Notes under the pieces: generated by a model
Told to the model about the DNA's origin: nothing
The model's database searches: none
The model's input: the letters and a program-made list of their open reading frames with translations, nothing else
Part shown: positions 1-64,000 of the stretch, piece by piece
Layout: every line of letters starts with the position of its first letter
Position numbering within the stretch: position 1 is the first letter of the stretch
Translations under genes and position numbers: made by a program
Assembly: GCF_900066015.1 (NCBI RefSeq)
Contig: NZ_LN890655.1
Location: 992,001-1,056,000 of the forward strand
Source of the DNA: Candidatus Promineifilum breve
GTDB lineage: Bacteria; Chloroflexota; Anaerolineae; Promineifilales; Promineifilaceae
Length of the DNA stretch: 64,000 nucleotides
Direction of reading: 5' to 3'

Positions 1-30
1 ATGATTGGCATCGCTTTGGCATTAGTATGA
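1..30 (+). CDS. 3' end of an upstream membrane-protein gene (possibly mraY)
   Basis: Frame 1 reads nine hydrophobic residues (M-I-G-I-A-L-A-L-V) and then TGA at 28-30. A hydrophobic C-terminus directly upstream of murD fits MraY, the lipid I synthase that often precedes murD in dcw clusters. Only these ten codons are visible, so the identity is inferred from position alone. Confidence 0.3.
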   Translation: MIGIALALV

Positions 31-46
31 TGACGATGAAGAATTC

Positions 47-174
47 AACGCAAAGGCGCAAAGGCGTGAAGAGTGTAGCGAGTAGCGGGTGGCGGGTGGC
101 GCGTGGCGCGTACCTGCAACCCGCCACTCGCTACCCGCCACCTGCAACCCTTTGCGCCTTTGCGCCTTCGCGTT
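47..174. repeat. Large intergenic inverted repeat upstream of murD
   Basis: A 20-base arm at 47-66 is matched by its reverse complement at 155-174 with one mismatch. The interior (about 72-148) holds tandem GTAGCGGGTGGCG-like words on one side and their reverse complements on the other, so most of the segment can fold into one hairpin. The right arm ends two bases before the murD ATG, leaving no room for a Shine-Dalgarno site outside the hairpin. Confidence 0.75.
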
Positions 175-176
175 AA

Positions 177-1568
177 ATGATCTTTATGGACGCCCTACAC
201 GGTAAACGACTCGTCATTCTCGGCATGGCCCGGCAGGGAACGGCCCTGGCGCGCTTTGCCGTGGGCGTGGGCGCGTTCGTCACCCTGTCGGACATGCGCC
301 CGGCCGTCAAGCTGGCCGGCGCGCGCCAAGCCCTGGCCGATCTGCCGGCCGACCGCCTGCGCTTCGTCCTGGGCGAGCACCCGCTCAGCCTGCTGGACGC
401 GTGTGACGTGCTGGCCCTCAGCGGCGGCGTGCCTTCCGATTCGCCGCTGGTCGCCGAAGCACGGCGGCGCGGCATCCCGCTGACCAACGATTCGCTGGAG
501 TTCATGCGCCGCGCCCCCGCGCCGGTCATGGGCATCACCGGCTCGGCCGGCAAGACGACCACGACCGCCCTGGTGGGCCAGATGGGGCAGAAATCGGCCC
601 GGCAAACGTGGATCGGCGGCAATATCGGCCGCCCGCCGCTGGAAGACCTGGCCCACATGTCGTCGAATGATTTGATCGTGGTCGAACTATCCAGCTTCCA
701 ACTGGAGCTATGGGACGAATGCAGCCCGCCCATCGCCGCGGTGCTGAACCTGACGCCCAACCATCTGGATCGCCACCGGACGATGGCCGCCTATGCCGAG
801 GCCAAGAGCCACATCCTGCGCCACCAGAAGCCCGGCGACGTGGCCGTGTTGCCCGCCGACGACCCCGGCGCGCTGGAAATGCGCGGCCTGGCGCGCGGCC
901 GGCTGCGGCTGTTCAGCGCCCATGAGCCGGTCAGCGACGGCGCGTTTGTGCAAGATGGTCAGATTTGGCTGAGCGACGCCCGCGGCCAGACGGCGCTGTG
1001 CCCCGTGGCCGCCAGCCGGCTGCGCGGCCGGCACAATGTGCTCAACGTCCTGGCCGCCGTGACCCTGGCCGACGCGGCCGGCGTACCCCACGAGGCCATC
1101 GTCGAGGGCATCCGCCTGTTCGACGGCGTGCCCCACCGGCTGGAAACCGTGCGGCGCGTGGGCGGCGTGCAATACGTCAACGATTCCATCGCCACCGCGC
1201 CGGAGCGAGCGCTGGCCGCCCTGGCCGCCTTCGAGGAGCCGATCATCCTGCTGGCCGGCGGCCGCGACAAGGATATGGTCTGGGACGGCTGGGCGCGACA
1301 GGTGGCCCAACGCGTGAAGCACGTGGTGCTGTTCGGCGAATTAGGCCCGGCCTTGGGGCAACGGTTGGGCGACCGCGCGCCGACGACCACGGTTGAAACG
1401 CTGGCCGAGGCCGTGTCGGTGGCCCACGAGCAGGCCGGCACCGGCGATGTGGTGTTGCTGTCGCCCGGTGGCACGAGCTTTGATGGCTATTCCGATTTCG
1501 TCGAGCGCGGCGAACATTTTCGGCTCCTGGTACGCGAACTGGACGGGAGCGAGGAGGCAGATCGATGA
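177..1568 (+). CDS. murD: UDP-N-acetylmuramoyl-L-alanine--D-glutamate ligase MurD
   Basis: Cytoplasmic Mur ligase adding D-Glu to UDP-MurNAc-L-Ala in peptidoglycan synthesis. The 463-residue product has the usual length and three-domain plan. There is an N-terminal nucleotide-binding fold, then the ATP P-loop GITGSAGKTTTT at residues 119-130 (Lys126). The Mur-ligase signature NLTPNHLDRH starts at 191, and a C-terminal domain carries the VNDSIATAP motif near 334. ATG at 177 is used here; an in-frame ATG at 186 is an alternative, and neither has a clear ribosome site. The stop overlaps the ftsW start by four bases (ATGA), so the two are translationally coupled. Confidence 0.95.
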   Translation: MIFMDALHGKRLVILGMARQGTALARFAVGVGAFVTLSDMRPAVKLAGARQALADLPADRLRFVLGEHPLSLLDACDVLALSGGVPSDSPLVAEARRRGIPLTNDSLEFMRRAPAPVMGITGSAGKTTTTALVGQMGQKSARQTWIGGNIGRPPLEDLAHMSSNDLIVVELSSFQLELWDECSPPIAAVLNLTPNHLDRHRTMAAYAEAKSHILRHQKPGDVAVLPADDPGALEMRGLARGRLRLFSAHEPVSDGAFVQDGQIWLSDARGQTALCPVAASRLRGRHNVLNVLAAVTLADAAGVPHEAIVEGIRLFDGVPHRLETVRRVGGVQYVNDSIATAPERALAALAAFEEPIILLAGGRDKDMVWDGWARQVAQRVKHVVLFGELGPALGQRLGDRAPTTTVETLAEAVSVAHEQAGTGDVVLLSPGGTSFDGYSDFVERGEHFRLLVRELDGSEEADR

Positions 1569-2752
1569 CCACCCTTAACGTCGTCAAGCGGCGCACCACG
1601 TCCCTGCTGGCCGGGCGCAATAAATATGCCGTCGATTACTGGCTGCTGCTGGCCGCGGCCGCCCTGCTGGTGCTCGGCTTTCTGATGGTCTACAGCACCA
1701 CGTTCGATTTGGGCGACCGATTCCAGGGTAATCCGGTCTATTATCTGACGCGCCAGCTCGTGGCGATGGGCTTGGGCATCCTGTTCATCCTCGTCTTCAT
1801 GCAATTCGATTACCATATTCTGCGCTACCTCTCGGTGATTATCATCGTTACCGCCGTGGCGCTGCTCTTCTTTTTGCTCATCTTCGGCCAGGTGGACGAG
1901 TACGGCGCGGTGCGGACGCTGGCCGCCGGCTCCTATCAGCCGTCGGAACTGGCTAAGCTGGCGACGATCCTCTATATCGCCCACTGGCTGGACTCGAAAG
2001 GGGATCGCATCAAGAAGATCAATTATGGCCTGATCCCGTTCTCGGTCATCGTCGGCGGCATGTTCGCCCTGATTGTGGTGCAGCCGGCGCTGAGCGCGGC
2101 CATCCTGGTCGGACTGATCGGCTTCACCCTCTTCTTCGTGGCCGGGGCCGACCTGAAGCAGGTGCTCGTCGCCGGGGTGCTGGCTTTGGCGGTGGTCGTC
2201 GTGATGATGCTCACGCTGCCCCATGCCCAGCAACGGTGGGCCGACTTCATTGCCACGTTGCGCGACCCGCAACAGGCCAGCTACCAGGTACAGCAAGCTC
2301 TGGGCGCGTTGGCCAACGGCGGCGTTTGGGGTCTTGGGCTGGGTAAGGGCGATCAGAAGTTCGGCCCCCTGCCGCTGGCCCATACCGACGGCGTCTTCGC
2401 CATTGTGGGCGAGGAGATGGGGCTGCTCGGCTCGGTGGGTGTGGTGCTGTTGATGGGCTTTCTGGCCTGGCGCGGCTTCCGTGTGGCCGCCCGCGCCCGC
2501 GATACCTATGGCTTTTTGCTGGCCGTGGGCGTGACGGTGTGGATCGCCTATCAGGCCTTGATCAACGTCGCCGTCATCACCGCCGTCATGCCCTTTACCG
2601 GGATGCCCATGCCCTTTCTCAGCTATGGCGGTTCGTCGATGCTGATGACGGTGATCGGCGTGGGCGTATTGCTCAACGTCTCGCGCGACGCGGCCCTGGG
2701 TTCCCGACCGGCTCGCCGGCAGCCGACGGGCGGCCCACAGGACAAGGGGTGA
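1565..2752 (+). CDS. ftsW: SEDS-family peptidoglycan glycosyltransferase FtsW
   Basis: Polytopic membrane protein of 395 residues that polymerises lipid II at the division septum with a class B PBP partner. After a basic cytoplasmic N-terminus there are about ten hydrophobic segments. SEDS hallmarks are visible: the YQPSELAKLA stretch in the middle, and the C-terminal PFLSYGGSSML motif near residue 355. Position inside the dcw cluster (murD-ftsW-murG) favours FtsW over RodA. It overlaps murD by four bases, and its TGA shares one base with the murG ATG. Confidence 0.93.
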   Translation: MTTLNVVKRRTTSLLAGRNKYAVDYWLLLAAAALLVLGFLMVYSTTFDLGDRFQGNPVYYLTRQLVAMGLGILFILVFMQFDYHILRYLSVIIIVTAVALLFFLLIFGQVDEYGAVRTLAAGSYQPSELAKLATILYIAHWLDSKGDRIKKINYGLIPFSVIVGGMFALIVVQPALSAAILVGLIGFTLFFVAGADLKQVLVAGVLALAVVVVMMLTLPHAQQRWADFIATLRDPQQASYQVQQALGALANGGVWGLGLGKGDQKFGPLPLAHTDGVFAIVGEEMGLLGSVGVVLLMGFLAWRGFRVAARARDTYGFLLAVGVTVWIAYQALINVAVITAVMPFTGMPMPFLSYGGSSMLMTVIGVGVLLNVSRDAALGSRPARRQPTGGPQDKG

Positions 2753-3933
2753 TGCGCATTTTGATTTGCGCCGGCGGCACGGGTGGCGGTATCTACCCGG
2801 CCCTGGCGGCGGCGACGGAATTACAGGCGCTGGGCGTCGCCGAGGATGATTTATTGTGGATCGGCGCGAAAGGTGAGATGGAAGAAACATTGGTAAGGCG
2901 AGCGGGTTTGCGATTGGAGACGATCCCCGGCGGGCCGATTGTCGGCGTGCCGCTGCCCACACGCGCCCGTAACGCCCTGAAGCTGGCCCGCGGCGCGGTG
3001 GCGGCCGGCGGTCATCTGCGCCGTTTCCAACCGGACGTCATGTTTATGACCGGCGGCTACGTGGCCGCGCCGGTGGCCCTGGCCGCTCGGCGTCAGGGCG
3101 TGCCCATCGTCATCTATTTGCCCGACGTGGAACCGGGCAGCACCATTCGCCTGGTCGTCCCCCTGGCGCGACGCATTGCGGCCACCACCGACGGCTCGCA
3201 AGCCTACGTGCCGGCCGAGAAGCTGGTCGTCACCGGCTATCCGGTGCGGCCCGACGTGCGCGCCGCGCGGACACTGACCAAGGCCGAGGCGCTGGCAACG
3301 TTTGACCTGACCCCCGCCCGCCCGACGCTGTTCGTCTTCGGCGGCAGCCGCGGCGCGCGCAACATCAACCGGGCGCTGATGGCCGCTTTGCCGGCGCTGC
3401 TGACCCAGGCGCAGATTATCCACGTCAGCGGCGAATTGACCTGGCCGGAAGTTGAGGCCCACGCGGCCACACTGCCGGCCGAATTGCGCGCTTTCTATCG
3501 CCCCTATGCCTATTTGCATGAGGAGATGGGGGCGGCCTTCCGCGCCGCCGATCTGGCCTTGGCCCGCGCCGGGGCCAGTATGCTGGGCGAGTGCCCGGCC
3601 TTTGGCTTGCCATCCATCCTCGTGCCGCTGACGTTCGCCTGGCGCTATCAGAAAGTGAACGCCGACTATTTGACCGAGCGGGGCGCGGCCGTCCAGTTGG
3701 TCGATGAAACCCTGGGCCAAACCCTGTTGCCGACGGTGCAGGAACTGCTCTTCGACCGCGAGCGGCTGGCCCGGATGGCCGCCGCCGCCGCCGCCCTCGA
3801 CAAGCCCGACGCGGCGGCCGATTTGGCCCGGCTGATTCTGGCCGAGGGCAACCCGGACCCGGGCCACCCGGACCCGGGCAGCCCGGACCATCGCGCGCAT
3901 CCGTCAATCGCGCGCGAGGAGACACTATGTTGA
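2752..3933 (+). CDS. murG: UDP-GlcNAc:lipid I N-acetylglucosaminyltransferase MurG
   Basis: Transfers GlcNAc to lipid I on the inner membrane face to make lipid II. ATG at 2752 is chosen because it overlaps the ftsW stop (TGATG) and starts the canonical N-terminal strand MRILICAGGTGGG. This gives 393 residues; a longer open frame upstream lies inside ftsW. The GT-B fold is evident: an N-terminal acceptor domain (FMTGGYVAAPVALAA) and a C-terminal UDP-GlcNAc domain with FGGSRGARNIN and ARAGASMLGECPAFGLPSILVPL. The first G-loop is GGTGGG rather than the family's GGTGGH, which is unusual. The C-terminus has a short DPGHPDPGSPD repeat. Confidence 0.93.
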   Translation: MRILICAGGTGGGIYPALAAATELQALGVAEDDLLWIGAKGEMEETLVRRAGLRLETIPGGPIVGVPLPTRARNALKLARGAVAAGGHLRRFQPDVMFMTGGYVAAPVALAARRQGVPIVIYLPDVEPGSTIRLVVPLARRIAATTDGSQAYVPAEKLVVTGYPVRPDVRAARTLTKAEALATFDLTPARPTLFVFGGSRGARNINRALMAALPALLTQAQIIHVSGELTWPEVEAHAATLPAELRAFYRPYAYLHEEMGAAFRAADLALARAGASMLGECPAFGLPSILVPLTFAWRYQKVNADYLTERGAAVQLVDETLGQTLLPTVQELLFDRERLARMAAAAAALDKPDAAADLARLILAEGNPDPGHPDPGSPDHRAHPSIAREETLC

Positions 3934-4532
3934 GCTTGACCGCCGCCTTCTGGATCATGGTCTTTATCTTCGCCTTTGTGGGCATGATGCGCGGCTGGAG
4001 CAAGGAAGTCGTTGTCACTTTGTCGGTCGTTCTGGCGCTCTTCACCATCAACCAATTCTTCCCCACCATCTTCGGCTTTATCGGCTGGCAGGATAGTGTC
4101 AACCCACCGCCTATCCCGACGGACGACGCACGCCGCTGGGAATTCGCGGTGATGTCGGCTTTCCTGTTGTCCCTGGCCTTCTTCGGCTATCAGGGGCCGG
4201 CGCTGGCCCGCAGCAGCGTGGGCGCGCGACTGACTCGGCACGACAACATCACCGATAAGGTGTTGGGCTTTCTGGTGGGCGGCCTCAACGGCTGGCTCAT
4301 CATCGGTTCGATCTGGTCTTTCCTGGAGTTCCAGCTTGTCGAAGCCAGCAAGTGGGTACGCTTCACGTCGGATATTCCCTATCCGTTTGATCCGGCGCGC
4401 ATCTCCCGGCCCGCGTCGGACATCGCGACAATCATCGACAATCTGCCCATCCCGTTTCTGACGCAATCGCCCTACATTTTGCCCTTGCTGCTGGTAGGCG
4501 TGGTTATCTTTGTGCTGGTGGTACTGGTATAA
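3927..4532 (+). CDS. CvpA-like membrane protein inside the dcw cluster
   Basis: 201-residue integral membrane protein with hydrophobic segments near residues 5-25, 28-45, 74-90, 110-130 and 180-201. The FVGMMRGWSKEVVVTLS start and the central ITDKVLGFLVGGLNGWLIIGSI segment resemble the CvpA/colicin V production family, whose members are often near cell-envelope genes. It overlaps murG by seven bases and ends before murC. It is therefore co-transcribed with peptidoglycan genes, and an envelope role is inferred from that alone. The family match is by eye. Confidence 0.6.
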   Translation: MLSLTAAFWIMVFIFAFVGMMRGWSKEVVVTLSVVLALFTINQFFPTIFGFIGWQDSVNPPPIPTDDARRWEFAVMSAFLLSLAFFGYQGPALARSSVGARLTRHDNITDKVLGFLVGGLNGWLIIGSIWSFLEFQLVEASKWVRFTSDIPYPFDPARISRPASDIATIIDNLPIPFLTQSPYILPLLLVGVVIFVLVVLV

Positions 4533-4536
4533 ACGA

Positions 4537-5976
4537 ATGGCCCAATCACTTGCGACGGAAGCCATGACCGTTCAGATCACACCCGGAAGGCGCGTCCACA
4601 TTGTGGGCATCGGCGGGGCCGGCATGTCGGCCATCGCCCGCGTCTTGCTGGGGCGTGGTCTGCGCGTCTCCGGCTCCGACTTGCAGGCCAACGCCCAGAC
4701 CGAGGCGCTGGCCGCCGAGGGTGTGGTGGTCTATGACGGCCACGCCGCCGAACACATCGACGACGCGGAACTGGTCGTCATCTCCTCGGCCGTGCCCCCG
4801 ACCAACCCGGAATGGACGGCGGCGCTGTCCCGCGGCATCCCCGTGCTGAAGCGGGCCGATCTGCTGGGCCAATTGATGCTGGGCACGACCGGCATCGCCG
4901 TGGCCGGTTCGCACGGCAAGACGACGACCACCGGCCTCATCGCCCACATCCTGCTGGCCGCCGGCCTGGACCCGACGGTGATTGTGGGCGGCACGCTGCC
5001 CGAACTGGGCGGCAACGGCCGCTTCGGGCGCGGGCCGCACTTCGTCATCGAGGCCGACGAATACGATTACACCTTCCTCGGCCTGCGGCCGGAGATCGCC
5101 GTCATCACCAACGTCGAGCACGACCACCCCGACCTGTTCCCCACGGCCGAAGCCTACCGGGATGCCTTCCGCCGCTTCGCCGCGCTGTTGCCGGCCGGCG
5201 GGCGGCTCATCCTCTGCGCCGACGATCCCGGCGCCATGGCCCTGGCCGCCGAGTTGCCGTCCGGCACGCCCATCACCACCTATGGCCTGGGCGAAAACGG
5301 CGGCGCGCAACCGATGGCCCGCGCCCTCGACGCCCGGCCCAACCAGTTGGGCGGGACGGATTTCGTGGTGGAGATCGACGGCCAGACGGTCGGGCTGGCG
5401 CGCCTGCGCCTGCCGGGGCTGCACAACGTGCGCAACGCGCTGGCCGCGCTGGTGGTGGCCCGCGAATTGGGCATCGACTTCGCCCAGGCTTGCCGGGCAT
5501 TGGCCGATTTTGGCGGCGTCCAGCGGCGCTTCCAGATCATCGGCGAGGCCGGCGGCGTGACGGTCATCGATGATTACGCCCACCACCCGACGGAAATCCG
5601 GGCCACGCTGGCCGCCGCCCGCCGCCGCTATCCCGGCCGCCGCCTGTGGGCCGTGTGGCAGCCGCACACCTATAGCCGCACGCGCCTGCTGCTGGACGAA
5701 TTCGCCGCCGCCTTCGACCAGGCCGACCGGGTGGTGGCCCTTGATATTTATCGCAGCCGCGAGGCCGTCGACCCCAGCCTGACCACGGCCGATGTCCTGG
5801 CCCGCATGGCCCACCCCGACGCCAGCCACGTCGGCGACCGGCGCGCGGCGGCCGATTATTTGCTGGAGCGGCTGCGGCCCGATGACGTGGTGCTGACGCT
5901 GGGCGCCGGCGATGGCGACGCCGTCGGCCGCTGGGTATTAGAAGGCTTGTCAACTCAACGCGGGATGAAGAGATAA
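4537..5976 (+). CDS. murC: UDP-N-acetylmuramate--L-alanine ligase MurC
   Basis: First Mur ligase, adding L-Ala to UDP-MurNAc in the cytoplasm. The Rossmann start HIVGIGGAGMSAIARVL is followed by the P-loop GSHGKTTTTGLIAHIL. The central motif EADEYDYTF precedes VITNVEHDHPDLF. The C-terminal domain has IDDYAHHPTEIRATL and WQPHTYSRT. ATG 4537 gives 479 residues. ATG 4564, preceded by GGAAG, gives 470 residues and is equally plausible. An open frame extending into the upstream gene is not used. The gene order murC-murB is typical of dcw clusters. Confidence 0.95.
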   Translation: MAQSLATEAMTVQITPGRRVHIVGIGGAGMSAIARVLLGRGLRVSGSDLQANAQTEALAAEGVVVYDGHAAEHIDDAELVVISSAVPPTNPEWTAALSRGIPVLKRADLLGQLMLGTTGIAVAGSHGKTTTTGLIAHILLAAGLDPTVIVGGTLPELGGNGRFGRGPHFVIEADEYDYTFLGLRPEIAVITNVEHDHPDLFPTAEAYRDAFRRFAALLPAGGRLILCADDPGAMALAAELPSGTPITTYGLGENGGAQPMARALDARPNQLGGTDFVVEIDGQTVGLARLRLPGLHNVRNALAALVVARELGIDFAQACRALADFGGVQRRFQIIGEAGGVTVIDDYAHHPTEIRATLAAARRRYPGRRLWAVWQPHTYSRTRLLLDEFAAAFDQADRVVALDIYRSREAVDPSLTTADVLARMAHPDASHVGDRRAAADYLLERLRPDDVVLTLGAGDGDAVGRWVLEGLSTQRGMKR

Positions 5977-5984
5977 CCGACCCC

Positions 5985-6935
5985 ATGAACCTCATGACGA
6001 CTGTGCAGACCGTAGAGAGATTGCGACAGATATTCGGCGACCAGTTGCAGGTCAACGAATCGCTGGCCCGCCACACCACCGCCCGCGTCGGCGGCCCGGC
6101 CGAGCTGTTCCTGACGGTCAACTCGGCCGAGCAGTTGCAGACGGCGGTGGAGATGGCCTATAACGCCGGGGTGGGCTACTTCCTGCTCGGCGGCGGCTCC
6201 AATATTCTGGTGGCCGACGCCGGCATCAGCGGCCTGGTGATCCTGAACCGGGCGCGCAAGGTCAGCTTTCGCCATAGCGGCGCGGGCGTGGTCTGCACGG
6301 CTGAGTCGGGGGCCAATTTCTCGGCGCTGGCCCGCCAATGTATCAGCCGCGGTCTGGGCGGGCTGGAATGGGCCATCGGCATCCCCGGCACGGTCGGCGG
6401 CGCGGTAGTGGGCAATGCCGGAGCGCATGGCGACGATATGAATGGGGTCTTGCTGGCGGCCACGGTCTGGGAACCGGGCTTCGGCGTGCGCGTCTACAAC
6501 CGCGAGGAGATGGCCTACGCCTACCGCGACAGCGTCCTCAAGCGCGATCAGGGCGCGGCGCGGGGGCGGCGGGTGGTGCTGTCGGCCGAGTTGCGGCTGC
6601 GGCCCGAGGCCGTGGATGTGCTCTCGGCCCGCGCCGAGGGCTTCAACGCCCACCGCAAGGAGCGGCAGCCCGGCGGGGCCAGCACCGGCTCCATGTTCAA
6701 GAACCCGGAGAATTATTACGCCGGCTATCTGATCGACACCGCCGGCCTCAAGGGCTTCCGCGTCGGTGACGCGGCGATCTCGGAGAAGCACGCCAACTTC
6801 TTCATCAACGACGGCCAGGCCACGGCCGAGGACGTGCGCGCCCTCATCGCCGAAGCCTGGAACAGCGTCCGCGATCAGTTCGGCATTGAGATGGAACTGG
6901 AAGTCGAACTCGTGGGCGATTGGACGTTTGAATAA
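5985..6935 (+). CDS. murB: UDP-N-acetylenolpyruvoylglucosamine reductase MurB
   Basis: FAD/NADPH enzyme reducing enolpyruvyl-UDP-GlcNAc to UDP-MurNAc. The 316 residues carry the FAD-binding stretches RVGGPAELF and LLGGGSNILVAD. They also carry the IGIPGTVGGAVVGNAGAHG motif, YRDS, and the catalytic-serine motif GSMFKNP near 240. The short YRDS-to-GSMFKNP segment fits type II MurB (Bacillus/Thermus-like) rather than the E. coli type. It begins eight bases after murC. Confidence 0.94.
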   Translation: MNLMTTVQTVERLRQIFGDQLQVNESLARHTTARVGGPAELFLTVNSAEQLQTAVEMAYNAGVGYFLLGGGSNILVADAGISGLVILNRARKVSFRHSGAGVVCTAESGANFSALARQCISRGLGGLEWAIGIPGTVGGAVVGNAGAHGDDMNGVLLAATVWEPGFGVRVYNREEMAYAYRDSVLKRDQGAARGRRVVLSAELRLRPEAVDVLSARAEGFNAHRKERQPGGASTGSMFKNPENYYAGYLIDTAGLKGFRVGDAAISEKHANFFINDGQATAEDVRALIAEAWNSVRDQFGIEMELEVELVGDWTFE

Positions 6936-7028
6936 TTAGGAATTACGAATTAGGAATTAGGAATTAAGAACGAGAGCAACTGGCACATGGGCTTACTGAC
7001 CACTGACCACTGACTACTAACTACTGTA
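6936..7028. repeat. AT-rich short tandem words between murB and ddl
   Basis: The 93-base spacer contains repeats of AATTAGG/AATTACG (about 6935-6966). It then has repeats of ACTGACC/ACTACTA words (about 6996-7025). The composition is far lower in GC than the flanking genes. A related GGTTAGTGGGTAGTGGGCAG series occurs near 40555-40590. There is no ORF. It breaks an otherwise tightly packed operon. Confidence 0.7.
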
Positions 7029-8207
7029 ATGACTAATCACCGCAAAATCCACATCGGCGTCATCTTCGGCGGGCGCTCCGGCGAGCACGAAGTATCGCTG
7101 CGCTCGGCGCGCTCGGTGATGGCGGCGCTCGACCCGGCCAAGTACGAGGTCACGCCCATCGGCATCACCAAGGACGGCCGCTGGCTGGCCGCCGACGCTG
7201 CCGGCGCGCTGGCCGACGGGGACGCGGCGCGGGCGGTGACGCTGTTGCCGGAGCCGGGCGACGCGGCGCTAATGGCTGTCGATCATCCCGGCGGCGGCGC
7301 GTCGAATCTGTCGGTCATGGCCGAACTGGACGTGGTCTTTCCCGTGCTCCACGGCCCGTATGGCGAGGACGGCACGGTTCAGGGTTTGCTGGAACTGGCC
7401 GGGCTGCCCTACGTCGGCGCGGGGGTGGTCGGGTCGGCGGTGGGCATGGATAAGGCCATCTTTAAGCAGGTCATGGTCGCCGGCGGGCTGCCGGTGCTGC
7501 CCTGGCTGCTGGTGACGCGCGGCCAATGGCGGCGCGACCCCGACGCGGTGATTGCCGCCGTCGAGACCGCCCTGCCCTACCCCGTCTTCACCAAACCGGT
7601 CAATCTCGGCTCCAGCGTCGGCATCAGCAAATGCCGCGACCGGGCCGAATTGCGGGCCGGGCTGGCCGAGGCGGCGCGCTTCGACCGGCGCTTGCTCGTC
7701 GAGCAGGGCATCGACCGCGCCCGCGAGCTGGAAGTGGCCGTGCTGGGCAACGAGGAGCCGCGGGCCAGCGTCGTGGGCGAGATTCGGCCGCGGCGCGAAT
7801 TCTACGATTACGTCGCCAAATACATGGCCGAGCCGGGTTCGGAGGATGAGTCGGAACTAATCATCCCCGCCGTGCTGGCCCCGGAACTGGCCGAGGCGAT
7901 TCGCGATCTGGCCGTGCGGGCCTATCAGGCCATCGATTGCGCCGGGCTGGGTCGGGTCGATCTGCTGCTCGACGACCGCGCCGGGCAGATTTATCTGAAC
8001 GAGATCAACACCATCCCCGGCTTCACGGCGATTTCCATGTATCCCAAATTATGGGAAGCGACCGGTATGAGCTATAGCGAACTGCTGGATCAGCTCATCG
8101 CGTTGGCGCTGGAACGCCACCGGGAAAAGTCTGAATCGGAAACGACGATCAACGTAAATACGTTCAACGAAGCGGCCATCGCGGCGGGCGAGGAAGGGAC
8201 GAGATGA
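7029..8207 (+). CDS. ddl: D-alanine--D-alanine ligase
   Basis: ATP-grasp enzyme joining two D-Ala for the peptidoglycan stem. The 392-residue product begins with [19 protein letters not shown], typical of Ddl. It has [39 protein letters not shown], and the metal-binding end [18 protein letters not shown]. Its length matches the longer DdlA/VanA-like form. The C-terminal 30 residues after [14 protein letters not shown] are a charged tail. It overlaps ftsQ by four bases (ATGA). Confidence 0.95.
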
Positions 8208-9208
8208 GCGAGCGCAAGACCGACGGCAAACCACGCCTGCGCAAACAGCCGCGCACGCGCCGCGTCTACACGGCCACGTCCGCGCCGTTGACCCAGCTGT
8301 CGATGCCCAAGACGGCCAAGAAGCGCAAGGCGCGCAACAGCCGGCAGCGCTTCAGCCGCCCCCTGGCCGGGGTGCGGAGTATTATTTTCAATGCCCGCTG
8401 GGTCAGTCTGGCCGTGGTCGGTCTGACCGTCTATGCCCTGTTCGTCATCGGCGGCGACGACCGCTTCTATCTGAACTACATCCCGGTCGAAGGATCAGCG
8501 TCGATTGAGATCAACCACGTGGTCGAGGAGAGCGGCCTGGCCGGGCAACACGTCTTCGCCGCCGACCCGCAAGAGGCGGCCGACCGCATCGGGGCCATCG
8601 GCGGCGTGGTCACAGCCACCGTCACCCTCCACTGGCCCAATGACGTGGTCATTCGCATCCGCGAGAAGCCGCCGTTGGCGACGTGGCAGGAAGGGGACGA
8701 GACGTTCTGGATCGACGAGGACGGCCATCTGAGTCCGGCGCGGGCGGCCACGGTCGGCCTGTTGAGCATCATCGCCGAGGAGCCGGTCGCCACGGCCGAT
8801 GACCTGTCGGCGGCGGCTGTGGAAGAAGAGGAAGCGGCGGCCCTGGCCGAAGAAACCGAAGCGGCCGCCGATGAAGACGCCGCCGATGAGACGACCGCCG
8901 AGACCGACGCGGCGACGGAGGCCCAGACCGAAAGCGAGGCCGCCTTTGTGCCCGAAGCGGTGTTGGCCGGCGCGCTGCAACTGCGCGAGTTGCGGCCCAA
9001 CATCGACAAACTGTATTACCAGCCGTCCGATGGCCTCGGCTATCAGGACGGCCGCGGCTGGACGGCCTATTTCGGCGCGGGCCGGGATATGCATCAGAAG
9101 TTGGTTGTCTACGAGACGATTGTGGCGAATTTGCTGGAGCGCGGCGCCCGTCCGGCCTACATCAGCGTCGCCAACCAGTACAAGCCGTATTACCGGCTGG
9201 CCCCGTAG
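8204..9208 (+). CDS. ftsQ: Cell division protein FtsQ/DivIB with acidic insertion
   Basis: Bitopic division protein linking early and late divisome parts. A basic cytoplasmic tail of about 60 residues precedes one membrane helix (about 66-84). The POTRA domain (about 88-160) contains VEGSASIEINHVVEESGLAGQ-like sequence and WPNDVVIRIREKPPLATW. Residues about 203-246 are a striking Glu/Ala/Asp/Thr-rich stretch inserted before the final beta domain, which resumes at VPEAVLAGALQLREL. It is 334 residues, longer than most FtsQ because of this insertion and the long basic tail. Position between ddl and ftsA supports the call. Confidence 0.88.
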   Translation: MSERKTDGKPRLRKQPRTRRVYTATSAPLTQLSMPKTAKKRKARNSRQRFSRPLAGVRSIIFNARWVSLAVVGLTVYALFVIGGDDRFYLNYIPVEGSASIEINHVVEESGLAGQHVFAADPQEAADRIGAIGGVVTATVTLHWPNDVVIRIREKPPLATWQEGDETFWIDEDGHLSPARAATVGLLSIIAEEPVATADDLSAAAVEEEEAAALAEETEAAADEDAADETTAETDAATEAQTESEAAFVPEAVLAGALQLRELRPNIDKLYYQPSDGLGYQDGRGWTAYFGAGRDMHQKLVVYETIVANLLERGARPAYISVANQYKPYYRLAP

Positions 9209-9223
9209 ACGGGAGAAAGAGGC

Positions 9224-10441
9224 ATGGAAGAGATCGTATTAGGCATCGACATCGGCACAACCAAGATCTGCGCTCTGGTGGGCGAGGTGCGCAACCGGGA
9301 GATGCGCATCATCGGGCTGGGCATGCAGCCCTCGGCCGGTATGCGCAAGGGGATGATCGTCGACGTGCCCTCGGCGTCGGTGGCGCTGGCCGCGGCCCTG
9401 GAAGCGGCCGAGCAGACCTCCGGCTACCAGCTATCCCAGGCGCTCATCAGCGTGGCCGGCGAACACATCAGCTCCACCAACAACCGGGGGCTGGTGGCGA
9501 TCAACCGCAACGAGGACGGGGTGACGCCCCAGGACATCGACCGCGCGCTGGAGACGGCCCAGGCCATTGCCATCCCCAGCAACCGGCAGATCGTCCACCT
9601 CATCCCGCGCCATTACACCATTGACGATCATGCCGGCGTGCGCCAACCGTTGGGCATGCACGGCTACCGGCTGGAGATCGAGGCCCACATCGTCACCGCC
9701 GCCACCTCGGCCATCCAAAACCTGACCCACTGCGCCGAGACAGTGGGCATTAAGGCCGAGGAGATGGTGCTCAACGCGCTGGCCTCCGGCGAGGCGGTGC
9801 TGGAACCGGCCGAGCGGGAGATGGGCGTGCTCATCGCCGACATCGGCGGCGGCACGACCGACCTGGCCCTCTATAAGCAGGGCACGGTGTGGCATACCAA
9901 GGTCATCCCCATCGGCGGCTATCACATCACCAACGACATCGCCATTGGCCTGCGCGCCCCCTACGAGGTGGCCGAGAAGGTCAAGATTCAGTATGGCGAC
10001 TGCCGCCCGGCGGAGATCGACCCCGATTTCGTCTTCATGGTCGAGCCGTTCGGCGGCGAGAAGATTCAGGTCGGCCGCCAGGATTTGGCCCAGGTGATCG
10101 AGGCGCGGGTGGAAGAGATCTTCCATCTCATCCTGAAGGACATCCAGCAATCGGGCTACGACGAGTATCTGCCGGCGGGCATCGTGCTGACCGGCGGCAC
10201 GGCCCTGTTGCGGGGCATCACCAGCGTGGCCGAGCGCGTGCTCAACGTGCCGGCGCGGGTGGCGACGCCCAAGAATCTGGTCGGCCTCGTCGATTCGCTG
10301 CACAGCCCGGCCTACGCCACCAGCGTCGGCCTGCTGCGCTGGGCCGGCAGCGAACACCATCGCTATCAGACGCATGCCCAACCGGCCGGCCTCTGGGGCC
10401 GGCGAATGGGCAGCTTTATCAGGACTTTGCTGCCGGGGTAG
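9224..10441 (+). CDS. ftsA: Cell division protein FtsA
   Basis: Actin-like ATPase that tethers FtsZ to the membrane. The phosphate-1 motif GIDIGTTKICALVGE is at the start, and phosphate-2 IADIGGGTTDLALY is near residue 204. The adenosine motif LTGGTALLRGI is near 325. The 1C domain lies between them. The C-terminus WGRRMGSFIRTLLPG is basic-amphipathic, as expected for the membrane-targeting helix. The start has GGGAGAAAGAGGC upstream. It is directly followed by ftsZ. Confidence 0.95.
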   Translation: MEEIVLGIDIGTTKICALVGEVRNREMRIIGLGMQPSAGMRKGMIVDVPSASVALAAALEAAEQTSGYQLSQALISVAGEHISSTNNRGLVAINRNEDGVTPQDIDRALETAQAIAIPSNRQIVHLIPRHYTIDDHAGVRQPLGMHGYRLEIEAHIVTAATSAIQNLTHCAETVGIKAEEMVLNALASGEAVLEPAEREMGVLIADIGGGTTDLALYKQGTVWHTKVIPIGGYHITNDIAIGLRAPYEVAEKVKIQYGDCRPAEIDPDFVFMVEPFGGEKIQVGRQDLAQVIEARVEEIFHLILKDIQQSGYDEYLPAGIVLTGGTALLRGITSVAERVLNVPARVATPKNLVGLVDSLHSPAYATSVGLLRWAGSEHHRYQTHAQPAGLWGRRMGSFIRTLLPG

Positions 10442-10505
10442 TGGCCGGCAGTTTGTCAAAATATTCGTTTTATTGGGTAGTTCAACATTAGAGGGGTCAA
10501 GAGAT

Positions 10506-11699
10506 ATGAACGCGGACTATCGTGGGAGAGATGCACAGAGAATGCCGGCCACCGAAGGCTCGGCATTGATCCGGGTCGTTGGCGTCGGTGGCGGCGGCAG
10601 CAATGCCGTCAACCGCATGATCAACGAAAACATCGTTGGCGTCGAGTTCATCGCCGTCAACACCGATCAGCAGGCGCTGTTGGGCAGCAACGCGCCGATC
10701 CGCATCGCCATCGGCGAGCGGACCACCCGCGGGCTAGGCTCCGGCGGCGACCCGGACACCGGCGCGCGCGCGGCCGAGGAGTCCCTGGAAGAGTTGCGCC
10801 AGACGCTGCAAGGCTCGGACATGGTCTTCGTGACGGCCGGCATGGGCGGCGGCACGGGCACGGGCGGCACGCCCATCGTGGCCCGCGCGGCCCGCGATGC
10901 CGGCGCGCTGACCATCGGCGTCGTCACCCGGCCGTTCACCTTTGAGGGATCGCAGCGCTCGCGCTCGGCCGAGGCCGGCATCGAGCAATTGAAAGAGCAC
11001 GTCGATACGCTCATCGTGATCCCCAACGACCGCCTGCTGGAGACGGCCGACAAGCGCGTGTCGCTGCTCGATTCGTTCCGCATGGCCGACGACATCCTGC
11101 GCCAGGGCATCCAGGGCATCAGTGAACTGATCACCGTGCCCGGCCTCATCAACCTGGACTTCGCCGACGTCAAGACCATCATGTCGATGGGCGGCGCGGC
11201 GCTGATGGCCGTGGGCGAAGGCTCCGGCGACGAGCGCGCCCGCGACGCGGCCACCCAGGCCCTGTCGAGCCGCCTGCTGGACGTGACCATCGACGGCGCG
11301 CGCGGCATCCTGTTCAACGTCACCGGCGGCCCGGATATGACGCTGTACGAGATCAACCAGGCCGCGGCCATCATCCGCGAGACGGCCCACCCCGATGTCA
11401 ATCTGATCTTCGGCGCGGTCATCGACGAGAAGATGAGCAACAAGCTGCGCATCACCGTCATCGCTACCGGCTTCGAGCATCACACGCCGATGCGCCAGAT
11501 GGCCTCGACCGCCGCCACCCAGCAGGCGCGCATGATGCCCAACCGCCCGCCGGCCCGCGAACCCGTTCCGGCCAATGTGCCGGCCGCCCACGCGCCCAGC
11601 CGACAACCCAGCCAGCCGCAACAAGGGCGGCCGGGGACGCAGGACGCCTATCGTTTTAACGATCTGGAGGTGCCGGCCTTTTTACGTAAACGACAATAG
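10506..11699 (+). CDS. ftsZ: Cell division GTPase FtsZ
   Basis: Tubulin-like GTPase forming the Z-ring. ATG 10506 follows AGAGGGGTCAAGAG and gives 397 residues. Upstream in-frame ATGs lie inside ftsA and are rejected. Visible motifs are VGVGGGGSNAVNRM (T1) near 25-37, the tubulin signature GGGTGTGGTP near 115-124, and DFADVKTIM in T7. A Pro/Gln-rich linker ends in the conserved tail LEVPAFLRKRQ, which binds FtsA. An AT-rich 64-base gap separates it from ftsA and could hold an extra promoter, though I see no clean one. Confidence 0.97.
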   Translation: MNADYRGRDAQRMPATEGSALIRVVGVGGGGSNAVNRMINENIVGVEFIAVNTDQQALLGSNAPIRIAIGERTTRGLGSGGDPDTGARAAEESLEELRQTLQGSDMVFVTAGMGGGTGTGGTPIVARAARDAGALTIGVVTRPFTFEGSQRSRSAEAGIEQLKEHVDTLIVIPNDRLLETADKRVSLLDSFRMADDILRQGIQGISELITVPGLINLDFADVKTIMSMGGAALMAVGEGSGDERARDAATQALSSRLLDVTIDGARGILFNVTGGPDMTLYEINQAAAIIRETAHPDVNLIFGAVIDEKMSNKLRITVIATGFEHHTPMRQMASTAATQQARMMPNRPPAREPVPANVPAAHAPSRQPSQPQQGRPGTQDAYRFNDLEVPAFLRKRQ

Positions 11700-11704
11700 G
11701 CCAA

Positions 11705-11724
11705 GCCTAACCTCTTGGTTAGGC
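11705..11724 (+). terminator. Hairpin after ftsZ
   Basis: A perfect 8-bp stem (GCCTAACC / GGTTAGGC) with a TCTT loop begins five bases after the ftsZ stop. No T-run follows, so it may be a weak terminator or an mRNA-stabilising end. It lies immediately before the nrdR promoter. Confidence 0.5.
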
Positions 11725-11727
11725 CCA

Positions 11728-11757
11728 TTGCCCTCTCTGTGGCCGTCGTGGTAGAAT
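11728..11757 (+). promoter_or_regulatory. Predicted extended -10 promoter for nrdR
   Basis: A -35-like TTGCCC at 11728-11733, 18-base spacer, and TAGAAT at 11752-11757 preceded by TG-G (extended -10). It would leave a leader of about 85 bases before nrdR, uncoupling it from the division operon. Confidence 0.5.
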
Positions 11758-11850
11758 AAACGGCGTTGGGCGGCATATATTGGGGTCATCGGCACTGCCC
11801 GGTGTCCTCGTGGCCGCCCGCGCGTTGATCTGTCCACGGAGGAAGGGGTT

Positions 11851-12306
11851 ATGCGATGTCCCTATTGTCATTTTGAGAAGACGCACGTCATCGACACCAG
11901 CCACGACCGGCGCGGCGGCACACGCCGGCGGCGGGTGTGCGAGGCGTGCGGCCAACGGTATACGTCCTACGAGCGGCCCATCCTGGCGACGCCGCTGCTG
12001 ATCAAAAAGGACGGTTCGCGCGAGGAGTTCTCGCGCGAGAAGTTGCTGGGCGGGATTCGCGTGGCCTGCGCCAAGCGGCCGATCTCGGCCGCCGACATCG
12101 AGCGCATCGCCGGCGAAATCGAGTCCGAATTGCAACGCATGGGCCAGGAAGAGGTGAAGAGCCGCATCGTCGGCGACATGGTCATCGGCAAGCTAAAAGA
12201 GCTGGACCTGGTCGCCTACGTGCGCTACGCCATCGTCTATCTGCGCCTCGATGACTTGTCGTCGATTCGCAGCGAGATCGATCGCCTGTTGACGGAACAA
12301 TCTTAA
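11851..12306 (+). CDS. nrdR: Transcriptional repressor NrdR
   Basis: Zinc/ATP-cone repressor of ribonucleotide reductase genes. The N-terminal zinc ribbon has C3, C6, C30 and C33 with the RRGGTRRRRVCEACG core and RYTSYER after it. The ATP-cone (about 50-140) starts at LLIKKDGSREEFSREKL. The 151-residue length is standard. GGAGGAAGGGG precedes the ATG. No nrd genes are in the window, so its targets lie elsewhere. Placement next to ftsZ links dNTP supply and division only by neighbourhood. Confidence 0.96.
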   Translation: MRCPYCHFEKTHVIDTSHDRRGGTRRRRVCEACGQRYTSYERPILATPLLIKKDGSREEFSREKLLGGIRVACAKRPISAADIERIAGEIESELQRMGQEEVKSRIVGDMVIGKLKELDLVAYVRYAIVYLRLDDLSSIRSEIDRLLTEQS

Positions 12307-12372
12307 GCGCCGGCCGCTACCGGACGCACCATCTTATCGGTTTGAAGGACGCCCGCGCGTCTATCTCCCCTC

Positions 12373-12400
12373 TTGAAGCCCTGCCCGCGCAGGGCTTCAA
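12373..12400. terminator. Convergent palindromic terminator between nrdR and the PLD gene
   Basis: A perfect 12-bp stem (12373-12384 with 12389-12400, half-site TTGAAGCCCTGC) surrounds a CCGC loop. It is followed on the plus strand by TCTTTAT. It lies between two convergent genes and can serve both strands. It also resembles the palindromic intergenic modules seen near 35687-35870. Confidence 0.6.
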
Positions 12401-12416
12401 TCTTTATCGCGCCCCT

Positions 12417-14846
12417 CTACGGCAACTCGCCCGGACTGGGCAACGCCCACGCCCGAAAATCGACCGGACACACATCACTATCAGCCCAATACGGCACGCG
12501 CTCCAGCACCCGCGCCGGAGCCACCAGCAGCGGGCAGCCGACCACGGCCGAATGATAACCCGCGCCATAGGTAACCACATCCACCAGCCCATCCCACCGG
12601 ATAAGCACGATCTCGTCCCCCGCGTTGCCCAACTGGAAGAGCGCCGCCGGGTCGCCCCAGTTCGGATCGTCCAGCATGTCGGGCACGGCCGGGTCGCTGT
12701 TGAGGATTTCCACGTCCGGTTCGGCGTGGAACGCCTCGCGGAAGGCGACGGCCGACAGCGTGACCACCAGGGCGTCATGGGCCGGCAACATCAACCCCGG
12801 CGGGAAGTGGCGCATGTCCTCGAAATCTTGCGACGAGACGGCGTCGCCCAGGGCGTAGCCGCTCAGATCGACGGTCGCGCCGGTCGGGTTGGCGATCTCG
12901 ACGTACTCCGCCTCATCCAGGCCGGGCGTGTCATAGGCCACCTCGCTGATGAGCACCCGATCAACCACGCCGCTATGACCGGCCATGACCAGCGGCGTAT
13001 AGAGCAAGCGCGGCGCGTCGTGGCTGAACAGATCGGCCAGATAGGCGTAGGCCGCGTCCGATTGCACCTGCAGGGCCATCTCCCGGTTGCCCTTGTTGGA
13101 TAGCTCGGTGCCGTTGATGCTGCCGACGTGAACGTAGCCGCGGCCGTCGATGCGCGCCAGCACCATTTTGTTGTGGATGCCCAGCCCGGTGGGATTGGCC
13201 CGCTCGCAGTGCAACGTCAGCCCCTCGGTCTGGGCGATTTGGTTCACATAGGCGCAGGTCGCCACGTTGCTAACCGGGCTATCGGGGTCGTCGAAGAAGG
13301 CATCGAGCAGCAGGCGCACCTCAGCCCCACGCCGGGCGGCGGCGATGGTGGCTGCCAGCCGCGGATTGGGATCGGCCGCCGGGTTGCTGGTGGTCGTGCC
13401 CCAATAGGGGCGCTCGCTGAGCTGCTGCACGAGCAGCGTATCCCCCGCCCCGGCGCGGCCGACCAGACCGAGCAGGCTGTCGTAATCGCGCAACGCGTTC
13501 TCCGGGGCCTGGATGAGTTCGAAGGTGTAATGGTTGTAAAAGACAGCCGGCGCAGGGAAGCGCACGGTGTAGGTGATGCCGCCGCTGGCGGTGTCGGGGA
13601 TGAAGCCGGGCGGCGGCGCGCCATAGACCGGATCGGCCGCCGTCCAGCGCGTCAGGTCGGCGTGGGCGGCATTGAGATCGTCGGCGAAGACGGCCGCCAG
13701 GTGGGCGGCCACGCCCGGCGCGTCGGTCAGCAGGAAGACACCCCGCCGCCCCCACGTGCCATCGGCCTTGTCGTCATAGGGCAGGCTGTCGGGGCTGAAG
13801 TTCTCGCTGCCGATCACTGCCACCTTGTCGTCGATGATGAGATATTTGGCGTGCATGAAGCGGTAGCGGTCGTGGATGCGCCGGGTGTCGTCGGCAATCA
13901 TAAACCAGCACGCCCCACCGGCGCTTTCGATGATCCGGCAGGCGGCCCGCTCCTGATCGGTCAGGCCGCCGGGCGGGCCGCCCTCCAGCAGCGCCGTGAC
14001 GGTCACACCACGCCGGGCGGCGGCGGCCAGTTCCTCGGCCAGGGGCATGTTCTCCAGCGTCAGCGAGGCCAGCCGGATGGACGTGTCGGCGGCCCGGACG
14101 GCGCGGGCGATGACGGCGTAGGCGTTATCGGGGGCGACGGCGATGGTCAGCGCGGCGGTGGCGGTGATGACCGCCGGGCGGAAGAAGCGGTCGCCGGCCC
14201 AGCCGGGGTAGCGCACCTTGCGGCCGTCGATCACGTCATGGGGGGATTGCGCCCAGTCGGCGGCCGTATTGCTGTCGCCCACCACCGCGCCATTGGACTG
14301 ATCGCGCCGCCGGTAGAGAATCTGTCCCTCCACGCTGAAGACGCCGGCCACGCGATAGGGTTCCACGGCCGTGCCGCTCCAGCCTGACTGGAGTGTATTG
14401 CCGCCACTGTAGACCAACACGTCGGCCGTGGCCCCGGCAGCATCAAGCAACACTACCTCGTCGCCGACATTCGAGAAACCCGGCCATGAAGACAGTTCGA
14501 CATCGGCGTCGTGGCCGAAATGGGCGCGAAAGGCGACGGCGTCGCCGGTCAACCACAAGCCCGCGCCGGGAGCCAGGACGATGCCGCCCGGCAGGGCAAC
14601 CGAGGTCGTGCCGTCGCTCAGCCGCCAGTCATTCAGGGAAATGGCCGCCGCGCCCGCGTTGACCAGGCGCACGGCCTCGTCGGCGTCATCGAGGGCGTAG
14701 CCGTCGTACAGGACGCTGTCGATGAGCACGCCGGGGGTCGCGCCGGCCACCGAGAGCGTATGGGCCAGCAGGCCAACGGCCATTGTAGCGCAGAGCACGG
14801 TGACGAGTAGCCAGAATGGGCGGGAAAGGCGACTTGTTGCGGCCAT
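12417..14846 (-). CDS. Secreted phospholipase D-like protein with two lamin-tail domains
   Basis: 809-residue exported protein. Residues about 10-35 form a signal/anchor helix (FWLLVTVLCATMAVGLLAH). A lamin-tail-like domain follows (VLYDGYALDDADEAVRLVN, then LNDWRLSDG). Two PLD half-domains come next. The first HKD is complete: HAKYLIIDD near 330 with GSENFS. The second, near 558, is HNKMVLARID with GSINGTE, where the Asp of HxKx4D is Arg. A second lamin-tail domain (about 640-760) has VLISEVAYDTPGLDEAEYVEI. Secreted PLD-like nuclease or phosphodiesterase is the best guess. The substrate is unknown. Confidence 0.75.
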   Translation of the reverse strand: MAATSRLSRPFWLLVTVLCATMAVGLLAHTLSVAGATPGVLIDSVLYDGYALDDADEAVRLVNAGAAAISLNDWRLSDGTTSVALPGGIVLAPGAGLWLTGDAVAFRAHFGHDADVELSSWPGFSNVGDEVVLLDAAGATADVLVYSGGNTLQSGWSGTAVEPYRVAGVFSVEGQILYRRRDQSNGAVVGDSNTAADWAQSPHDVIDGRKVRYPGWAGDRFFRPAVITATAALTIAVAPDNAYAVIARAVRAADTSIRLASLTLENMPLAEELAAAARRGVTVTALLEGGPPGGLTDQERAACRIIESAGGACWFMIADDTRRIHDRYRFMHAKYLIIDDKVAVIGSENFSPDSLPYDDKADGTWGRRGVFLLTDAPGVAAHLAAVFADDLNAAHADLTRWTAADPVYGAPPPGFIPDTASGGITYTVRFPAPAVFYNHYTFELIQAPENALRDYDSLLGLVGRAGAGDTLLVQQLSERPYWGTTTSNPAADPNPRLAATIAAARRGAEVRLLLDAFFDDPDSPVSNVATCAYVNQIAQTEGLTLHCERANPTGLGIHNKMVLARIDGRGYVHVGSINGTELSNKGNREMALQVQSDAAYAYLADLFSHDAPRLLYTPLVMAGHSGVVDRVLISEVAYDTPGLDEAEYVEIANPTGATVDLSGYALGDAVSSQDFEDMRHFPPGLMLPAHDALVVTLSAVAFREAFHAEPDVEILNSDPAVPDMLDDPNWGDPAALFQLGNAGDEIVLIRWDGLVDVVTYGAGYHSAVVGCPLLVAPARVLERVPYWADSDVCPVDFRAWALPSPGELP

Positions 14847-14855
14847 CGTTGACCA

Positions 14856-15572
14856 TTAGCCTTCTTCCGGCGGAAAGCCGTAAGTGCTACCGCCGGGTGG
14901 TTGGGGTCGCCGCCGGACGATGCCCTGGGCCAACTCGGCCAGGATGCCACGCAATAAATCCAGCCCGACCAGCATGAGGCGGCGCTCGGCCTGGGCTTCG
15001 CTGAGACCAGGGGGCAGGGCCACCGGCCGCTGGGCGGCAACGTCGCCCGTGTCCAGCCCCTCGTCCATGTAGTGGACGGTGACGCCCGTCGGGGCCTGGT
15101 GGCGCAATTGCCAGTAGACCGGCCGCGGCCCGCGATAGGCCGGCAGCAGTGACGGGTGCAGATTGAGAAAGCCCAGGCGCGGCACGGCCAGCAGGGCGGC
15201 CGGGATACGGCGGGTGAAGCAGGCCACCACGGCCACGTCGGGGCGCAACGCGGCCAGCGCGGCCAGCGCGGCCGGGACGGCGAAGTCAGTGACGGCCAGA
15301 ACGGGCAGCCGGGCAGCCCAGGCCACGGCCAGGGTGTCGGTTGGCGACGCGCCTTCCAGAAGTAAGGTCGCGGTCGGGCGGTGCGGTTCAATGGCGGCAA
15401 GAGGCGCGGGCGCGTCCGGCAACAGGTGGGGAATGGCGGCGGCGGGGACGACAACAGCGGCCACGTCCGCGCCGTCGGCGAGCAGCCCGGCCAGGACGGC
15501 GGCCGATATCCCCACCGGCAAGCCGAAAAACAGGATGCGTAGCCCGCCGCCCGGCGCGTCCCCCACGCTCAT
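14856..15572 (-). CDS. Formyltransferase-fold protein (Fmt/PurN-like), orphan
   Basis: 238-residue protein with the formyltransferase catalytic core. NLHPSLLPAYRGPRPVYWQL near residue 134 supplies the Asn and His of the N-H-D triad. HYMDEGLDTGDV near 165 supplies the Asp. It lacks the C-terminal tRNA-binding domain of Met-tRNA formyltransferase and is short for that enzyme (about 310). It is also not adjacent to def or pur genes. It more likely formylates a sugar nucleotide or another amine using formyl-tetrahydrofolate. Start ATG at 15572; ten bases separate it from the PLD gene. Confidence 0.65.
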   Translation of the reverse strand: MSVGDAPGGGLRILFFGLPVGISAAVLAGLLADGADVAAVVVPAAAIPHLLPDAPAPLAAIEPHRPTATLLLEGASPTDTLAVAWAARLPVLAVTDFAVPAALAALAALRPDVAVVACFTRRIPAALLAVPRLGFLNLHPSLLPAYRGPRPVYWQLRHQAPTGVTVHYMDEGLDTGDVAAQRPVALPPGLSEAQAERRLMLVGLDLLRGILAELAQGIVRRRPQPPGGSTYGFPPEEG

Positions 15573-15648
15573 GGCGTCATTATAACGGCTTGCTCCGAGG
15601 CGTCCACAAGCGGCTTTGCGATAAATCGGGGAACAGCTTATTATTGGT

Positions 15649-15696
15649 CAAACCTGACCAGCCGGCGGACAAGAGTCCGCTCCATCGTCAGGTTTG
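15649..15696 (+). promoter_or_regulatory. Nested hairpin directly upstream of the YggX-like gene
   Basis: A 10-bp perfect outer stem (CAAACCTGAC at 15649-15658 with GTCAGGTTTG at 15687-15696) encloses a 6-bp inner stem (GCGGAC/GTCCGC) with an AAGA loop. The structure ends 11 bases before the start codon, covering the position where a ribosome site would be. It could be a terminator of upstream transcription, an RNA switch or a palindromic repeat. I cannot tell which. Confidence 0.55.
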
Positions 15697-15707
15697 GGTA
15701 AATACAT

Positions 15708-16022
15708 ATGACCAGAGAAACGAAAACCATCACCGTTGTGCAGTGCGTCAAGCTGGGCCAGGAGTTGCCGGCGCTGGATCGGCCGCCCTTCCCCGGCCCG
15801 CTGGGCCAACGCATCTACGACGAGATCTCCAAGTACGCCTACAGCCAATGGCAAGACCAGGCCCGCCTGTTGATCAACCACTACGGCCTCAACATGGCCG
15901 ACCCGCGTTCGCAGGAATTCCTTTTTGAACAGATGGAAGCCTTTCTGTTCGACGAGGGATCGGGCGCGGCCGTGGCCGGCGCGCCGGTGGCCGGCGGCAA
16001 GGGCGGCCCGGCGCGCAAATAG
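15708..16022 (+). CDS. Fe(2+)-trafficking protein YggX family
   Basis: 104-residue protein matching YggX throughout. It has VVQCVKLGQELPALDRPPFPGPLGQRI-type sequence near the start (Cys13), YSQWQDQARLLINHYGLNMADP in the middle, and FLFEQMEAFLF near residue 80. YggX helps Fe-S protein repair and resistance to oxidants in gamma-proteobacteria. A glycine/alanine-rich 17-residue tail is extra. YggX is best known from proteobacteria, so its presence here is notable. It is followed closely by the radical SAM selenoprotein gene, whose Fe-S cluster could benefit, though this link is only inference. Confidence 0.85.
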   Translation: MTRETKTITVVQCVKLGQELPALDRPPFPGPLGQRIYDEISKYAYSQWQDQARLLINHYGLNMADPRSQEFLFEQMEAFLFDEGSGAAVAGAPVAGGKGGPARK

Positions 16023-16032
16023 CCGCGTGACC

Positions 16033-17487
16033 ATGGTGGAAGTTCTGCTGCTTGCCTGCTATGAATTGGGCCACCAGCCGTTGAGCCTGGCCTGGCCGGC
16101 GGCCGTCTTGCGGCGGGCGGGCTTCGCCGTGCGAACCGTCGATCTGTCGGTCGAATCATTGCCGCGCGAGGCGGCGGCGCGCGCCGGCTTCGTTGGCATC
16201 GCCGCGCCCATGCACACCGCCCTGCGCCTGGGCGTGCGCGCCGCCGCCGAGGTGCGCGCCCTCAATCCGGCGGCTCATATCTGCTTTTATGGGCATTACG
16301 CCTGGCTCAATGGGGATTATTTGTTGGGGACGGGGGCTGATTCGGTGATGGGGGGAGAGGTTGAGGCGGCGTTGTTGGAACTGGTGAGAGGGATAGAAAG
16401 CGGGGTTTTGGGAAATGAGCCGGTTCCGAGCGAGGGAGCGAGAAAGATAGAAACCGGGTTTTCAAGAAAAAACCCGGTTTCGGGGGTGCATCTGGCGCGG
16501 CCGGCGTTGCCGCTGCCCGACCGAGACGGGCTGCCCGACCTGAGCCATTACGCCCGCTATCTGGCGAATGGGCGCTATAGCCTGTCCGGTTACGTCGAGG
16601 CCACGCGCGGCTGCCTGCACACCTGCCGCCATTGCCCCATCACGCCGGTCTACGGCGGACGCTTCTTCGTCGTGCCGGTCGAGACGGTCATGGCCGACGT
16701 GCGGGCGCAGGTAGCCGCCGGGGCCGAGCACATCACCTTCGGCGACCCCGATTTCCTCAATGGGCCGGGCCACGCCATGCGGCTGGCGCGCGCGCTCCAT
16801 GCCGAGTTCCCCCACCTGACGTTCGATTTCACCACCAAGGTCGAGCACATCCTGCGCCACCGGCAACTGATCCCCGAACTGCGCGCGTTGGGGGCCAGCT
16901 TCGTTGTGTCGGCCTTCGAGAGCGTGTCCGATGAGGTGCTGCGCCGGCTGGACAAGGGGCACACGCGGGCCGACATGGACGAGGCGCTGCACGTGCTGGC
17001 CGAAGCGCGGCTGCCGGTTCTGCCGACCTGGCTGCCGTTCACCCCCTGGACGACGCTGGACGATTACCTCGCCATGCTGGCCTGGATTCGCGAGCGGGGG
17101 CTGATCGCCAATGTGCCGGCGGTGCAATTGTCGGTCCGGCTGCTCGTGCCGCCCGGCAGCGCCCTGCTGGCCGAGAGCGTGCCCGGCTTCTTCGGGCCGC
17201 TGAACGCGCCCGCTTTCTCTTATGAGTGGCGGCATCCCGATCCGCGCATGGACGAACTGCAAGCCCGCGTCACGTTACTGGCCGCCAACGCGCCGGCCGA
17301 CACGCCCCACCGCGCGTTTGCCGCCGTGGAGCAACTGGCCTACACTCTGGCCGGTCGGCCGCCGCCCCAACGCGCGGCCGGCAATGGGGCCATTCGCCTG
17401 CGACCCGCCCCGCCCCGATTGACCGAAGACTGGTTCTGTTGAGCGGAGCCGACGGCCGATCAGTTTGATCGGCTCACGCTCGAATAG
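16033..17487 (+). CDS. Radical SAM selenoprotein with Cys-Sec-Ala-Glu-Pro tail (UGA at 17440-17442 read as Sec)
   Basis: 484 residues if UGA at 17440-17442 is decoded as selenocysteine (U470); ordinary calling stops at 469. An N-terminal Rossmann, B12-binding-like domain (about 1-110) precedes the radical SAM barrel. The cluster motif is C194-x3-C198-x2-C201 (GCLHTCRHCPITP). The final sense codons before TGA are W-F-C. After TGA the frame continues GCG-GAG-CCG (A-E-P) and eleven more codons to TAG 17485-17487. I recall a protein family defined by exactly this CUAEP/CCAEP tail. A SECIS-like hairpin starts at the UGA. Start ATG 16033 (or GTG 16027). The reaction is unknown; Cys-Sec suggests a redox-active pair. 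Residues about 118-150 come from an inserted palindromic element. Confidence 0.85.
16370..16490 (+). repeat. Low-GC palindromic insertion inside the radical SAM gene
   Basis: A purine-rich, lower-GC stretch sits in frame between the N-terminal domain and the SAM barrel. It ends in a perfect 13-bp inverted repeat (16450-16462 with 16469-16481, half-site GAAACCGGGTTTT, six-base loop). The translated linker (GIESGVLGNEP..IETGFSRKNPVSG) has no conserved look. It resembles a small intergenic repeat captured by the gene. Confidence 0.65.
17440..17481 (+). promoter_or_regulatory. Candidate bacterial SECIS element
   Basis: An outer stem GAGCG (17441-17445) pairs with CGCTC (17477-17481). After an internal loop, an inner 7-bp stem GCCGATC (17455-17461) pairs with GATCGGC (17467-17473). 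The apical loop AGTTT starts 20 bases after the UGA. A hairpin just 3' of UGA with a G/U apical loop is what bacterial SelB recognises. Functional assignment is inferred from structure and the CUAEP context. Confidence 0.7.
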
Positions 17488-17523
17488 TCGCCCACGGCTC
17501 CGGCCGCGGGCCGCAACCAACCT

Positions 17524-19089
17524 ATGAAACACAATACCCTGCGCTCGTTGTTTTTGCTGTGTCTGCTCCTGATCGTGGCCGTGGTGGTCGTCGCCCGCGC
17601 CGCCGCCGCCACCCGCGCCGCCGAGGCGTGGATGGGTAAGACCGACCCCGTCCTGCTGACCGAGACCGCCGGCGGGGCGTCGGCCGAGTTCCTGGTCGTG
17701 CTGGCCGATCAAGCCGACCTGAGCGGGGCCGAGCGGCTGGGCGACAAGACGGCTCGCGGCCAATACGTCTACGAGGCCATGACCACCACCGCCGCCACCG
17801 CCCAGGCCCCGCTGCGCGCCCTGCTGGATGCCCACGGCGCGTCCTACCGGGCTTATTGGGTAGTGAACATGCTCCGGGTGCGCGGCGACCGGGCGCTGCT
17901 GGCCGCGTTGGCCGGCCGCGACGACGTGCGCCACGTCTATGCGAATACGTGGCAGCGCGCCCAATTACCCACCCCGGTTAGCGCCCCCCACCCGCCGCGC
18001 GAGACCGATCTCATCGAATGGAATATCCAGATCGTCAACGCCGACGACGTGTGGGCCGCCGGCTTCACCGGCCAGGGCGCGGTCATCGGCGGCCAGGATA
18101 CCGGCTACGACTGGCAGCACCCGGCCCTACGCAACGCCTATCGCGGCTGGGACGGCAGCGCCGCTGACCACAATTACAATTGGCACGACGCCATCCACGA
18201 AGATTTGCCCCTGGGCAATCCGGGCAACGCCTGCGGCTTCAACCTGACCGAGCCGTGCGACGACGACGGCCACGGCACGCATACGATGGGCACGATGGTC
18301 GGCCGGACGCCGCAACTCGACCTGGGCATGGCCCCCGGCGCCGAGTGGATCGGCTGCCGCAACATGGAAGACGGCTGGGGCAGCCCGGCCACCTATTCCG
18401 AATGCTACGAATGGTTCATCGCCCCCTACCCGCTGGGCGGCGATCCCTTCACCGACGGCGACCCGACCCGCGCGCCCCACGTCATCAATAACTCCTGGGG
18501 TTGCCCGGCCATTGAGGGCTGCGTCGCCGCCGACATCTTGCAGCAGGTGGTGGAGAGCGTGCGCGCCGCCGGCATCGTCACCGTCCACTCGGCCGGCAAC
18601 AAGGGGCCGAACTGCGAAACCATCAACGAGCCGGCGGCCATCTATGACGCCTCGTTCACCGTCGGGGCCACGGATGATCAGAACCTGATCGCCGCCTTCA
18701 GCAGCCGCGGCCCGGTGACGGTCGACGGCAGCAACCGCATTAAGCCCGACATCGTGGCCCCCGGCGTCAACATCCACTCCAGCGTGCCGGGCGGCGACTT
18801 CGCCTTTCTCAGCGGCACGAGCATGGCCGGGCCGCACGTGGCCGGGCTGGTGGCGCTACTGATCTCGGCCGAGCCGGAACTGGCCGGGCGGGTCAACACG
18901 ATTGAAGCGCTCATCACCAACTCGGCGCTGCGGCGGACGACCAATGAAGGCTGCGGCGGCGACACGCCCACCAGCGTGCCCAACCACACCTACGGCTGGG
19001 GGCGCATCGACGCGCTGGCCGCCTACAGGCTCATTGACACCGAAGCAATCTTTTTTGACTTGTTCTTGCCGGTATTGACACCGAAATAG
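17524..19089 (+). CDS. Secreted S8 family serine peptidase (subtilase)
   Basis: 521-residue exported protease. A signal peptide (about 1-28, RSLFLLCLLLIVAVVVVARA) and a propeptide-like region (VVNMLRVRGDRALLAALAG) precede the catalytic domain. The triad is Asp in GGQDTGYDWQHP (about 191), His in DDDGHGTHTMGT (about 249) and Ser in LSGTSMAGPHVAGLVAL (about 433). The oxyanion Asn lies in HSAGNKGPN. There is no extra C-terminal domain apart from a short hydrophobic end (FFDLFLPVLTPK). It starts 36 bases after the selenoprotein's TAG. Confidence 0.92.
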   Translation: MKHNTLRSLFLLCLLLIVAVVVVARAAAATRAAEAWMGKTDPVLLTETAGGASAEFLVVLADQADLSGAERLGDKTARGQYVYEAMTTTAATAQAPLRALLDAHGASYRAYWVVNMLRVRGDRALLAALAGRDDVRHVYANTWQRAQLPTPVSAPHPPRETDLIEWNIQIVNADDVWAAGFTGQGAVIGGQDTGYDWQHPALRNAYRGWDGSAADHNYNWHDAIHEDLPLGNPGNACGFNLTEPCDDDGHGTHTMGTMVGRTPQLDLGMAPGAEWIGCRNMEDGWGSPATYSECYEWFIAPYPLGGDPFTDGDPTRAPHVINNSWGCPAIEGCVAADILQQVVESVRAAGIVTVHSAGNKGPNCETINEPAAIYDASFTVGATDDQNLIAAFSSRGPVTVDGSNRIKPDIVAPGVNIHSSVPGGDFAFLSGTSMAGPHVAGLVALLISAEPELAGRVNTIEALITNSALRRTTNEGCGGDTPTSVPNHTYGWGRIDALAAYRLIDTEAIFFDLFLPVLTPK

Positions 19090-19157
19090 GCCACTGGTCG
19101 CCCATTCGCGCCATCGCCGCTACAATTCAGCCTATCCTGCAAGCCGAGGTAAAACGG

Positions 19158-19949
19158 ATGCACTGCATGATCCTGGCCGGGGGGACGGTTGGCCCGGATG
19201 ACCCACTTTACGCCTATACCCAGGGGCGGCCGAAGGCGCTGATCGACATGGCCGGGCAGACCATGCTGGAGCGCGTCGTGGCCGCGTTGCAAGGCTCGCC
19301 CCACGTGGAAGACATCGTCGTCGTCGGCATCCCCGCCGAGACGCTGGCCGATGCGGGCTTAAGCTTCGCCCGGCCCATCGCCGCCCTGCCTGACGCGGGC
19401 AGCATGATCGCCAATATGCTGGCCGGGGCAGCCTGGTTGCGGCACAACCGGCCGGGAGCCGAGGTCATTTTGGGCTGCTCGGCCGACATTCCCACCATCA
19501 CCCGCCAGACGGTCGACGAATTCGTGGAGGCCTGCCGGCCGTGGGATAAGGGCGTCTACTACAATCTGGTCAGCCGGGCCAGGCTGGAGGCGCGCTTCCC
19601 CAACTCCCGGCGCACCTATTCGCGCTATCGCGACGTGGAAGCGGCCGGCGGCGACATGGTCATCGCCCGGCTGGACGTGTTGGACAACAACCGCGCCCTC
19701 ATCGATTCATTGACCAAGGCCCGCAAGCAGCCCTGGCGCATTGCCGCCCTGGTTGGCCCCCGCTTGCTCATCAAATTCCTTTTCCATCGCGTCACCATCA
19801 CCGACATCGAACACACCGCCGGGCGCATCATCGGCGCGCCGGTGAAAGTCATCCTCGACGGCCCGCCGGAACTGGCCATGGACGCCGACAAACCGTTTCA
19901 AGTGGACATCCTGCGAGCCGACATCGCCCACCATCACACAACCCTATGA
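19158..19949 (+). CDS. Nucleotidyltransferase (MobA-like GT-A fold)
   Basis: 263-residue protein beginning MILAGGT followed by TQGRPKALIDMAGQTMLERVV, the signature of NTP-transferases. LGCSADIPTITRQTVDEFVEA contains the metal-binding Asp seen in MobA-type enzymes. The C-terminal half (LLIKFLFHRVTITDIEHTAGRIIGAPVKVI) looks membrane-peripheral and is shared with CTP/GTP transferases of unclear substrate. GAGG precedes the ATG. It overlaps the next gene by four bases, so it is coupled to nucleotide-pool enzymes. The substrate is not predictable here. Confidence 0.75.
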   Translation: MHCMILAGGTVGPDDPLYAYTQGRPKALIDMAGQTMLERVVAALQGSPHVEDIVVVGIPAETLADAGLSFARPIAALPDAGSMIANMLAGAAWLRHNRPGAEVILGCSADIPTITRQTVDEFVEACRPWDKGVYYNLVSRARLEARFPNSRRTYSRYRDVEAAGGDMVIARLDVLDNNRALIDSLTKARKQPWRIAALVGPRLLIKFLFHRVTITDIEHTAGRIIGAPVKVILDGPPELAMDADKPFQVDILRADIAHHHTTL

Positions 19950-20983
19950 CCAACAAGTACATCGCCATCGAAGGCGTCATCGGCGTCGGCAAGACGACGC
20001 TGGCCCGCCTGCTGCAACCGCGCTACGACGCCGCCATCCTGCTGGAAGTGGTCGAGGACAACCCGTTCCTGTCCAAGTTCTATCAGGATCGCGAGCGCTA
20101 CGCCTTCCAGACGCAGATCTTCTTCCTGCTCAGCCGCTATCACCAGCAGTACCAGGCCGTGCCGGCGGCGCTGCGGCGCGGCAATCTCATCTCCGATTAC
20201 ACTTTCGCCAAGGATGAACTATTCGCCTGGCTCAATCTGAAGGACGACGAACTGGCGATGTACGGCCGCGTCCACGCCGCGCTGGGCGAGAAGATCCCCC
20301 GCCCCGACCTCATCGTCTACCTGCGGGCCGACCACGACGTGCTCATGCGGCGCATCGCCCTGCGCGACCGGCCGTTCGAGCGCGACATGGATCCCGGCTA
20401 CATCCGCGAAGTGTCGGCGGCCTATGACGCCTGGCTGTCGCGCCTCAACGACATGCCCGTGCTGACCATCGACACCAACGACCTCGACTACCTGTCGCGC
20501 CCGGCCGACATGGAGCGCATCATCCACCTGATCGCCGATGGGGTCGCCAACGCCGCGCCCCAGCCGGCCGGGCCGGTCGATTCGCGCCTGCAAACGCTGC
20601 AACAGGGCCGCCTGGCCGCCTTCCAGCAGTTCCACCGCGAACTGGATTCGCTCAAGGGCTTCGAGGGCGATCTCTTCTTCAACTACCTCCTGCTGATGGA
20701 AGAGATAGGCGAGCTATCGACCGACCTGGTGCGGGTGTGGACGGAGAGCAAGCGCCGCCTGGTGGATGGCCGCGGCCCGGCCGAGACGCTGGAAGAGGCC
20801 ATCGAGATGAACCGGCCCGACCTGCGCAACGACCTGGCCGATCTGTTGGCCTTCATCCTCAAGCTGGCGAACTACACCGGCATCGATCTGGAGCAGGCTT
20901 ATATGGAGAAGATGCGCCTGAACCTGGGGCGCACCTGGCCCGCCGAGCGCGGCGCGGCGGAACCGGCGGGGCATGAAGGTTAG
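19946..20983 (+). CDS. Deoxynucleoside kinase fused to a MazG-like pyrophosphohydrolase domain
   Basis: 345 residues in two parts. Residues 1-205 are a deoxyadenosine/deoxyguanosine-kinase-type domain. It has the P-loop GVIGVGKT (10-17), ISDYTFAKDELFAWLNL (the family's SDY/DRS region), and LIVYLRADHDVLMRRIALRDRPFE as lid. Residues about 210-330 resemble all-alpha MazG NTP pyrophosphohydrolases: E252-E253-x2-E256 and D296-x2-D299 fit EExxE..DxxD metal ligands. The kinase makes dNMPs, while MazG domains hydrolyse (d)NTPs, so the fusion suggests nucleotide salvage with clean-up. It overlaps both neighbours (4 and 11 bases). Confidence 0.8.
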   Translation: MTNKYIAIEGVIGVGKTTLARLLQPRYDAAILLEVVEDNPFLSKFYQDRERYAFQTQIFFLLSRYHQQYQAVPAALRRGNLISDYTFAKDELFAWLNLKDDELAMYGRVHAALGEKIPRPDLIVYLRADHDVLMRRIALRDRPFERDMDPGYIREVSAAYDAWLSRLNDMPVLTIDTNDLDYLSRPADMERIIHLIADGVANAAPQPAGPVDSRLQTLQQGRLAAFQQFHRELDSLKGFEGDLFFNYLLLMEEIGELSTDLVRVWTESKRRLVDGRGPAETLEEAIEMNRPDLRNDLADLLAFILKLANYTGIDLEQAYMEKMRLNLGRTWPAERGAAEPAGHEG

Positions 20984-22085
20984 CGAGTTCGATTACGACC
21001 TGCCGCCGGCGCTCATCGCCCAGCAGCCGATGGAGCCGCGCGACGCCAGCCGCCTGCTCGTCCTCGACGGCGCAACCGGGAGCATCGACCACCGCCGCTT
21101 CCGTGACCTAGGCGACTATCTGCGGCCGGGCGACGTCATCGTCGCCAACGACACGCGGGTCATCCCCGCCCGCCTCTTCGGCCGCAAGCCGACCGGCGGA
21201 CAGGTGGAAATCCTGTTGCTGGAGCGGCTGGACGGGACGACGTGGCGGGCGCTGGTCGGCGGGCGGCGGGTGGGCGTGGGGCTGGTCATCACCCTGCTGG
21301 ATCACGCCGACGAGCCGGCCAGCGTCACAGCCACCGTCATAGCCGAGGGGGCCGAATCGTTGCGCGAACTGCGTTTCAGCGCGCCGGTCGAGACGTGGAT
21401 CGACGCCCTGGGCTATGCCCCGCTGCCGCCCTACATCCACGCCCCGTTGGCCGACGCCGAGCGCTACCAGACCATCTACGCCCGGCCGCCCGGTTCGGCC
21501 GCCGCGCCCACGGCCGGGCTGCACTTCACGCCCGAGCTGCTGCTGCAATTGCGCGAACGGGGAATATTGTTCGAGACGGTGACGCTCCACGTTGGCCTGG
21601 ACACCTTCAAGCCGGTCAGCGTGGCCGAGGTGGCCGAGCACAATATCCACACCGAGTGGGCGCGTCTGTCGGCCGAGGCCGCGCGGCGCATCAACGAGGC
21701 CCATCTGGCCGGCGGGCGCATCATCGCCGTGGGCACGACGACGGCCCGTGTGCTGGAGACGGCCGCGCTGCGTTCGGCGGGTATCGGCGGCAGCCTGCGC
21801 ACCATCAGCGCCCGCGACGCGACGGGCGAGACGAGCAACATCTGCCCCTGGAAGCCGGTGGCCGCCTTCGAGGGGCCGACCGACCTGTTCATCTACCCCG
21901 GCTATCGCTTCCGGGCGGTGGGGATGCTCATCACCAACTTCCACCTGCCGCGTTCCAGCCTGCTGATGCTGGTGGCCGCCTTCGCCGGGCGCGAAACGAT
22001 GCTGGCTGCCTATCGCGCGGCGGTGGCTGAGGGGTATCGCTTCTACTCGTTTGGCGACGCCATGCTCATCCGGCCCAATGGGTAA
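20973..22085 (+). CDS. queA: S-adenosylmethionine:tRNA ribosyltransferase-isomerase QueA
   Basis: Adds epoxycyclopentane to 7-aminomethyl-7-deazaguanine in tRNA during queuosine synthesis. The 370-residue product has FDYDLPPALIAQQPMEPRDASRLLVLD at the start, VIVANDTRVIPARLFGRK, PTAGLHFTPELL, and the C-terminal NFHLPRSSLLMLVAAFAG, all typical of QueA. No tgt or other que genes are nearby. ATG 20973 overlaps the kinase gene by 11 bases. Confidence 0.96.
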   Translation: MKVSEFDYDLPPALIAQQPMEPRDASRLLVLDGATGSIDHRRFRDLGDYLRPGDVIVANDTRVIPARLFGRKPTGGQVEILLLERLDGTTWRALVGGRRVGVGLVITLLDHADEPASVTATVIAEGAESLRELRFSAPVETWIDALGYAPLPPYIHAPLADAERYQTIYARPPGSAAAPTAGLHFTPELLLQLRERGILFETVTLHVGLDTFKPVSVAEVAEHNIHTEWARLSAEAARRINEAHLAGGRIIAVGTTTARVLETAALRSAGIGGSLRTISARDATGETSNICPWKPVAAFEGPTDLFIYPGYRFRAVGMLITNFHLPRSSLLMLVAAFAGRETMLAAYRAAVAEGYRFYSFGDAMLIRPNG

Positions 22086-22175
22086 CTCTATTGCGTCGAT
22101 GGGCGGCCGGCGGCTTGATTTTCCCCACCGGGCGCTAACCCAAAACTAACGCGCCGGGAGTACACTCAAGCTAGT

Positions 22176-22204
22176 TTGTCGCCGGCCACATGGGGCGGTA
22201 CAAT
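22176..22204 (+). promoter_or_regulatory. Predicted promoter of the FmdB-like gene
   Basis: TTGTCG (22176-22181), exactly 17 bases, then TACAAT (22199-22204). It lies 45 bases before the ATG in an otherwise empty 163-base spacer after queA. Confidence 0.6.
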
Positions 22205-22248
22205 AAAGGATTGGCGCAACAGTGGGACGCCAGCGAGGTTTGCAGCAC

Positions 22249-22554
22249 ATGCCCATTTATACGTATCGTTGTAATGAGAATGACCACGAGTTTCAGGTTC
22301 GCCAGCGTATGGTCGATGACCCGTTGACGGAGTGTGTGGTCTGTGGCGGGCCGGTGCGGCGTGTGGTCACTTCGGTGGGCGTCGTCTTCAAGGGCAGCGG
22401 CTTCTACGTGACCGACAACCGCTCCAGCAACAGCAACGGCAAGGGTGGCAAATCGAAGAATAAGGAAGCCAAGGAGAGCGGCGGTGAATCGGCCGCTGCC
22501 ACCCCCCCGGCCGACACCGCCAAACCGGCGGCCGATACGTCATCCGGCAGCTAA
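22249..22554 (+). CDS. FmdB-family zinc-ribbon protein
   Basis: 101-residue small protein starting MPIYTYRC, with LTECVVCGGPVRRVVTSVGVVFKGSGFYVTDNR typical of FmdB/CxxC-CxxC-SSSS regulators. The first knuckle is C8-N-E-N-D, lacking the usual second Cys, while C29-x2-C32 is intact. Zinc binding may therefore be weakened or use His13. The last 45 residues are a Ser/Lys/Gly then Ala/Pro/Thr tail. ATG 22249 is chosen over an upstream in-frame ATG (22222) because it matches the family start. It converges with and overlaps the next gene by four bases. Confidence 0.82.
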   Translation: MPIYTYRCNENDHEFQVRQRMVDDPLTECVVCGGPVRRVVTSVGVVFKGSGFYVTDNRSSNSNGKGGKSKNKEAKESGGESAAATPPADTAKPAADTSSGS

Positions 22555-22853
22555 ATCTGGAAACCGCGCGTCGCCGGAATCACCTTCTGGCTGAAATCCA
22601 GCACAAACCCCTGTAATTTGTCCGTCAGGTTATGCCACTCGGCGGTGCGGATGACCTGCAACAGGTCGTCGGCCGATTCGTTGATCCCCTCGGCCATCTT
22701 CTGCTCGCATTGGCCATAGGCCGTATACCAGACCTGGATGTCGTTGATGCCGAGTTTGTTCATGGCCGGGATGAGTTCGTGCACCAGAAACTCGAAATAC
22801 TCCGACTCCATCTCCGGCCGAACGTTCCAGCGCATAATGATTTTTGCCGGCAT
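22551..22853 (-). CDS. Conserved small protein, dimeric alpha/beta-barrel-like
   Basis: 100-residue protein beginning MPAKIIMRWNVRPEMESEYFEFLVHELIPAMNKLG, with VWYTAYGQCEQ following. The length and alternating pattern suggest a ferredoxin-like dimeric alpha/beta barrel of the kind in antibiotic-monooxygenase-like proteins. GGAG lies seven bases before the start. Function is not recognised. Confidence 0.6.
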   Translation of the reverse strand: MPAKIIMRWNVRPEMESEYFEFLVHELIPAMNKLGINDIQVWYTAYGQCEQKMAEGINESADDLLQVIRTAEWHNLTDKLQGFVLDFSQKVIPATRGFQI

Positions 22854-22879
22854 TCCCTTACTCCATGCCTTATTGAAGA

Positions 22880-22975
22880 ATTGGCTACGGATGATACACG
22901 GACAAAACGGATTTATCTTTTCTGATCCGTGTTCATCCGCCTAATCCGTGTCATCCGCGTTCCATTCTTATCTTA
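22880..22975. repeat. ATCCGTGT/ACACGGAT intergenic repeat
   Basis: Words such as ACACGGAC, ACGGATT, ATCCGTGTTCATCCGC and AATCCGTGTCATCCGC fill the spacer, with partial inverted symmetry. Related ACACGGATAA words occur at about 30131-30172 and 37076-37112. There is no ORF. Confidence 0.6.
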
Positions 22976-22983
22976 AACCGCGC

Positions 22984-23616
22984 TCATTCCCGCTTCGTCA
23001 GGATGATCACTTCCGTCTCTTCGGGCAAGCCGTCCATGCCCTGCACCTTGAAGCTGGCCTCGTGCTTGGCCTCGCCGGCGCCCATCTCCTTGAGGAACTT
23101 GTCCAGCGGATCGAGTTGCGTCTTCAGGCCAGGCAGTTGGTAGTGCATGGGGATGACGACGTTGGGTTCGATCATCGACACCAGTTCGGCGGCGCGGGCG
23201 GCGTTGAGGCTGCTGCCGCCGCCGATGGGCACCAGCAAGACGTTGACCAGTTCCAAATCCTCAATCTGCTTCTGCGACGGCACGTCGCCGATGTCGCCCA
23301 GATGGGCCACGGTCAGGCCGTTGTAATCGAAGACAAAGATGTTGTTGTTGAATTTGCCGTTGCGGCTGGGGGTGGCGATGCCGGTGATGAACACGCCGCC
23401 GATCTCATACTCGCCGGGGCCGTTCAGGACGTGCTCCTGGCCGCTGATGGCCGGGACGTGATTGTGGCCGGGCGCGTCGTGGCTAATGGTGACAACATCG
23501 GCCTTCAGTTTTAGCTCCCCCAGGCCCATATCGGCGGCGAAGGGGTCGGTGACGATTGTGGCCTGCTTGCGTTCCGTGATGCGGAAGCAACTCATGCCAT
23601 ACCAGGTAATTTCCAT
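22984..23616 (-). CDS. Metallo-beta-lactamase-fold protein (UlaG-like), degenerate metal motif
   Basis: 210-residue protein with the beta-lactamase-like layout: MEITWYGMSCFRI and TIVTDPFAADMGL at the start, GDIGDVPSQKQIEDL in the middle, and NVVIPMHYQLPG near residue 160. The canonical HxHxDH is replaced by H46-D-A-P-G-H51-N-H, losing the second His and the Asp. Catalysis as a normal hydrolase is therefore doubtful. AGGAG precedes the ATG. The role is unknown. Confidence 0.72.
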   Translation of the reverse strand: MEITWYGMSCFRITERKQATIVTDPFAADMGLGELKLKADVVTISHDAPGHNHVPAISGQEHVLNGPGEYEIGGVFITGIATPSRNGKFNNNIFVFDYNGLTVAHLGDIGDVPSQKQIEDLELVNVLLVPIGGGSSLNAARAAELVSMIEPNVVIPMHYQLPGLKTQLDPLDKFLKEMGAGEAKHEASFKVQGMDGLPEETEVIILTKRE

Positions 23617-23739
23617 TGCGACGATACTCCTAGTTGCCGGGCAGCCCCTACCGCTTGTGGTGCGGTCGGGGCCATCGCCGACAAACAGTGTATTATAACC
23701 CAGGGTAGACGTGGCTCAAAGCACGTGGCTCAAAGTGAC

Positions 23740-23891
23740 AGGGCTTTTCCAAAGTCGGGCTAAGGAGCAAAGAACACAGAGACCATAGAGCGCAGACACA
23801 GAGCACACAGAGAAACCAGAGGCTACCGCCCTCTGCGGTCTCTGTGTCTGCTCTCCGTGTGCTCTGTGTTCTTTGACTTTGGGAAAGCCCT
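23740..23891. repeat. 150-base inverted repeat made of ACACAGAG words
   Basis: Outer arms 23740-23756 and 23875-23891 pair in 16 of 17 positions. Inside, AAAGAACACAGAGACC and CAGACACAGAGCACACAGAG words face CTCTGTGTCTG and GTGCTCTGTGTTCTTTG words. Nearly the whole segment can fold back. It sits immediately before the ConA-like gene. It is not coding in my reading. Confidence 0.75.
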
Positions 23892-23907
23892 GCTCAAGGT
23901 TCAAAGT

Positions 23908-24654
23908 ATGGACGAGGATAGCTTGCGGGCGCTGGAATTGAACGGCGGGCGGGTGGAGTCCGGGGCGGGCTATCGCTTCAGCCTGCCCGGCGGCGCGACC
24001 GGCTATGCCGACGCGCAGATCGACGATTACGGCGCGCCCGGCGGCCGTTTCCGCTGGCGGCCGGGGGCGACACTGCATCTGAATGCCCGGTTCTCCCACG
24101 CGGCCGAGACGCTGCGGGGCACGGCCGGCTTCGGCTTCTGGAACGCGCCCTATGGCGATCCGTCGCGCCGCCGCTGGGCGCTGCCCCAGGCGGCGTGGTT
24201 CTTCTTCGCCTCCGCGCCGGGCGATCTGCCCTTCGCGCCGGGCGAGCCGGGCCGCGGTTGGTTCGCGGCCACGCTCGACGCGGGAACGCCGGCAGCGTTG
24301 GCCTTGTTGCCATTCGCGCCGGTCGTCGTGGCCCTCAATCAAATGACGGCTCTGCGCCGCCGCCTGTGGCCGGGTGTGCGCGCTCGCCTGTGCATCCATG
24401 CCGCGCCCCTAGCCGTGGACATGCGGGAGTGGCATACCTACGAATTGCGCTGGCGGCCGGACGGCTGCTCGTTCGCCGTCGATGGCCGCGCCGTACTGGC
24501 AACGCCGAGCGGCCCGCGCGGGCCGCTGGGCTTCGTCTGCTGGCTCGATAACCAATACCTGGCCCTGACGCCGCGCGGCCGTTTTCGGGCCGGGGTCGTC
24601 GATATGCCGGGCGAGCAATGGCTGGAAGTGACCGATCTGCGGCTGGGGGATTGA
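23908..24654 (+). CDS. Concanavalin A-like lectin/glucanase-fold protein
   Basis: 248-residue protein with a beta-sandwich pattern. It has TAGFGFWNAPYGDPSRRRWALPQAAWFFFASAP in the middle. Later it has WHTYELRWRPDGCSFAVDGRAVLATP, the strand pair typical of GH16/laminin-G-like domains. The catalytic ExDxE motif of GH16 is not seen, so it may only bind sugar. There is no signal peptide. ATG 23908 is used because an upstream ATG falls inside the inverted repeat. The neighbouring multidomain hydrolase gene follows in the same direction. Confidence 0.55.
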   Translation: MDEDSLRALELNGGRVESGAGYRFSLPGGATGYADAQIDDYGAPGGRFRWRPGATLHLNARFSHAAETLRGTAGFGFWNAPYGDPSRRRWALPQAAWFFFASAPGDLPFAPGEPGRGWFAATLDAGTPAALALLPFAPVVVALNQMTALRRRLWPGVRARLCIHAAPLAVDMREWHTYELRWRPDGCSFAVDGRAVLATPSGPRGPLGFVCWLDNQYLALTPRGRFRAGVVDMPGEQWLEVTDLRLGD

Positions 24655-24736
24655 CACATGCCCCACACCCCTTAGAATTAGCCATGCGCGAACAGGCCCG
24701 CGCCACGCCACCCCTGTTTGATCGGAGAACGCGCCC

Positions 24737-27700
24737 ATGACCGATAGTACACTGCCCCTTGTCACCCCGTCCATGACCGGCGAGGACGCGGCCGAGCCCG
24801 CCGGTTTCGCCACCGACGTCGATCTGGATCGCGTCGCTTCCGGCGCGTCGTTCCGGGCCACGTGGACGTTTCGCAACAGCGGCCCGACGACCTGGGATCA
24901 CCGCTACCGGCTGGTCTATTCCGACGTCGCCCACCCCCAGACGGCCGATCATCCCCGCTCGCCGCTGGGAGCACAATCGCTGGCCATCACCGAACTCGGC
25001 GCGCCGGCCCAGGTGCGGCCGGGCGAGTCGGTGGCGCTGACGCTGCACTTCAGCGTGCCCCATACGCCGGGTGTGGTGGCCACCAACTGGCGGCTGGTCG
25101 GGCCGGACGGCGCGCCGTTCGGTCCCCTTCGCTGGCTGCGGGCGGCGGTCGTGGCCGCCGCCGAAGCGCTGAGCTACGACGTGCTCGGCTTCCGCAATAC
25201 AGCCGGCGCTTTCAACGATTTGCAGCCCGGCCGGCAATTCAGCGGCATCTGGACGCTGCGCAACACCGGCCGGCGGGCCTGGAACGGCGATTTCCGCGTG
25301 GTCTACGTGGACGCGGCCACGGCCGACACGGCCCAGACCGCGCACGATAGGATGGGGGCCAAGCCGGTCTATGCCCTGCGCCAATTGACCGGCCGGGAGA
25401 GCGTGGCGCCGGGTGAGACGGTCGAGCTACTGTTCGACCTGGTGGCTCCGGCGCACAACGGCGGCTACGCCTTCCAGTGGCAGCTACAGAGCGACACCGG
25501 CGCGGCGTTCGGCGGCGTGCGCTGGCTGCGCGTCGGCGTGGTGGGGGGCGGGCCGATCGGGCCGGACACTACGGGCACGGTCGCCTTCGGCATGAACATC
25601 AACCCGGAGGCCCACTCGCCTGACGCCGACAAAATGACCGGGCTGGGCTGGGTGCGCTGGGTCTATTGGGCCTCGCGGCTGAAGCTCAGCCCCGAACAGG
25701 CCTACCAGCAGCGCTACCGACGGCTGATCCAGACCTACGCCGCCGAGGGCATTCGCTCGCTGATCGTGCTGCACCAGGATACCGAATGGGGCAACGCGCC
25801 GTGGCAGAATGGCGGCTGGGCGCAATACGCCGAGACGTTCGCCAAAGCCTGCGCCCGGGTGGCGGCGCAGTGCGCCGAGTTCGGCGACGGCGTGGCCTAC
25901 CAGATCTTCAACGAGCAGGACAGCGGCCCCGGCAACCATTCGGCCATCGGCATCCCGCCCTCCGATTACGCCCTCATCCTCGACCGGGCGCAGGCGGCCA
26001 TCCGCCAGGCCCACCCCGGCGCGGTGGTCATCTTCGGCGGCCTGAACACCGGCCCCGACAAGGGCATCGCCTACACACGGGCCGTACAGGCGGCGCTCGG
26101 CGGGCGGTTGCCGGTCGATGCGCTGGCCGTCCATCCCTACGGCCGCTACGTGAACAAAATCCTGTTCAACTACGGCTCCATCGGCAAGCTGGCCGATTCG
26201 CTCAACCGCTTCCGCTCGGCCTTCCCCGATAAGCCGTTCTGGATCACCGAGATCGGCGTCGCCAACGACACGCCCATCGGCGCGGAGCACAATGCCGACA
26301 TCGGCGTCTACCTGCGCGAGGTGGTCGATGAGGTGGCCGACAACTTCGCCGACGTCGTGCCGGTGCTGATCTGGTTCGGCTGGACAGACCTGCTGCGCAA
26401 CGCGGGCATCCTGACCGCCGACGGCCAACCCAAGCCCCACGTCTTCGACGCCTTTGAGCACATGCGCCGTCGCGGCAAGGAAAGCCTGGAGGGACTGGAG
26501 GCGCTGGCCGCCGGCGGGCTGGAGGCGTTCGGCCGCTCGACGGCCGAGTTCGTCTCCTTCAGCACCACGCTGGCTAACCACACCGCCGTGCCCGCCGGGT
26601 CGTCGTTCACCAACACCTGGCGCTTCCGCAACAGCGGGGCGACGACCTGGGACGGCAACTTCCGGCTGGTCTACGCGGCGGAGGGGACGAATAGCGATGC
26701 ATTGGGCGCGGCGGCCGATGTGGCGCTGTCGGCCGTGGCCTCGCCGCTGCCCGTGCCGCCAGGCGCGGAGACGACGATCACCCTGACGCTGACCGCGCCG
26801 GCCCAATTCGGTCGCGCCTATCGCAGCCGCCGTCAGTTGCGCGACCCCGACGGCAAGGTCTTCGCCCATCTCTTCGCCGAGATCACCGTGGTGGCCGCGG
26901 CCACGCCCGGCCCCGGCGCGCGCCCGGCGGGCATGACCTTCGTCCGCGACCACACCGTGCCCGACGGCACGCCGTTCGTGGCCGGGGCCGATTTCCACAA
27001 GCAGTGGGCCGTGCGCAACACCGGGGCGCGCCATTGGGGCAGCGGCTTCCGGCTGGTGTACGTGCAGGGGGACCCGCAAATGGCCCGCGGCGTGGCGGCC
27101 CACATCGTGCCCGAGGCGCGGCCGGATGATGAGATCATCCTGTCCGTGCCCATGACTGCCCCGCCGGCTCGCGACGGCCGCGCCACACCCTACTCCAGCC
27201 TGTGGCGGCTACAGGACGACCGCGGCGCGTTCTTCGGCGACCCGATCTGGGCCAAGATCGTCACCACGTCGGGCCTGCCGCCGGTCGATGGACAGCCGCC
27301 GGCCAATCTGGGCACACCGCTGGGCCGGCTGCTCAACGACCCGACGGCCTGGTATTCGCAGCTCGATGCCCGTTGGAAGACGATCACGGTGGGCCACGGC
27401 GCGCAGCGGATCGAAGCCTGGGGTTGCCTGATGACCTGCATGGCGATGGGCCTGACGGCCTATGGCGCGCGCTTCAACCCGCGCGAGTTGAACGACCGCC
27501 TGTTGACCGAAGGCGAAGATGGCTTCATCGGCTCCAATGTGCAGTTTGCCGCCCCCACGGTGGTGTTGCCGGGGCTGAACAAGGGGGATAATTTGCGCTC
27601 GTTCGAGGACGCGGCGGTCGATTTCACCGTCTGGACGGGCGAAGACCCGCTGCACCGCATCGACCGCAATCTGGCCGCGGGGACGATTGTCCTGCTGCAA

Positions 27701-27940
27701 GTCGATACCAAACCTAACGACGGCCTGTTCAACTCCAACGTCGAGCAGCATTGGGTCATCGTCGTGAAGCGCACGCCGGGCGGCGACGACTACCTGATCC
27801 TCGACCCGGTGGTGCCGGCCGAACAGGTGCACGACCAGCCGCGCTCATTGATGGTCAAGTACGGCAACCGCGTGGCCGGGCGCAGCAACGACGAAAACCT
27901 GCGCCACGCGATTAAGTCGTCGTTGGTGTATTATCTTTAG
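24737..27940 (+). CDS. Multidomain protein: four NBR1-type Ig domains, TIM-barrel hydrolase and C39-like peptidase
   Basis: 1067 residues. Two Ig-like domains of the NBR1 (four-tryptophan) type lie at about 30-138 and 145-275 (FRNSGPTTWDHRYRLVY; LRNTGRRAWNGDFRVVY). A clan GH-A-like barrel (about 280-580) follows, with candidate acid/base Glu in FNEQDSG (about 392) and nucleophile in TEIGVAND (about 505). Two further NBR1-like domains lie at about 600-723 and 733-846. The C-terminal papain-like C39 domain (about 865-1021) has candidate Cys in WGCLMTCMAMG and His in QHWVIVVKR. There is no signal peptide or membrane helix. GGAGA precedes the ATG. The barrel is paralogous to that in the gene at 60295. 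The substrate is unknown. Confidence 0.75.
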   Translation: MTDSTLPLVTPSMTGEDAAEPAGFATDVDLDRVASGASFRATWTFRNSGPTTWDHRYRLVYSDVAHPQTADHPRSPLGAQSLAITELGAPAQVRPGESVALTLHFSVPHTPGVVATNWRLVGPDGAPFGPLRWLRAAVVAAAEALSYDVLGFRNTAGAFNDLQPGRQFSGIWTLRNTGRRAWNGDFRVVYVDAATADTAQTAHDRMGAKPVYALRQLTGRESVAPGETVELLFDLVAPAHNGGYAFQWQLQSDTGAAFGGVRWLRVGVVGGGPIGPDTTGTVAFGMNINPEAHSPDADKMTGLGWVRWVYWASRLKLSPEQAYQQRYRRLIQTYAAEGIRSLIVLHQDTEWGNAPWQNGGWAQYAETFAKACARVAAQCAEFGDGVAYQIFNEQDSGPGNHSAIGIPPSDYALILDRAQAAIRQAHPGAVVIFGGLNTGPDKGIAYTRAVQAALGGRLPVDALAVHPYGRYVNKILFNYGSIGKLADSLNRFRSAFPDKPFWITEIGVANDTPIGAEHNADIGVYLREVVDEVADNFADVVPVLIWFGWTDLLRNAGILTADGQPKPHVFDAFEHMRRRGKESLEGLEALAAGGLEAFGRSTAEFVSFSTTLANHTAVPAGSSFTNTWRFRNSGATTWDGNFRLVYAAEGTNSDALGAAADVALSAVASPLPVPPGAETTITLTLTAPAQFGRAYRSRRQLRDPDGKVFAHLFAEITVVAAATPGPGARPAGMTFVRDHTVPDGTPFVAGADFHKQWAVRNTGARHWGSGFRLVYVQGDPQMARGVAAHIVPEARPDDEIILSVPMTAPPARDGRATPYSSLWRLQDDRGAFFGDPIWAKIVTTSGLPPVDGQPPANLGTPLGRLLNDPTAWYSQLDARWKTITVGHGAQRIEAWGCLMTCMAMGLTAYGARFNPRELNDRLLTEGEDGFIGSNVQFAAPTVVLPGLNKGDNLRSFEDAAVDFTVWTGEDPLHRIDRNLAAGTIVLLQVDTKPNDGLFNSNVEQHWVIVVKRTPGGDDYLILDPVVPAEQVHDQPRSLMVKYGNRVAGRSNDENLRHAIKSSLVYYL

Positions 27941-27976
27941 GTGGGAACGCGGTGACGGCCGTCGCCGCGTTCCCAC
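27941..27976 (+). terminator. Hairpin after the multidomain gene
   Basis: A perfect 12-bp stem (GTGGGAACGCGG with CCGCGTTCCCAC) begins at the base after the stop codon. The loop is itself a GACGG/CCGTC palindrome. No T-run follows. Confidence 0.5.
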
Positions 27977-28041
27977 CCCGGCTTTGACATGGCAATGCCC
28001 CCATGCTATACTTGCCAGACGTACCCTGGCCGGTTTCGTCC

Positions 28042-28133
<92 letters not shown>

Positions 28134-28171
28134 TTGACAATTTTTTGCGCTACGGCTTAACCCATTATTTT

Positions 28172-28260
28172 GGGGAGGTGCCAGAGAGGTCGATTGGGGC
28201 CGCCTGCTAAGCGGTTACCGGGGTTAAACTCGGTCATGGGTTCGAATCCCATCCTCCCCG
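28172..28260 (+). tRNA. tRNA-Ser (anticodon GCT)
   Basis: Acceptor GGGGAGG/CCTCCCC, anticodon loop CTGCTAA with GCT at 28206-28208, long variable arm, and T-arm TGGGTTCGAATCCCA. It reads AGC/AGT codons. It is 43 bases after the first serine tRNA. Confidence 0.95.
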
Positions 28261-28358
28261 CTCCGTAACGTTAACGGCGCGATTCGTCAACCAGCCGCGC
28301 AAGCTTAACGTCACTTGTCAACGAGGGGCAGTTCTGCTACTCTTTATTGATTGTACAC

Positions 28359-28432
28359 GCGCCCTTAGCTCAGTGGATTAGAGCGCATGGCTACGAACCA
28401 TGAGGTCGGGGGTTCGAATCCCTCAGGGCGTA
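28359..28432 (+). tRNA. tRNA-Arg (anticodon ACG)
   Basis: Acceptor GCGCCCT pairs with AGGGCGT (one G-T). The D-arm is AGCTCAGTGGATTAGAGC. The anticodon loop CTACGAA has ACG at 28393-28395, and the T-arm is GGGGGTTCGAATCCC. A34 would become inosine by TadA. Confidence 0.95.
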
Positions 28433-28441
28433 CTGTAACCT

Positions 28442-28475
28442 AGAGCCATATCCATGCGATGTGGCTCTTTTTTTT
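28442..28475 (+). terminator. Rho-independent terminator after tRNA-Arg
   Basis: Stem AGAGCCATATC with GATGTGGCTCT (one wobble), five-base loop, followed by an unbroken T-run of eight. It is the cleanest intrinsic terminator of the window. Confidence 0.85.
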
Positions 28476-28504
28476 GAATTCAGGGGAAAGCTTAGAGACG
28501 TACC

Positions 28505-28849
28505 ATGATCACGCCCGCCGGCAAAGAGTGCCGTTTCTATTACCAGGATTACTTCCGCGGCCGTTCGGAGCAGGAGTGCCGCCTGATCAAGGCCAATTCG
28601 CGCTCGCCGCGCTGGCAGCCGAAGGATTGCGCCACCTGCCCCGTGCCCGACATCCTGCTGGCGAACGGCAACCCCAACTTGGTGCTCGAGGCGACGGTCA
28701 ACCCCGGCTTCCTGGGCCTCAATCGCCACGTCTCCGTCTATGCCTTTTGCAGCCTGCACCTGATCGAAGTCACCAAGCCGGAAGTGGGCTGCCCCAAGTG
28801 CGCCGCCGAACGCCCCGGCCTGCGCGAATTATTCGATAATCTGGAATAA
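28505..28849 (+). CDS. Cysteine-rich hypothetical protein
   Basis: 114 residues with seven Cys: C9, C25, C42-x2-C45, C81-x2-H84 and C95-x2-C98. The pattern suits two zinc sites or an Fe-S cluster. YYQDYFRGRSEQECRLI and WQPKDCATCPVPDILLANG look conserved rather than random. It follows the tRNA terminator and precedes a HAD gene. I do not recognise a named family; zinc binding is inferred from cysteine spacing. Confidence 0.65.
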   Translation: MITPAGKECRFYYQDYFRGRSEQECRLIKANSRSPRWQPKDCATCPVPDILLANGNPNLVLEATVNPGFLGLNRHVSVYAFCSLHLIEVTKPEVGCPKCAAERPGLRELFDNLE

Positions 28850-28883
28850 CCCACCCCGGCGGCCCATTTCCTCTACCCCGAAC

Positions 28884-29621
28884 ATGATTCAAGCGCTACT
28901 GCTCGATCTCGACGATACCCTGTTGGGTAACGATATCGATACCTTTATGAAGGGGTACTTCGCCCTGCTCAGCGCCTACGCCCGGCCGCTGTTCGACGAG
29001 GCCACCTTCCTGCCCCACCTCATTCAGGCCACGCAGGCGGTGATCGCCGACACCGACCCACGGCGCGCCAACCATGAGGTCTTCTGGCAGGCGTTCGAGG
29101 GGTTAACCGGCGGGCGGCGGGCCGAGCTGGAGCCGTTCTTCCAGCGCTTCTACGACACCGAATTCGCCCGGCTGCGGCCGTCCACCGTGGCCCGGCCGGC
29201 GGCGGCGGCGCTGGTGGGCGCGGCTCTCGACCGCGGCCTGGCCGTCGTCATCGCCACCAACCCGCTCTTCCCGCGCGTCGCCATCGAGCAGCGTCTGGCG
29301 TGGGCCGGCATCGCCGTGGGCGACCACGACTACGCCCTGGTGACGACCTACGAAAACATGCACGCCGCCAAGCCGCAGCCGGCCTACTACCGCGAAATCC
29401 TGGCCGCCGTGGGCCATGCGCCGGCCCAGGCGCTCATGGTCGGCGACGATTGGCGCAACGACATCAACCCGGCCGCCACCACCGGGCTGCACACCTACTG
29501 GATCGCCGCGGCCGACGCCGCGCCACCCGACCCGGCCCTCATCAGCGGTCAGGGCACGCTGGACGATCTGCTGGGGCTGGTGGCCGGCGGCTGGCTGGAA
29601 CAGTTAGGCGCCCCGGCCTGA
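28884..29621 (+). CDS. HAD-superfamily hydrolase
   Basis: 245-residue phosphatase-like protein. Motif I is LLLDLDDTLLGND (Asp nucleophile at residue 8, DxD). Motif II Thr lies in VVIATNPLFPR, motif III Lys in HAAKPQPAYY, and motif IV in VGDDWRNDI. The cap between motifs I and II is helical (C1 type). Phosphoglycolate-phosphatase-like or nucleotidase activity is possible. The substrate is not readable. Confidence 0.88.
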   Translation: MIQALLLDLDDTLLGNDIDTFMKGYFALLSAYARPLFDEATFLPHLIQATQAVIADTDPRRANHEVFWQAFEGLTGGRRAELEPFFQRFYDTEFARLRPSTVARPAAAALVGAALDRGLAVVIATNPLFPRVAIEQRLAWAGIAVGDHDYALVTTYENMHAAKPQPAYYREILAAVGHAPAQALMVGDDWRNDINPAATTGLHTYWIAAADAAPPDPALISGQGTLDDLLGLVAGGWLEQLGAPA

Positions 29622-29646
29622 GGTCATCCCCCCACACCAACCCGCC

Positions 29647-30117
29647 ATGCTGAACCCACCGCCCATCCCCGACTTGTTGGCCGAACTGACCGCCTTCCGC
29701 GACCAGATGGCCGACCTATCGACCGCCGACACGCGCTGGCGGCAACGGCCGTCGGCGGCGGAGTGGTCGCTCAATGAGATCGCCTGCCATTTGCGGGACG
29801 TGGAAATAGAAGTGCATCAGGCGCGCCTGCGGTCGCTATTGGCCGAAGAGGGGGCCTTTCTGCCCGGCGTGGATGCCGACGAATGGGCCACGACGCGTAA
29901 CTACCGCGCCCAGGACGGCCGCGCTGCGTTGGTCGACTATCTGGCCGCCCGCGACAAGACGATCGCCCTGCTGTCGCCCTTGCCGGAAGCCGTGTGGGAT
30001 CGCCAGGGGCAGCACACCTTCTTCGGCCCCACGTCGCTGCACGAGATCGTCTTTCTGGCCGTCCGCCACGACCGGGTACATGCCGAACAGATCGCGGCGT
30101 TGAACTTCACCCAATAA
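29647..30117 (+). CDS. DinB/YfiT-like metal-binding protein
   Basis: 156-residue four-helix-bundle protein. Candidate metal His residues lie in IACHLRDVEIEVHQ and in FLAVRHDRVHAEQIAAL near the C-terminus. The arrangement matches the DinB/YfiT superfamily of putative thiol-dependent transferases. It begins 25 bases after the HAD gene, so it may be co-transcribed. The substrate is unknown. Confidence 0.82.
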   Translation: MLNPPPIPDLLAELTAFRDQMADLSTADTRWRQRPSAAEWSLNEIACHLRDVEIEVHQARLRSLLAEEGAFLPGVDADEWATTRNYRAQDGRAALVDYLAARDKTIALLSPLPEAVWDRQGQHTFFGPTSLHEIVFLAVRHDRVHAEQIAALNFTQ

Positions 30118-30130
30118 AGATCAATAAATT

Positions 30131-30172
30131 AAACACGGATATAACGGATCGGCACGGATAAACACGGATAAG
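30131..30172. repeat. ACACGGATAA-type repeat
   Basis: Four copies of an (A)CACGGATA-like word between the convergent DinB and PrsW genes. It is related to the ATCCGTGT words at 22880-22975. Confidence 0.55.
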
Positions 30173-30176
30173 AGGT

Positions 30177-31175
30177 CTAGCCGAGTTCTTGAATCGAGCG
30201 GCGCAGCAGAGCAATCGCTTCCGGCCCGGCCGGGTCATTGAATTCGGCGTGGTGGCGCTTGCGATAGGCCAGCTCGCTGCACTGCTGGAAGCGCCGGCCG
30301 CTGCGGCGATAGGCGGCCAGGCCGTCGTTGACCAGTAGGTGCAGCCGGTAGCGATTGCGGCGGGCGGCCGAACCGATGATCGCATATTCGTCGGCCGTCA
30401 GCGTACCCAGGTTGACTTCGTCCAGCAGGTAATGGCGCAGCCAGCGCCGCTCCTGATAGAGAGCCAGGACGATGATGACCAGAGTCACCAGGACGCCGCC
30501 CCAGCCGAAGGTCAGCCCAAACAGGAGAGCCGCCAGCGTGCCGCCGAACATGGACACATTGTGCAGCGCGTGGAGGGTGATGGCCGCGCCCAGCCCCAAC
30601 AGGGGCGCGCCGATACGCACCAGCGGCCGGCGGTCGGTGCGGGCCAGGGCGATGCCCAGCCCGGTCAACGCCGTGTAGAGGGCATGGTTCAGACCAAAGA
30701 TGACCCCCCGGACGAGCACGAGCGAATTCCAGCCCACCGCGCCGTCCTCGCCAAAGGCGGCCAGGTAGTAGAGCACGTTCTCCACCATGGCGAACCCCAT
30801 GCCGACCATCGCCCCATAGATGATGCCGTCCAGCGGGCTATCCAGCTCGTGCCGCCGGAAGATGAGGATAATGAAAAGGGCAATGGCCTTGACGCTCTCT
30901 TCGATAACCGGCGCGACCAAACCGGCCGAGGTGAATTCGGCTGCGCCTTCGCTAAAAAAGGCGTAGGCCGGCAGGCTGAACAGGAAATTGAACAGCAGGG
31001 CCAGGATGGCGGCGGGCACGGCTCCCCAGAGAAAGGCGGCCGACAACAGCCACCACGGCTCTTTTTCGTAGCGGTCAACCCAATAGATCAGCCCGGCGTA
31101 GAGCAAGACGGGGATGATGGCCGCCGCCAGGGAGTAGAAGAGAATGTTATTAGCCGTCAATGAAACCCCGCTCAT
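30177..31175 (-). CDS. PrsW-family intramembrane protease
   Basis: 332-residue membrane protein with about eight helices. The catalytic glutamates are in APVIEESVKA (E92, E93). The second motif is IIYGAMVGMGFAMVENVLYY, and the His motifs are LNHALYTAL and LHALHN. These are the conserved motifs of PrsW/YhfE glutamic-type proteases. In Bacillus, PrsW does site-1 cleavage of an anti-sigma factor. The C-terminal about 90 residues are soluble. No sigma/anti-sigma pair is nearby. Confidence 0.88.
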   Translation of the reverse strand: MSGVSLTANNILFYSLAAAIIPVLLYAGLIYWVDRYEKEPWWLLSAAFLWGAVPAAILALLFNFLFSLPAYAFFSEGAAEFTSAGLVAPVIEESVKAIALFIILIFRRHELDSPLDGIIYGAMVGMGFAMVENVLYYLAAFGEDGAVGWNSLVLVRGVIFGLNHALYTALTGLGIALARTDRRPLVRIGAPLLGLGAAITLHALHNVSMFGGTLAALLFGLTFGWGGVLVTLVIIVLALYQERRWLRHYLLDEVNLGTLTADEYAIIGSAARRNRYRLHLLVNDGLAAYRRSGRRFQQCSELAYRKRHHAEFNDPAGPEAIALLRRSIQELG

Positions 31176-31183
31176 GGTATAAT
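31175..31183 (+). promoter_or_regulatory. Extended -10 promoter for the gene at 31240
   Basis: TG-G-TATAAT (31175-31183) is a consensus extended -10 with no good -35. It overlaps the start region of the divergent PrsW gene. Confidence 0.45.
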
Positions 31184-31239
31184 GTCACGGTCAACCCGGA
31201 CGAGGATTATAGCGGCATTGACCGCCAAGGAGTAACGCC

Positions 31240-31791
31240 ATGCCTGACCTGGATCCCGCCGAAGTATCCGGCACGTCGGATGAGGCCGTCACGCGGGCCA
31301 CGGGCCAGCCCTGGCGCGCGTGGATGGCGTTGCTCGACGCGGCCGGCGGGCGGGAGATGAACCACAAGCAATTGGTGGCCCAACTCGATGCCCAGGGCGT
31401 CGGCCCCTGGTGGCGGCAGCAGGTCGCCGTGGCCTACGAGAACAGCCGCGGCCTGCGGGCCAGGCACGAGATGCCCGACGGCTACCAGATCAGCCGCAGC
31501 CGGACGATGCCTGTCCCCATCGAGCGCCTCTATGATGCCTGGCTGAACGAGGAGGCGCGCCGCCGCTGGTTGCCCGACGCCGATTTCACCGTCCGCAAGG
31601 CCACCGCCCCCAGCTCCATCCGACTGTCGTGGGCCGACGGCAGCCGGATCGACGTCGAGCTAAACGCCAAGGGGCCGGAAAAGACGACTGTCAGAGTGCA
31701 GCACGACAAGTTGCCCGACGCCGCGGCGGCCGAGCGCATGAAAGCCTATTGGGCCGCGGCGCTGGAAAACCTGGCAGCGACGATTGAGTGA
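31240..31791 (+). CDS. DUF4287-like plus AHSA1/SRPBCC domain protein
   Basis: 183 residues. The N-terminal part (about 18-75: TGQPWRAWMALLDAAG and PWWRQQVAVAYENSRGLR) resembles DUF4287-type helical domains. The second half (ISRSRTMPVPIERLYDAWLNEEARRRWLP) is an AHSA1-type START-like fold that usually binds hydrophobic ligands or chaperones. The two are commonly found together. The ligand is unknown. The stop is followed one base later by the next start. Confidence 0.7.
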   Translation: MPDLDPAEVSGTSDEAVTRATGQPWRAWMALLDAAGGREMNHKQLVAQLDAQGVGPWWRQQVAVAYENSRGLRARHEMPDGYQISRSRTMPVPIERLYDAWLNEEARRRWLPDADFTVRKATAPSSIRLSWADGSRIDVELNAKGPEKTTVRVQHDKLPDAAAAERMKAYWAAALENLAATIE

Positions 31792-32445
31792 ATGATGGAT
31801 GATTTACCCGCCGGAGCCATAACGCCGCCCCCAGCGCCTACCGCCCGGCGACTGTTGATCGATTTAGCCCTGGCCCGCGCCCAACCCGGCGGCGGCAGCG
31901 GGGCCGATTTCATGCGCCGGAGGACAGCCATGCAAGAGTTTCCCAACCTGAGCGGTATACTGGAGGGTGTGGAGTGGGTCGTCGTGGGAGCCGTGGCCGC
32001 GCGGGCCTACATGCCGGAACGAGCGACGCAAGACCTGGACATCCTGGTCCGCGCCGCCGACGCCGAGACGGTGGCCGCCCGGCTATCCGCCGCCGGTTTC
32101 CTGCCGGTGGCCGAGTTGGGCATACCGGGGGCGGCCTTTGCCGCGCCTGATGTGCCGGAGATCGACGTGCTCTACGGCGAACAATTCTGGCTGGAGGAGG
32201 CGCTGGCCCAGCCCGGCCGCGACCCGGCCGGATTGCCCGTGCTGGCCTTGCCCTATCTGGTGCTGATGAAGATGGCCGCCGGGCGCGTGCGCGACGTCGG
32301 CGACGTGGCGACGATGCTCGGTTGGGCTGACGAGGCGGCGCTGGACGCGGTGCGCGAGGCGGTGGCCCGCTTCGCCCCGGCCGACCGCGCCGATCTGGAG
32401 TCGCTCATCTATCTCGGTCGACGCGAGCGCGGCCTGCCGGAATAG
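31792..32445 (+). CDS. Nucleotidyltransferase-like protein (DxD MNT fold)
   Basis: 217 residues as called from ATG 31792; a later ATG at 31930 would give a more typical start (MQEFPNLSG). The core WVVVGAVAARAYMPERATQDLDILVR supplies the DxD motif of the Pol-beta-like nucleotidyltransferase superfamily. EIDVLYGEQFW follows. The C-terminal half is helical. Such proteins are often AbiEii- or toxin-like enzymes. No partner gene is adjacent, so a toxin-antitoxin role is not claimed. Confidence 0.6.
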   Translation: MMDDLPAGAITPPPAPTARRLLIDLALARAQPGGGSGADFMRRRTAMQEFPNLSGILEGVEWVVVGAVAARAYMPERATQDLDILVRAADAETVAARLSAAGFLPVAELGIPGAAFAAPDVPEIDVLYGEQFWLEEALAQPGRDPAGLPVLALPYLVLMKMAAGRVRDVGDVATMLGWADEAALDAVREAVARFAPADRADLESLIYLGRRERGLPE

Positions 32446-32452
32446 GTGGCGG

Positions 32453-33115
32453 CTACGGCCCAACGGTGATCAGGTCGCGGATGGCCTCGAATTTCCCTTC
32501 GCCGATGCCGGGCACGTCCATGATCGCCTCGATGGTCGCGAAAGGGCCGTTGGCCTCGCGGTGGGCGATGATGTTGGCCGCCGTGCTCGGCCCGATGCCC
32601 GGCAACATCTCCAGATCGGTCTGATCGGCGATGTTGATGTTGATCAGGCCGGCGATGGTGACGCCGCCCATGCGGCTGGGGGCAGTTGGCGCGGAAGCCG
32701 CGCTTGGTGGCAGGCTGACCGGCGGCGGGGTGGCCTCGGCCTGCCCCAGCGCCGGCACGTGCACCTGCATCCCATCGGCCGCGGGCTGGGCCAAGTTGAC
32801 CGCCGCCGCGTCAGCCTCAGCGGTGAACCCACCCGCGGCGCGCACGGCGTCATCGATGATGCTGCCCGGCGGCAATTCGTAGACGGCCGGATGGGCCACG
32901 GCCCCGCTGACGTAGACGCGCCACGGGCCGCTGGTGGCGGTCGGCGCGGCCGTTGCCACGGTTGTCGGCGGTGTGGGCACGATCGTGGGCGGGGGTTCGA
33001 TCTCGATGGCCGCCGGCTCCATGCCGCCGCGCATCGTCGCCAGGACATAACCGGCCCCCAACAGCAGTATGGCGGCCACAACAATCGCCAAAAGATGCGG
33101 CCAACCGAGTTTCAT
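32453..33115 (-). CDS. ComEA-like DNA-binding protein
   Basis: 220 residues: an N-terminal membrane helix (about 8-26), a Pro/Thr linker, an SLBB domain (about 66-118, VYVSGAVAHPAVYELPPGS), a second linker, and C-terminal helix-hairpin-helix repeats (about 160-220, INIADQTDLEMLPGIGPSTAANIIAHRE). This is the ComEA layout, in which the protein binds incoming DNA in natural transformation. No comEC is visible. GGGAGGGGG precedes the ATG. Confidence 0.88.
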   Translation of the reverse strand: MKLGWPHLLAIVVAAILLLGAGYVLATMRGGMEPAAIEIEPPPTIVPTPPTTVATAAPTATSGPWRVYVSGAVAHPAVYELPPGSIIDDAVRAAGGFTAEADAAAVNLAQPAADGMQVHVPALGQAEATPPPVSLPPSAASAPTAPSRMGGVTIAGLININIADQTDLEMLPGIGPSTAANIIAHREANGPFATIEAIMDVPGIGEGKFEAIRDLITVGP

Positions 33116-33131
33116 GTCCCCCTCCCCAATC

Positions 33132-34115
33132 TCAGTAGAGCAGGTCGATAAACGTCGCCGCGTCCATCCGGCCGAAGTAGGCGTCGAGATCGACGTCGGC
33201 CAGGGCGGCCGTCAGGCGCGGCCGATCGTAGGGCACGCCGACCAGATGCGCCTCCAGCCCGGCCACGTCCTGCCGGCCGCTGAAGTCGCCGAACAGGCGG
33301 ATGGCCCGGATGCGCCCCTCATCCACGTCGATACGCGCGTCGATCTTGCCCGCCGGGAAGCGGGCGTTCTTCTGCACGTTGAATTGCGGCGAGCGGCCAT
33401 AATTCCACTGCCACAGATCGTAGCGAGCGGCGGCGATGGCCTCGATACGGCCCCAGTCGTCGGCGGTCAGTTCCAACGCCGGAGGGGTCGAGCGGCCGAA
33501 GATACCGCCGATGAGCGCCGCCTTCAGGTCGCCGATAGTCATGTCGCGTGGCAGCAGTTCGCGAATATTGGCGACGACGCTGCGCACCGAATGGACGGCC
33601 TTCGATTCGATTTGCGCCCGGCGCGGGTTGATGGCCCGCAACATCTCGCCCAGGTCGGTATCGAACAGCAGCGTGCCGTGGCTGAACATGCGCGCGGCCG
33701 TGGCGTATTGGGCGTTGCCGGAAATCTTGCGCCCCTCGGCGAAGATGTCGCTGCGCCCGCGCAATTCGGCGGCCACGCCCAGCGACCGCAGCACGGCCAC
33801 CACCGGCTCGGTGAACTTGGCAAAGTTATGTATATCTTCCTTGCCGTTGGTGACGAAGCTGAAGTTCAGATTGCCCAGGTCATGGTAGACTGCGCCGCCG
33901 CCGGACAGCCGGCGCACCACGTGGATGTTGTGGGAATTCACGTAGTCGGGGTCGATCTCCTCGATGGTGTTCTGATTGCGGCCGATGATGACCGACGGCT
34001 CGTTGACGTAGAACAGCAGCAGCGGCTCCGGCCGGTCCACGTGACGCAGCAGGTACTCCTCGAAGGCCAGATTGCGGCGCGGGTCGGTGATCCCGTTGTT
34101 ATCGACGAACAGCAT
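33132..34115 (-). CDS. lplA: Lipoate--protein ligase
   Basis: Attaches lipoate (via lipoyl-AMP) to E2 and GcvH domains. The 327-residue product has NLAFEEYLL at the start, VIIGRNQNTIEEI, RRLSGGGAVYHDLGNLNFSF (lipoyl-AMP loop) and GRKISGNAQ with the catalytic Lys. There is a C-terminal accessory domain. ATG at 34115 is preferred to 34166, which would overlap the upstream hydrolase gene. It is co-directional with comEA and the membrane hydrolase. Confidence 0.88.
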   Translation of the reverse strand: MLFVDNNGITDPRRNLAFEEYLLRHVDRPEPLLLFYVNEPSVIIGRNQNTIEEIDPDYVNSHNIHVVRRLSGGGAVYHDLGNLNFSFVTNGKEDIHNFAKFTEPVVAVLRSLGVAAELRGRSDIFAEGRKISGNAQYATAARMFSHGTLLFDTDLGEMLRAINPRRAQIESKAVHSVRSVVANIRELLPRDMTIGDLKAALIGGIFGRSTPPALELTADDWGRIEAIAAARYDLWQWNYGRSPQFNVQKNARFPAGKIDARIDVDEGRIRAIRLFGDFSGRQDVAGLEAHLVGVPYDRPRLTAALADVDLDAYFGRMDAATFIDLLY

Positions 34116-34128
34116 ATTCTCTATCCTA

Positions 34129-35604
34129 TCATGCCAGCGGAAAGACTGCGACCAGTAACCAACCAAAAAACAGGGCGTTGCCCAGAGCCACGGCCCACGG
34201 CCGATCGACGGCCGCCCCCACTGCGCCCATGATGCCCAGGATAATGGGGAAGATGGGCAGCAACAGGGAGATGAACCCCAGTTGCGGCGCGATCAGGATG
34301 GTCAATACCAATCCGGCCACGATGACCGCGCTCTGATAGAGCCACCAGCCGGCGCGCGCCGCCGGGCCGAGGCGGTGTTGGGCCAGCGCCGCGGCCAGCA
34401 GCCAGGGCAAGACCGCCGCCGCCATCAACGGCCAACGCGCCAGCCGCGCCGCCGTGAGCGCCCACGGCAACCAGGTGAAGTGGGCCATCGCCCCAAAGGC
34501 GACTGACAACAGCGCGAACAGGAGCAGCCCCCACCCCAAATCGCCCAGCGCCGGCCGCCGCGGCCGAAATCCCAGCGGCAGCCATACCACCCCCAACACC
34601 AAAAACCACAGCCCCAACGCCCCGCCGACGAGCAAGCCCCCCAGGGCACTCACGTCGAACAGGCGACCGGCCAGGAACAGCACCAACGCGGCGATCACGA
34701 CGCCCAGCGGCAAGCCCAACCACCGCCACCGCCCGCGCCCGGCCACGTCTACTGGCACCCCGGCCGATAGAAGCGGCCCCACGGCCACGGCCAACAATAA
34801 CCAGCCGCCCAGATGGGCACCGAACCAGAGCAGCCGCCGATCCGGGGCGACGGTGGAATGGGGTCGCTCGAAGGTGCGATCGAGCCAATCCAGCGCCGCC
34901 TGGTGGGCGATGCGGCTGAAAAGGATGGTGATGTGCTCCACGCGGGGCACTTCGACCAGCGCCCGGCCCCGGCCCGCGCCAAGGTCGTCGTTCGGCCCGC
35001 CGGCCGCGGCCAGCAGGTCTTGCGCGTTGCCCAGGAATTGCGGCTCCAGCGAACCGGCCATGAGCAGCAGGTTGCGCGGCCGGTCGGCGGTGACGGCCGC
35101 GCTGGTGGGCGAAACGGCCACGGTCGCCCGGTATTGCTCCGGGGCGTCGATGGCCGCGGTCAGCACCGCGCCGCTGCCCATCGAATGACCCAGCAGGGCC
35201 AGCCGCGCCGGATCGATCTCCGGCTGGGCGAGCAGCGCCGCGCGGGCCACGTCCAGATTGCGTTGCAGGGTCGTTGGCCGTTGACCCAGGTGGCCGCCGG
35301 CCGAGCCGTGGCCGTCGAAATCGAACAATATTACCCCATAGCCGGCGCGGGCCAGCGCGTTGCCGAAGCCGTACATCAGTTGTTTCGATCCGGCAAAGCC
35401 GTGGGCGATGATGACGCCGGGCAGTTGTTGCCCGCCCGCGGGCGCCAGATAGCGCAGCGACGTGCCGCCCTCGCCAACGACGTTGCGCGTGATCAGGCCG
35501 CGACCGGCGGCCAGCGTTTGCTGCCAGGCCAGCAGAATTAGCAGGATGGCGACAACGATCAGGATCAGCCGCCGGGGGCCGACGCCCGACAAACGGTTAC
35601 GCAC
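34129..35604 (-). CDS. Membrane-anchored alpha/beta hydrolase
   Basis: 491 residues from a GTG start with AAGGAG upstream. Helix 1 (about 12-31) anchors an alpha/beta-hydrolase domain. That domain has VIIAHGFAGSKQ and a nucleophile elbow ALLGHSMGSGAV (Ser in GHSMG). It also has VEVPRVEHITILF with the likely catalytic His. About seven more membrane helices fill residues 265-491. The enzyme domain with a polytopic C-terminal region is a recurrent type, but its substrate is unknown. Confidence 0.75.
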   Translation of the reverse strand: MRNRLSGVGPRRLILIVVAILLILLAWQQTLAAGRGLITRNVVGEGGTSLRYLAPAGGQQLPGVIIAHGFAGSKQLMYGFGNALARAGYGVILFDFDGHGSAGGHLGQRPTTLQRNLDVARAALLAQPEIDPARLALLGHSMGSGAVLTAAIDAPEQYRATVAVSPTSAAVTADRPRNLLLMAGSLEPQFLGNAQDLLAAAGGPNDDLGAGRGRALVEVPRVEHITILFSRIAHQAALDWLDRTFERPHSTVAPDRRLLWFGAHLGGWLLLAVAVGPLLSAGVPVDVAGRGRWRWLGLPLGVVIAALVLFLAGRLFDVSALGGLLVGGALGLWFLVLGVVWLPLGFRPRRPALGDLGWGLLLFALLSVAFGAMAHFTWLPWALTAARLARWPLMAAAVLPWLLAAALAQHRLGPAARAGWWLYQSAVIVAGLVLTILIAPQLGFISLLLPIFPIILGIMGAVGAAVDRPWAVALGNALFFGWLLVAVFPLA

Positions 35605-35951
35605 GAATTGGCTCCTTGTAAGCGTGGCAATGTCTGTCGATCATAGCTCGCCGCGCCGAAATATCAACGTATTGGCAATGTTGTAGGGCGGGTTGGCAAC
35701 CCGCCATTTCAAGCCTCGCGATATACTTGAAGATAAACAATTAAATGAACACTTCCACACGATGGATGAATCCATCGGCTGGTACACAAAACCGCGTTAA
35801 AACGCGTTGCCGGAGCCTCTTTAACCGGCTTCAGCCGGGTTTTGTGTAGCAGCAGCGGGTTTGAACCCGCGCCGAGAACAAGGGGTATTCCCGGTTGTCT
35901 CGCCCCTACAGTCGCCGGCAACATTTGTTGACACACGCTTATGATATTCAC
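35605..35951. repeat. Gene-free spacer with a cluster of palindromic modules
   Basis: No credible gene is present in these 347 bases. It contains a perfect 9-bp palindrome at 35687-35705 (GGCGGGTTG/CAACCCGCC). Next come an AACGCG/CGCGTT pair (about 35791-35804), a GGCT/AGCC pair with GGGTT (about 35822-35841), and GCGGGTT/AACCCGC at 35855-35870. It ends with a GGGG..CCCC segment. They look like mobile or structural intergenic repeats. Confidence 0.6.
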
Positions 35952-37124
35952 TCAGGGCGTGGATGTTTGATATGGCTCGGTGATTATTTCTATTGTACTT
36001 AGCGTCCCCGCCACAACCTCCACCGGCTGCCTATGCTCCACGCCTTGAACCTGGGTATAGACCTCATACGTTCCGGCCGCCACCGGCCCGAAGACGAAGT
36101 TTTCGCCCAGCGCCGGGTCGGGGCGAATGGAATGATCGGGGTCATCCAGATAGGTCCACGTGGTGCGGTAGGGGGGCGCGCCGCTGGGGTCGATCAGTGT
36201 GACCGTCACGCCCTGCCACGCCCGGCCTTCGGGATCGACCAGCCGCCCGGCGATGACCCCCTGGCCCTCGGGCGGGGCCAGCCACAACACCGGGTTGCGG
36301 GTCGCGCCGAACGCATTGGCCCCCACGCGCACTTCCAGATGGACGTGGGGCACGACGGCCGCCCCGGCTGTGCCCTGGCGCGCCACCGGCTGCCCGGCGG
36401 CCACATGCTGCCCCTCGCTCACCGCCACGTCGGCCACGTGGCCGAACAGGGCGTAAACCGGCTGTCCATCGTGAAGTTGCTCGGCGCGAATGACGACGAG
36501 TTGGCCGTACCAGTCGCAGCGCCAGCCGAAGTGTTCGTCCAGGTCGTCGCGGGCCAGGATGACCTCGCCGGCGAACGGGGCAACGGCCGCCGTGCCCGCC
36601 TCGTCGGCCATGTCCAGACCGTTGTGCAGCAGATAGCGCCCGCTGCCATCGGAGCCATAGGGGTAGCCTTCGTTGCGCTCGCTGCCCGGCAAGGGGTCGA
36701 TGAGGGCCAGCGGCGGCGGCGCGGCGGCCGGGTCGGGCGTGGGCCAGGGCGCGGCCGACAGGCTGTAGGCGGCATAATCGGGCTTGACCGGCGGCGTGGC
36801 CGCGCAGGGCAGTCCGATGGCAGGATCAACGGTGGGTGTGGTTAAGGCTGTCGGTGGTGGACTGTCGGGCGTCGGTGGCGGGCTATCGGCCGTCGGCGGG
36901 GGACTGTCGGCCGTCGGTGGTAGGCTCTCGGTCGTCGGTGGTGGACTGTCGGGTGTGGGTGTCCGGCTTTCGGCCGTCGGCGATGGGCTAACGGCCGTGG
37001 GAGGTGGGTCGGCGGCCGGCGGTGTTCGCCCCCCGCAACTCACTACCAACAAAAGTAGCGCCAGACACGGCCAATATCCGTTTAATCCGTGTCCTTCCGT
37101 GTTTAATTTACATCTCTTCCCCAT
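35952..37124 (-). CDS. Lipoprotein M23-family (LytM-like) peptidase
   Basis: 390 residues from ATG 37124; a longer frame from 37208 is less likely. The signal has a lipobox LLLLVVSC followed by GG. A 60-residue Pro/Thr/Ser repeat (PPPT..DS units) forms a spacer. The M23 zinc motif is present: HNGLDM (H-x3-D), a GHVADV stretch and HVHLEV (HxH). A C-terminal domain with GVTVTLIDPSGAPPY and YEVYTQVQG looks Ig-like. It probably hydrolyses peptidoglycan cross-bridges at the cell surface. The first ten residues are encoded by an intergenic-repeat-like sequence. Confidence 0.78.
   Translation of the reverse strand: MGKRCKLNTEGHGLNGYWPCLALLLLVVSCGGRTPPAADPPPTAVSPSPTAESRTPTPDSPPPTTESLPPTADSPPPTADSPPPTPDSPPPTALTTPTVDPAIGLPCAATPPVKPDYAAYSLSAAPWPTPDPAAAPPPLALIDPLPGSERNEGYPYGSDGSGRYLLHNGLDMADEAGTAAVAPFAGEVILARDDLDEHFGWRCDWYGQLVVIRAEQLHDGQPVYALFGHVADVAVSEGQHVAAGQPVARQGTAGAAVVPHVHLEVRVGANAFGATRNPVLWLAPPEGQGVIAGRLVDPEGRAWQGVTVTLIDPSGAPPYRTTWTYLDDPDHSIRPDPALGENFVFGPVAAGTYEVYTQVQGVEHRQPVEVVAGTLSTIEIITEPYQTSTP
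37076..37112. repeat. ATCCGTGT-type repeat overlapping the lipoprotein signal peptide
   Basis: The plus-strand words AATCCGTGTCC and TTCCGTGTTTAA match the dispersed repeat seen at 22880-22975. On the minus strand they encode K-L-N-T-E-G-H-G-L-N-G-Y of the lipoprotein n-region. Confidence 0.55.
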
Positions 37125-37247
37125 CGACGGGCGATTTTCCTCTGCCGGGCGGCTGGTGTCAATTGGGCGCGGGCGATTCTCAGCCGGGCGCGTTGCGCCG
37201 CGGCCCAACTTCCTCTATCATGCAGCCCGAAATAACCGGAACATCCC

Positions 37248-38075
37248 ATGACCGAACGCCTGACGCTGGCCCAACACCACCTCTACACCTACCAGGTTTG
37301 CCCGCGACGCTTCTATCTGCGCTTCCTGACCCGCCTGCCCTGGCCCGAAGCGCCGCTGGGCACGGAGCAGGAAGCGGCCTACGAGCGCGGCCGGCGCTTC
37401 CACCGCCGCGTCGAGCGCCACTTCCTGGGGCTGCCCGTCAGCGACGAGACGGAGCCGGATGACGTGTTGCGCGTCTGGTGGGCCGCCTTTCGGAGCCAGG
37501 CCCCGGCCTTGCCCGCCGGCCGCCGCTTCGTCGAGGCCGCCCTGACCATCCCCATCGGGCCGGACGGCCATCGCCTCACCGGCCGCTTTGACCTGCTGGT
37601 GGTCGGCAGCAGCCCGGAAGGCCCCGACGGGCAACCGGCGGCGGCCCTGTTCGACTGGAAGACGGGCGAGCCGCGGCCCAATGAGCGGCTGCATCGCGCC
37701 TGGCAGACGCGGGTCTACCTGATCGCCCTGGCCGAGGGCGGCGCGGCCCTGGCCCCCGACGCGCCGGCCGCCTTCGCCCCCGACCGCCTATCGCTGACCT
37801 ACTGGTACGTCTCCGAGCCGGACGCGCCGCGGGTCATCCGCTATGACGCGGCCACCCACCGCCGCAACCTGGCCGAAGTGGAGGGCATCGTGGCCGAGAT
37901 CGACCGCCAGTTGTCCGGCGGCGACTGGCCCAAGACCGACGACTGGGCGCAGTGCCGCCATTGCGCCTATCGCGTCTATTGCGCCCGGCAGGCGGCCGGC
38001 GCGGCCCAGCCCGATGAAACCGAGGACGAGGACGCGGATCTGTTCGACGCCGAACTGGAACCGCAGTGGGGCTGA
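37248..38075 (+). CDS. PD-(D/E)XK nuclease with Cas4/AddB-like iron-sulfur cysteines
   Basis: 275 residues. The nuclease core has RFDLLVV (Asp about 113) and ALFDWKTGE (D-x-K about 136-138). QTRVYLIALAEGG resembles the QhxxY motif. Cys18, Cys236, Cys239 and Cys245 have the one-plus-three spacing of the 4Fe-4S site in Cas4 and AddB. There are no cas genes, so this is a stand-alone RecB-like nuclease. The last 25 residues are acidic. The methyltransferase gene follows ten bases later. Confidence 0.82.
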   Translation: MTERLTLAQHHLYTYQVCPRRFYLRFLTRLPWPEAPLGTEQEAAYERGRRFHRRVERHFLGLPVSDETEPDDVLRVWWAAFRSQAPALPAGRRFVEAALTIPIGPDGHRLTGRFDLLVVGSSPEGPDGQPAAALFDWKTGEPRPNERLHRAWQTRVYLIALAEGGAALAPDAPAAFAPDRLSLTYWYVSEPDAPRVIRYDAATHRRNLAEVEGIVAEIDRQLSGGDWPKTDDWAQCRHCAYRVYCARQAAGAAQPDETEDEDADLFDAELEPQWG

Positions 38076-38085
38076 CGGCCGAGCC

Positions 38086-39273
38086 ATGCGCCCCGAAGAC
38101 CTCGATTTCCTGCTCAGTCCCGCCGGCCGCGCCGCGCTCGATGAACTGCACGCCGAGCAATTGACCCCGACAGCCCATCTGGCGACGGCCGAGCAACTGC
38201 GCGCTCGCTGGGGCGCGGACAGGGCCGGGGCGCTGCTGGAGCTGGCCCAATTGCGGCAGCGCGCCCGCGCCAAGTTTGCCCGCGCGGCCGAGATGTTCTT
38301 CACCCGCGACGGTCTGGAGCAGGCCACGGCCGAGCCGGTGGCCGAGCACCGCGCCGGCCGCTTCGCCGCGGCGGGGCTGGCCGTGGTGGCCGATCTGGGC
38401 TGCGGTATCGGCGGCGACGCACTGGCCCTGGCGCGTAGCGGCGCGGCCGTCATCGCCATCGACCGGGAATGGGCGCACGTGACGCTGGCGCGGGCCAATG
38501 CCGCCGCCCACGACCTGGCCGACAGACTGTTACCCGTGGCCGCCGATCTATTAGAACTGTCCCCGTTGCCGGCCGATGGCTTCTTCTTCGACCCGGCGCG
38601 ACGCACGCCAACCGGCCCGCGCCTGGCCCCCGGCCGCCGCTTGTGGTCGGTGGACGACTACCGGCCGCCGCTGAGCCTGATCGACGCCTGGCGGCCCCAT
38701 GTACCCGCCGGCGCGGTCAAGGTCGGGCCGGGCATCGATTACGCCGAACTGCCGGCGGCGGCCGAGGCGGAGTTCGTTTCCCTGCGCGGCGAGGTGAAGG
38801 AGGCCGTGTTGTGGTTCGGCCCGCTGCGCAGCGAGGCCGCGCGCCGGGCCACCCTGCTGCCGGGCGGGGCCACACTCACCAATCTCGACGCCGAAACGGT
38901 AGAGGTCGGCCCGCCGCGGGCCTATCTGTATGAGCCGGATGGGGCCGTCATCCGCGCCCATCTGGTGGGCCAGGTGGCCGCGCAATTGGGGGCGATGCTG
39001 ATCGACCCGCAGATCGCCTATCTGACGGCCGACACGGCCCAGGACACGCCGTTCGCCCACGGTTATCGGCTGGAGGATGCGTTCCCCTTTCAGCTCAAAC
39101 GGCTGCGCGGCTATTTGCGCGAGCGCGGCGTGGGGCAGGTGACGATCAAAAAAAGAGGCTCGCCGCTGGACCCCGACGTCCTGCGGCAAGCCCTTCGCTT
39201 GCGGGGCGACGCGCATCGCACCCTGTTTCTGACCCAGGTGATGGGCCGGGCCACGGTGCTGGTCAGCGACTAA
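38086..39273 (+). CDS. Class I SAM-dependent methyltransferase with THUMP-like C-terminal domain
   Basis: 395 residues from ATG 38086; the longer open frame overlaps the nuclease gene. Motif I is VVADLGCGIGGDALALA near residue 105, with AIDREWAHV as the acidic loop. FFFDPARRT (DPxR) is near motif IV. The C-terminal THUMP-like segment includes GQVTIKKRGSPLDPDVLRQALRL. This arrangement is found in a family of predicted RNA methyltransferases of unknown substrate. Confidence 0.82.
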   Translation: MRPEDLDFLLSPAGRAALDELHAEQLTPTAHLATAEQLRARWGADRAGALLELAQLRQRARAKFARAAEMFFTRDGLEQATAEPVAEHRAGRFAAAGLAVVADLGCGIGGDALALARSGAAVIAIDREWAHVTLARANAAAHDLADRLLPVAADLLELSPLPADGFFFDPARRTPTGPRLAPGRRLWSVDDYRPPLSLIDAWRPHVPAGAVKVGPGIDYAELPAAAEAEFVSLRGEVKEAVLWFGPLRSEAARRATLLPGGATLTNLDAETVEVGPPRAYLYEPDGAVIRAHLVGQVAAQLGAMLIDPQIAYLTADTAQDTPFAHGYRLEDAFPFQLKRLRGYLRERGVGQVTIKKRGSPLDPDVLRQALRLRGDAHRTLFLTQVMGRATVLVSD

Positions 39274-39276
39274 GCC

Positions 39277-40371
39277 CTAGGGCCAGCCCACCTCCAGCGC
39301 GTGGCACATGCCGCGGCCCATCCAGCCGTACTCGGTATCGGGCGCGGGGTTCAACATCCTCAGCCGCTGCGGCTGGACGCCGGGGCCGTTGTAGTATAGG
39401 ACTTCCACGTAGACGGCCTGGAAGGTGATGTCGATGTCGTAGAACCAGCCGCTATCCTTCCAGCCGTTATCCGCCTCCCAGCCGACGAGGAACCGGCCGC
39501 CAACTTCCTGGACGATGTAGAGGCCGCGCCGGGCCTCCTGGCCGCTGACGTCGAAGTTAATGCGCAGGCACGACGGCAAGCGCGGCTCTCTGGTCGGCGT
39601 GGGGCTGGGCGTCGCGGTGGGTGTGGCTTGCTCGGGCGCGGCCGTCGGCGTCACCGGCGTGGGGGTGACCGTGGCGGTGGCCGTAGCCGTGGGAGTAATG
39701 GTCGGCGTCGCCGTCATCGTTACCACAACCGTACCCGTTATGGTGGCCGTCGGCGTCAGGGTCATCGTGGGCGTCATCGTCGGCGTGGGCGTAAACGTCG
39801 GCTCCAGGGTGGCTGTGGGCGTCAGGGTATTCGTCGGCGTGGCAGTGATCTTTTTCGCGCAAACACTGATGAACATGCCGATGCTGTCCTGCACCTCATA
39901 GGTGAGCAGACCATTCTTGGGAACGATAAACCGCCCGCGCGTCGTCAATCCCTGACCCATCGTATAGATGATATTACCGTCCAGCTTGAAATAGTTGATG
40001 CGGTCGTCCTCGTCATCGTCGATGGTGGCGAAGTCGATGACACAATCCTTATCGACCCAGCCGACATGGCGCGTGACCTGATGATCAGCGTCGGGGGCAT
40101 AGGTATCGCCCAACACCGACCACACGCGCTCGCCCTCGCGGGCGGCATACTCCGGGCCGGGCATGAACATGAAGCTAAAAGGGTGGCGGGTTTTGACGAT
40201 GAAATTATACCCCTCGCCGACGTTGAACGTCCCCCCTTCGCCCAGATAGGTCAGTGACGGCACGTGCCCGTTGGCCTCTACGCTCCAGACCTGAACCAGC
40301 AACAGAACGGCCAGACCCGCCGCCAGACCAACACTGAAAACTGTCAATACCCGTACAGCATACTGCTTCAT
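39277..40371 (-). CDS. Secreted Thr/Pro-linker protein of unknown function
   Basis: 364 residues from ATG 40371 ([26 protein letters not shown] signal/anchor). An N-terminal domain has [37 protein letters not shown] 90-residue Thr/Pro repeat (TPTATxT units) links to a C-terminal domain starting [21 protein letters not shown] with [17 protein letters not shown]. No family is recognised. It is probably surface exposed. The start codon lies in a wide divergent spacer. Confidence 0.6.
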
Positions 40372-40464
40372 TACACTACCTCTAATTTTCGGCTCATTCC
40401 CACTACACATATTCAGTGTAGGAGGGTAGAGGTAGGCCATATGGGTAAAAATATACAGGTTATG

Positions 40465-40480
40465 TGTAAACTAGTTTACA
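40465..40480. promoter_or_regulatory. 16-bp perfect palindrome TGTAAACTAGTTTACA
   Basis: A perfect inverted repeat with no loop in AT-rich DNA, 94 bases upstream of the minus-strand start at 40371. It is the size and symmetry of a dimeric repressor operator. The cognate protein is unknown. Confidence 0.5.
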
Positions 40481-40636
40481 TAGCCGTTAAGAGGCAATGA
40501 ATTCGGATTTTGACTGTAATACTTGTAACGCTTTTTGTAATGTTTGCGTTCCAGTGGACAGTGGTTAGTGGGTAGTGGGCAGTGGGGCGTAGCTCTTTGG
40601 GTTGTGATAAGGATGTCGAGGGATGCACGAGGTAAA

Positions 40637-40678
40637 CTTGGACAATTTATTGACAATATAAGGATGTGGTGCTATCCT
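40637..40678 (+). promoter_or_regulatory. Promoter and candidate CarH operator of the carH-like gene
   Basis: TTGACA (40650-40655), 17 bases, TATCCT (40673-40678). Two GACAAT words sit at 40641-40646 and 40652-40657, exactly 11 bases apart, the second overlapping the -35. Both 11-base units (40637-40647, 40648-40658) fit the direct-repeat pattern nnTnnACAann that I recall for Thermus CarH, suggesting autoregulation. Confidence 0.6.
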
Positions 40679-40773
40679 TGTTCCCAACCGCCACTCTTCG
40701 CGGTGTGGATCGGCAAAGATACTCCTCTCTTATTTTCACGGCGCGGGCGCGAATCGGCCGAGTAAAAGAACCT

Positions 40774-42129
40774 ATGGCGAACGAGGATATTCCTACCTAT
40801 AACCTGAAGGCCGTTGTCCGCGAGACGGGCTTGAAGCCCGATACGTTGCGCGCCTGGGAGCGGCGCTATGGGATGCCCGATCCCGATCGCACCGGCGGCG
40901 GCCATCGCCTCTATTCCCAACGGGATATCAACACGCTCAAATGGCTATTGGCGCGCCAACACGAGGGCATGAGCATCAGTCGCGCCGTCGGCCTGTGGCG
41001 CAACCTGCAAGAGGAAGGGCGCGACCCCTTCCAGCTATATCCCCCCATCAGCCAGCACACGGCGGCCGCCGCGCCATCGCCCATCGAACTGGGCAACACG
41101 GTCGTCGATCTGCGCCGCGCCTGGGTCGAGGCCGCCCTGCGCTTCGATGAGCGCCAGGCCGAACTGATCCTCAATCAGGCGTTTTCGTATTACTCGCCCG
41201 AAGTGGTGTGCTTTGAACTGCTCCAGAAAGCCCTGGCGGAGATGGGCGCCGGCTGGTATGAGGGGGCGATCTCGGTGCAACAGGAGCATTTCGCCTCGGC
41301 TCTCGCCTTGCGTCGTCTCGATTCCCTGCTGGCCGCCACCCCCGCCCCCACCCAACCCGGCCGCATCATCGTCGGTTGCCCGCCGGGCGAATTCCACACC
41401 TTCAGTCCACTGTTGGTGACTTTCCTTTTGCGCCGCCGCGGCTGGGATGTGGTCTATCTGGGGGCCGACGTGCCCATCAACCGCCTCCAGGCCACCATCG
41501 AAGCGACCCACACCGATCTGGTCGTCTTCTCGGCCCAATTGCTGGACACGGCCGCTTCCCTCCTGGACGCCGCCCAATCGCTGGAGGACGCCGGTGTGTC
41601 CCTGGCCTTCGGCGGCCACATCTTCACCGCCACGCCCGGCCTGGCCGAACGCATCCCCGGCCATTATCTGGGCGACGTGTTGCAACAGGTGCCCTACGTC
41701 ATCGAACGGTTGGCGCTCAACCAGCAGCCTGCCCCACCCACAATACCGGTCACCGACAACTATCGCCGCGCCTGGGCCTATTTCCGCGAGCGGGCCAGCC
41801 TGATCGAAACCCAATTGTGGCAGCAAAATATGCGCTGGAACGGCGCCACCAGTGATTTTTCGGATATTTCCCACTATCTGACACGCAATATTTTGTCCGC
41901 GTTGCGCCTCGGCGATCTGGATTACGTGGGGCCAAACCTGGAGTGGGCGGCCGGCATCGTCAGTAACCACCACCTGCCGCCCCAGGCGCTGCCGGAGTTT
42001 ATGACGGCCTATACGCAGGCCGCCGCCCACCATCTGAGCGAGCCGGAAGGGCATCTCGTCGTCGATTGGCTGGGGAAAGTCACCGCCGCGCTGCAAGTCT
42101 CCCCGGCGCTGACCACCCCCAATCGATAA
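40774..42129 (+). CDS. CarH/LitR-type B12-dependent light-responsive MerR regulator
   Basis: 451 residues from ATG 40774. A MerR winged-helix domain (1-75: YNLKAVVRETGLKPDTLRAWERRYGMP) is followed by a helical bundle and a cobalamin-binding Rossmann domain (about 190-320). W161-x9-E171-H172 is the exact Wx9EH signature of CarH photoreceptors. E206-F-H208 corresponds to the axial-His ExH site. AdoB12 keeps such proteins tetrameric and DNA-bound in the dark; light breaks the Co-C bond. A further 130-residue C-terminal region is extra. The next two genes lie downstream on the same strand. Confidence 0.85.
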   Translation: MANEDIPTYNLKAVVRETGLKPDTLRAWERRYGMPDPDRTGGGHRLYSQRDINTLKWLLARQHEGMSISRAVGLWRNLQEEGRDPFQLYPPISQHTAAAAPSPIELGNTVVDLRRAWVEAALRFDERQAELILNQAFSYYSPEVVCFELLQKALAEMGAGWYEGAISVQQEHFASALALRRLDSLLAATPAPTQPGRIIVGCPPGEFHTFSPLLVTFLLRRRGWDVVYLGADVPINRLQATIEATHTDLVVFSAQLLDTAASLLDAAQSLEDAGVSLAFGGHIFTATPGLAERIPGHYLGDVLQQVPYVIERLALNQQPAPPTIPVTDNYRRAWAYFRERASLIETQLWQQNMRWNGATSDFSDISHYLTRNILSALRLGDLDYVGPNLEWAAGIVSNHHLPPQALPEFMTAYTQAAAHHLSEPEGHLVVDWLGKVTAALQVSPALTTPNR

Positions 42130-42156
42130 CTCCGGCAGATAAGGAGAACAGAAACC

Positions 42157-43107
42157 ATGCGCTACGTCATTACCGGCGGATCGGGCGTCATCGGCACAGC
42201 CCTGGCTACCAGCCTCCTCGCCGACGGCCACGAGGTAATTGCTCTCAGTCGCAACCCGGCCGGCCGCGAACTGCCCCGCGGCGTGCACGGCGTCAAGTGG
42301 GACGCGCGCACGGCCGACGGCTGGGGCGAATGGGCTGACGGCGCGTTCGCCATCGTCAATCTGGCCGGGGAGAGTATCGGCGGCTCGGGCACGATCCCCA
42401 TGCCCGGCACGTGGTCGGCCGAACGCAAGCGACGCATCAAGGAGAGCCGGCGGCTGGCCGGCGAGGCGGTGGTGGCCGCCGTGGCCGCGGCGGCCGTGAA
42501 GCCGCGCGTGGTCTTCCAGATGTCGGGCATCGATTATTACCCCACGACCAACGCCAAGTCGCCGGCGACCGACCCCGTGATGACCGAAGAGAGCGCCCCC
42601 GGCCGGCAGTTCCCGGCCGATGTGGTATCCGACTATTGGGAGCCGGTCACCGCCCCGGTCGAGGCCCTGGGCGTGCGCCGGGTCATCGCCCGCACCGCGC
42701 CCCTGCTCAATCGCCAGACCGGCCCGCTGCCCGCCTCGTTGCTGCAATTCCGGCTCTTTGCCGGCGGGCGGCTGGGTAGCGGCCGGCAATGGTTCACCTG
42801 GATCCACACCGACGATGCCGTGCGCGCCATTCGCCACCTGACCGAAAACGAGGCCGCGCGGGGCGTCTACAACGTGGCCGCGCCCGACATGGTGACCAAC
42901 GCCGAGTTTACGCGCGTGCTGGGCCGGGTCATGGGTCGCCCATCTATCTTGCCCGTGCCCGCCTTCGCCCTTAAGTTGATGTTGGGCGAGGTGTCCACGC
43001 TCGTGTTGGCGGGCCGGCGGGTCAGTGTGGACAAGCTCCAGGCGCTGGGCTTCACCTTCCGCTTTCCGACGCTGGCGGCGGCCTTGCGCGATTTAATTGA
43101 GAATTAA
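42157..43107 (+). CDS. TIGR01777-family NAD-dependent epimerase/SDR39U1-like protein
   Basis: 316-residue extended SDR. The nucleotide motif is VITGGSGVIGTALATSLL, then VNLAGESI and RRIKESR. The family's DUF1731 C-terminal region has VPAFALKLMLGE and LQALGFTFRFPTLAAALRDL. AAGGAG precedes the ATG. It follows carH by 27 bases. Such SDRs occur near light-regulated genes in several bacteria, so light control is a reasonable guess. Confidence 0.85.
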   Translation: MRYVITGGSGVIGTALATSLLADGHEVIALSRNPAGRELPRGVHGVKWDARTADGWGEWADGAFAIVNLAGESIGGSGTIPMPGTWSAERKRRIKESRRLAGEAVVAAVAAAAVKPRVVFQMSGIDYYPTTNAKSPATDPVMTEESAPGRQFPADVVSDYWEPVTAPVEALGVRRVIARTAPLLNRQTGPLPASLLQFRLFAGGRLGSGRQWFTWIHTDDAVRAIRHLTENEAARGVYNVAAPDMVTNAEFTRVLGRVMGRPSILPVPAFALKLMLGEVSTLVLAGRRVSVDKLQALGFTFRFPTLAAALRDLIEN

Positions 43108-43147
43108 GGCAACAGGCTGGTCTGCCTGCGCTTGAAAGGGAGGAACT

Positions 43148-43837
43148 ATGATACGCCAACCCGATATCGTCTTACACGCCAACGGCCGCCCGACCCGCGG
43201 CTATCTGGCCCGCCCGGCAGCCGACGAGCCGCGGCCGGGCGTGGTGGTGATTCAGGAGTGGTGGGGGCTGAACGACCACATTCGCGACATCGTCGACCGA
43301 CTGGCCGGCGCCGGGTTCGTCGCCCTGGCCCCCGATTTGTATTATGGGCAGACGGCGGCCGAGCCGGACGAAGCCCGCAAGCTGGCGATGGCCCTGGAAT
43401 ATCCCGACGCCCTGGGGGTGATTCAGGCGGCCATCGATTACCTGACCGCCGATGATGGCGTCGCCCCTAGTAAGATAGGGGTTGTCGGCTTCTGCATGGG
43501 CGGGGGGCTGGCCTGGCACGGCGCGGCCAAACTGGACGGCGTGGGCGCGGCCGTGCCCTGCTATGGCGGCGGCCCGGAAATGACGCCGGACGAAGCGGCC
43601 CAGATCCGCGCCCCCATTCTGGCGATTTACGGCGAACTGGATCAGGGTGTCTCGCCGGCGGTGGCCCAGCAACGGGCGGCGCTGATGGACGCGGCCGGCG
43701 TGGCCCACGAGACGATCATCTATCCGGGGGCGGGCCATGCCTTTATGAACGACCGGCGGCCCGTCTATGATCCCGCCGCGGCCGAGGATGCCTGGCAACG
43801 GATCATCGCCTTCTTCCGCCATAACCTGCGCGCCTAA
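43148..43837 (+). CDS. Dienelactone hydrolase family protein
   Basis: 229-residue alpha/beta hydrolase. The nucleophile Cys is in GVVGFCMGGGLAW, the Asp in YGELDQGVSP and the His in PGAGHAFMND, forming the C-D-H triad of dienelactone hydrolases. VVVIQEWWGLNDHIRDIVDRLA is the family's N-terminal signature. GGGAGG precedes the ATG. It is co-directional with the SDR and followed by a strong terminator. Confidence 0.9.
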   Translation: MIRQPDIVLHANGRPTRGYLARPAADEPRPGVVVIQEWWGLNDHIRDIVDRLAGAGFVALAPDLYYGQTAAEPDEARKLAMALEYPDALGVIQAAIDYLTADDGVAPSKIGVVGFCMGGGLAWHGAAKLDGVGAAVPCYGGGPEMTPDEAAQIRAPILAIYGELDQGVSPAVAQQRAALMDAAGVAHETIIYPGAGHAFMNDRRPVYDPAAAEDAWQRIIAFFRHNLRA

Positions 43838-43892
43838 TAAACTCCCGGTGCGATGCACTTTCCGAAGTGCGTCGCACCTCCTCCTACTAAAA

Positions 43893-43936
43893 AAAACACC
43901 CCCGCCCAAACAAATCCAGGCGGGGGTGTTTTCTTT
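43893..43936. terminator. Bidirectional terminator
   Basis: A-run, then a 14-bp stem (43893-43906 with 43919-43932, half-site ACACCCCCGCC) and a T-rich tail. It separates the convergent dienelactone hydrolase and GlsB-like genes. A second hairpin (GGTGCGATGCACTT/AAGTGCGTCGCACC, about 43847-43878) lies just before it. Confidence 0.85.
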
Positions 43937-43981
43937 GCGAACGGATCTCTTAATGAGAAATCAGCGCAACGACACGCCGGC

Positions 43982-44242
43982 TCAGGCCCGCCGGGAGATG
44001 AAGTTCCAGACCGCCAAAACGATGACGGCCCCAATAAGGGCCACGATGAAGCTGGTGATGTTCCACTCAAAGTTGATGCCGCCGCCAAAAAGCAGGCCAT
44101 AGAGCGCGCCACCGACGAAAGCGCCGATGATGCCGGCCAGGATATTACCGATCAGCCCTTGCTGGGCGTTGCGGCCGGTGATCATGCTGGCGAGCCAGCC
44201 GACGATGCCGCCACCAATAATCCAACCAATTAAACCGATCAT
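43982..44242 (-). CDS. GlsB/YeaQ/YmgE-family membrane protein
   Basis: 86-residue three-helix membrane protein. MIGLIGWIIGGGIVGWLASMI, LIGNILAGIIGAFVGGALYGLLFG and FIVALIGAVIVLAVWNF are the three segments typical of transglycosylase-associated/stress proteins. GGAGGAAAAGT precedes the ATG at 44242. Its role in general stress is known only by family. Confidence 0.88.
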   Translation of the reverse strand: MIGLIGWIIGGGIVGWLASMITGRNAQQGLIGNILAGIIGAFVGGALYGLLFGGGINFEWNITSFIVALIGAVIVLAVWNFISRRA

Positions 44243-44466
44243 ACTTTTCCTCCGTATGTAACAAAACAATTGATAATAAAACCGTTCGCATGAGCGGGCC
44301 CGTTTCGCCCGTTAATCTACACAGGTAGATTCTGGCGGCCAACGTGCCGTGATTGATACAGAGCATAAACTCAAATTATTCCCGGCGATATGGGTAATAA
44401 CCCCACCGATCATTACCATACGCCCCCCAGCCAACATGCGTTCGGGCGTCACTGGAGCAAAAAAAA

Positions 44467-44501
44467 ACACCCGCGCCGGCGATAGGAGCAGGCGCGGGTG
44501 T
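44467..44501 (-). terminator. Terminator of the small basic-protein gene
   Basis: An 11-bp stem (44467-44477 with 44491-44501, ACACCCGCGCC/GGCGCGGGTGT). On the minus strand it is followed by eight or more T. It lies about 42 bases beyond the stop at 44543. Confidence 0.8.
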
Positions 44502-44542
44502 CTGGCGTTTGGCGAGCAAATGTCGCTGACGACAACAGAAGG

Positions 44543-44731
44543 CTAGTCAGTGGCGACCAGCATTTCCTCAATCGTCTTCTTCTTGCGCTTGCGGCCAGGG
44601 CGACGGCGTTCTTGCTGTTGCAACGCGCGCGTCTCTTCGACAAGGCGACTGCGCTCGTCTTCCAGGCGGGCCAGTATTTCGGCATTACGCTTTCTCTGAT
44701 CGTCTGTCAACACTACCTTCTTCTTAGACAT
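44543..44731 (-). CDS. Small basic coiled-coil protein
   Basis: 62 residues starting MSKKKVVLTDDQRKRNAEILARL, with many Lys/Arg/Glu in a heptad-like helix, then RRRPGRKRKKKTIEEML. AAAGGAG precedes the ATG at a good spacing, and a terminator follows, so it is probably a real gene. It could bind nucleic acid or ribosomes. The family is not recognised. Confidence 0.62.
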   Translation of the reverse strand: MSKKKVVLTDDQRKRNAEILARLEDERSRLVEETRALQQQERRRPGRKRKKKTIEEMLVATD

Positions 44732-44801
44732 TCTCGGTAAACTCCTTTCGCCAGAAAATGATGTCGATCGGTCGTCGTATCTGCCTATGAGCCTATCGAT
44801 A

Positions 44802-44834
44802 GCCCACCGGGCGACCCATTCCGGGTCGGTGGGC
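44802..44834. other. GC-rich bulged hairpin in the 44732-45053 spacer
   Basis: GCCCAC-CGACCC pairs with GGGTCG-GTGGGC around an ATTCC loop, with a four-base CGGG bulge on the 5' side. The rest of this 322-base spacer shows no ORF, though TAGAAT at 45039-45044 may be a weak -10 for the next gene. Confidence 0.4.
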
Positions 44835-45053
44835 CGGCGCGAGAAGTGCGCCGTTGGAAACCAGACGCGCGCGAACGACGTAGGGATGAAGGACAGGCGG
44901 GCGGGGTATGAAATAGGTGTGATCCATTAGACGGGCCAAGCTATTCTAATGGGAGTTTAACACATAACGGCGCGGGCTTCCAGTCCAATTTTCCGGGGCG
45001 AGTTTGGGCAACTTTCCGCCATCCGGCCGTGAATCGGATAGAATCATACGGCA

Positions 45054-45752
45054 ATGTACAAACCGATGTTTGTCTGGCTGGGTTCGGGGCGGGCGCGCAA
45101 GCGAGGCGTGGGCGGCGACGGCCGCTTCCTCGACGAGGCCACCCGCGCCGGCTTGCCCGTGCCCGCCGGGGCAGTGGTGCTGGACGAGTTTTACCGCTTC
45201 GGCCGCGAATCGGGGCTGGTGGCCGGTTCGGCCGAACGACCGCTCATCCCCGACACCGAGCTATGGCACAATACCCTGTTCCATAGCGTGCGTCTGCCGC
45301 CTTTCGCCCGGCCGGTGATCGTGCGGCCGTCGTTTTCGGCGGCGTGGGTGGGCGAATCGGCCGATAATAGCTCCGCCCGCCGGGCCATCCATCTGAATGA
45401 TCCCGACGCCGCCGCCGTGGCGCTGGCCGGCGCCTGGGCCTTGGCCATCCAGAACGGAGCGACCCGCGCCGACGTGCTCATTGTGGAGATGCTCCCCGCC
45501 GCGCAAAGTGGTTGGGTTACGTTGGGCGAGGACGCCGACCGCCTGCTGCCCGGCCCCGACGGGCTGCCGGACGGCCTATTGCCCCGTTTGCCCGGCCGGG
45601 CGGCCCCGGATGCGACCCTGCCCCCCTTCGCCCGGCGCTTGCAACTATTGCTGCGCGGCGTGCGCCGGACCTTCAACCCCGCCCCGCCGCGCATCGCCTG
45701 GGCCGACGACGGCGCGATCTGCCACCTGTTGGGCATTGCGGAACAGGCCTGA
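45054..45752 (+). CDS. PEP synthase/PPDK N-domain-like protein fragment
   Basis: 232 residues. GGDGRFLDEATRAGLPVPAGAVVLDEFYRF resembles the start of the ATP-grasp N-terminal domain of pyruvate phosphate dikinase and PEP synthase. RPVIVRPSFSAAW and VLIVEMLPAAQSGWVT fit later strands. The phosphohistidine and PEP domains are absent, so this is a stand-alone or decayed domain. No neighbouring pyruvate-metabolism gene explains it. Confidence in the family is moderate. Confidence 0.5.
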   Translation: MYKPMFVWLGSGRARKRGVGGDGRFLDEATRAGLPVPAGAVVLDEFYRFGRESGLVAGSAERPLIPDTELWHNTLFHSVRLPPFARPVIVRPSFSAAWVGESADNSSARRAIHLNDPDAAAVALAGAWALAIQNGATRADVLIVEMLPAAQSGWVTLGEDADRLLPGPDGLPDGLLPRLPGRAAPDATLPPFARRLQLLLRGVRRTFNPAPPRIAWADDGAICHLLGIAEQA

Positions 45753-45802
45753 CAGGTTGACCGGGAAACCGCCGGCCGGGACGGCCATCACCCACCTGTC
45801 AG
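45749..45802 (+). terminator. Hairpin at the end of the PEP-synthase-like gene
   Basis: CTGACAGGT (45749-45757) pairs with ACCTGTCAG (45794-45802) across a GC-rich 36-base loop that has its own GCCGGCC palindrome. There is no T-run. Confidence 0.4.
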
Positions 45803-45915
45803 AGCGACCGCACGGCTTAGTGAATTCCCAAAAGGCTTGCGCCACGGCGCGGGCGGGTGCACAATCGTCCGGTCACCCATCCCTCTTCGACGAATGGGGG
45901 GCAATTGAGAGCATT

Positions 45916-46920
45916 ATGAAATATATTACCTCCCACATCCTCACCCTGGGCCTGGCGCTGATCCTGTTGCTGGCCGCTTGCTCCACGCCGCTGGAAGGTC
46001 AGGCAACTCTTGTCCCGACCGCGGCCCAGCCACCGTCGGCCGAAGGAACGGCGGCGGCCTCGGCCGTCCCCGCTGACGCGACGGGCGTCCCGCCGACCGC
46101 GGCCTCGACGGCCGACCTGGCAGCGACCGCCGTGGCCGCCACCGAAGTGGCCTACGCGGCCATCATCGCCGCGCAACCGACGCCCATACCGACCGAAGCC
46201 GTGACGCCGACCCCCGCGCCGCCCATCTCCTACACTTTTCAGATCGTCAACACCTTCCCCCACGATGCCACGGCCTTTACCCAGGGGCTGGTCTACATCG
46301 ACGGCGGGTTCTTCGAGGGCACCGGATTGTGGGGTGAATCGACGTTGCGCGAGACGGCGCTGACCAGCGGGCAGGTGTTGCGCTCGGTGGCGCTGGAGTC
46401 TCAATACTTCGGCGAAGGTATCACCCTGTTCGACGACCGCATCATCCAGTTGACCTGGCAGGAGCGGACCGGGTTTATCTATGACCGGGCGACCTTTGAG
46501 TTATTGCAGACGTTTGAGTATAACACCGAGGGCTGGGGCATTACCCACGACGGCCAACGCCTCATCGTCAGTGACGGCTCCAGTACAATCTACTTCTGGG
46601 ACCCGGAGACACTCCAGGAGATCGGCCGGATCACCGTGCGCGATCACCGGGGGCCGTTGAACCTCCTGAACGAACTGGAATACGTCAATGGCGAAATCTG
46701 GGCCAACATCTGGATGACCGATCTCATCGCCCGTATCTCCCCGGAGACGGGCGATGTGCTGGGGTATATCGACCTGAGCGGTCTGCTGGATACCAGCAAC
46801 CTGACCCAACCGGCCGACGTCCTGAACGGTATCGCCCACGACCCGGTCACCGGACGGCTGTTCGTGACCGGCAAGCTGTGGCCGAGCATTTTCGAGATCG
46901 TTGTCGTCCCCAAAGAGTGA
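45916..46920 (+). CDS. Glutaminyl-peptide cyclotransferase lipoprotein
   Basis: 334 residues from ATG 45916. The signal peptide ends in lipobox LLLLAAC-STP. An Ala/Pro/Thr linker (about 25-95) leads to a beta-propeller of the plant-type glutamine cyclotransferase family. That propeller has FPHDATAFTQGLVYIDGGFFEGTGLWG, LTWQERTGFIYD, LNELEYVNGEIWANIWMTDLIARI and DVLNGIAHDP. It would form N-terminal pyroglutamate on exported proteins. The large open frame reaching back into the previous gene is not used. Confidence 0.9.
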   Translation: MKYITSHILTLGLALILLLAACSTPLEGQATLVPTAAQPPSAEGTAAASAVPADATGVPPTAASTADLAATAVAATEVAYAAIIAAQPTPIPTEAVTPTPAPPISYTFQIVNTFPHDATAFTQGLVYIDGGFFEGTGLWGESTLRETALTSGQVLRSVALESQYFGEGITLFDDRIIQLTWQERTGFIYDRATFELLQTFEYNTEGWGITHDGQRLIVSDGSSTIYFWDPETLQEIGRITVRDHRGPLNLLNELEYVNGEIWANIWMTDLIARISPETGDVLGYIDLSGLLDTSNLTQPADVLNGIAHDPVTGRLFVTGKLWPSIFEIVVVPKE

Positions 46921-46938
46921 TGTGGCCGATAAAGTGTA

Positions 46939-46967
46939 TTGATTAGACACGGCAATTATGATAGAAT
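46939..46967 (+). promoter_or_regulatory. uvrB promoter
   Basis: TTGATT (46939-46944), 17 bases, TAGAAT (46962-46967), 57 bases before the uvrB ATG. Confidence 0.65.
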
Positions 46968-46968
46968 A

Positions 46969-46982
46969 AGAACTTCTGTTCT
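46969..46982. promoter_or_regulatory. LexA (SOS) box of the Firmicutes/Actinobacteria type
   Basis: AGAAC-TTCT-GTTCT is a perfect 14-bp palindrome containing GAAC-N4-GTTC. It starts one base after the uvrB -10 hexamer, where a repressor would block initiation. Confidence 0.75.
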
Positions 46983-47023
46983 ATCGTAGCGGTGCGCGCG
47001 CCGACCCACTTCCGAGGAGAGAC

Positions 47024-49117
<2,094 letters not shown>

Positions 49118-49125
49118 GGCACAGT

Positions 49126-51555
49126 TTACGAATGCTCGACTAAATGCGCCACCGTCACTCCCGGCCCGCCTTCGCCGTCCTTACCCTCTTCCCAGGCGCG
49201 CACCTGGCCGGAGGCGCTCAGCGTCTCGCGCACGGCCTGGCGTAGCCGGCCGGTGCCCTTGCCGTGGATGATGCGCACGAAGGGCAGCCGGGCCAGAAAG
49301 GCCGAGTCCAGATAGCGCACGAGGCGCTCGATGCCGTCCTCGACGCGCACGCCGCGGATATCGAGTTCGATGCCCGGTGAAGGATGTAGCGCGCCGACCA
49401 TCACGGTTTCGCGCTCGGCTACCGGGCGCTCGCGGAACTCCAGGTCGTCGTAGCCGGCGCGGAACTGCAAGCGGCCGACGGCCACCACCACCTCGGTCTT
49501 GCCCAACGACGTCACTTCGCCGCGCACATTGAGCGAGCGCACCTGGACAATATCGCCCACCTGCAACGAGCGCCGCTTGCCGCGCGATATGTCCGGCGCT
49601 TCGGCCGGCTCCGGGGCCAGGATCGTCTCCGGCGTCACCTCCAGATCGGCCACTTGCTTGCCCAATTTCTTGACGGCGCTGAGCGAGGCGGCATCGCGCA
49701 GCTTGGAGCGCGCCTGGCGGATTTCGGTCTGTAGTAGTTCAATTTGACGGCGCATCTCCTGGCGCGTCTCTTCCAGGATACGCCCGCGCTCCACCTCGAC
49801 CTCCTCCAGGCGGCGGGTCAGGCGGTCGCGCTCGCCCTCGGCCTCGCGCAGGGTGCGGCGGGTCTGGGCTTCTTCGGCTTCCATCTTCTCGCGCAGGGTG
49901 TAGATGGAGTCGAGCAAATCTTCGGCCTGGTGGCTGTCGGCGCTCACCTGGCGCATGGCGTCGTCGAGGATGGTCGAATCCAGCCCCAGCCGCCGGGCGA
50001 TGGCGAAGGCGTTGGAGCGGCCGGGCAGGCCGATGGTCATCTCATAAGTCGGCGACAGCGTCTCCATGTCGAACAGCAGCGAGGCGTTGGTGGCCCCCGG
50101 CGTCTGGCTGGCGTAGATCTTCAATTCCGGGAAGTGGGTGGCGACAAAGGTCGTGGCCCCCTTGTCGCGCAGGAAGTTGACCACCGCCTGGGCCAGCGCC
50201 GCGCCTTCCGTCGGGTCGGTGCCGGAGCCGAGTTCGTCGAGCAGCACCAGCGAGCGGTCATCCACCGCGGCCAGGATGCGCACGATGTTGGTCATGTGGG
50301 CCGAGAAGGTGGACAGGCTTTGCTCGATGGACTGCTCGTCGCCGATGTCGGCATAGACGTTGTCGAAGACGGTCAAACGGGCCTCGTTGGCCGGCAGATG
50401 CAGCCCGGCCTGGGCCATCACGGCCATCAGGCCCATCGTCTTCAGGCTGACCGTCTTGCCGCCGGTGTTGGGGCCGGTGATGAGGACGATAAACGTCTCC
50501 TCGTCCAGCGTCAGGTTGGTGGGCACGACGCGGCGCGGGTCGAGCAGCGGGTGGCGGGCGGCCCTAATCCAGACCGTCGAGCCGGGGTGGCGGTCGCGCG
50601 GCGCGGCGGGGGTCTCGGCCGTGGCTGCCGTGCGGTGGCGGGGGGCGCGGGCTTGCTTTGTCTCGCGCCAGGGGACGAAGCTCGGCTCCACGGCGTTGGT
50701 CGTCAGGGCGTAGTTGGCGCGGGCGAAGATGAGATCGAGTTCGGCCATGCGCTCAACGACGCGCTTGATGGCGTCCCCCTGGTCGGCCACCAGATTGGAC
50801 AGTTCGCGCAGGATGCGCTGAATCTCCTCCTGCTCTTCCATCAGCAGGCCGCGATATTCATTGTTCAGGTCAACCGTACCCAACGGCTCGACCCACAGCG
50901 TGGCCCCGCTGCCGCTCTGGTCGTGGACGATGCCCTTGAGGCGACCCTTGGCGTCGGCGCGCACGGGGATGACGTAACGGCCGCCGCGCTGGGTGATGAT
51001 CGACTCCTGCAAGAATTGGGCCATGCTGCTGTTGAGGATACGTTGCAGCTTGTCCTGGATGCGGCCGTGGACGGCGCGCTGCTCCTGGCGCACCTTGGCC
51101 AGGCGCGGGCTAGCGCTGTCGAGCACCTCGCCGCGTTCGTCGAGGGTGGCCGTGATGGCGCTGACGATGCCGCGGCACTCCTCGATGAGCACGCCGATGG
51201 CCGCCAGATGGGGTACGCGCTCGGCCTGCCGTTGTAGCTGGCGGCTCAGATTGCGCCCGGCGATGATCGTGGCCTGGATGGCGAGGAAATCCTCCGGGGC
51301 GAGGATGAAGCCGCGCATGGCGTTATCGGCCGCGCGGCGAACGTCGCGCGCCCCGCCGATGGTGACGCCGCTGTCGGTCTCGAACAGCGAGACGGCCTCG
51401 CGCGTTTCGGCCTGCCACTCGCGGGCCTGTTCCAATTCGATCGTGGGCTGCATCGCCAGCGCCAGATCGCGCCCGCCGCTAAAGTTGGCATAGCCGGCCA
51501 CCAGTTCGCGGATTTTATCGAATTCCAGTATGGAAAGAGTCTTCTGATCAAGCAT
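49126..51555 (-). CDS. mutS2: Endonuclease MutS2
   Basis: 809 residues from ATG 51555; upstream codons fall in tandem repeats and are not used. The MutS core is VLITGPNTGGKTVSLKTMGL (Walker A), with DIGDEQSIEQSLSTFSAHM, LLDELGSGTDPTEGAAL and a long coiled coil (about 520-640). The C-terminal Smr nuclease domain has LDIRGVRVEDGIERLVRYLD and IHGKGTGRLR. MutS2 acts on recombination intermediates or stalled ribosomes, and it lacks the mismatch-recognition domain I. It converges with uvrB with eight bases between. Confidence 0.96.
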   Translation of the reverse strand: MLDQKTLSILEFDKIRELVAGYANFSGGRDLALAMQPTIELEQAREWQAETREAVSLFETDSGVTIGGARDVRRAADNAMRGFILAPEDFLAIQATIIAGRNLSRQLQRQAERVPHLAAIGVLIEECRGIVSAITATLDERGEVLDSASPRLAKVRQEQRAVHGRIQDKLQRILNSSMAQFLQESIITQRGGRYVIPVRADAKGRLKGIVHDQSGSGATLWVEPLGTVDLNNEYRGLLMEEQEEIQRILRELSNLVADQGDAIKRVVERMAELDLIFARANYALTTNAVEPSFVPWRETKQARAPRHRTAATAETPAAPRDRHPGSTVWIRAARHPLLDPRRVVPTNLTLDEETFIVLITGPNTGGKTVSLKTMGLMAVMAQAGLHLPANEARLTVFDNVYADIGDEQSIEQSLSTFSAHMTNIVRILAAVDDRSLVLLDELGSGTDPTEGAALAQAVVNFLRDKGATTFVATHFPELKIYASQTPGATNASLLFDMETLSPTYEMTIGLPGRSNAFAIARRLGLDSTILDDAMRQVSADSHQAEDLLDSIYTLREKMEAEEAQTRRTLREAEGERDRLTRRLEEVEVERGRILEETRQEMRRQIELLQTEIRQARSKLRDAASLSAVKKLGKQVADLEVTPETILAPEPAEAPDISRGKRRSLQVGDIVQVRSLNVRGEVTSLGKTEVVVAVGRLQFRAGYDDLEFRERPVAERETVMVGALHPSPGIELDIRGVRVEDGIERLVRYLDSAFLARLPFVRIIHGKGTGRLRQAVRETLSASGQVRAWEEGKDGEGGPGVTVAHLVEHS

Positions 51556-51678
51556 GAGATAAATGACGAATGACGAATGACGAATGAAGACCGCCGACCG
51601 CCTAGCACCTAGCACCTAGCACCTAGCACCTAGCACCGGTTGCCGAACGGGCCGACTTAGTATACTATCCTTCCGCTT
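51556..51678. repeat. Two heptad tandem repeats upstream of mutS2
   Basis: AATGACG is repeated three times plus a partial copy (51562-51589). CCTAGCA is repeated five times (51601-51635). They lie between the divergent mutS2 and ABC ATPase genes. A CRISPR is ruled out because there are no spacers. Confidence 0.85.
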
Positions 51679-52974
51679 ATGAGTACGCAAAGCCAACCGG
51701 CGATTCGGTTGCAGAATGTCAGCAAACGCTTTGCGTTTACGCCGGATATGCCGCAATCCGTGCTGGAGACGATGATCGCGTTATTCTCGCGGCGGGGGCG
51801 GCGGGTTTCCCACGATCTGTGGGCTGTGCGCGACGTCACCTTCGACGTGCTGCCGGGGCGCTGCGTGGGCATCATCGGCCGCAACGGCAGCGGCAAGAGC
51901 ACCCTTCTCAAGCTGATCGCCCGCATTATCCAGCCCACCACGGGCGAAATCCGGGTGCATGGCCGCGTCAGCGCCCTGCTGGAACTGGGCGCGGGCTTCC
52001 ACCCCGACCTCACCGGGCGCGAGAATGTCTATCTCAATGCCTCGGTGCTGGGCCTCAGCCGCGAGGAGACCGAGAGCCTTTTTGACGACATCCTGGACTT
52101 CTCCGAACTGGGCGATTACATCGATATGCCGGTCAAGCATTATTCGTCGGGCATGTACATGCGCCTGGGCTTCTCCGTCGCCATCCACGTGCGCCCCCAA
52201 ATCCTGATCGTCGATGAGATTCTGGCCGTCGGCGACCAGAACTTCCAGGCCAAATGCCTCGACCGCATCCTGGAGATGAAGCGCGAGGGCGTGACCATCC
52301 TGTTCATCAGCCACGACCTGAGCAACGTCGCCCACCTGTGCAGCGACGTGGTCTGGCTCGACCATGGCGTCCTGCGCCTGGTGGGGCCGACCGACTACGT
52401 ACTGGCCCACTACCGCGGCCACATGAACCAGAGCGCCGACGAGCAGATGGCCGCCGAGAACGAGATCGACGACTTCCGGCGCTGGGGAACCAGGCAAATC
52501 GAGATCACCGACGTGCGGCTGCTGGACGCCGCCGGGCAGGATACAACCGTTTTCCGCACCGGCGACGACCTGACGGTCGAGATAACCTATATCGCCCACG
52601 AACCGATCGAGGAACCGGAGTTCGGGCTGGCGCTGCACAGCCAGGACGGGGTGCATATCACCGGCCCCAACAACCGTATCGGCGGGTTAAACCTGGGGGT
52701 GGTCGCCGGGCCGGGGCGGGTGCGCTATCATATCCGGCAACTACCGCTCTTGCGGGGACGCTACCAATTGACGGCCGCCGTCCACGATAGCGCCGAGCCG
52801 ATCGCCTACGATTATCATGAGGAAGCCTATAGCTTTCGCGTGGTCGAGGGTGGCACCGATGAAAAGGAAGGGTTGATCGTTCTGGACGCCGCTTGGGAAT
52901 CGTGCGCCCCGGATCATTCAACCGCCGTCCTGGCCGCCCGACCTGACCCGGCCGGCCACCGGCACCCGCGCTAA
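51679..52974 (+). CDS. Polysaccharide ABC exporter ATPase with Wzt-like C-terminal domain
   Basis: 431 residues. The NBD has Walker A GIIGRNGSGKSTLLKLI, LLELGAGFHPDLTGRENVYLNASVLGL (the TagH/RfbE/KpsT class hallmark), signature YSSGMYMRLGFS, Walker B ILIVDEILAVGD and the SHDLSNV switch. A Wzt-like carbohydrate-binding beta-sandwich (about 270-400) follows. The class exports O-antigen or teichoic-type polymers. The partner permease is not adjacent. The downstream glycoside hydrolase and glycosyltransferase genes fit a surface-glycan role. Confidence 0.88.
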   Translation: MSTQSQPAIRLQNVSKRFAFTPDMPQSVLETMIALFSRRGRRVSHDLWAVRDVTFDVLPGRCVGIIGRNGSGKSTLLKLIARIIQPTTGEIRVHGRVSALLELGAGFHPDLTGRENVYLNASVLGLSREETESLFDDILDFSELGDYIDMPVKHYSSGMYMRLGFSVAIHVRPQILIVDEILAVGDQNFQAKCLDRILEMKREGVTILFISHDLSNVAHLCSDVVWLDHGVLRLVGPTDYVLAHYRGHMNQSADEQMAAENEIDDFRRWGTRQIEITDVRLLDAAGQDTTVFRTGDDLTVEITYIAHEPIEEPEFGLALHSQDGVHITGPNNRIGGLNLGVVAGPGRVRYHIRQLPLLRGRYQLTAAVHDSAEPIAYDYHEEAYSFRVVEGGTDEKEGLIVLDAAWESCAPDHSTAVLAARPDPAGHRHPR

Positions 52975-53146
52975 GGAGCATCGCCCAATGGCTAATCGGG
53001 CGAGGTGGAACCTAACCTAAGTCTATTGTGAGACCTGGAAACAGTTCGCCAAATTTATCCCCTTGTGGCTATATACTCCTCCGGGCGTCCTTTCGCGGCG
53101 CGTCCTGGGGTAGCACATTCGGGCGAGCCAAAAAGGAAAAACAGAT

Positions 53147-54262
53147 ATGATGAATATCGTCACCAACCGAGCATCGCGTAGAGTCCCGCTCTTATGGATG
53201 GCCGTTGTCCTCGTAGCGACAATGGTCATGCTGTCGGCCGTCCGTCCGGGCGCGGCCGAGAGCGCGGCCTCCCCCTACGTCACCAGCTATACCGTTCCCT
53301 ACGCCAACAGTGAGCCGACCCACATCATCAGCCTGGGAGCGGATGAGGTCTGGTTCACGCTCCAGAACGACAGCGCCATCGGCCGCCTCGTGGTGGCCGG
53401 CAACGGACAGCCGACGTTCACCCGCTTCCCGACCCCGACGGCCAACAGCGCGCCCTACGATTTGGCCTACGACGGCCAATACATCTGGTTCACCGAACGG
53501 CAGGGCAACCGCATCGGGCGGCTGACGCCCGGCACGGGGGCCATCAGCGAAACCGTCATCCCCACGGCCGATAGCCAGCCGACAGGCATCACCGTCACGC
53601 CCGACGGCAACGTCTGGTTCGTGCAGCGGGCGACGAACAAGATCGCCCGCTACAATCCCGGCGGCGGGACGTTCGATGAGTTCACCTACCCCACCGCCGG
53701 CGCCCAGTTCGAAGACGTGGCCGCCGGCCGGAACGACAGCATTTGGGCCACAGCCCCCGGCCTCAATCAGGTCATTCAGCTATTTCCGGACAATGCCCCC
53801 AGCCAGCAGTTCGAGATCGTGCCGGTGCTCGATTTCGGTCTGCAACCCTGGCCGCCGGCCCAGATCGCCGTCGATGACGAAAAACCGTGGATCACCGCAC
53901 CATCCAAGGACCTGGTCGGCCGCTACGCGCCGGGCACACTCTCCTATTGGCGCTGGTACGAACTGTTCCATGAGGGCACGGGCGCCAGAGGGCTGTTCCT
54001 GCAACGCATGGGCGAATATTACTACACCTGGTTCACCGAGCCGGACGGCGGGCGGGCCGGGTTGCTCATTACACATCGCAGCCGGGCAACAATCCTGACG
54101 CTCTTTGAGCAACCTCTACCGGGCAGCAGCCCGCGCCCGATGAGTATCACCGCCGATCCCAATGGCACGGCCTGGATCACCGCGCCCGGCGTGAATGCCA
54201 TCATGGCCTGGCGACAACCTTACTTCTATCAGGGTTATTTGCCGGCGACGTTCGGGCAATAA
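53147..54262 (+). CDS. Secreted Vgb-like beta-propeller protein
   Basis: 371 residues. A signal peptide (about 14-38) precedes a propeller with repeated blades such as DEVWFTLQNDSAIGRL, YIWFTERQGNRIGRL, NVWFVQRATNKIARY and IWATAPGLNQVI. The blades resemble virginiamycin B lyase/NHL-type propellers, and I do not claim lyase activity. Like its two neighbours it ends with YFYQGYLP or similar and has a short C-terminal tail. Confidence 0.75.
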   Translation: MMNIVTNRASRRVPLLWMAVVLVATMVMLSAVRPGAAESAASPYVTSYTVPYANSEPTHIISLGADEVWFTLQNDSAIGRLVVAGNGQPTFTRFPTPTANSAPYDLAYDGQYIWFTERQGNRIGRLTPGTGAISETVIPTADSQPTGITVTPDGNVWFVQRATNKIARYNPGGGTFDEFTYPTAGAQFEDVAAGRNDSIWATAPGLNQVIQLFPDNAPSQQFEIVPVLDFGLQPWPPAQIAVDDEKPWITAPSKDLVGRYAPGTLSYWRWYELFHEGTGARGLFLQRMGEYYYTWFTEPDGGRAGLLITHRSRATILTLFEQPLPGSSPRPMSITADPNGTAWITAPGVNAIMAWRQPYFYQGYLPATFGQ

Positions 54263-54282
54263 ATTCACTCAAGGAAGAAGAT

Positions 54283-55758
54283 ATGACCGATAAATATCGC
54301 GTTTCGCGTCTACTGACTCTGACCAGCCTGATCGCTGCCCTGGCCGGCGTGGTTGTCCTCGCCGCCGCGGTCCACGCGCGGGCAGAGACCATTCCCGTCG
54401 CCCCGCGGGCCGTTCAGCAATCGGCTACGCTCTACCTGCCGGCTACGCTATACAGGCCGCAGATCTTATCGGAAGTCCCGATCTTCGGCGTGCAAATGTA
54501 CAACAATACGCAGCCGGATTCGCAATATTATCCCAGCCTGATTCAAAGCGGGGCCAGCTGGGTGCGCGTGGCCGTCTATTGGCAAAAGGCCGAGCCGGTC
54601 AACGTGCCGCCCGCGGAATACGATTGGGTGTTTGCCGATCGGGCCCTGGCCGCGGCCGCGCCCGCCGCGGGTGGTTTGCACATCATCGGTACAATCGAGA
54701 ACGCGCCGGAGTGGGCCGTGGCCGACCCCAACAAACAAGACGGCCCCATCAACGCCCAGAACATGGCCGACTTTGTGGAGTTTGTGGCGGCCCTCGTCGA
54801 GCGTTATGACGGCGACGGCCACCAGGACGCGCCCGGTTCGCCGGTCGTCAATTACTGGGAGTTCTATAACGAACCGGACCGCCGCCTGAACACGACCGAC
54901 GGCCGTTGGGGCCTGCATCCCACGGAGTACGCCGCGATGCTGGCCGCCGTCTATCCCGTCGTCAAGAATCAGAGCCCGAACGCCCAGGTGGTCTTCGGCG
55001 GGCTGGCTTATGATTTCTTCGAGGGTCCGTTCGTTCGCTCCTTCCTGGATGATGTCCTGGCCGCCGGGGGCGGGGCCTATTTCGACGTCTTTAATTTCCA
55101 CGCTTACCCGGGCTTCGCCTACAACTGGTTGCCGCCCGGCGTGACCGACGGCGGGCCGGGCTTGCTGGAGAAAGCGCAATACCTGCACGCCAAGCTGGCT
55201 ACCTACGGGCTGGACAAGCCGTTTGTTGTGACCGAAGCCGGTTGGCACAGCAATGACGATGTGAATCATCCCGGCAGCGAGGAAATTCAGGCCCGCTACG
55301 TGGCCCAACTCTTCGTGCAATCGCTGGCGGCCGATATCGACGTGATGATCTGGTGGATGTTAAACAATCCGGGCGATGGCGGCTGGGAGAACGGGCTGAT
55401 AACGGACGACAACCCGCCGCGCCACAAGCTGGCCTTTACCGCCTATCAGACGATTGTCGATCGGCTGACCGGCCGTGAATTCGTCCGCGTCCTGCCCGAC
55501 GCCGAAACCGGCAGCACGGCCATGGAAGCGTATGAGTTCACCGCCGCCACGGCGGGCGCGGCGCTCTACGTCGCCTGGCTCGACCCAATGTCCAGCGCGG
55601 CCACCACGACGCTGGCCCTGCCCGGTGAAACGGTCGGGATGATCAGCCTGTACGGCGTGCCCGGCGCGACGATTAGCGACGCCGCCGACGGGGCCGACGA
55701 CGGCATCGTCCACGTGCCGGTGAGCGCCCAACCCGCCTATTTCGAGGTCACGCAATGA
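54283..55758 (+). CDS. Secreted clan GH-A glycoside hydrolase
   Basis: 491 residues. A signal peptide (about 10-38) is followed by a TIM barrel beginning SEVPIFGVQMYN. The acid/base Glu lies in YWEFYNEPDRR (NEP motif) and the nucleophile in PFVVTEAGWHSNDD. A C-terminal beta-domain (about 395-490, ATAGAALYVAWLD) follows. The motifs fit GH5/GH39-like families. Substrate is not predictable. It overlaps the next gene by four bases. Confidence 0.85.
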   Translation: MTDKYRVSRLLTLTSLIAALAGVVVLAAAVHARAETIPVAPRAVQQSATLYLPATLYRPQILSEVPIFGVQMYNNTQPDSQYYPSLIQSGASWVRVAVYWQKAEPVNVPPAEYDWVFADRALAAAAPAAGGLHIIGTIENAPEWAVADPNKQDGPINAQNMADFVEFVAALVERYDGDGHQDAPGSPVVNYWEFYNEPDRRLNTTDGRWGLHPTEYAAMLAAVYPVVKNQSPNAQVVFGGLAYDFFEGPFVRSFLDDVLAAGGGAYFDVFNFHAYPGFAYNWLPPGVTDGGPGLLEKAQYLHAKLATYGLDKPFVVTEAGWHSNDDVNHPGSEEIQARYVAQLFVQSLAADIDVMIWWMLNNPGDGGWENGLITDDNPPRHKLAFTAYQTIVDRLTGREFVRVLPDAETGSTAMEAYEFTAATAGAALYVAWLDPMSSAATTTLALPGETVGMISLYGVPGATISDAADGADDGIVHVPVSAQPAYFEVTQ

Positions 55759-57206
55759 GAAACGCGCGCGCCGCGGCCGTGGTCTATTTGACCCTTCTTG
55801 TCGTTGTCGGCGGCTTGCTGGCCCATCAGCGGGCGAGCGCCGCGTCGATTCGCACGGCCGCGGCCGGCGCGCCTATCTGCCGCTATGGCGTCAATGCCAC
55901 CGGCGGCTCCGACGTGTTCACGGATCATGACCTGACCCAACTGCGTATCGGCTGGTATCTCAACTACGAAGCCCAGCCGTCGCCCAACCACCCGGCCGGC
56001 GTCCGCTTTGTGCCGATAATCCGGCTGACGCAGGTTGGTGTCAATGGCTTCTCCTATACGCCCAACGGCCCGGCGCTGCTGTCGGCCATCGCCGCCAGCC
56101 CCGGCGCGGCCTGGCTCATCGGCAACGAGCCGGACCGCCCCGGCCCGTCGCAGGACGACGTGGAGCCACACGTCTACGCCGCTGCCTATCACGAGCTATA
56201 CGGCCTCATCAAAGCCGCCGACCCGACCGCCCGGATCTTCGCCGGCACCATCGTGCAACCCACCCCGGTGCGGCTGATGTATCTGGATTTGGTGCTGACC
56301 AGCTACCACCAGACCTTCGGTCAGGCCATGCCCGTCGATGGTTGGAGCATCCACAACTTTATCCTGAATGAGGTCAGTTGTGCTCACAATCCGGACTGCT
56401 GGGGCGCGGAGGTCCCACCAGGCGTCGACGCGCCCCACGGCGAGATTATCAGTATCGACCAGAGCGATGACTTCAACCTCTTCACCGAGCGTATCGTGCG
56501 CTTTCGCAATTGGATGAAGCAGCGGGGCTACGGCGACCGGCCGCTCTATGTGACCGAGTATGGCATCCTGATGCCGCCTGATTACGGCTTCGACGCCAAT
56601 CGTGTCAACTTGTTCATGACCCGTTCGTTCGACTATATGACTTCGGCGACCGATCCCAACCTTGGTTACGCCGCCGACGGCTACCGTCTGGTGCAGGAGT
56701 GGTCATGGTATAGCACCAACGACGACTACTTCAACGGCTGGCTGTTTGACACGGCAACCAGGCAGTTGTCAGCGATGGGTCAGAACTTCGCCAACTATAC
56801 CGGCGGCATCGCCATCACAAATGATCTCCACCCGTGGCGGCTGGCGACAAACCCGGCCTCACCATTCACGCAGGGCGGGCCGGTCGCGGTTCAACTACGG
56901 GCCACCATCGCCAACAGCGGCAACCCGGCCGTGCCCGCCGGGCCGGCCGTGGTGCGCTTTTATCAGGGCGATCCGGCGCAGGGCGGGACGCAGATCGGCG
57001 GCGATCAGGTCGTCAATCTGGCCGGTTGCGGGGCGTTGGCCGTCGCCGGTGTCACCTGGAACAGCGCGCCGGCCGGAATGCACCGCATCTTTGTTGTTGT
57101 CGACCCCGCCGGCAGCCTGGCCGAGAGCGACGAGACGAACAATACGCGGGAATTCCCGCTGCTGATCGCCACGCAACAGACCTTCATCCCGCGGGTCGCC
57201 CGCTAA
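55755..57206 (+). CDS. Secreted glycoside hydrolase-like protein with CARDB domain
   Basis: 483 residues. A signal helix (VVYLTLLVVVGGLLA) is followed by a clan GH-A-like barrel with WLIGNEPDRPG (NEP) and PLYVTEYGILMPP (candidate nucleophile). The C-terminal about 110 residues match a CARDB-type Ig domain (RATIANSGNPAVPAGPAVVRFYQGDP). Enzyme activity is inferred from the two Glu motifs only. It is co-directional and overlapping with the previous hydrolase. Confidence 0.78.
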   Translation: MRNARAAAVVYLTLLVVVGGLLAHQRASAASIRTAAAGAPICRYGVNATGGSDVFTDHDLTQLRIGWYLNYEAQPSPNHPAGVRFVPIIRLTQVGVNGFSYTPNGPALLSAIAASPGAAWLIGNEPDRPGPSQDDVEPHVYAAAYHELYGLIKAADPTARIFAGTIVQPTPVRLMYLDLVLTSYHQTFGQAMPVDGWSIHNFILNEVSCAHNPDCWGAEVPPGVDAPHGEIISIDQSDDFNLFTERIVRFRNWMKQRGYGDRPLYVTEYGILMPPDYGFDANRVNLFMTRSFDYMTSATDPNLGYAADGYRLVQEWSWYSTNDDYFNGWLFDTATRQLSAMGQNFANYTGGIAITNDLHPWRLATNPASPFTQGGPVAVQLRATIANSGNPAVPAGPAVVRFYQGDPAQGGTQIGGDQVVNLAGCGALAVAGVTWNSAPAGMHRIFVVVDPAGSLAESDETNNTREFPLLIATQQTFIPRVAR

Positions 57207-57216
57207 GCCGCGAGTT

Positions 57217-58821
57217 GTGCGCCGCCTCGCCTCATATCCCACACCGTGGCCCGCGCGCGGGGCAGCCGTGGCCGTGCTCCTGGCGGCGCTGCTGATCGCC
57301 GCCCTGTTCTATCGCCTCACCGAACCGGAGCCGGCCATCTCCGACGCCATCGGCTATCTCGTCGCCGGGGCGCGCCTGGCCGAGGGCCACGGCCCCAGCT
57401 TTGAGGATGCCAATAACGACTTCGCCGGGCCGTTCTTTATGCCCCTGGCCTTCCAGGTGTCGCGGCCGGGCGATACGCGCCACTTTCTGGGCTTTCCGCC
57501 GGGGTTCCCGGCGCTGCTGGCCGTCGGGGCGCGGTTCAACGCCATTCAGGCCGTCGTGCCCCTGCTGGCCGGGCTGACGGTGGCCGCCACCTACTTCCTG
57601 GGTCTGGCGCTGGGCGCGAGCCGCGGCGCAAGTCTGTGGGCGGCGGGCATCCTGGCCGCCACGGCCGCCTTCTGGCAATTCGGCACGGCCGCCTGGTCGG
57701 AGATTCCGGCCACGCTGGCCGTCGCCGCCGGGATGACCCTCTACCTGCGCTCCCGGCCACCGGACGGGCGGGCGTGGTTATGGCTGCCGGCGGCCATTGT
57801 GCTGTCCTTCGGCCATTTCATCCGCTATTCCAACGTCACCTTTCTGGCCGCGCCGGCGATCTATGAACTCTATACGGCGCGGGGCAAGCTGCTGACCGAG
57901 CGCGGGCGCTGGCCGTTCTGGATCGCCATCGCCGCCGGGCTGGTCGCCATCCCCCTCTTCAACCACACTTACTATGGCGGGGCGCTGATCACCAGCTATA
58001 GCCCCAGCCACGGTTGGTATCCCTCGCCCCCTTTCGCCCCCGGCTACGCGCTGGGGCCGTCGTTCGTCAACGGCTATAGCCTGCGCGAGAGCCTGAAAAC
58101 GTTGTGGGGCAACTTTCCGCTGTTGTTGCTGCTCGCGCCGTGGGGCTTATGGCGGTTGCCGCGGCCGGGCGGCGTGCTGGCCGCCGCGGCCATCCTGTTC
58201 GGGCTGCTGCCCTACGCCTTTTATGCCTTTGCCCCGGCGGGCATCAATAGCCGTTTCCTGCTGCCGATCTTCCCCTTTGTGGCCGTCGCCGTCGGCGCGG
58301 CGCTGGCCGATTTGCTGCCGCGCCTGCGCCGGCCGCTGGGCTGGGCGGCGGGGACAGCCATCATCGCCGCGCTGCTCTTCCTGGTCAGTGGTCATTGGAC
58401 GGCCGTGACCGCAGACAACGCCGCCGCTCGCTCCACCGTGGCCCGCGTCCGCGAACTGGTCGCGCCGTTGGAGCCGGAAGCGGTGGTGCTGTCGGTCATG
58501 TACAACGACCTGATCGCCGTCTATGGCGGCCGTTCGGTGCTCAACTACCGGCGCATCCCCATCTCCGACCCGGCGCTGGGCCGCTATCGCACCGAGATGC
58601 TCGAACCGTGTCTGACCGGTTCCGTCGCCCGATTACGCGATCGCGCCATTCCGGTTTACTATATAGTCGATCAACAATCGCCGGCGTGGGATCCGCTGCC
58701 CATCCTGCAACGGCACTTCACGCTGACCGAGATGGGCGGCGCGACGCGCATCGTCCGCGTGGGCGAGCGCGTCGCCAGTGACGTAACGTTAGACGAATCG
58801 CTGTGCGGATTTGCGGAGTAG
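57217..58821 (+). CDS. GT-C-type membrane glycosyltransferase/ArnT-like protein
   Basis: 534 residues from a GTG start. About ten to eleven membrane helices follow an N-terminal helix. The first extracellular loop has PEPAISDAIGYLVAGARL, resembling the DxxYL region of ArnT/PMT family GT-C enzymes, and FPPGFPALLAV later. These use polyprenyl-phosphate sugars. It begins ten bases after the previous hydrolase gene. The specific sugar is unknown. Confidence 0.7.
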   Translation: MRRLASYPTPWPARGAAVAVLLAALLIAALFYRLTEPEPAISDAIGYLVAGARLAEGHGPSFEDANNDFAGPFFMPLAFQVSRPGDTRHFLGFPPGFPALLAVGARFNAIQAVVPLLAGLTVAATYFLGLALGASRGASLWAAGILAATAAFWQFGTAAWSEIPATLAVAAGMTLYLRSRPPDGRAWLWLPAAIVLSFGHFIRYSNVTFLAAPAIYELYTARGKLLTERGRWPFWIAIAAGLVAIPLFNHTYYGGALITSYSPSHGWYPSPPFAPGYALGPSFVNGYSLRESLKTLWGNFPLLLLLAPWGLWRLPRPGGVLAAAAILFGLLPYAFYAFAPAGINSRFLLPIFPFVAVAVGAALADLLPRLRRPLGWAAGTAIIAALLFLVSGHWTAVTADNAAARSTVARVRELVAPLEPEAVVLSVMYNDLIAVYGGRSVLNYRRIPISDPALGRYRTEMLEPCLTGSVARLRDRAIPVYYIVDQQSPAWDPLPILQRHFTLTEMGGATRIVRVGERVASDVTLDESLCGFAE

Positions 58822-58837
58822 ACAAGCGGGCCATGCT

Positions 58838-60145
58838 ATGACCGAGCCAACACTTGCCGTCATCATTCTCAACTGGAATGGCCGGGACTATCTGGAGGAT
58901 TGCCTGGCCGCGCTTATGGCCCAGACCCGGCCGGCCGAGTCGATCACCCTGGTCGACAACGGCTCCAGTGACGACTCGGTGGCCTTCGTCCGCGCCCGCT
59001 TTCCCGGCGTCGCCATTCGCGAGAACGGCGGCAATGTGGGCTTCGCCGCCGGCAACAACGCCGCGCTGCGCCGGCTGACGGCCGACGTAGCCGTACTGCT
59101 CAACCCCGACGTCATCCTGTCGCCCGACTGCCTGGCGGCGCTGGTCGCCACGCTGGCCGCCGACCCCACCATCGGCCTGGCCGGGGGCAAGCTGTGGTAT
59201 CCCGACGGCGCGAGCATCCAGCACGCCGGGGGCTTCATCACCCGGCCGCAAGCGCTGCCCGGCCACTACGGCATCGGCGAACGCGACGCGGGCCAATTCG
59301 ACACCGCCCGCGATGTGGAGTACCTCATCGGCGCGGCCGTGGCCGTGCGCCGCGAGGTTTTCGAGCAAATAGGATTTTTGGATGAGGGCTTCTTCCTGTT
59401 CTTTGAGGACGTTGACCTCTGTGCTCGGGCGCGGCGGGCTGGTTTCCGCGTCGTCTACACGCCGGCGGCCACGGGCATCCACGTCGAATCAGCCACGGCC
59501 GTGCGCGGCAGCTTCGCCTACCTGCAACGCTTCCACACCGGACGCTGGCGCTACCTGCTGAAGCACTTCCCCATCGCGATGATCCTGGCCGAAACGCTGC
59601 CGGTCGAGGCCGCCTGGCTGGCCGGGCTGGAGGCGAGCGAGCGCCGGGCGGCGGGGCTGGCCTATCTGGCGACGCGGCGGCGGCTGGTGGAGATCGGCGC
59701 GGCGCGGACACGCGAAGGGGCGGGCGACTGGTCGCCGGAGACGGAGAGGGCCATTGCGGCCGGCCTGAGCGACTTGTGGGGCCGGGCGAAAGATACAGGC
59801 CGCGACCCCGGCGCGCTGGCCCGCCTGTCGGCCGCGGCGGTGCTGGAGGAACGGCCGTTTGCCTCGGCCACGCCCCTCATCGGCCCGCTCATCGCCCGTT
59901 TCCGCAGCGCGTGGAACGACGTCGCCTCGCGCTGGTATCTGCGCCATCTCATGGAGCAGCAGAACGCCTTCAACCGGCTGGCCGTCGATCTGCTAACCAA
60001 ATATGAAGCCGAAGCCCGCGAGATGCAGGAATTGGTAGAACTGCTGGAAGAACAGGTCGTCATCTCGTCGGAAATGAGCGTGCGTTTGCAGGAGTTGGAG
60101 GCGTTGGTGAAAGAGATGGAACGGGAGGCCACAGCGCGCGCCTAG
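58838..60145 (+). CDS. GT2 glycosyltransferase with C-terminal coiled coil
   Basis: 435 residues from ATG 58838. The GT-A core has VIILNWNGRDYLEDCLAAL, VDNGSSDDSV, VLLNPDVIL (DxD-like metal site) and FLFFEDVDLCARARRAGFR, the rhamnosyltransferase-type hallmark. The remaining 150 residues are helical. The last 50 form a heptad coiled coil (EMQELVELLEEQVVISSEM). It probably adds a sugar to a cell-surface polymer. Confidence 0.88.
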   Translation: MTEPTLAVIILNWNGRDYLEDCLAALMAQTRPAESITLVDNGSSDDSVAFVRARFPGVAIRENGGNVGFAAGNNAALRRLTADVAVLLNPDVILSPDCLAALVATLAADPTIGLAGGKLWYPDGASIQHAGGFITRPQALPGHYGIGERDAGQFDTARDVEYLIGAAVAVRREVFEQIGFLDEGFFLFFEDVDLCARARRAGFRVVYTPAATGIHVESATAVRGSFAYLQRFHTGRWRYLLKHFPIAMILAETLPVEAAWLAGLEASERRAAGLAYLATRRRLVEIGAARTREGAGDWSPETERAIAAGLSDLWGRAKDTGRDPGALARLSAAAVLEERPFASATPLIGPLIARFRSAWNDVASRWYLRHLMEQQNAFNRLAVDLLTKYEAEAREMQELVELLEEQVVISSEMSVRLQELEALVKEMEREATARA

Positions 60146-60294
60146 GACGCCAATTTGTAACCCCCATATTGACAATCAGTCCGGCGGATTGTAAGCTATT
60201 TCCCATCCAGTCCGACGTTGCTTGACTAGCTAACATAGCCAACGACAATTTCATAGCGCTGTGCCCAGGCACACAATCGTCAAAGAAGTCTACC

Positions 60295-63200
60295 ATGCCC
60301 AGCAAACTAGGCCCCCATTTCATCGGCACACCCGGCTTCGAGCGCTGGTTGGCCGCCGGCCCGCGCGTGATGAAGTTCGATCCGACCAGTCTTGGGGCCA
60401 GCGCCCAGGCGCCGCCGGGCATCCTCGTCGTCGGCAAGCTCGATCAGGAAGAAGAGCAGTTGCGGCTGACCGACTGGAAGGCGCTGATGAACCGCGGCGC
60501 GACCCCCACCGACGCCGCCCGCGACCGCTTCGAGGCCCAGCGTAACATCTTCGTCGGGCCGAACAAGCCGCGCGTCGACCGCTATGCCGCCAACAGCCGC
60601 ATCGACGTCTGGGAAGACGACAACGAGATCGTGCCCGACAACCCGCGCGAGGCGCAGTGGTACGCCGAATACTGCATCGAGATGATGCGCCACTACGAAT
60701 CCATCGGCAAAAAGCGAGCCAACTTCAGTTTCGCCACCGGCACACCCGACATCCGCCCCGGCCACCCCGATGACGTCTGGCCCCACCTGCTGCCGGCCAT
60801 CCGCCACGCTCGCGACCACGGCCACTATCTGGCGTTGCACGAGTACATGGGGCCGGAGGCCGAACTGGGCGTCGGCCACAGCCAGGTTGACGTACACCGC
60901 CAGCGCATCCCCAACGCCTGGCACGGCCGCCGCGACGCCGCCGGCCAGCCCGACGAGACCTACCCCTACGGTTATTGCCCGTTGCGCTATCGCTACGTCT
61001 ATGACCAATATCTGCGCCCGGCCGGGCTGGCCGACGTGCCCCTGCTCATCACCGAGTGCGGCTGCGACGGCGTCGATGCCGTGACGCCCGACGACATGGA
61101 GGCCGGCTCGTGGACCCACCTGCGCGACGGCTTCTGGCGGCGGGCCGGCCGCGACCCGGAGCCGCACTACGCCGGGATGCTGCAATGGTACGACCAGCGA
61201 CTACGCGAAGACGATTTCGTCGTCGGGGCCATGATCTTCACCGTCGGCGCGGGCAAGCAGACCCAGTGGGAAAAATGGAACATCGCCGGCAGCGGCGTCG
61301 AGGAGCGCGTGCTGGCCCACATCGCCGCCGAACGGGACAAGCCCGATGCGCCCGTCGCCGCGCCATCGGCCGCGCAACCAACGCCGCCCGCCAAACCAGC
61401 GCCGCCGCAGAAACCCACCCCTGAACCCACCATTGCCGCGAGCAAGCCCGCGCCCGAACAGCCTGTGGCCGCCGCCGCCCCGGCTCAGGAAGGCGTCGTC
61501 ACTGCCCCGGCCGGCCTGAACCTGCGCACCACGCCGACTACCGCCGGTGGCGATGAGTCGATCATCCGCCGCCTGCTGATTGGCGAGAAGGTAACCGTCC
61601 TCGAGCGCCACTCCGACGAATGGCTGCGCGTGCGGGCCAACGGCGATACCGGCTACGTCTTCGCCGCCTACGTGTCGATCGGCGCGCCGCCCCCGCCGCC
61701 CGTCCACCAACCGCCTGTGTCGCGCTCGTCGGCCGGCTTCCAGGCGGGCATGAACGTCAACATCGGCGTCCACCCGCCCGACGTGGAGCGGCTGCGCGGC
61801 CTCAGTTGGGTGCGCTTTGTCTTCATCGCCGCCGACCGCAAGCAATCGGTCGATGACGCCTTCAACGCCACCTACGGCCCGCTCATCCGCGAATACGCCG
61901 CCGCCGGCATCCGCTCATTGATCATCCTGAATCACGAGACGGAGCACGGCAACGTGCCCTGGATCAACGGCGACTGGGCCGCCTACGCGCCTCACTTCGG
62001 CCGCGCCGCGCGCCGCGTGGCCGAGCTATGCGCCCCGTTGGGCGACATGGTGGCCTTCCAGATCTGGAACGAGGAGGATAGCGGCTGGAGCGCCGACGCG
62101 GGCAACCCCAACCCGTCGGCCCGCGGCATCCGGCCGGAAGATTTCGCCCTGGTGGTCGACGCGGCGGCGGCCAATATCCGCGCCGTCGCCCCGCAGGCCA
62201 GGATCGTCGCCGGCGGGCTGAAGACCGGCCCGCATAACGGCGTGGCCTACCTGCGGGCGGCCGTGGCCCGCTTGGGCCGCCGCCTGCCGGTGGACGCCAT
62301 CGCCTGCCATCCCTATGGACGTTATGTCAATATCGATCCCTTCTACGGCCAACAAATCGGCCGCCTGCCCGAGGCGCTGGTCGCCTACCGCAACGCCTTC
62401 CCCGACTACCCGCTGTGGATCACCGAGATCGGCATCCCCGGCGAGGACAACCCCATCGGCCCGGAGCATTACGACAAGATCGCCCTTTACATGCGCGAGT
62501 TCGTGACCGAGGTCGCCAACAACCACAGCAACCATGTGCCGGTGCTCATCTGGTTCGCCTGGACGGATCGCATGAACAACGCCGGCATCCTGACCGCCGA
62601 CGGCCGCGAGAAGCCGGGCATCTTCCAGACCTTCCAGGCGATGAAGGCCCGCGGCGTGGGCGGCAAGGTCGAGGCGCTGGAGTCGGCGCTGGAGGGGCTG
62701 GAGGCCGCAGCCGCGGCCGAGGTCGGCTTCGTGGCCGCGCCGGCCGGGCTGAATCTGCGCGCCCGGCCCATCGACGGCGAGGTGAAGAGTATCCTGGTGC
62801 CGGACACGCGGCTCGAACTGCTGGAACTGGTCGACGGCTGGTATCACGTGCGCGCTGGCGAGCTGGAGGGCTTTGTCTCGGCCGAGTGGGTCACCAGCGT
62901 GCCGCCCAAGTCGCAAGCCGCGCTGCCGGCCGAAAGCCGCGCCGGGGCCAAGCCACGAACGTCTTCCGTCGTGGGCATTCACGGCGCGCCGGGCGGGGCC
63001 GCGCCGCCGCGCCACCTGTGGGACGTGTGGACCAATTTCCTGAAGGAGATGGGCATCCGCTGGTATAAACAGTGCGAGACCGGCGACGACACCGGCGACG
63101 CTTCGATCTTCCAGTGGGTGCTGCACCTGAAGCGCAACGGCATCGAACCCATCGTGCGCTATCTGGTGAACGCCCAATTCCCCGGCAACCTGGAGGAGCG

Positions 63201-64000
63201 TTTCATCCGCCAGATGGCCCGCTATGCCAACGAGGGCGTGCATTGGGCCGAGATCGGCAACGAGCCGAATCTGGCCTACGAATGGCAGGAGAGTTGGCGC
63301 GGGCGGTATGAGGGCCAATGGCCGGATGGCCTCTGGGCCGAGGAGCCGCGTATGCGCTGGGGCAACGCCGAGGCGATCAACACCCTGGCCCGCGTCTGGG
63401 TGGAAGACGCCACGCGCGCCGCCGACGCCGGGGCCTGGCCGGCCTTCTACGCCTTCGGCCCCACCGATTGGGGCAACGACCGGCCGCACGGCCATTACTC
63501 GTCCACCCTCTACACCGAACTGGTCGTGGCCCGGCTGGCCAGCCATCACCGGGCCGAGACGATTCGCCTCTTCCACGAGCGCCAGGCTTGGATCGCCGTC
63601 CACGTCGCCAAGTACGAGAAGCCGCTCGACTTCGACCCCTATAGCGACGACCCCCATCGGCCGTGGGATATGTCATTGCGCGGCTATGAGGTCGTCCTGC
63701 GGGCCTTCCGGCGGCACTTCGGCGGCGATCTGAACCTGGCCGATATCCCGATCATCTCCACCGAGGGCGGCGTCTTCGTGCCCGACCATCGCAATTCGGT
63801 GGGGGCCGAGCGGCTGCCGGCCGATGACGACGATCACGCCCGCCAGACGCTCGATATGTTCCGCTACGTGGAGAACAACACGCCACTGACGGCCATGTGC
63901 CCGTGGTGCATCGCCGAAGGGCACGCCATCATCGGCCACGGCACCGACCTGTTCCGCCACCACGGCTGGTTCAAGGAGGAGCACGGCCGGCTGATCGAGC
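60295..64000 (+). CDS. Giant multidomain protein with three TIM barrels and two SH3b domains (3' end beyond window)
   Basis: At least 1235 codons with no stop to the window end. Domain 1 (1-345) is a GH-A-like barrel with HEYMGP (about 182) and LLITECGCDG (about 252). A Pro/Ala linker (about 350-400) and SH3b 1 (about 400-462, LNLRTTP..WLRVRANGDTGYV) follow. Barrel 2 (about 481-790) has WNEEDSG (about 590) and TEIGIPG (about 708) and is paralogous to the 24737 gene. SH3b 2 lies at about 811-868. Barrel 3 (about 893 on) has IGNEPNLAYE (about 987) and ISTEGGVF (about 1156). There is no signal peptide. It probably binds and modifies a surface polymer. Confidence 0.75.
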   Translation, partial: MPSKLGPHFIGTPGFERWLAAGPRVMKFDPTSLGASAQAPPGILVVGKLDQEEEQLRLTDWKALMNRGATPTDAARDRFEAQRNIFVGPNKPRVDRYAANSRIDVWEDDNEIVPDNPREAQWYAEYCIEMMRHYESIGKKRANFSFATGTPDIRPGHPDDVWPHLLPAIRHARDHGHYLALHEYMGPEAELGVGHSQVDVHRQRIPNAWHGRRDAAGQPDETYPYGYCPLRYRYVYDQYLRPAGLADVPLLITECGCDGVDAVTPDDMEAGSWTHLRDGFWRRAGRDPEPHYAGMLQWYDQRLREDDFVVGAMIFTVGAGKQTQWEKWNIAGSGVEERVLAHIAAERDKPDAPVAAPSAAQPTPPAKPAPPQKPTPEPTIAASKPAPEQPVAAAAPAQEGVVTAPAGLNLRTTPTTAGGDESIIRRLLIGEKVTVLERHSDEWLRVRANGDTGYVFAAYVSIGAPPPPPVHQPPVSRSSAGFQAGMNVNIGVHPPDVERLRGLSWVRFVFIAADRKQSVDDAFNATYGPLIREYAAAGIRSLIILNHETEHGNVPWINGDWAAYAPHFGRAARRVAELCAPLGDMVAFQIWNEEDSGWSADAGNPNPSARGIRPEDFALVVDAAAANIRAVAPQARIVAGGLKTGPHNGVAYLRAAVARLGRRLPVDAIACHPYGRYVNIDPFYGQQIGRLPEALVAYRNAFPDYPLWITEIGIPGEDNPIGPEHYDKIALYMREFVTEVANNHSNHVPVLIWFAWTDRMNNAGILTADGREKPGIFQTFQAMKARGVGGKVEALESALEGLEAAAAAEVGFVAAPAGLNLRARPIDGEVKSILVPDTRLELLELVDGWYHVRAGELEGFVSAEWVTSVPPKSQAALPAESRAGAKPRTSSVVGIHGAPGGAAPPRHLWDVWTNFLKEMGIRWYKQCETGDDTGDASIFQWVLHLKRNGIEPIVRYLVNAQFPGNLEERFIRQMARYANEGVHWAEIGNEPNLAYEWQESWRGRYEGQWPDGLWAEEPRMRWGNAEAINTLARVWVEDATRAADAGAWPAFYAFGPTDWGNDRPHGHYSSTLYTELVVARLASHHRAETIRLFHERQAWIAVHVAKYEKPLDFDPYSDDPHRPWDMSLRGYEVVLRAFRRHFGGDLNLADIPIISTEGGVFVPDHRNSVGAERLPADDDDHARQTLDMFRYVENNTPLTAMCPWCIAEGHAIIGHGTDLFRHHGWFKEEHGRLIE

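Follow-up and report, generated by a model that had tools for sequence, protein, structure and literature searches.

AprD4, a radical SAM diol dehydratase, is not known to use cobalamin, and MiaB and RimO carry a second cluster. Vicinal Cys-Sec pairs near a C-terminus and behind a variable linker resemble known redox arms. The family NF040546 ('CUAEP/CCAEP-tail radical SAM (seleno)protein') is catalogued under a name that gives no function; 'CUAEP' occurred in none of the papers searched and matches to 'CCAEP' were unrelated, within a partial coverage of the literature, and NF040546 is unnamed in a 2026 selenoproteome review. ArsL, the radical SAM enzyme of arsinothricin biosynthesis, has been proposed to form a C-As bond by attaching an amino-acid group derived from SAM to As(III) (PMC8552651). 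No arsenic-binding role for the ArsL tail was found in the literature accessible to us. Here, a window of 64,000 nucleotides from Candidatus Promineifilum breve (contig NZ_LN890655.1, positions 992,001 to 1,056,000) was analysed, in which the gene at 16033-17487 is a new member of NF040546. All coordinates below are those of the window except where stated.

The reading frame and its in-frame UGA

The following features were assigned within the gene:

16033 to 17487, plus strand: gene for a CUAEP-tail radical SAM protein, a predicted selenoprotein of 484 amino acids with TGA read as Sec (NF040546; AlphaFold2 pLDDT 90)
16612 to 16635, plus strand: CxxxCxxC radical SAM cluster motif (C194, C198, C201), invariant among the aligned relatives (PF04055, 53.4 bits by Pfam)
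17437 to 17451, plus strand: codons TGT TGA GCG GAG CCG of the predicted C-U-A-E-P tail (residues 469-473), invariant in the alignment
17440 to 17442, plus strand: putative Sec UGA codon, marked by TGA/Cys codon swaps among relatives and label changes on the tree
17440 to 17482, plus strand: putative SECIS-type bacterial hairpin with apical CAGTTT, assigned from the folding z score and from stem statistics against a synonymous-codon null

Translation with TGA as Sec gave a product ending in ..RLTEDWFCUAEPTADQFDRLTLE, which matched NF040546 at 727.1 bits over residues 4-479 (cut-off 500). An earlier note on this DNA had read W-F-C, TGA at 17440-17442, GCG-GAG-CCG and 14 sense codons before TAG at 17485-17487, and each of these was recovered exactly on translation; the NF040546 match likewise bears out its statement that a Cys-Sec-Ala-Glu-Pro tail marks a radical SAM family. 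The note's statement that normal gene calling truncates the gene also held, the ordinary ORF listing ending at 17442. In an alignment of 49 sequences (the selenoprotein and 48 relatives), the invariant positions were the CxxxCxxC cysteines, E465, W467, C469, C/U470, A471, E472 and P473, whereas the stretch ahead of the tail varied in length and sequence. C84 was kept in about 90% of the aligned relatives, and few further Cys residues were conserved besides the tail pair.

A perfect palindrome, GAAACCGGGTTTTCAAGAAAAAACCCGGTTTC, was observed in frame within the gene at 16450-16481, in a variable loop (residues ~131-151) that is poorly ordered in the predicted model. Copies of its core were found at 15 genomic sites and at none in a reversed control, so the selenoprotein gene has tolerated a dispersed repeat. 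An ORF resembling QueA (tRNA ribosyltransferase-isomerase), a SAM user, was seen 3.5 kb downstream at 20973-22085, by eye only.

At the position of the UGA, TGA was found in 79 and TGC or TGT in 21 of the 100 related loci in which the motif is present. Thermogemmatispora, which is in culture, has the Cys type. About 10 changes between Sec and Cys were needed on a tree of 109 proteins, 8 of them forced by well-supported branches. Relatives carry CCAEP or CUAEP here rather than stopping at the codon, and conservation continues 3′ of it, as A-E-P is invariant in the 49-sequence alignment. The stem-loop described in the earlier note as beginning at the TGA was found on folding: the 48 nt from the TGA reached -23.2 kcal/mol (z = -4.28), none of 200 dinucleotide shuffles was as stable, and a long hairpin starts at the TGA. 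Across the family, the RNA 3′ of the codon had a mean z of -1.42 in UGA members (n = 81) versus +0.15 in Cys members (n = 18; p = 4e-7). Stems were further compared with a null in which the protein sequence was held fixed and synonymous codons were redrawn from the same gene. The mean stem was 6.05 bp in UGA relatives versus 2.35 bp (sd 0.18) expected, and a stem of at least 5 bp was present in 95% of 80 UGA relatives versus 14% under the null, although these statistics overstate the sample size because related sequences are not independent. In Cys members the mean stem was 2.2 bp and the hairpin was mostly lost. Pairs in the stem change on both sides: C-G, T-A or G-C occupies one position, and the following one has G-C or A-T. 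An Rfam search of 17300-17600 returned chance matches only, so the evidence for a SECIS element comes from comparison and not from a library model.

The machinery for Sec was found elsewhere in the Candidatus Promineifilum breve genome, comprising a tRNA-Sec with UCA anticodon, selA, selB and selD, and the selD is itself a Sec gene that reads ..SCAGU.. through UGA. As the earlier note had said, none of selA, selB, selC or tRNA-Sec is in the window, whose four tRNAs are Ser, Ser, Arg and Gly. A full selA was present in 32 of the 34 Chloroflexota genomes with a UGA-type enzyme, the two exceptions being incomplete genomes; this co-occurrence is weak evidence for Sec, since 243 of 301 Chloroflexota genomes have selA anyway. 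Taken with the exchange of TGA and Cys codons at one column, the changes on the tree, the invariant A-E-P and the hairpin above its null, the presence of the machinery argues that the UGA at 17440-17442 is very probably read as selenocysteine, through the hairpin and the genome's own SelA, SelB, SelD and tRNA-Sec. It is highly improbable that the UGA is an ordinary stop followed by an untranslated frame: standard gene calling returns this result and nothing beyond it speaks in its favour, whereas the conserved A-E-P past the UGA, the Cys that relatives encode in its place, a selected hairpin and the Sec machinery all stand against it.

Genes linked to the enzyme

Two genes beside the selenoprotein gene were assigned as follows:

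15708 to 16022, plus strand: gene for a YggX-type Fe(II)-trafficking protein (PF04362, 102.9 bits; NF003817, 110.5 bits against a cut-off of 74)
14856 to 15572, minus strand: divergent formyltransferase-like gene (PF00551, 89.7 bits; fmt, 94 bits against a cut-off of 201.5)

The YggX gene is the genome's sole PF04362 gene; it lies directly upstream of the selenoprotein gene, separated from its start by 10 nt, and encodes the C-terminus ..GGKGGPARK. The formyltransferase-like protein is without the Fmt C-terminal domain and keeps N-x-H-P and D-T-G; from its score against the fmt cut-off, it is not the tRNA enzyme.

The earlier note had left these linked genes out of its account, and they emerged from neighbourhood and co-occurrence analysis. 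Because raw clustering of neighbourhood ORFs was dominated by antisense shadow ORFs in the GC-rich DNA, only Pfam-confirmed families were used. Near the enzyme, YggX was found at 52 of 110 loci and an Nfu/NifU-domain protein at 38, with both at none and neither at 20; the Nfu-type loci include Rokubacteria, KSB1, Planctomycetota, Bacteroidota and Pseudomonadota. An ATP-grasp protein (PF13535 with the L-amino-acid ligase domain PF18603) was a neighbour at 73 of the 110 loci and a formyltransferase-like protein at 47. DUF169 (PF02596) was also seen to recur beside the radical SAM gene, at 11 loci.

The enzyme was present in 75 of 301 Chloroflexota genomes. The ligase accompanied it in 73 of these and the strong YggX type in 48; conversely, 48 of the 50 Chloroflexota genomes with the strong YggX type had the enzyme. 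In the window genome the ligase is unlinked (C1:3949306-3950520 in genome coordinates, about 2.9 Mb from the selenoprotein), and by eye it was seen to adjoin a lipoyl-domain E2-type gene. In 23 genomes the ligase was present and the enzyme absent; in the examples read, the ligase adjoined Nfu (two loci) or YggX and a formyltransferase (one locus). Of 96 genomes with the ligase, 41 had Nfu within 2.5 kb, 25 had YggX within 2.5 kb, 27 had either elsewhere, and 3, all incomplete, had neither. Since ligase and carrier genes pair in genomes that lack the enzyme, the core of the module seems to be the ligase and the iron carrier, which the radical enzyme often joins, and the enzyme may be an add-on and not the source of the ligase's substrate. 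On inspection of Chloroflexota loci, the ligase was likewise seen beside NfuA or YggX even without the enzyme, making the module wider than the enzyme. Neighbourhood and co-occurrence thus establish linkage of the enzyme, ligase, iron carrier and often formyltransferase, and from this linkage we infer joint function in one pathway. No description of a ligase/iron-carrier module or of its relation to Lys tails was found in the literature searched, of which coverage was partial.

C-termini of the carriers were compared within and outside the module. Nfu proteins from genomes with the ligase had a Lys tail in 18 of 18 cases (e.g., NPYYQPSKK, PAKG, PAKKAS), and 13 of these 18 proteins came from genomes that lack the radical enzyme; in Nfu the tail goes with the ligase. 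A Rokubacteria Nfu ends NPYYTPGKA. Among Nfu-domain proteins outside the module, most of them other Nfu subtypes, Lys was present in the last three residues of 1 of 20. Because of this mix of subtypes, two proteins provide the close comparison: E. coli NfuA, with the ending GEHSYY, and the NfuA of one genome without the ligase (G083). The latter is of the same type as the Lys-tailed NfuA of the 18 loci and was observed to end NPYYQHGH. Module YggX proteins end PRKK, ARK, PQQKA or PRAKG. Outside the module, one of 18 PF04362 proteins had a Lys tail, though this set belongs to a distant subtype; E. coli YggX ends DKK though without the module, and two other YggX proteins end PANG and PKE. The link to a Lys tail is thus strong in the case of Nfu, whereas for YggX it is no more than suggestive.

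Predicted structure and possible roles of the Cys-Sec arm

AlphaFold2 with the family alignment gave a model with pLDDT 90 and pTM 0.90. A less confident linker at 451-460 leads into residues 461-470, whose pLDDT averaged about 86, and on this basis the C-terminal arm is predicted to dock. By sequence, the enzyme has a single [4Fe-4S] site of the CxxxCxxC type, a Rossmann-like domain at its N-terminus and the C-terminal arm with Cys469-Sec470. The nearest solved folds were AprD4 (6fd2; Z 27.4) and OxsB, MgmA and TsrM (Z 24-26), then MiaB and RimO. A B12-binding domain was matched by Pfam at 29.4, which is sub-threshold (cut-off 32.1).

Among families, the second-best match was NF040542 (ArsL), at 285.2 bits, which did not reach its cut-off of 450 and lay far above all remaining families. 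Plasmid-borne ArsL/RCCLKC proteins, taken for comparison from plasmid records, showed 29-36% identity with the selenoprotein over about 85% of the protein. When three ArsL proteins, 31-35% identical to it, were aligned with it, their final R-C-C-L-K-C put C-C in the columns of C469-U470; as the very end of an alignment can force such a column match, it indicates positional equivalence and not homology of the tails. Judged by sequence, the CUAEP selenoprotein is related to ArsL, and its predicted Cys-Sec pair sits where ArsL has Cys-Cys. Neither arsM, arsQ nor other arsenic or arsinothricin genes were found beside the selenoprotein in the window, where its neighbours are YggX, the formyltransferase-like gene and a subtilase (Pfam), or among the recurrent neighbours of the family. 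An arsenic pathway in Candidatus Promineifilum breve was not adopted because it has no ars neighbours. In the ArsL-type clusters of Alicyclobacillus and Priestia, an ATP-grasp gene was seen beside the radical SAM gene. ATP-grasp genes in such clusters suggest that amino acids of the arsinothricin type may become incorporated into peptides.

Our preferred reading, offered tentatively and at a little short of an even chance, is that a Sec enzyme related to ArsL acts in one pathway with the ligase and a Lys-tailed carrier, its Cys-Sec arm presenting a soft atom to the SAM radical. The arm would fold back over the active site and present a soft atom X (metal, metalloid or chalcogen) to the SAM-made radical, by analogy with ArsL and on the assumption that ArsL's own tail Cys pair holds arsenic. 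An amino-acid unit would thereby acquire a C-X bond and would then be coupled by the ligase to a partner, for which the Lys tail of YggX or Nfu is one possibility. Given the relation to ArsL and the genes nearby, the Cys-Sec pair could hold a soft atom or metal instead of performing the redox step at which the earlier note had guessed. Against the soft atom stand the score of 285 versus 450, the lack of arsenic genes beside the family, the absence of ArsL's third tail Cys and the chance that the C-C columns are an alignment end effect. Against a single pathway stand the pairing of ligase and carrier genes without the enzyme, the distance of the ligase in the window genome, the ending of E. coli YggX in KK without the module and the nature of the ligases: those linked to ArsL and to CUAEP share a superfamily but only about 25% identity, and ligases of this kind are common. 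It is possible, though doubtful, that YggX and Nfu serve as carriers in a modification or biosynthetic system so far undescribed, with the ligase adding an amino-acid unit to the Lys tail and the radical enzyme and formyltransferase modifying that unit; two unrelated iron proteins would then have evolved the same tail as a ligase substrate.

Three other roles for the tail were weighed. The Cys-Sec pair could be a redox relay, as in thioredoxin reductase, with the arm carrying electrons or resolving a selenenylsulphide or disulphide during turnover and holding no substrate atom. The vicinal pair near the C-terminus behind a variable linker, the repeated exchange of Sec and Cys as in redox selenoproteins, and the naming of the YggX neighbour's family as 'oxidative damage protection protein' are all consistent with such a relay. 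However, no reductase or thioredoxin-type gene was recognised among the conserved neighbours, the pair itself is no more invariant than A-E-P and W in an arm that is predicted to dock, and the nearest relative, ArsL, has a Cys-rich tail and a proposed C-As chemistry; we regard the relay as rather unlikely. Binding of iron or an auxiliary Fe-S cluster delivered by YggX or Nfu, as a sulphur source or site in the manner of LipA with NfuA, is unlikely. The occurrence of YggX or Nfu, never both, at 90 of 110 loci across several phyla and a fold close to MiaB and RimO point toward a cluster, but C84 and the tail pair leave few conserved Cys, and the carriers stay beside the ligase where the enzyme is absent, so that their partner may be the ligase. 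A cobalamin-dependent enzyme, e.g., a methylase, with a secondary role for the tail would account for the B12 enzymes OxsB, MgmA and TsrM among the top folds and for the weak B12-binding match; with that match below its cut-off and AprD4, which is not known to use cobalamin, as the best fold, this role is quite improbable.

The ArsL relation, hairpin and module together turn a radical SAM selenoprotein family without an assigned function into a testable pathway, which spans Chloroflexota, Rokubacteria, Acidobacteria and others; the linkage with the ligase and Lys-tailed carriers hints that this bacterial pathway is an undescribed one. Were Lys-tailed YggX and Nfu its substrates, iron-sulphur carrier proteins would gain a new role, with implications for the function of YggX.

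Comparison with known systems

Compared with the NF040546 family, the protein encoded at 16033-17487 is a full-length match with the C-U-A-E-P tail and radical SAM motif in common. Nothing essential differs, and the window copy has the dispersed-palindrome insertion in frame in its variable loop. AprD4 (6fd2) is the best structural match, with 410 residues aligned at an rmsd of 3.7 and 19% identity, but the match stops at model residue 444, short of the Cys-Sec tail. The linked ATP-grasp protein aligns with the L-amino-acid ligase BL00235 (3vot) at 136.9 bits over 390 residues and shares PF13535 and PF18603; unlike BL00235, it sits beside YggX or Nfu. ArsL resembles the selenoprotein in having a Cys pair at the equivalent tail position, and its clusters in Bacillota also hold an ATP-grasp gene, as does the selenoprotein module. 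The tails themselves differ: between RCCLKC and CUAEP, the predicted Sec replaces the second Cys, and ArsL's third tail Cys is missing.

Follow-up and report, generated by a model that had tools for sequence, protein, structure and literature searches.

A candidate CarH-type operator at the promoter of a photocobilin-like MerR regulator gene in Candidatus Promineifilum breve, with related sites before carotenoid genes

The segment at 40635-40667 of the window (the whole 64-kb stretch of Candidatus Promineifilum breve DNA that was analysed) is very probably the operator through which a CarH-type protein acts on its own promoter, with repression by the AdoB12-bound protein in the dark, release in the light and a carotenoid regulon under the same control. 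The repeats, the promoter, their conservation, the sites elsewhere in the genome and the domain make-up of the protein are results of computation. The promoter region has the following arrangement:

40635..40645, + strand: operator direct repeat 1, AACTTGGACAA, a full match to nAnnTnnACAn; its offset of -11 from the -35 is conserved in relatives
40646..40656, + strand: operator direct repeat 2, TTTATTGACAA, contains TnnACA and includes the -35, without the A of nAnnTnnACAn
40657..40667, + strand: possible weak pseudorepeat (at best a third unit), TATAAGGATGT, in the spacer; this slot holds TnnACA in some relatives
40650..40655, + strand: -35 hexamer TTGACA
40673..40678, + strand: -10 hexamer TATCCT, spacer of 17, preceded by TG

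An earlier note on this DNA had described two GACAAT words 11 bases apart that overlap a consensus TTGACA-N17-TATCCT promoter, and both elements are present as described. The pair GACAAT-N5-GACAAT at 40641-40657, with word starts 11 bp apart over the -35 of the carH-type gene's promoter, is unique in the window (0 of 100 shuffles), and the exact pair has one further place only in the 5.03-Mb genome. The hexamers at 40650-40655 and 40673-40678, separated by 17 bp, form the sole sigma-70-like site found within 40366-40800. The note's 11-base pattern nnTnnACAann also fits, matching both 40637-40647 and 40648-40658. In the published form the CarH unit is nAnnTnnACAn, 11 bp long (PMC8156234), and CarH operators consist of tandem units of this length with the -35 inside one of them, and in some of them a single unit or a pair is perfect (PMC9304148, PMC8156234). 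The site described here contains two full tandem repeats of the form nnnnTnnACAn, one of which lies over the -35. Short G-rich repeats (agtggac, agtggtt, agtgggt and agtgggc) are located at 40553-40590, just 5' of this promoter.

The CarH/LitR operators of Thermus thermophilus, Bacillus megaterium and myxobacteria likewise consist of tandem 11-bp TnnACA repeats with one over the -35 (PMC9304148, PMC8156234), and as here they precede carH and carotenoid genes. They differ in the number of repeats, of which Thermus has three and B. megaterium four as against two full ones at carH here, and the Chloroflexota candidate, known from its sequence, belongs to another phylum. Because TTGACA itself reads TnnACA, the match at the second unit is partly trivial, and the informative part is the additional TnnACA 11 bp upstream of the -35. 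The carH site alone is thus weak evidence, and it was therefore tested by comparison with relatives.

In the whole-genome set, 22 of the 58 regions upstream of carH relatives contain a TnnACA pair at period 11, compared with 0-2 of 58 at the other periods from 6 to 30 and a shuffle mean of 0.46. A second set of 77 GTDB carH loci, which overlaps the first in part, has the period-11 pair in 24 and 0-2 elsewhere. When 81 distinct promoters of carH relatives are anchored on the -35, TnnACA is found at -11 in 19 and at +11 in 19, against 0-2 at every other offset tested. The motif at an 11-bp offset occurs in 42% of carH/crtB promoters and in 8% of background promoters (p 3e-17, a value that ignores kinship among non-independent sequences and uses as background promoters from the same DNA, among which a few true sites may remain). 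These sequence comparisons make 40635-40667 the probable site of autoregulation within a carotenoid regulon.

The earlier note had proposed looking for the repeat upstream of other genes. The exact promoter-plus-repeat pattern occurs at three places in the 5.03-Mb genome: the carH site, C1:202876 and C3:35881. The site at C1:202876 precedes an SRPBCC-like gene and a gene for a CrtD-like carotenoid desaturase; it was not found in two of the three genus relatives that have those genes (G005 and G007). With at most one mismatch there are ten matches, seven of which are not at carotenoid genes. One of these ten, C1:1182019 (one mismatch), is located directly 5' of a crtB-crtI-CYP-crtY operon, named from the reading of translations and homology, and displays three tandem units (CATACA/TTGACA/TGTGCA); repeat sites before crtB are kept in three other genus members. 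The match at C3:35881 was rejected as a regulon site and is probably due to chance, as it lies on a small contig (C3, 40.8 kb, locus L152) with terminase-like and primase-like genes, likely a phage or plasmid element. Also rejected was C1:3845781-3845808 on the - strand (L036:8782-8809), where three perfect GACAAT words with an 11-bp period lie over GTGACA-N17-TAAAAT: the words are without the T of TnnACA, and the promoter is that of an unknown 243-aa membrane protein adjoining an FHA gene.

The distribution of the genes points in the same direction. Among 59 genomes, 24 have both carH and crtB, 9 carH only, 2 crtB only and 24 neither (Fisher 3e-7). A carotenoid-pathway homologue is nearby in 36 of 79 carH loci, and carH and crtB are often neighbours. 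The operator reading of the earlier note is thus supported by the period-11 footprint in relatives, the crtB and crtD-like sites, this co-occurrence and the published consensus. In the literature located, Chloroflexota CarH appears in a passing note only, as a CarH adjoining crtB in Herpetosiphon, where the pigment is not light-induced. In three congeners (G001, G003 and G004, of which G001 is only 71% complete) carH, crtB and the crtD-like gene are all missing, which looks as though gain or loss had affected the whole regulon at once.

The gene controlled by this promoter, its domains and the genes that follow are located as listed:

40774..42129, + strand: carH-type gene, 451 aa, with MerR HTH, B12-binding_2, B12-binding and a C-terminal globin-like domain
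40798..40989, + strand: MerR DNA-binding domain, residues about 9-72, with the RxWERRY recognition helix R26-Y32
41095..41730, + strand: cobalamin-binding module, residues 108-319, with W161, Y162 (His132 position), E171-H172 and H208
41731..42126, + strand: C-terminal domain, residues 320-451, a predicted five-helix globin of the phycobiliprotein/photocobilin type
42157..43107, + strand: TIGR01777-family oxidoreductase, 27 bp after carH and likely co-transcribed; it follows carH in relatives too
43148..43837, + strand: dienelactone-hydrolase-family protein, possibly the third gene of the operon; not seen beside carH in the relatives scanned

The open reading frame begins with ATG at 40774 and has 451 codons. 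Its product combines the features of LitR/CarH proteins: a MerR domain (Pfam MerR_1, 8e-14) with an RxWERRY helix, in which R26, W28, E29, R30 and Y32 are invariant across the relatives' alignment and R31 nearly so, and a four-helix bundle with the Wx9EH motif (W161-x9-E171-H172) and the E/DxH lower ligand. Residues W161, E171, H172 and H208 are also invariant in that alignment. The signature defined for light-responsive cobalamin-binding domains (GxxW, EH, GxxH and GxxxP; PMC11796333) is fully present as GAGW, EH, GEFH and GADVP. By sequence, the closest solved full-length relatives are Thermus CarH, with which the protein shares the MerR HTH, the four-helix bundle, the Rossmann B12 module, and the W, EH and lower His residues (PDB 5c8d/5c8e).

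The departures from the Thermus protein are several. Tyr162 occupies the position of His132, the residue needed for the bis-His light state, Phe207 replaces the Arg preceding the lower His (GERH), and a C-terminal globin of about 130 residues is added. The classic D/ExHx2G/P ... SxT/V ... GG motif is altered to ExHxxS and SAQ, with GG kept, and the CarH equivalog model NCBIfam NF052513 scores 164 bits against a cut-off of 400. The Wx9EH motif and the length of 451 residues are as the earlier note gave them. Since both the equivalog cut-off and the strict B12 motif fail, we class the protein not as a standard CarH but as a LitR/CarH-type regulator of photocobilin-like form.

This variant is not an isolated case. 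In a tree of 74 sequences, 55 of the 57 long forms make up one well-supported clade of Anaerolineae-type Chloroflexota, and the His132 position is Tyr or Phe in most long forms and mostly His in short ones. Two long forms outside the main clade, L133 and L143, keep this His and perhaps represent an independent or older globin fusion.

The AlphaFold model of the whole protein (mean pLDDT 90) superimposes on the photocobilin 8j2w over 319 residues, from 108 to 446, with Z 30.2 and rmsd 2.5. When the C-terminal domain is folded by itself, all 50 best Foldseek matches listed are phycobiliproteins or smURFP, none below E 0.03, and against photocobilins it obtains Z 11, a level that helical bundles reach as well. 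Of these model-based comparisons, the full-length match is the stronger evidence for photocobilin kinship. A profile search with the sequence of just the C-terminal domain found no photocobilin and a Pfam search with it found no family, so that this kinship is drawn from the fold and from whole-length profile matches. The order that defines photocobilins, a cobalamin-binding domain followed by a five-helix phycobiliprotein-like globin, is seen in the predicted structure only.

The photocobilins SasPcob and AbDPcob (PDB 8j2w, 8j2x and 8j2y; PMC10979010) have their B12 module and globin in the same arrangement, and AbDPcob also has Tyr at the His132 position. By contrast, the 451-residue regulator adds a MerR DNA-binding domain and shares about 20% sequence identity with them. 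Its Trp391, kept in 43 of 45 sequences, aligns with AbPcob Trp289 and is the equivalent of SasPcob Trp296, one of the residues that bind the bilin there. An equivalent of SasPcob Asp270, the key bilin residue, is not evident, the candidate positions 365, 366 and 368 being Ile, Ser and Tyr, and a search of the genome for a canonical heme oxygenase (PF01126) found none. AbDPcob, with His at the place of Asp270, binds biliverdin poorly, and by analogy the globin domain may therefore be mainly structural here.

A mechanism can be proposed in which the 451-residue MerR-B12-globin protein with bound AdoB12 would occupy, most likely as an oligomer, the tandem 11-bp TnnACA repeats together with the -35 inside them in the dark. 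RNA polymerase would thereby be kept from the protein's own operon, from crtB-crtI-CYP-crtY and from the SRPBCC and crtD-like genes. Light would break the Co-C bond, the protein would let go of the DNA, and the carotenoid genes would be transcribed together with the repressor gene itself. Binding by this protein, the sign of regulation, the dependence on AdoB12 and light and the oligomeric state are what we infer. A PduO-type adenosyltransferase gene is present in the genome, so that AdoB12 can be made from cobalamin. Because Tyr stands in place of His132 and the corrin module is capped by a globin, light switching probably works as in photocobilins and not by the bis-His ligation of Thermus. 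It is doubtful that the Chloroflexota clade goes further, with a MerR-photocobilin factor on CarH-type operators that uses AdoB12 plus a bilin, so that red and green light open the regulon.

The B12- and light-dependent autoregulation predicted by the earlier note thus needs qualification, because the protein is without the Thermus His132 and carries a photocobilin-like globin domain. Efficient disassembly of Thermus CarH depends on the His132 ligand, and H132A largely stays tetrameric in the light (PMC10442372). However, CtMerR, which has Arg there, monomerizes in the light all the same (PMC11796333), and the missing His therefore does not exclude light control. These facts bear on the alternative that the 451-residue protein does bind a genuine operator here but in response to another signal (redox, a bilin, another ligand or B12 only), which is unlikely. 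Such a signal would suit the change of His132 to Tyr or Phe and the altered ExHxxG in most of the long clade, the added globin domain, the presumed dark habitats of some of the organisms and the absence of the whole set from three genus members. Against it stand the four light-responsive signature motifs, all kept, the behaviour of CtMerR, the Tyr of AbDPcob and the carotenoid nature of the regulon.

Two further explanations leave the protein out. The genome encodes a second MerR-type protein, and a regulator of this or another type could own the repeat and control both carH and the crt genes; this is very unlikely, given a site that is conserved before carH itself in diverse genomes and matches the published CarH unit, and a CarH recognition helix (RxWERRY) that is nearly invariant. 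The last explanation holds that the second GACAAT is an accidental neighbour of a strong -35. As TTGACA fits TnnACA, only four fixed bases are informative, and about 4% of background promoters have TnnACA on a given side in a loose scan, but the offset-specific conservation in relatives and the recurrence before crtB and crtD-like genes make such a coincidence scarcely credible.

The preferred reading, an AdoB12- and light-responsive operator of the CarH type, provides a concrete candidate for a CarH-type carotenoid regulon in Anaerolineae-type Chloroflexota. The photocobilin papers already suggest transcription-factor versions; what is new is a defined operator with target genes. By linking a known operator and its targets with a predicted photocobilin fold, it makes the idea of photocobilins as DNA-binding light switches directly testable. 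Among CarH relatives, the long forms are also a natural series where loss of His132 is paired with a globin, and this bears on B12 light sensing without bis-His ligation.

Two observations concern the neighbouring DNA. A divergent gene at 39277-40365 on the - strand encodes a protein rich in Thr and Pro that is probably secreted and belongs to no Pfam family; the operator does not extend over the promoter of this gene. Farther upstream, at 36846-37024, tandem repeats of 21, 42 and 84 bp encode the Pro/Thr/Ser-rich linker of a protein resembling a secreted M23-type peptidase.
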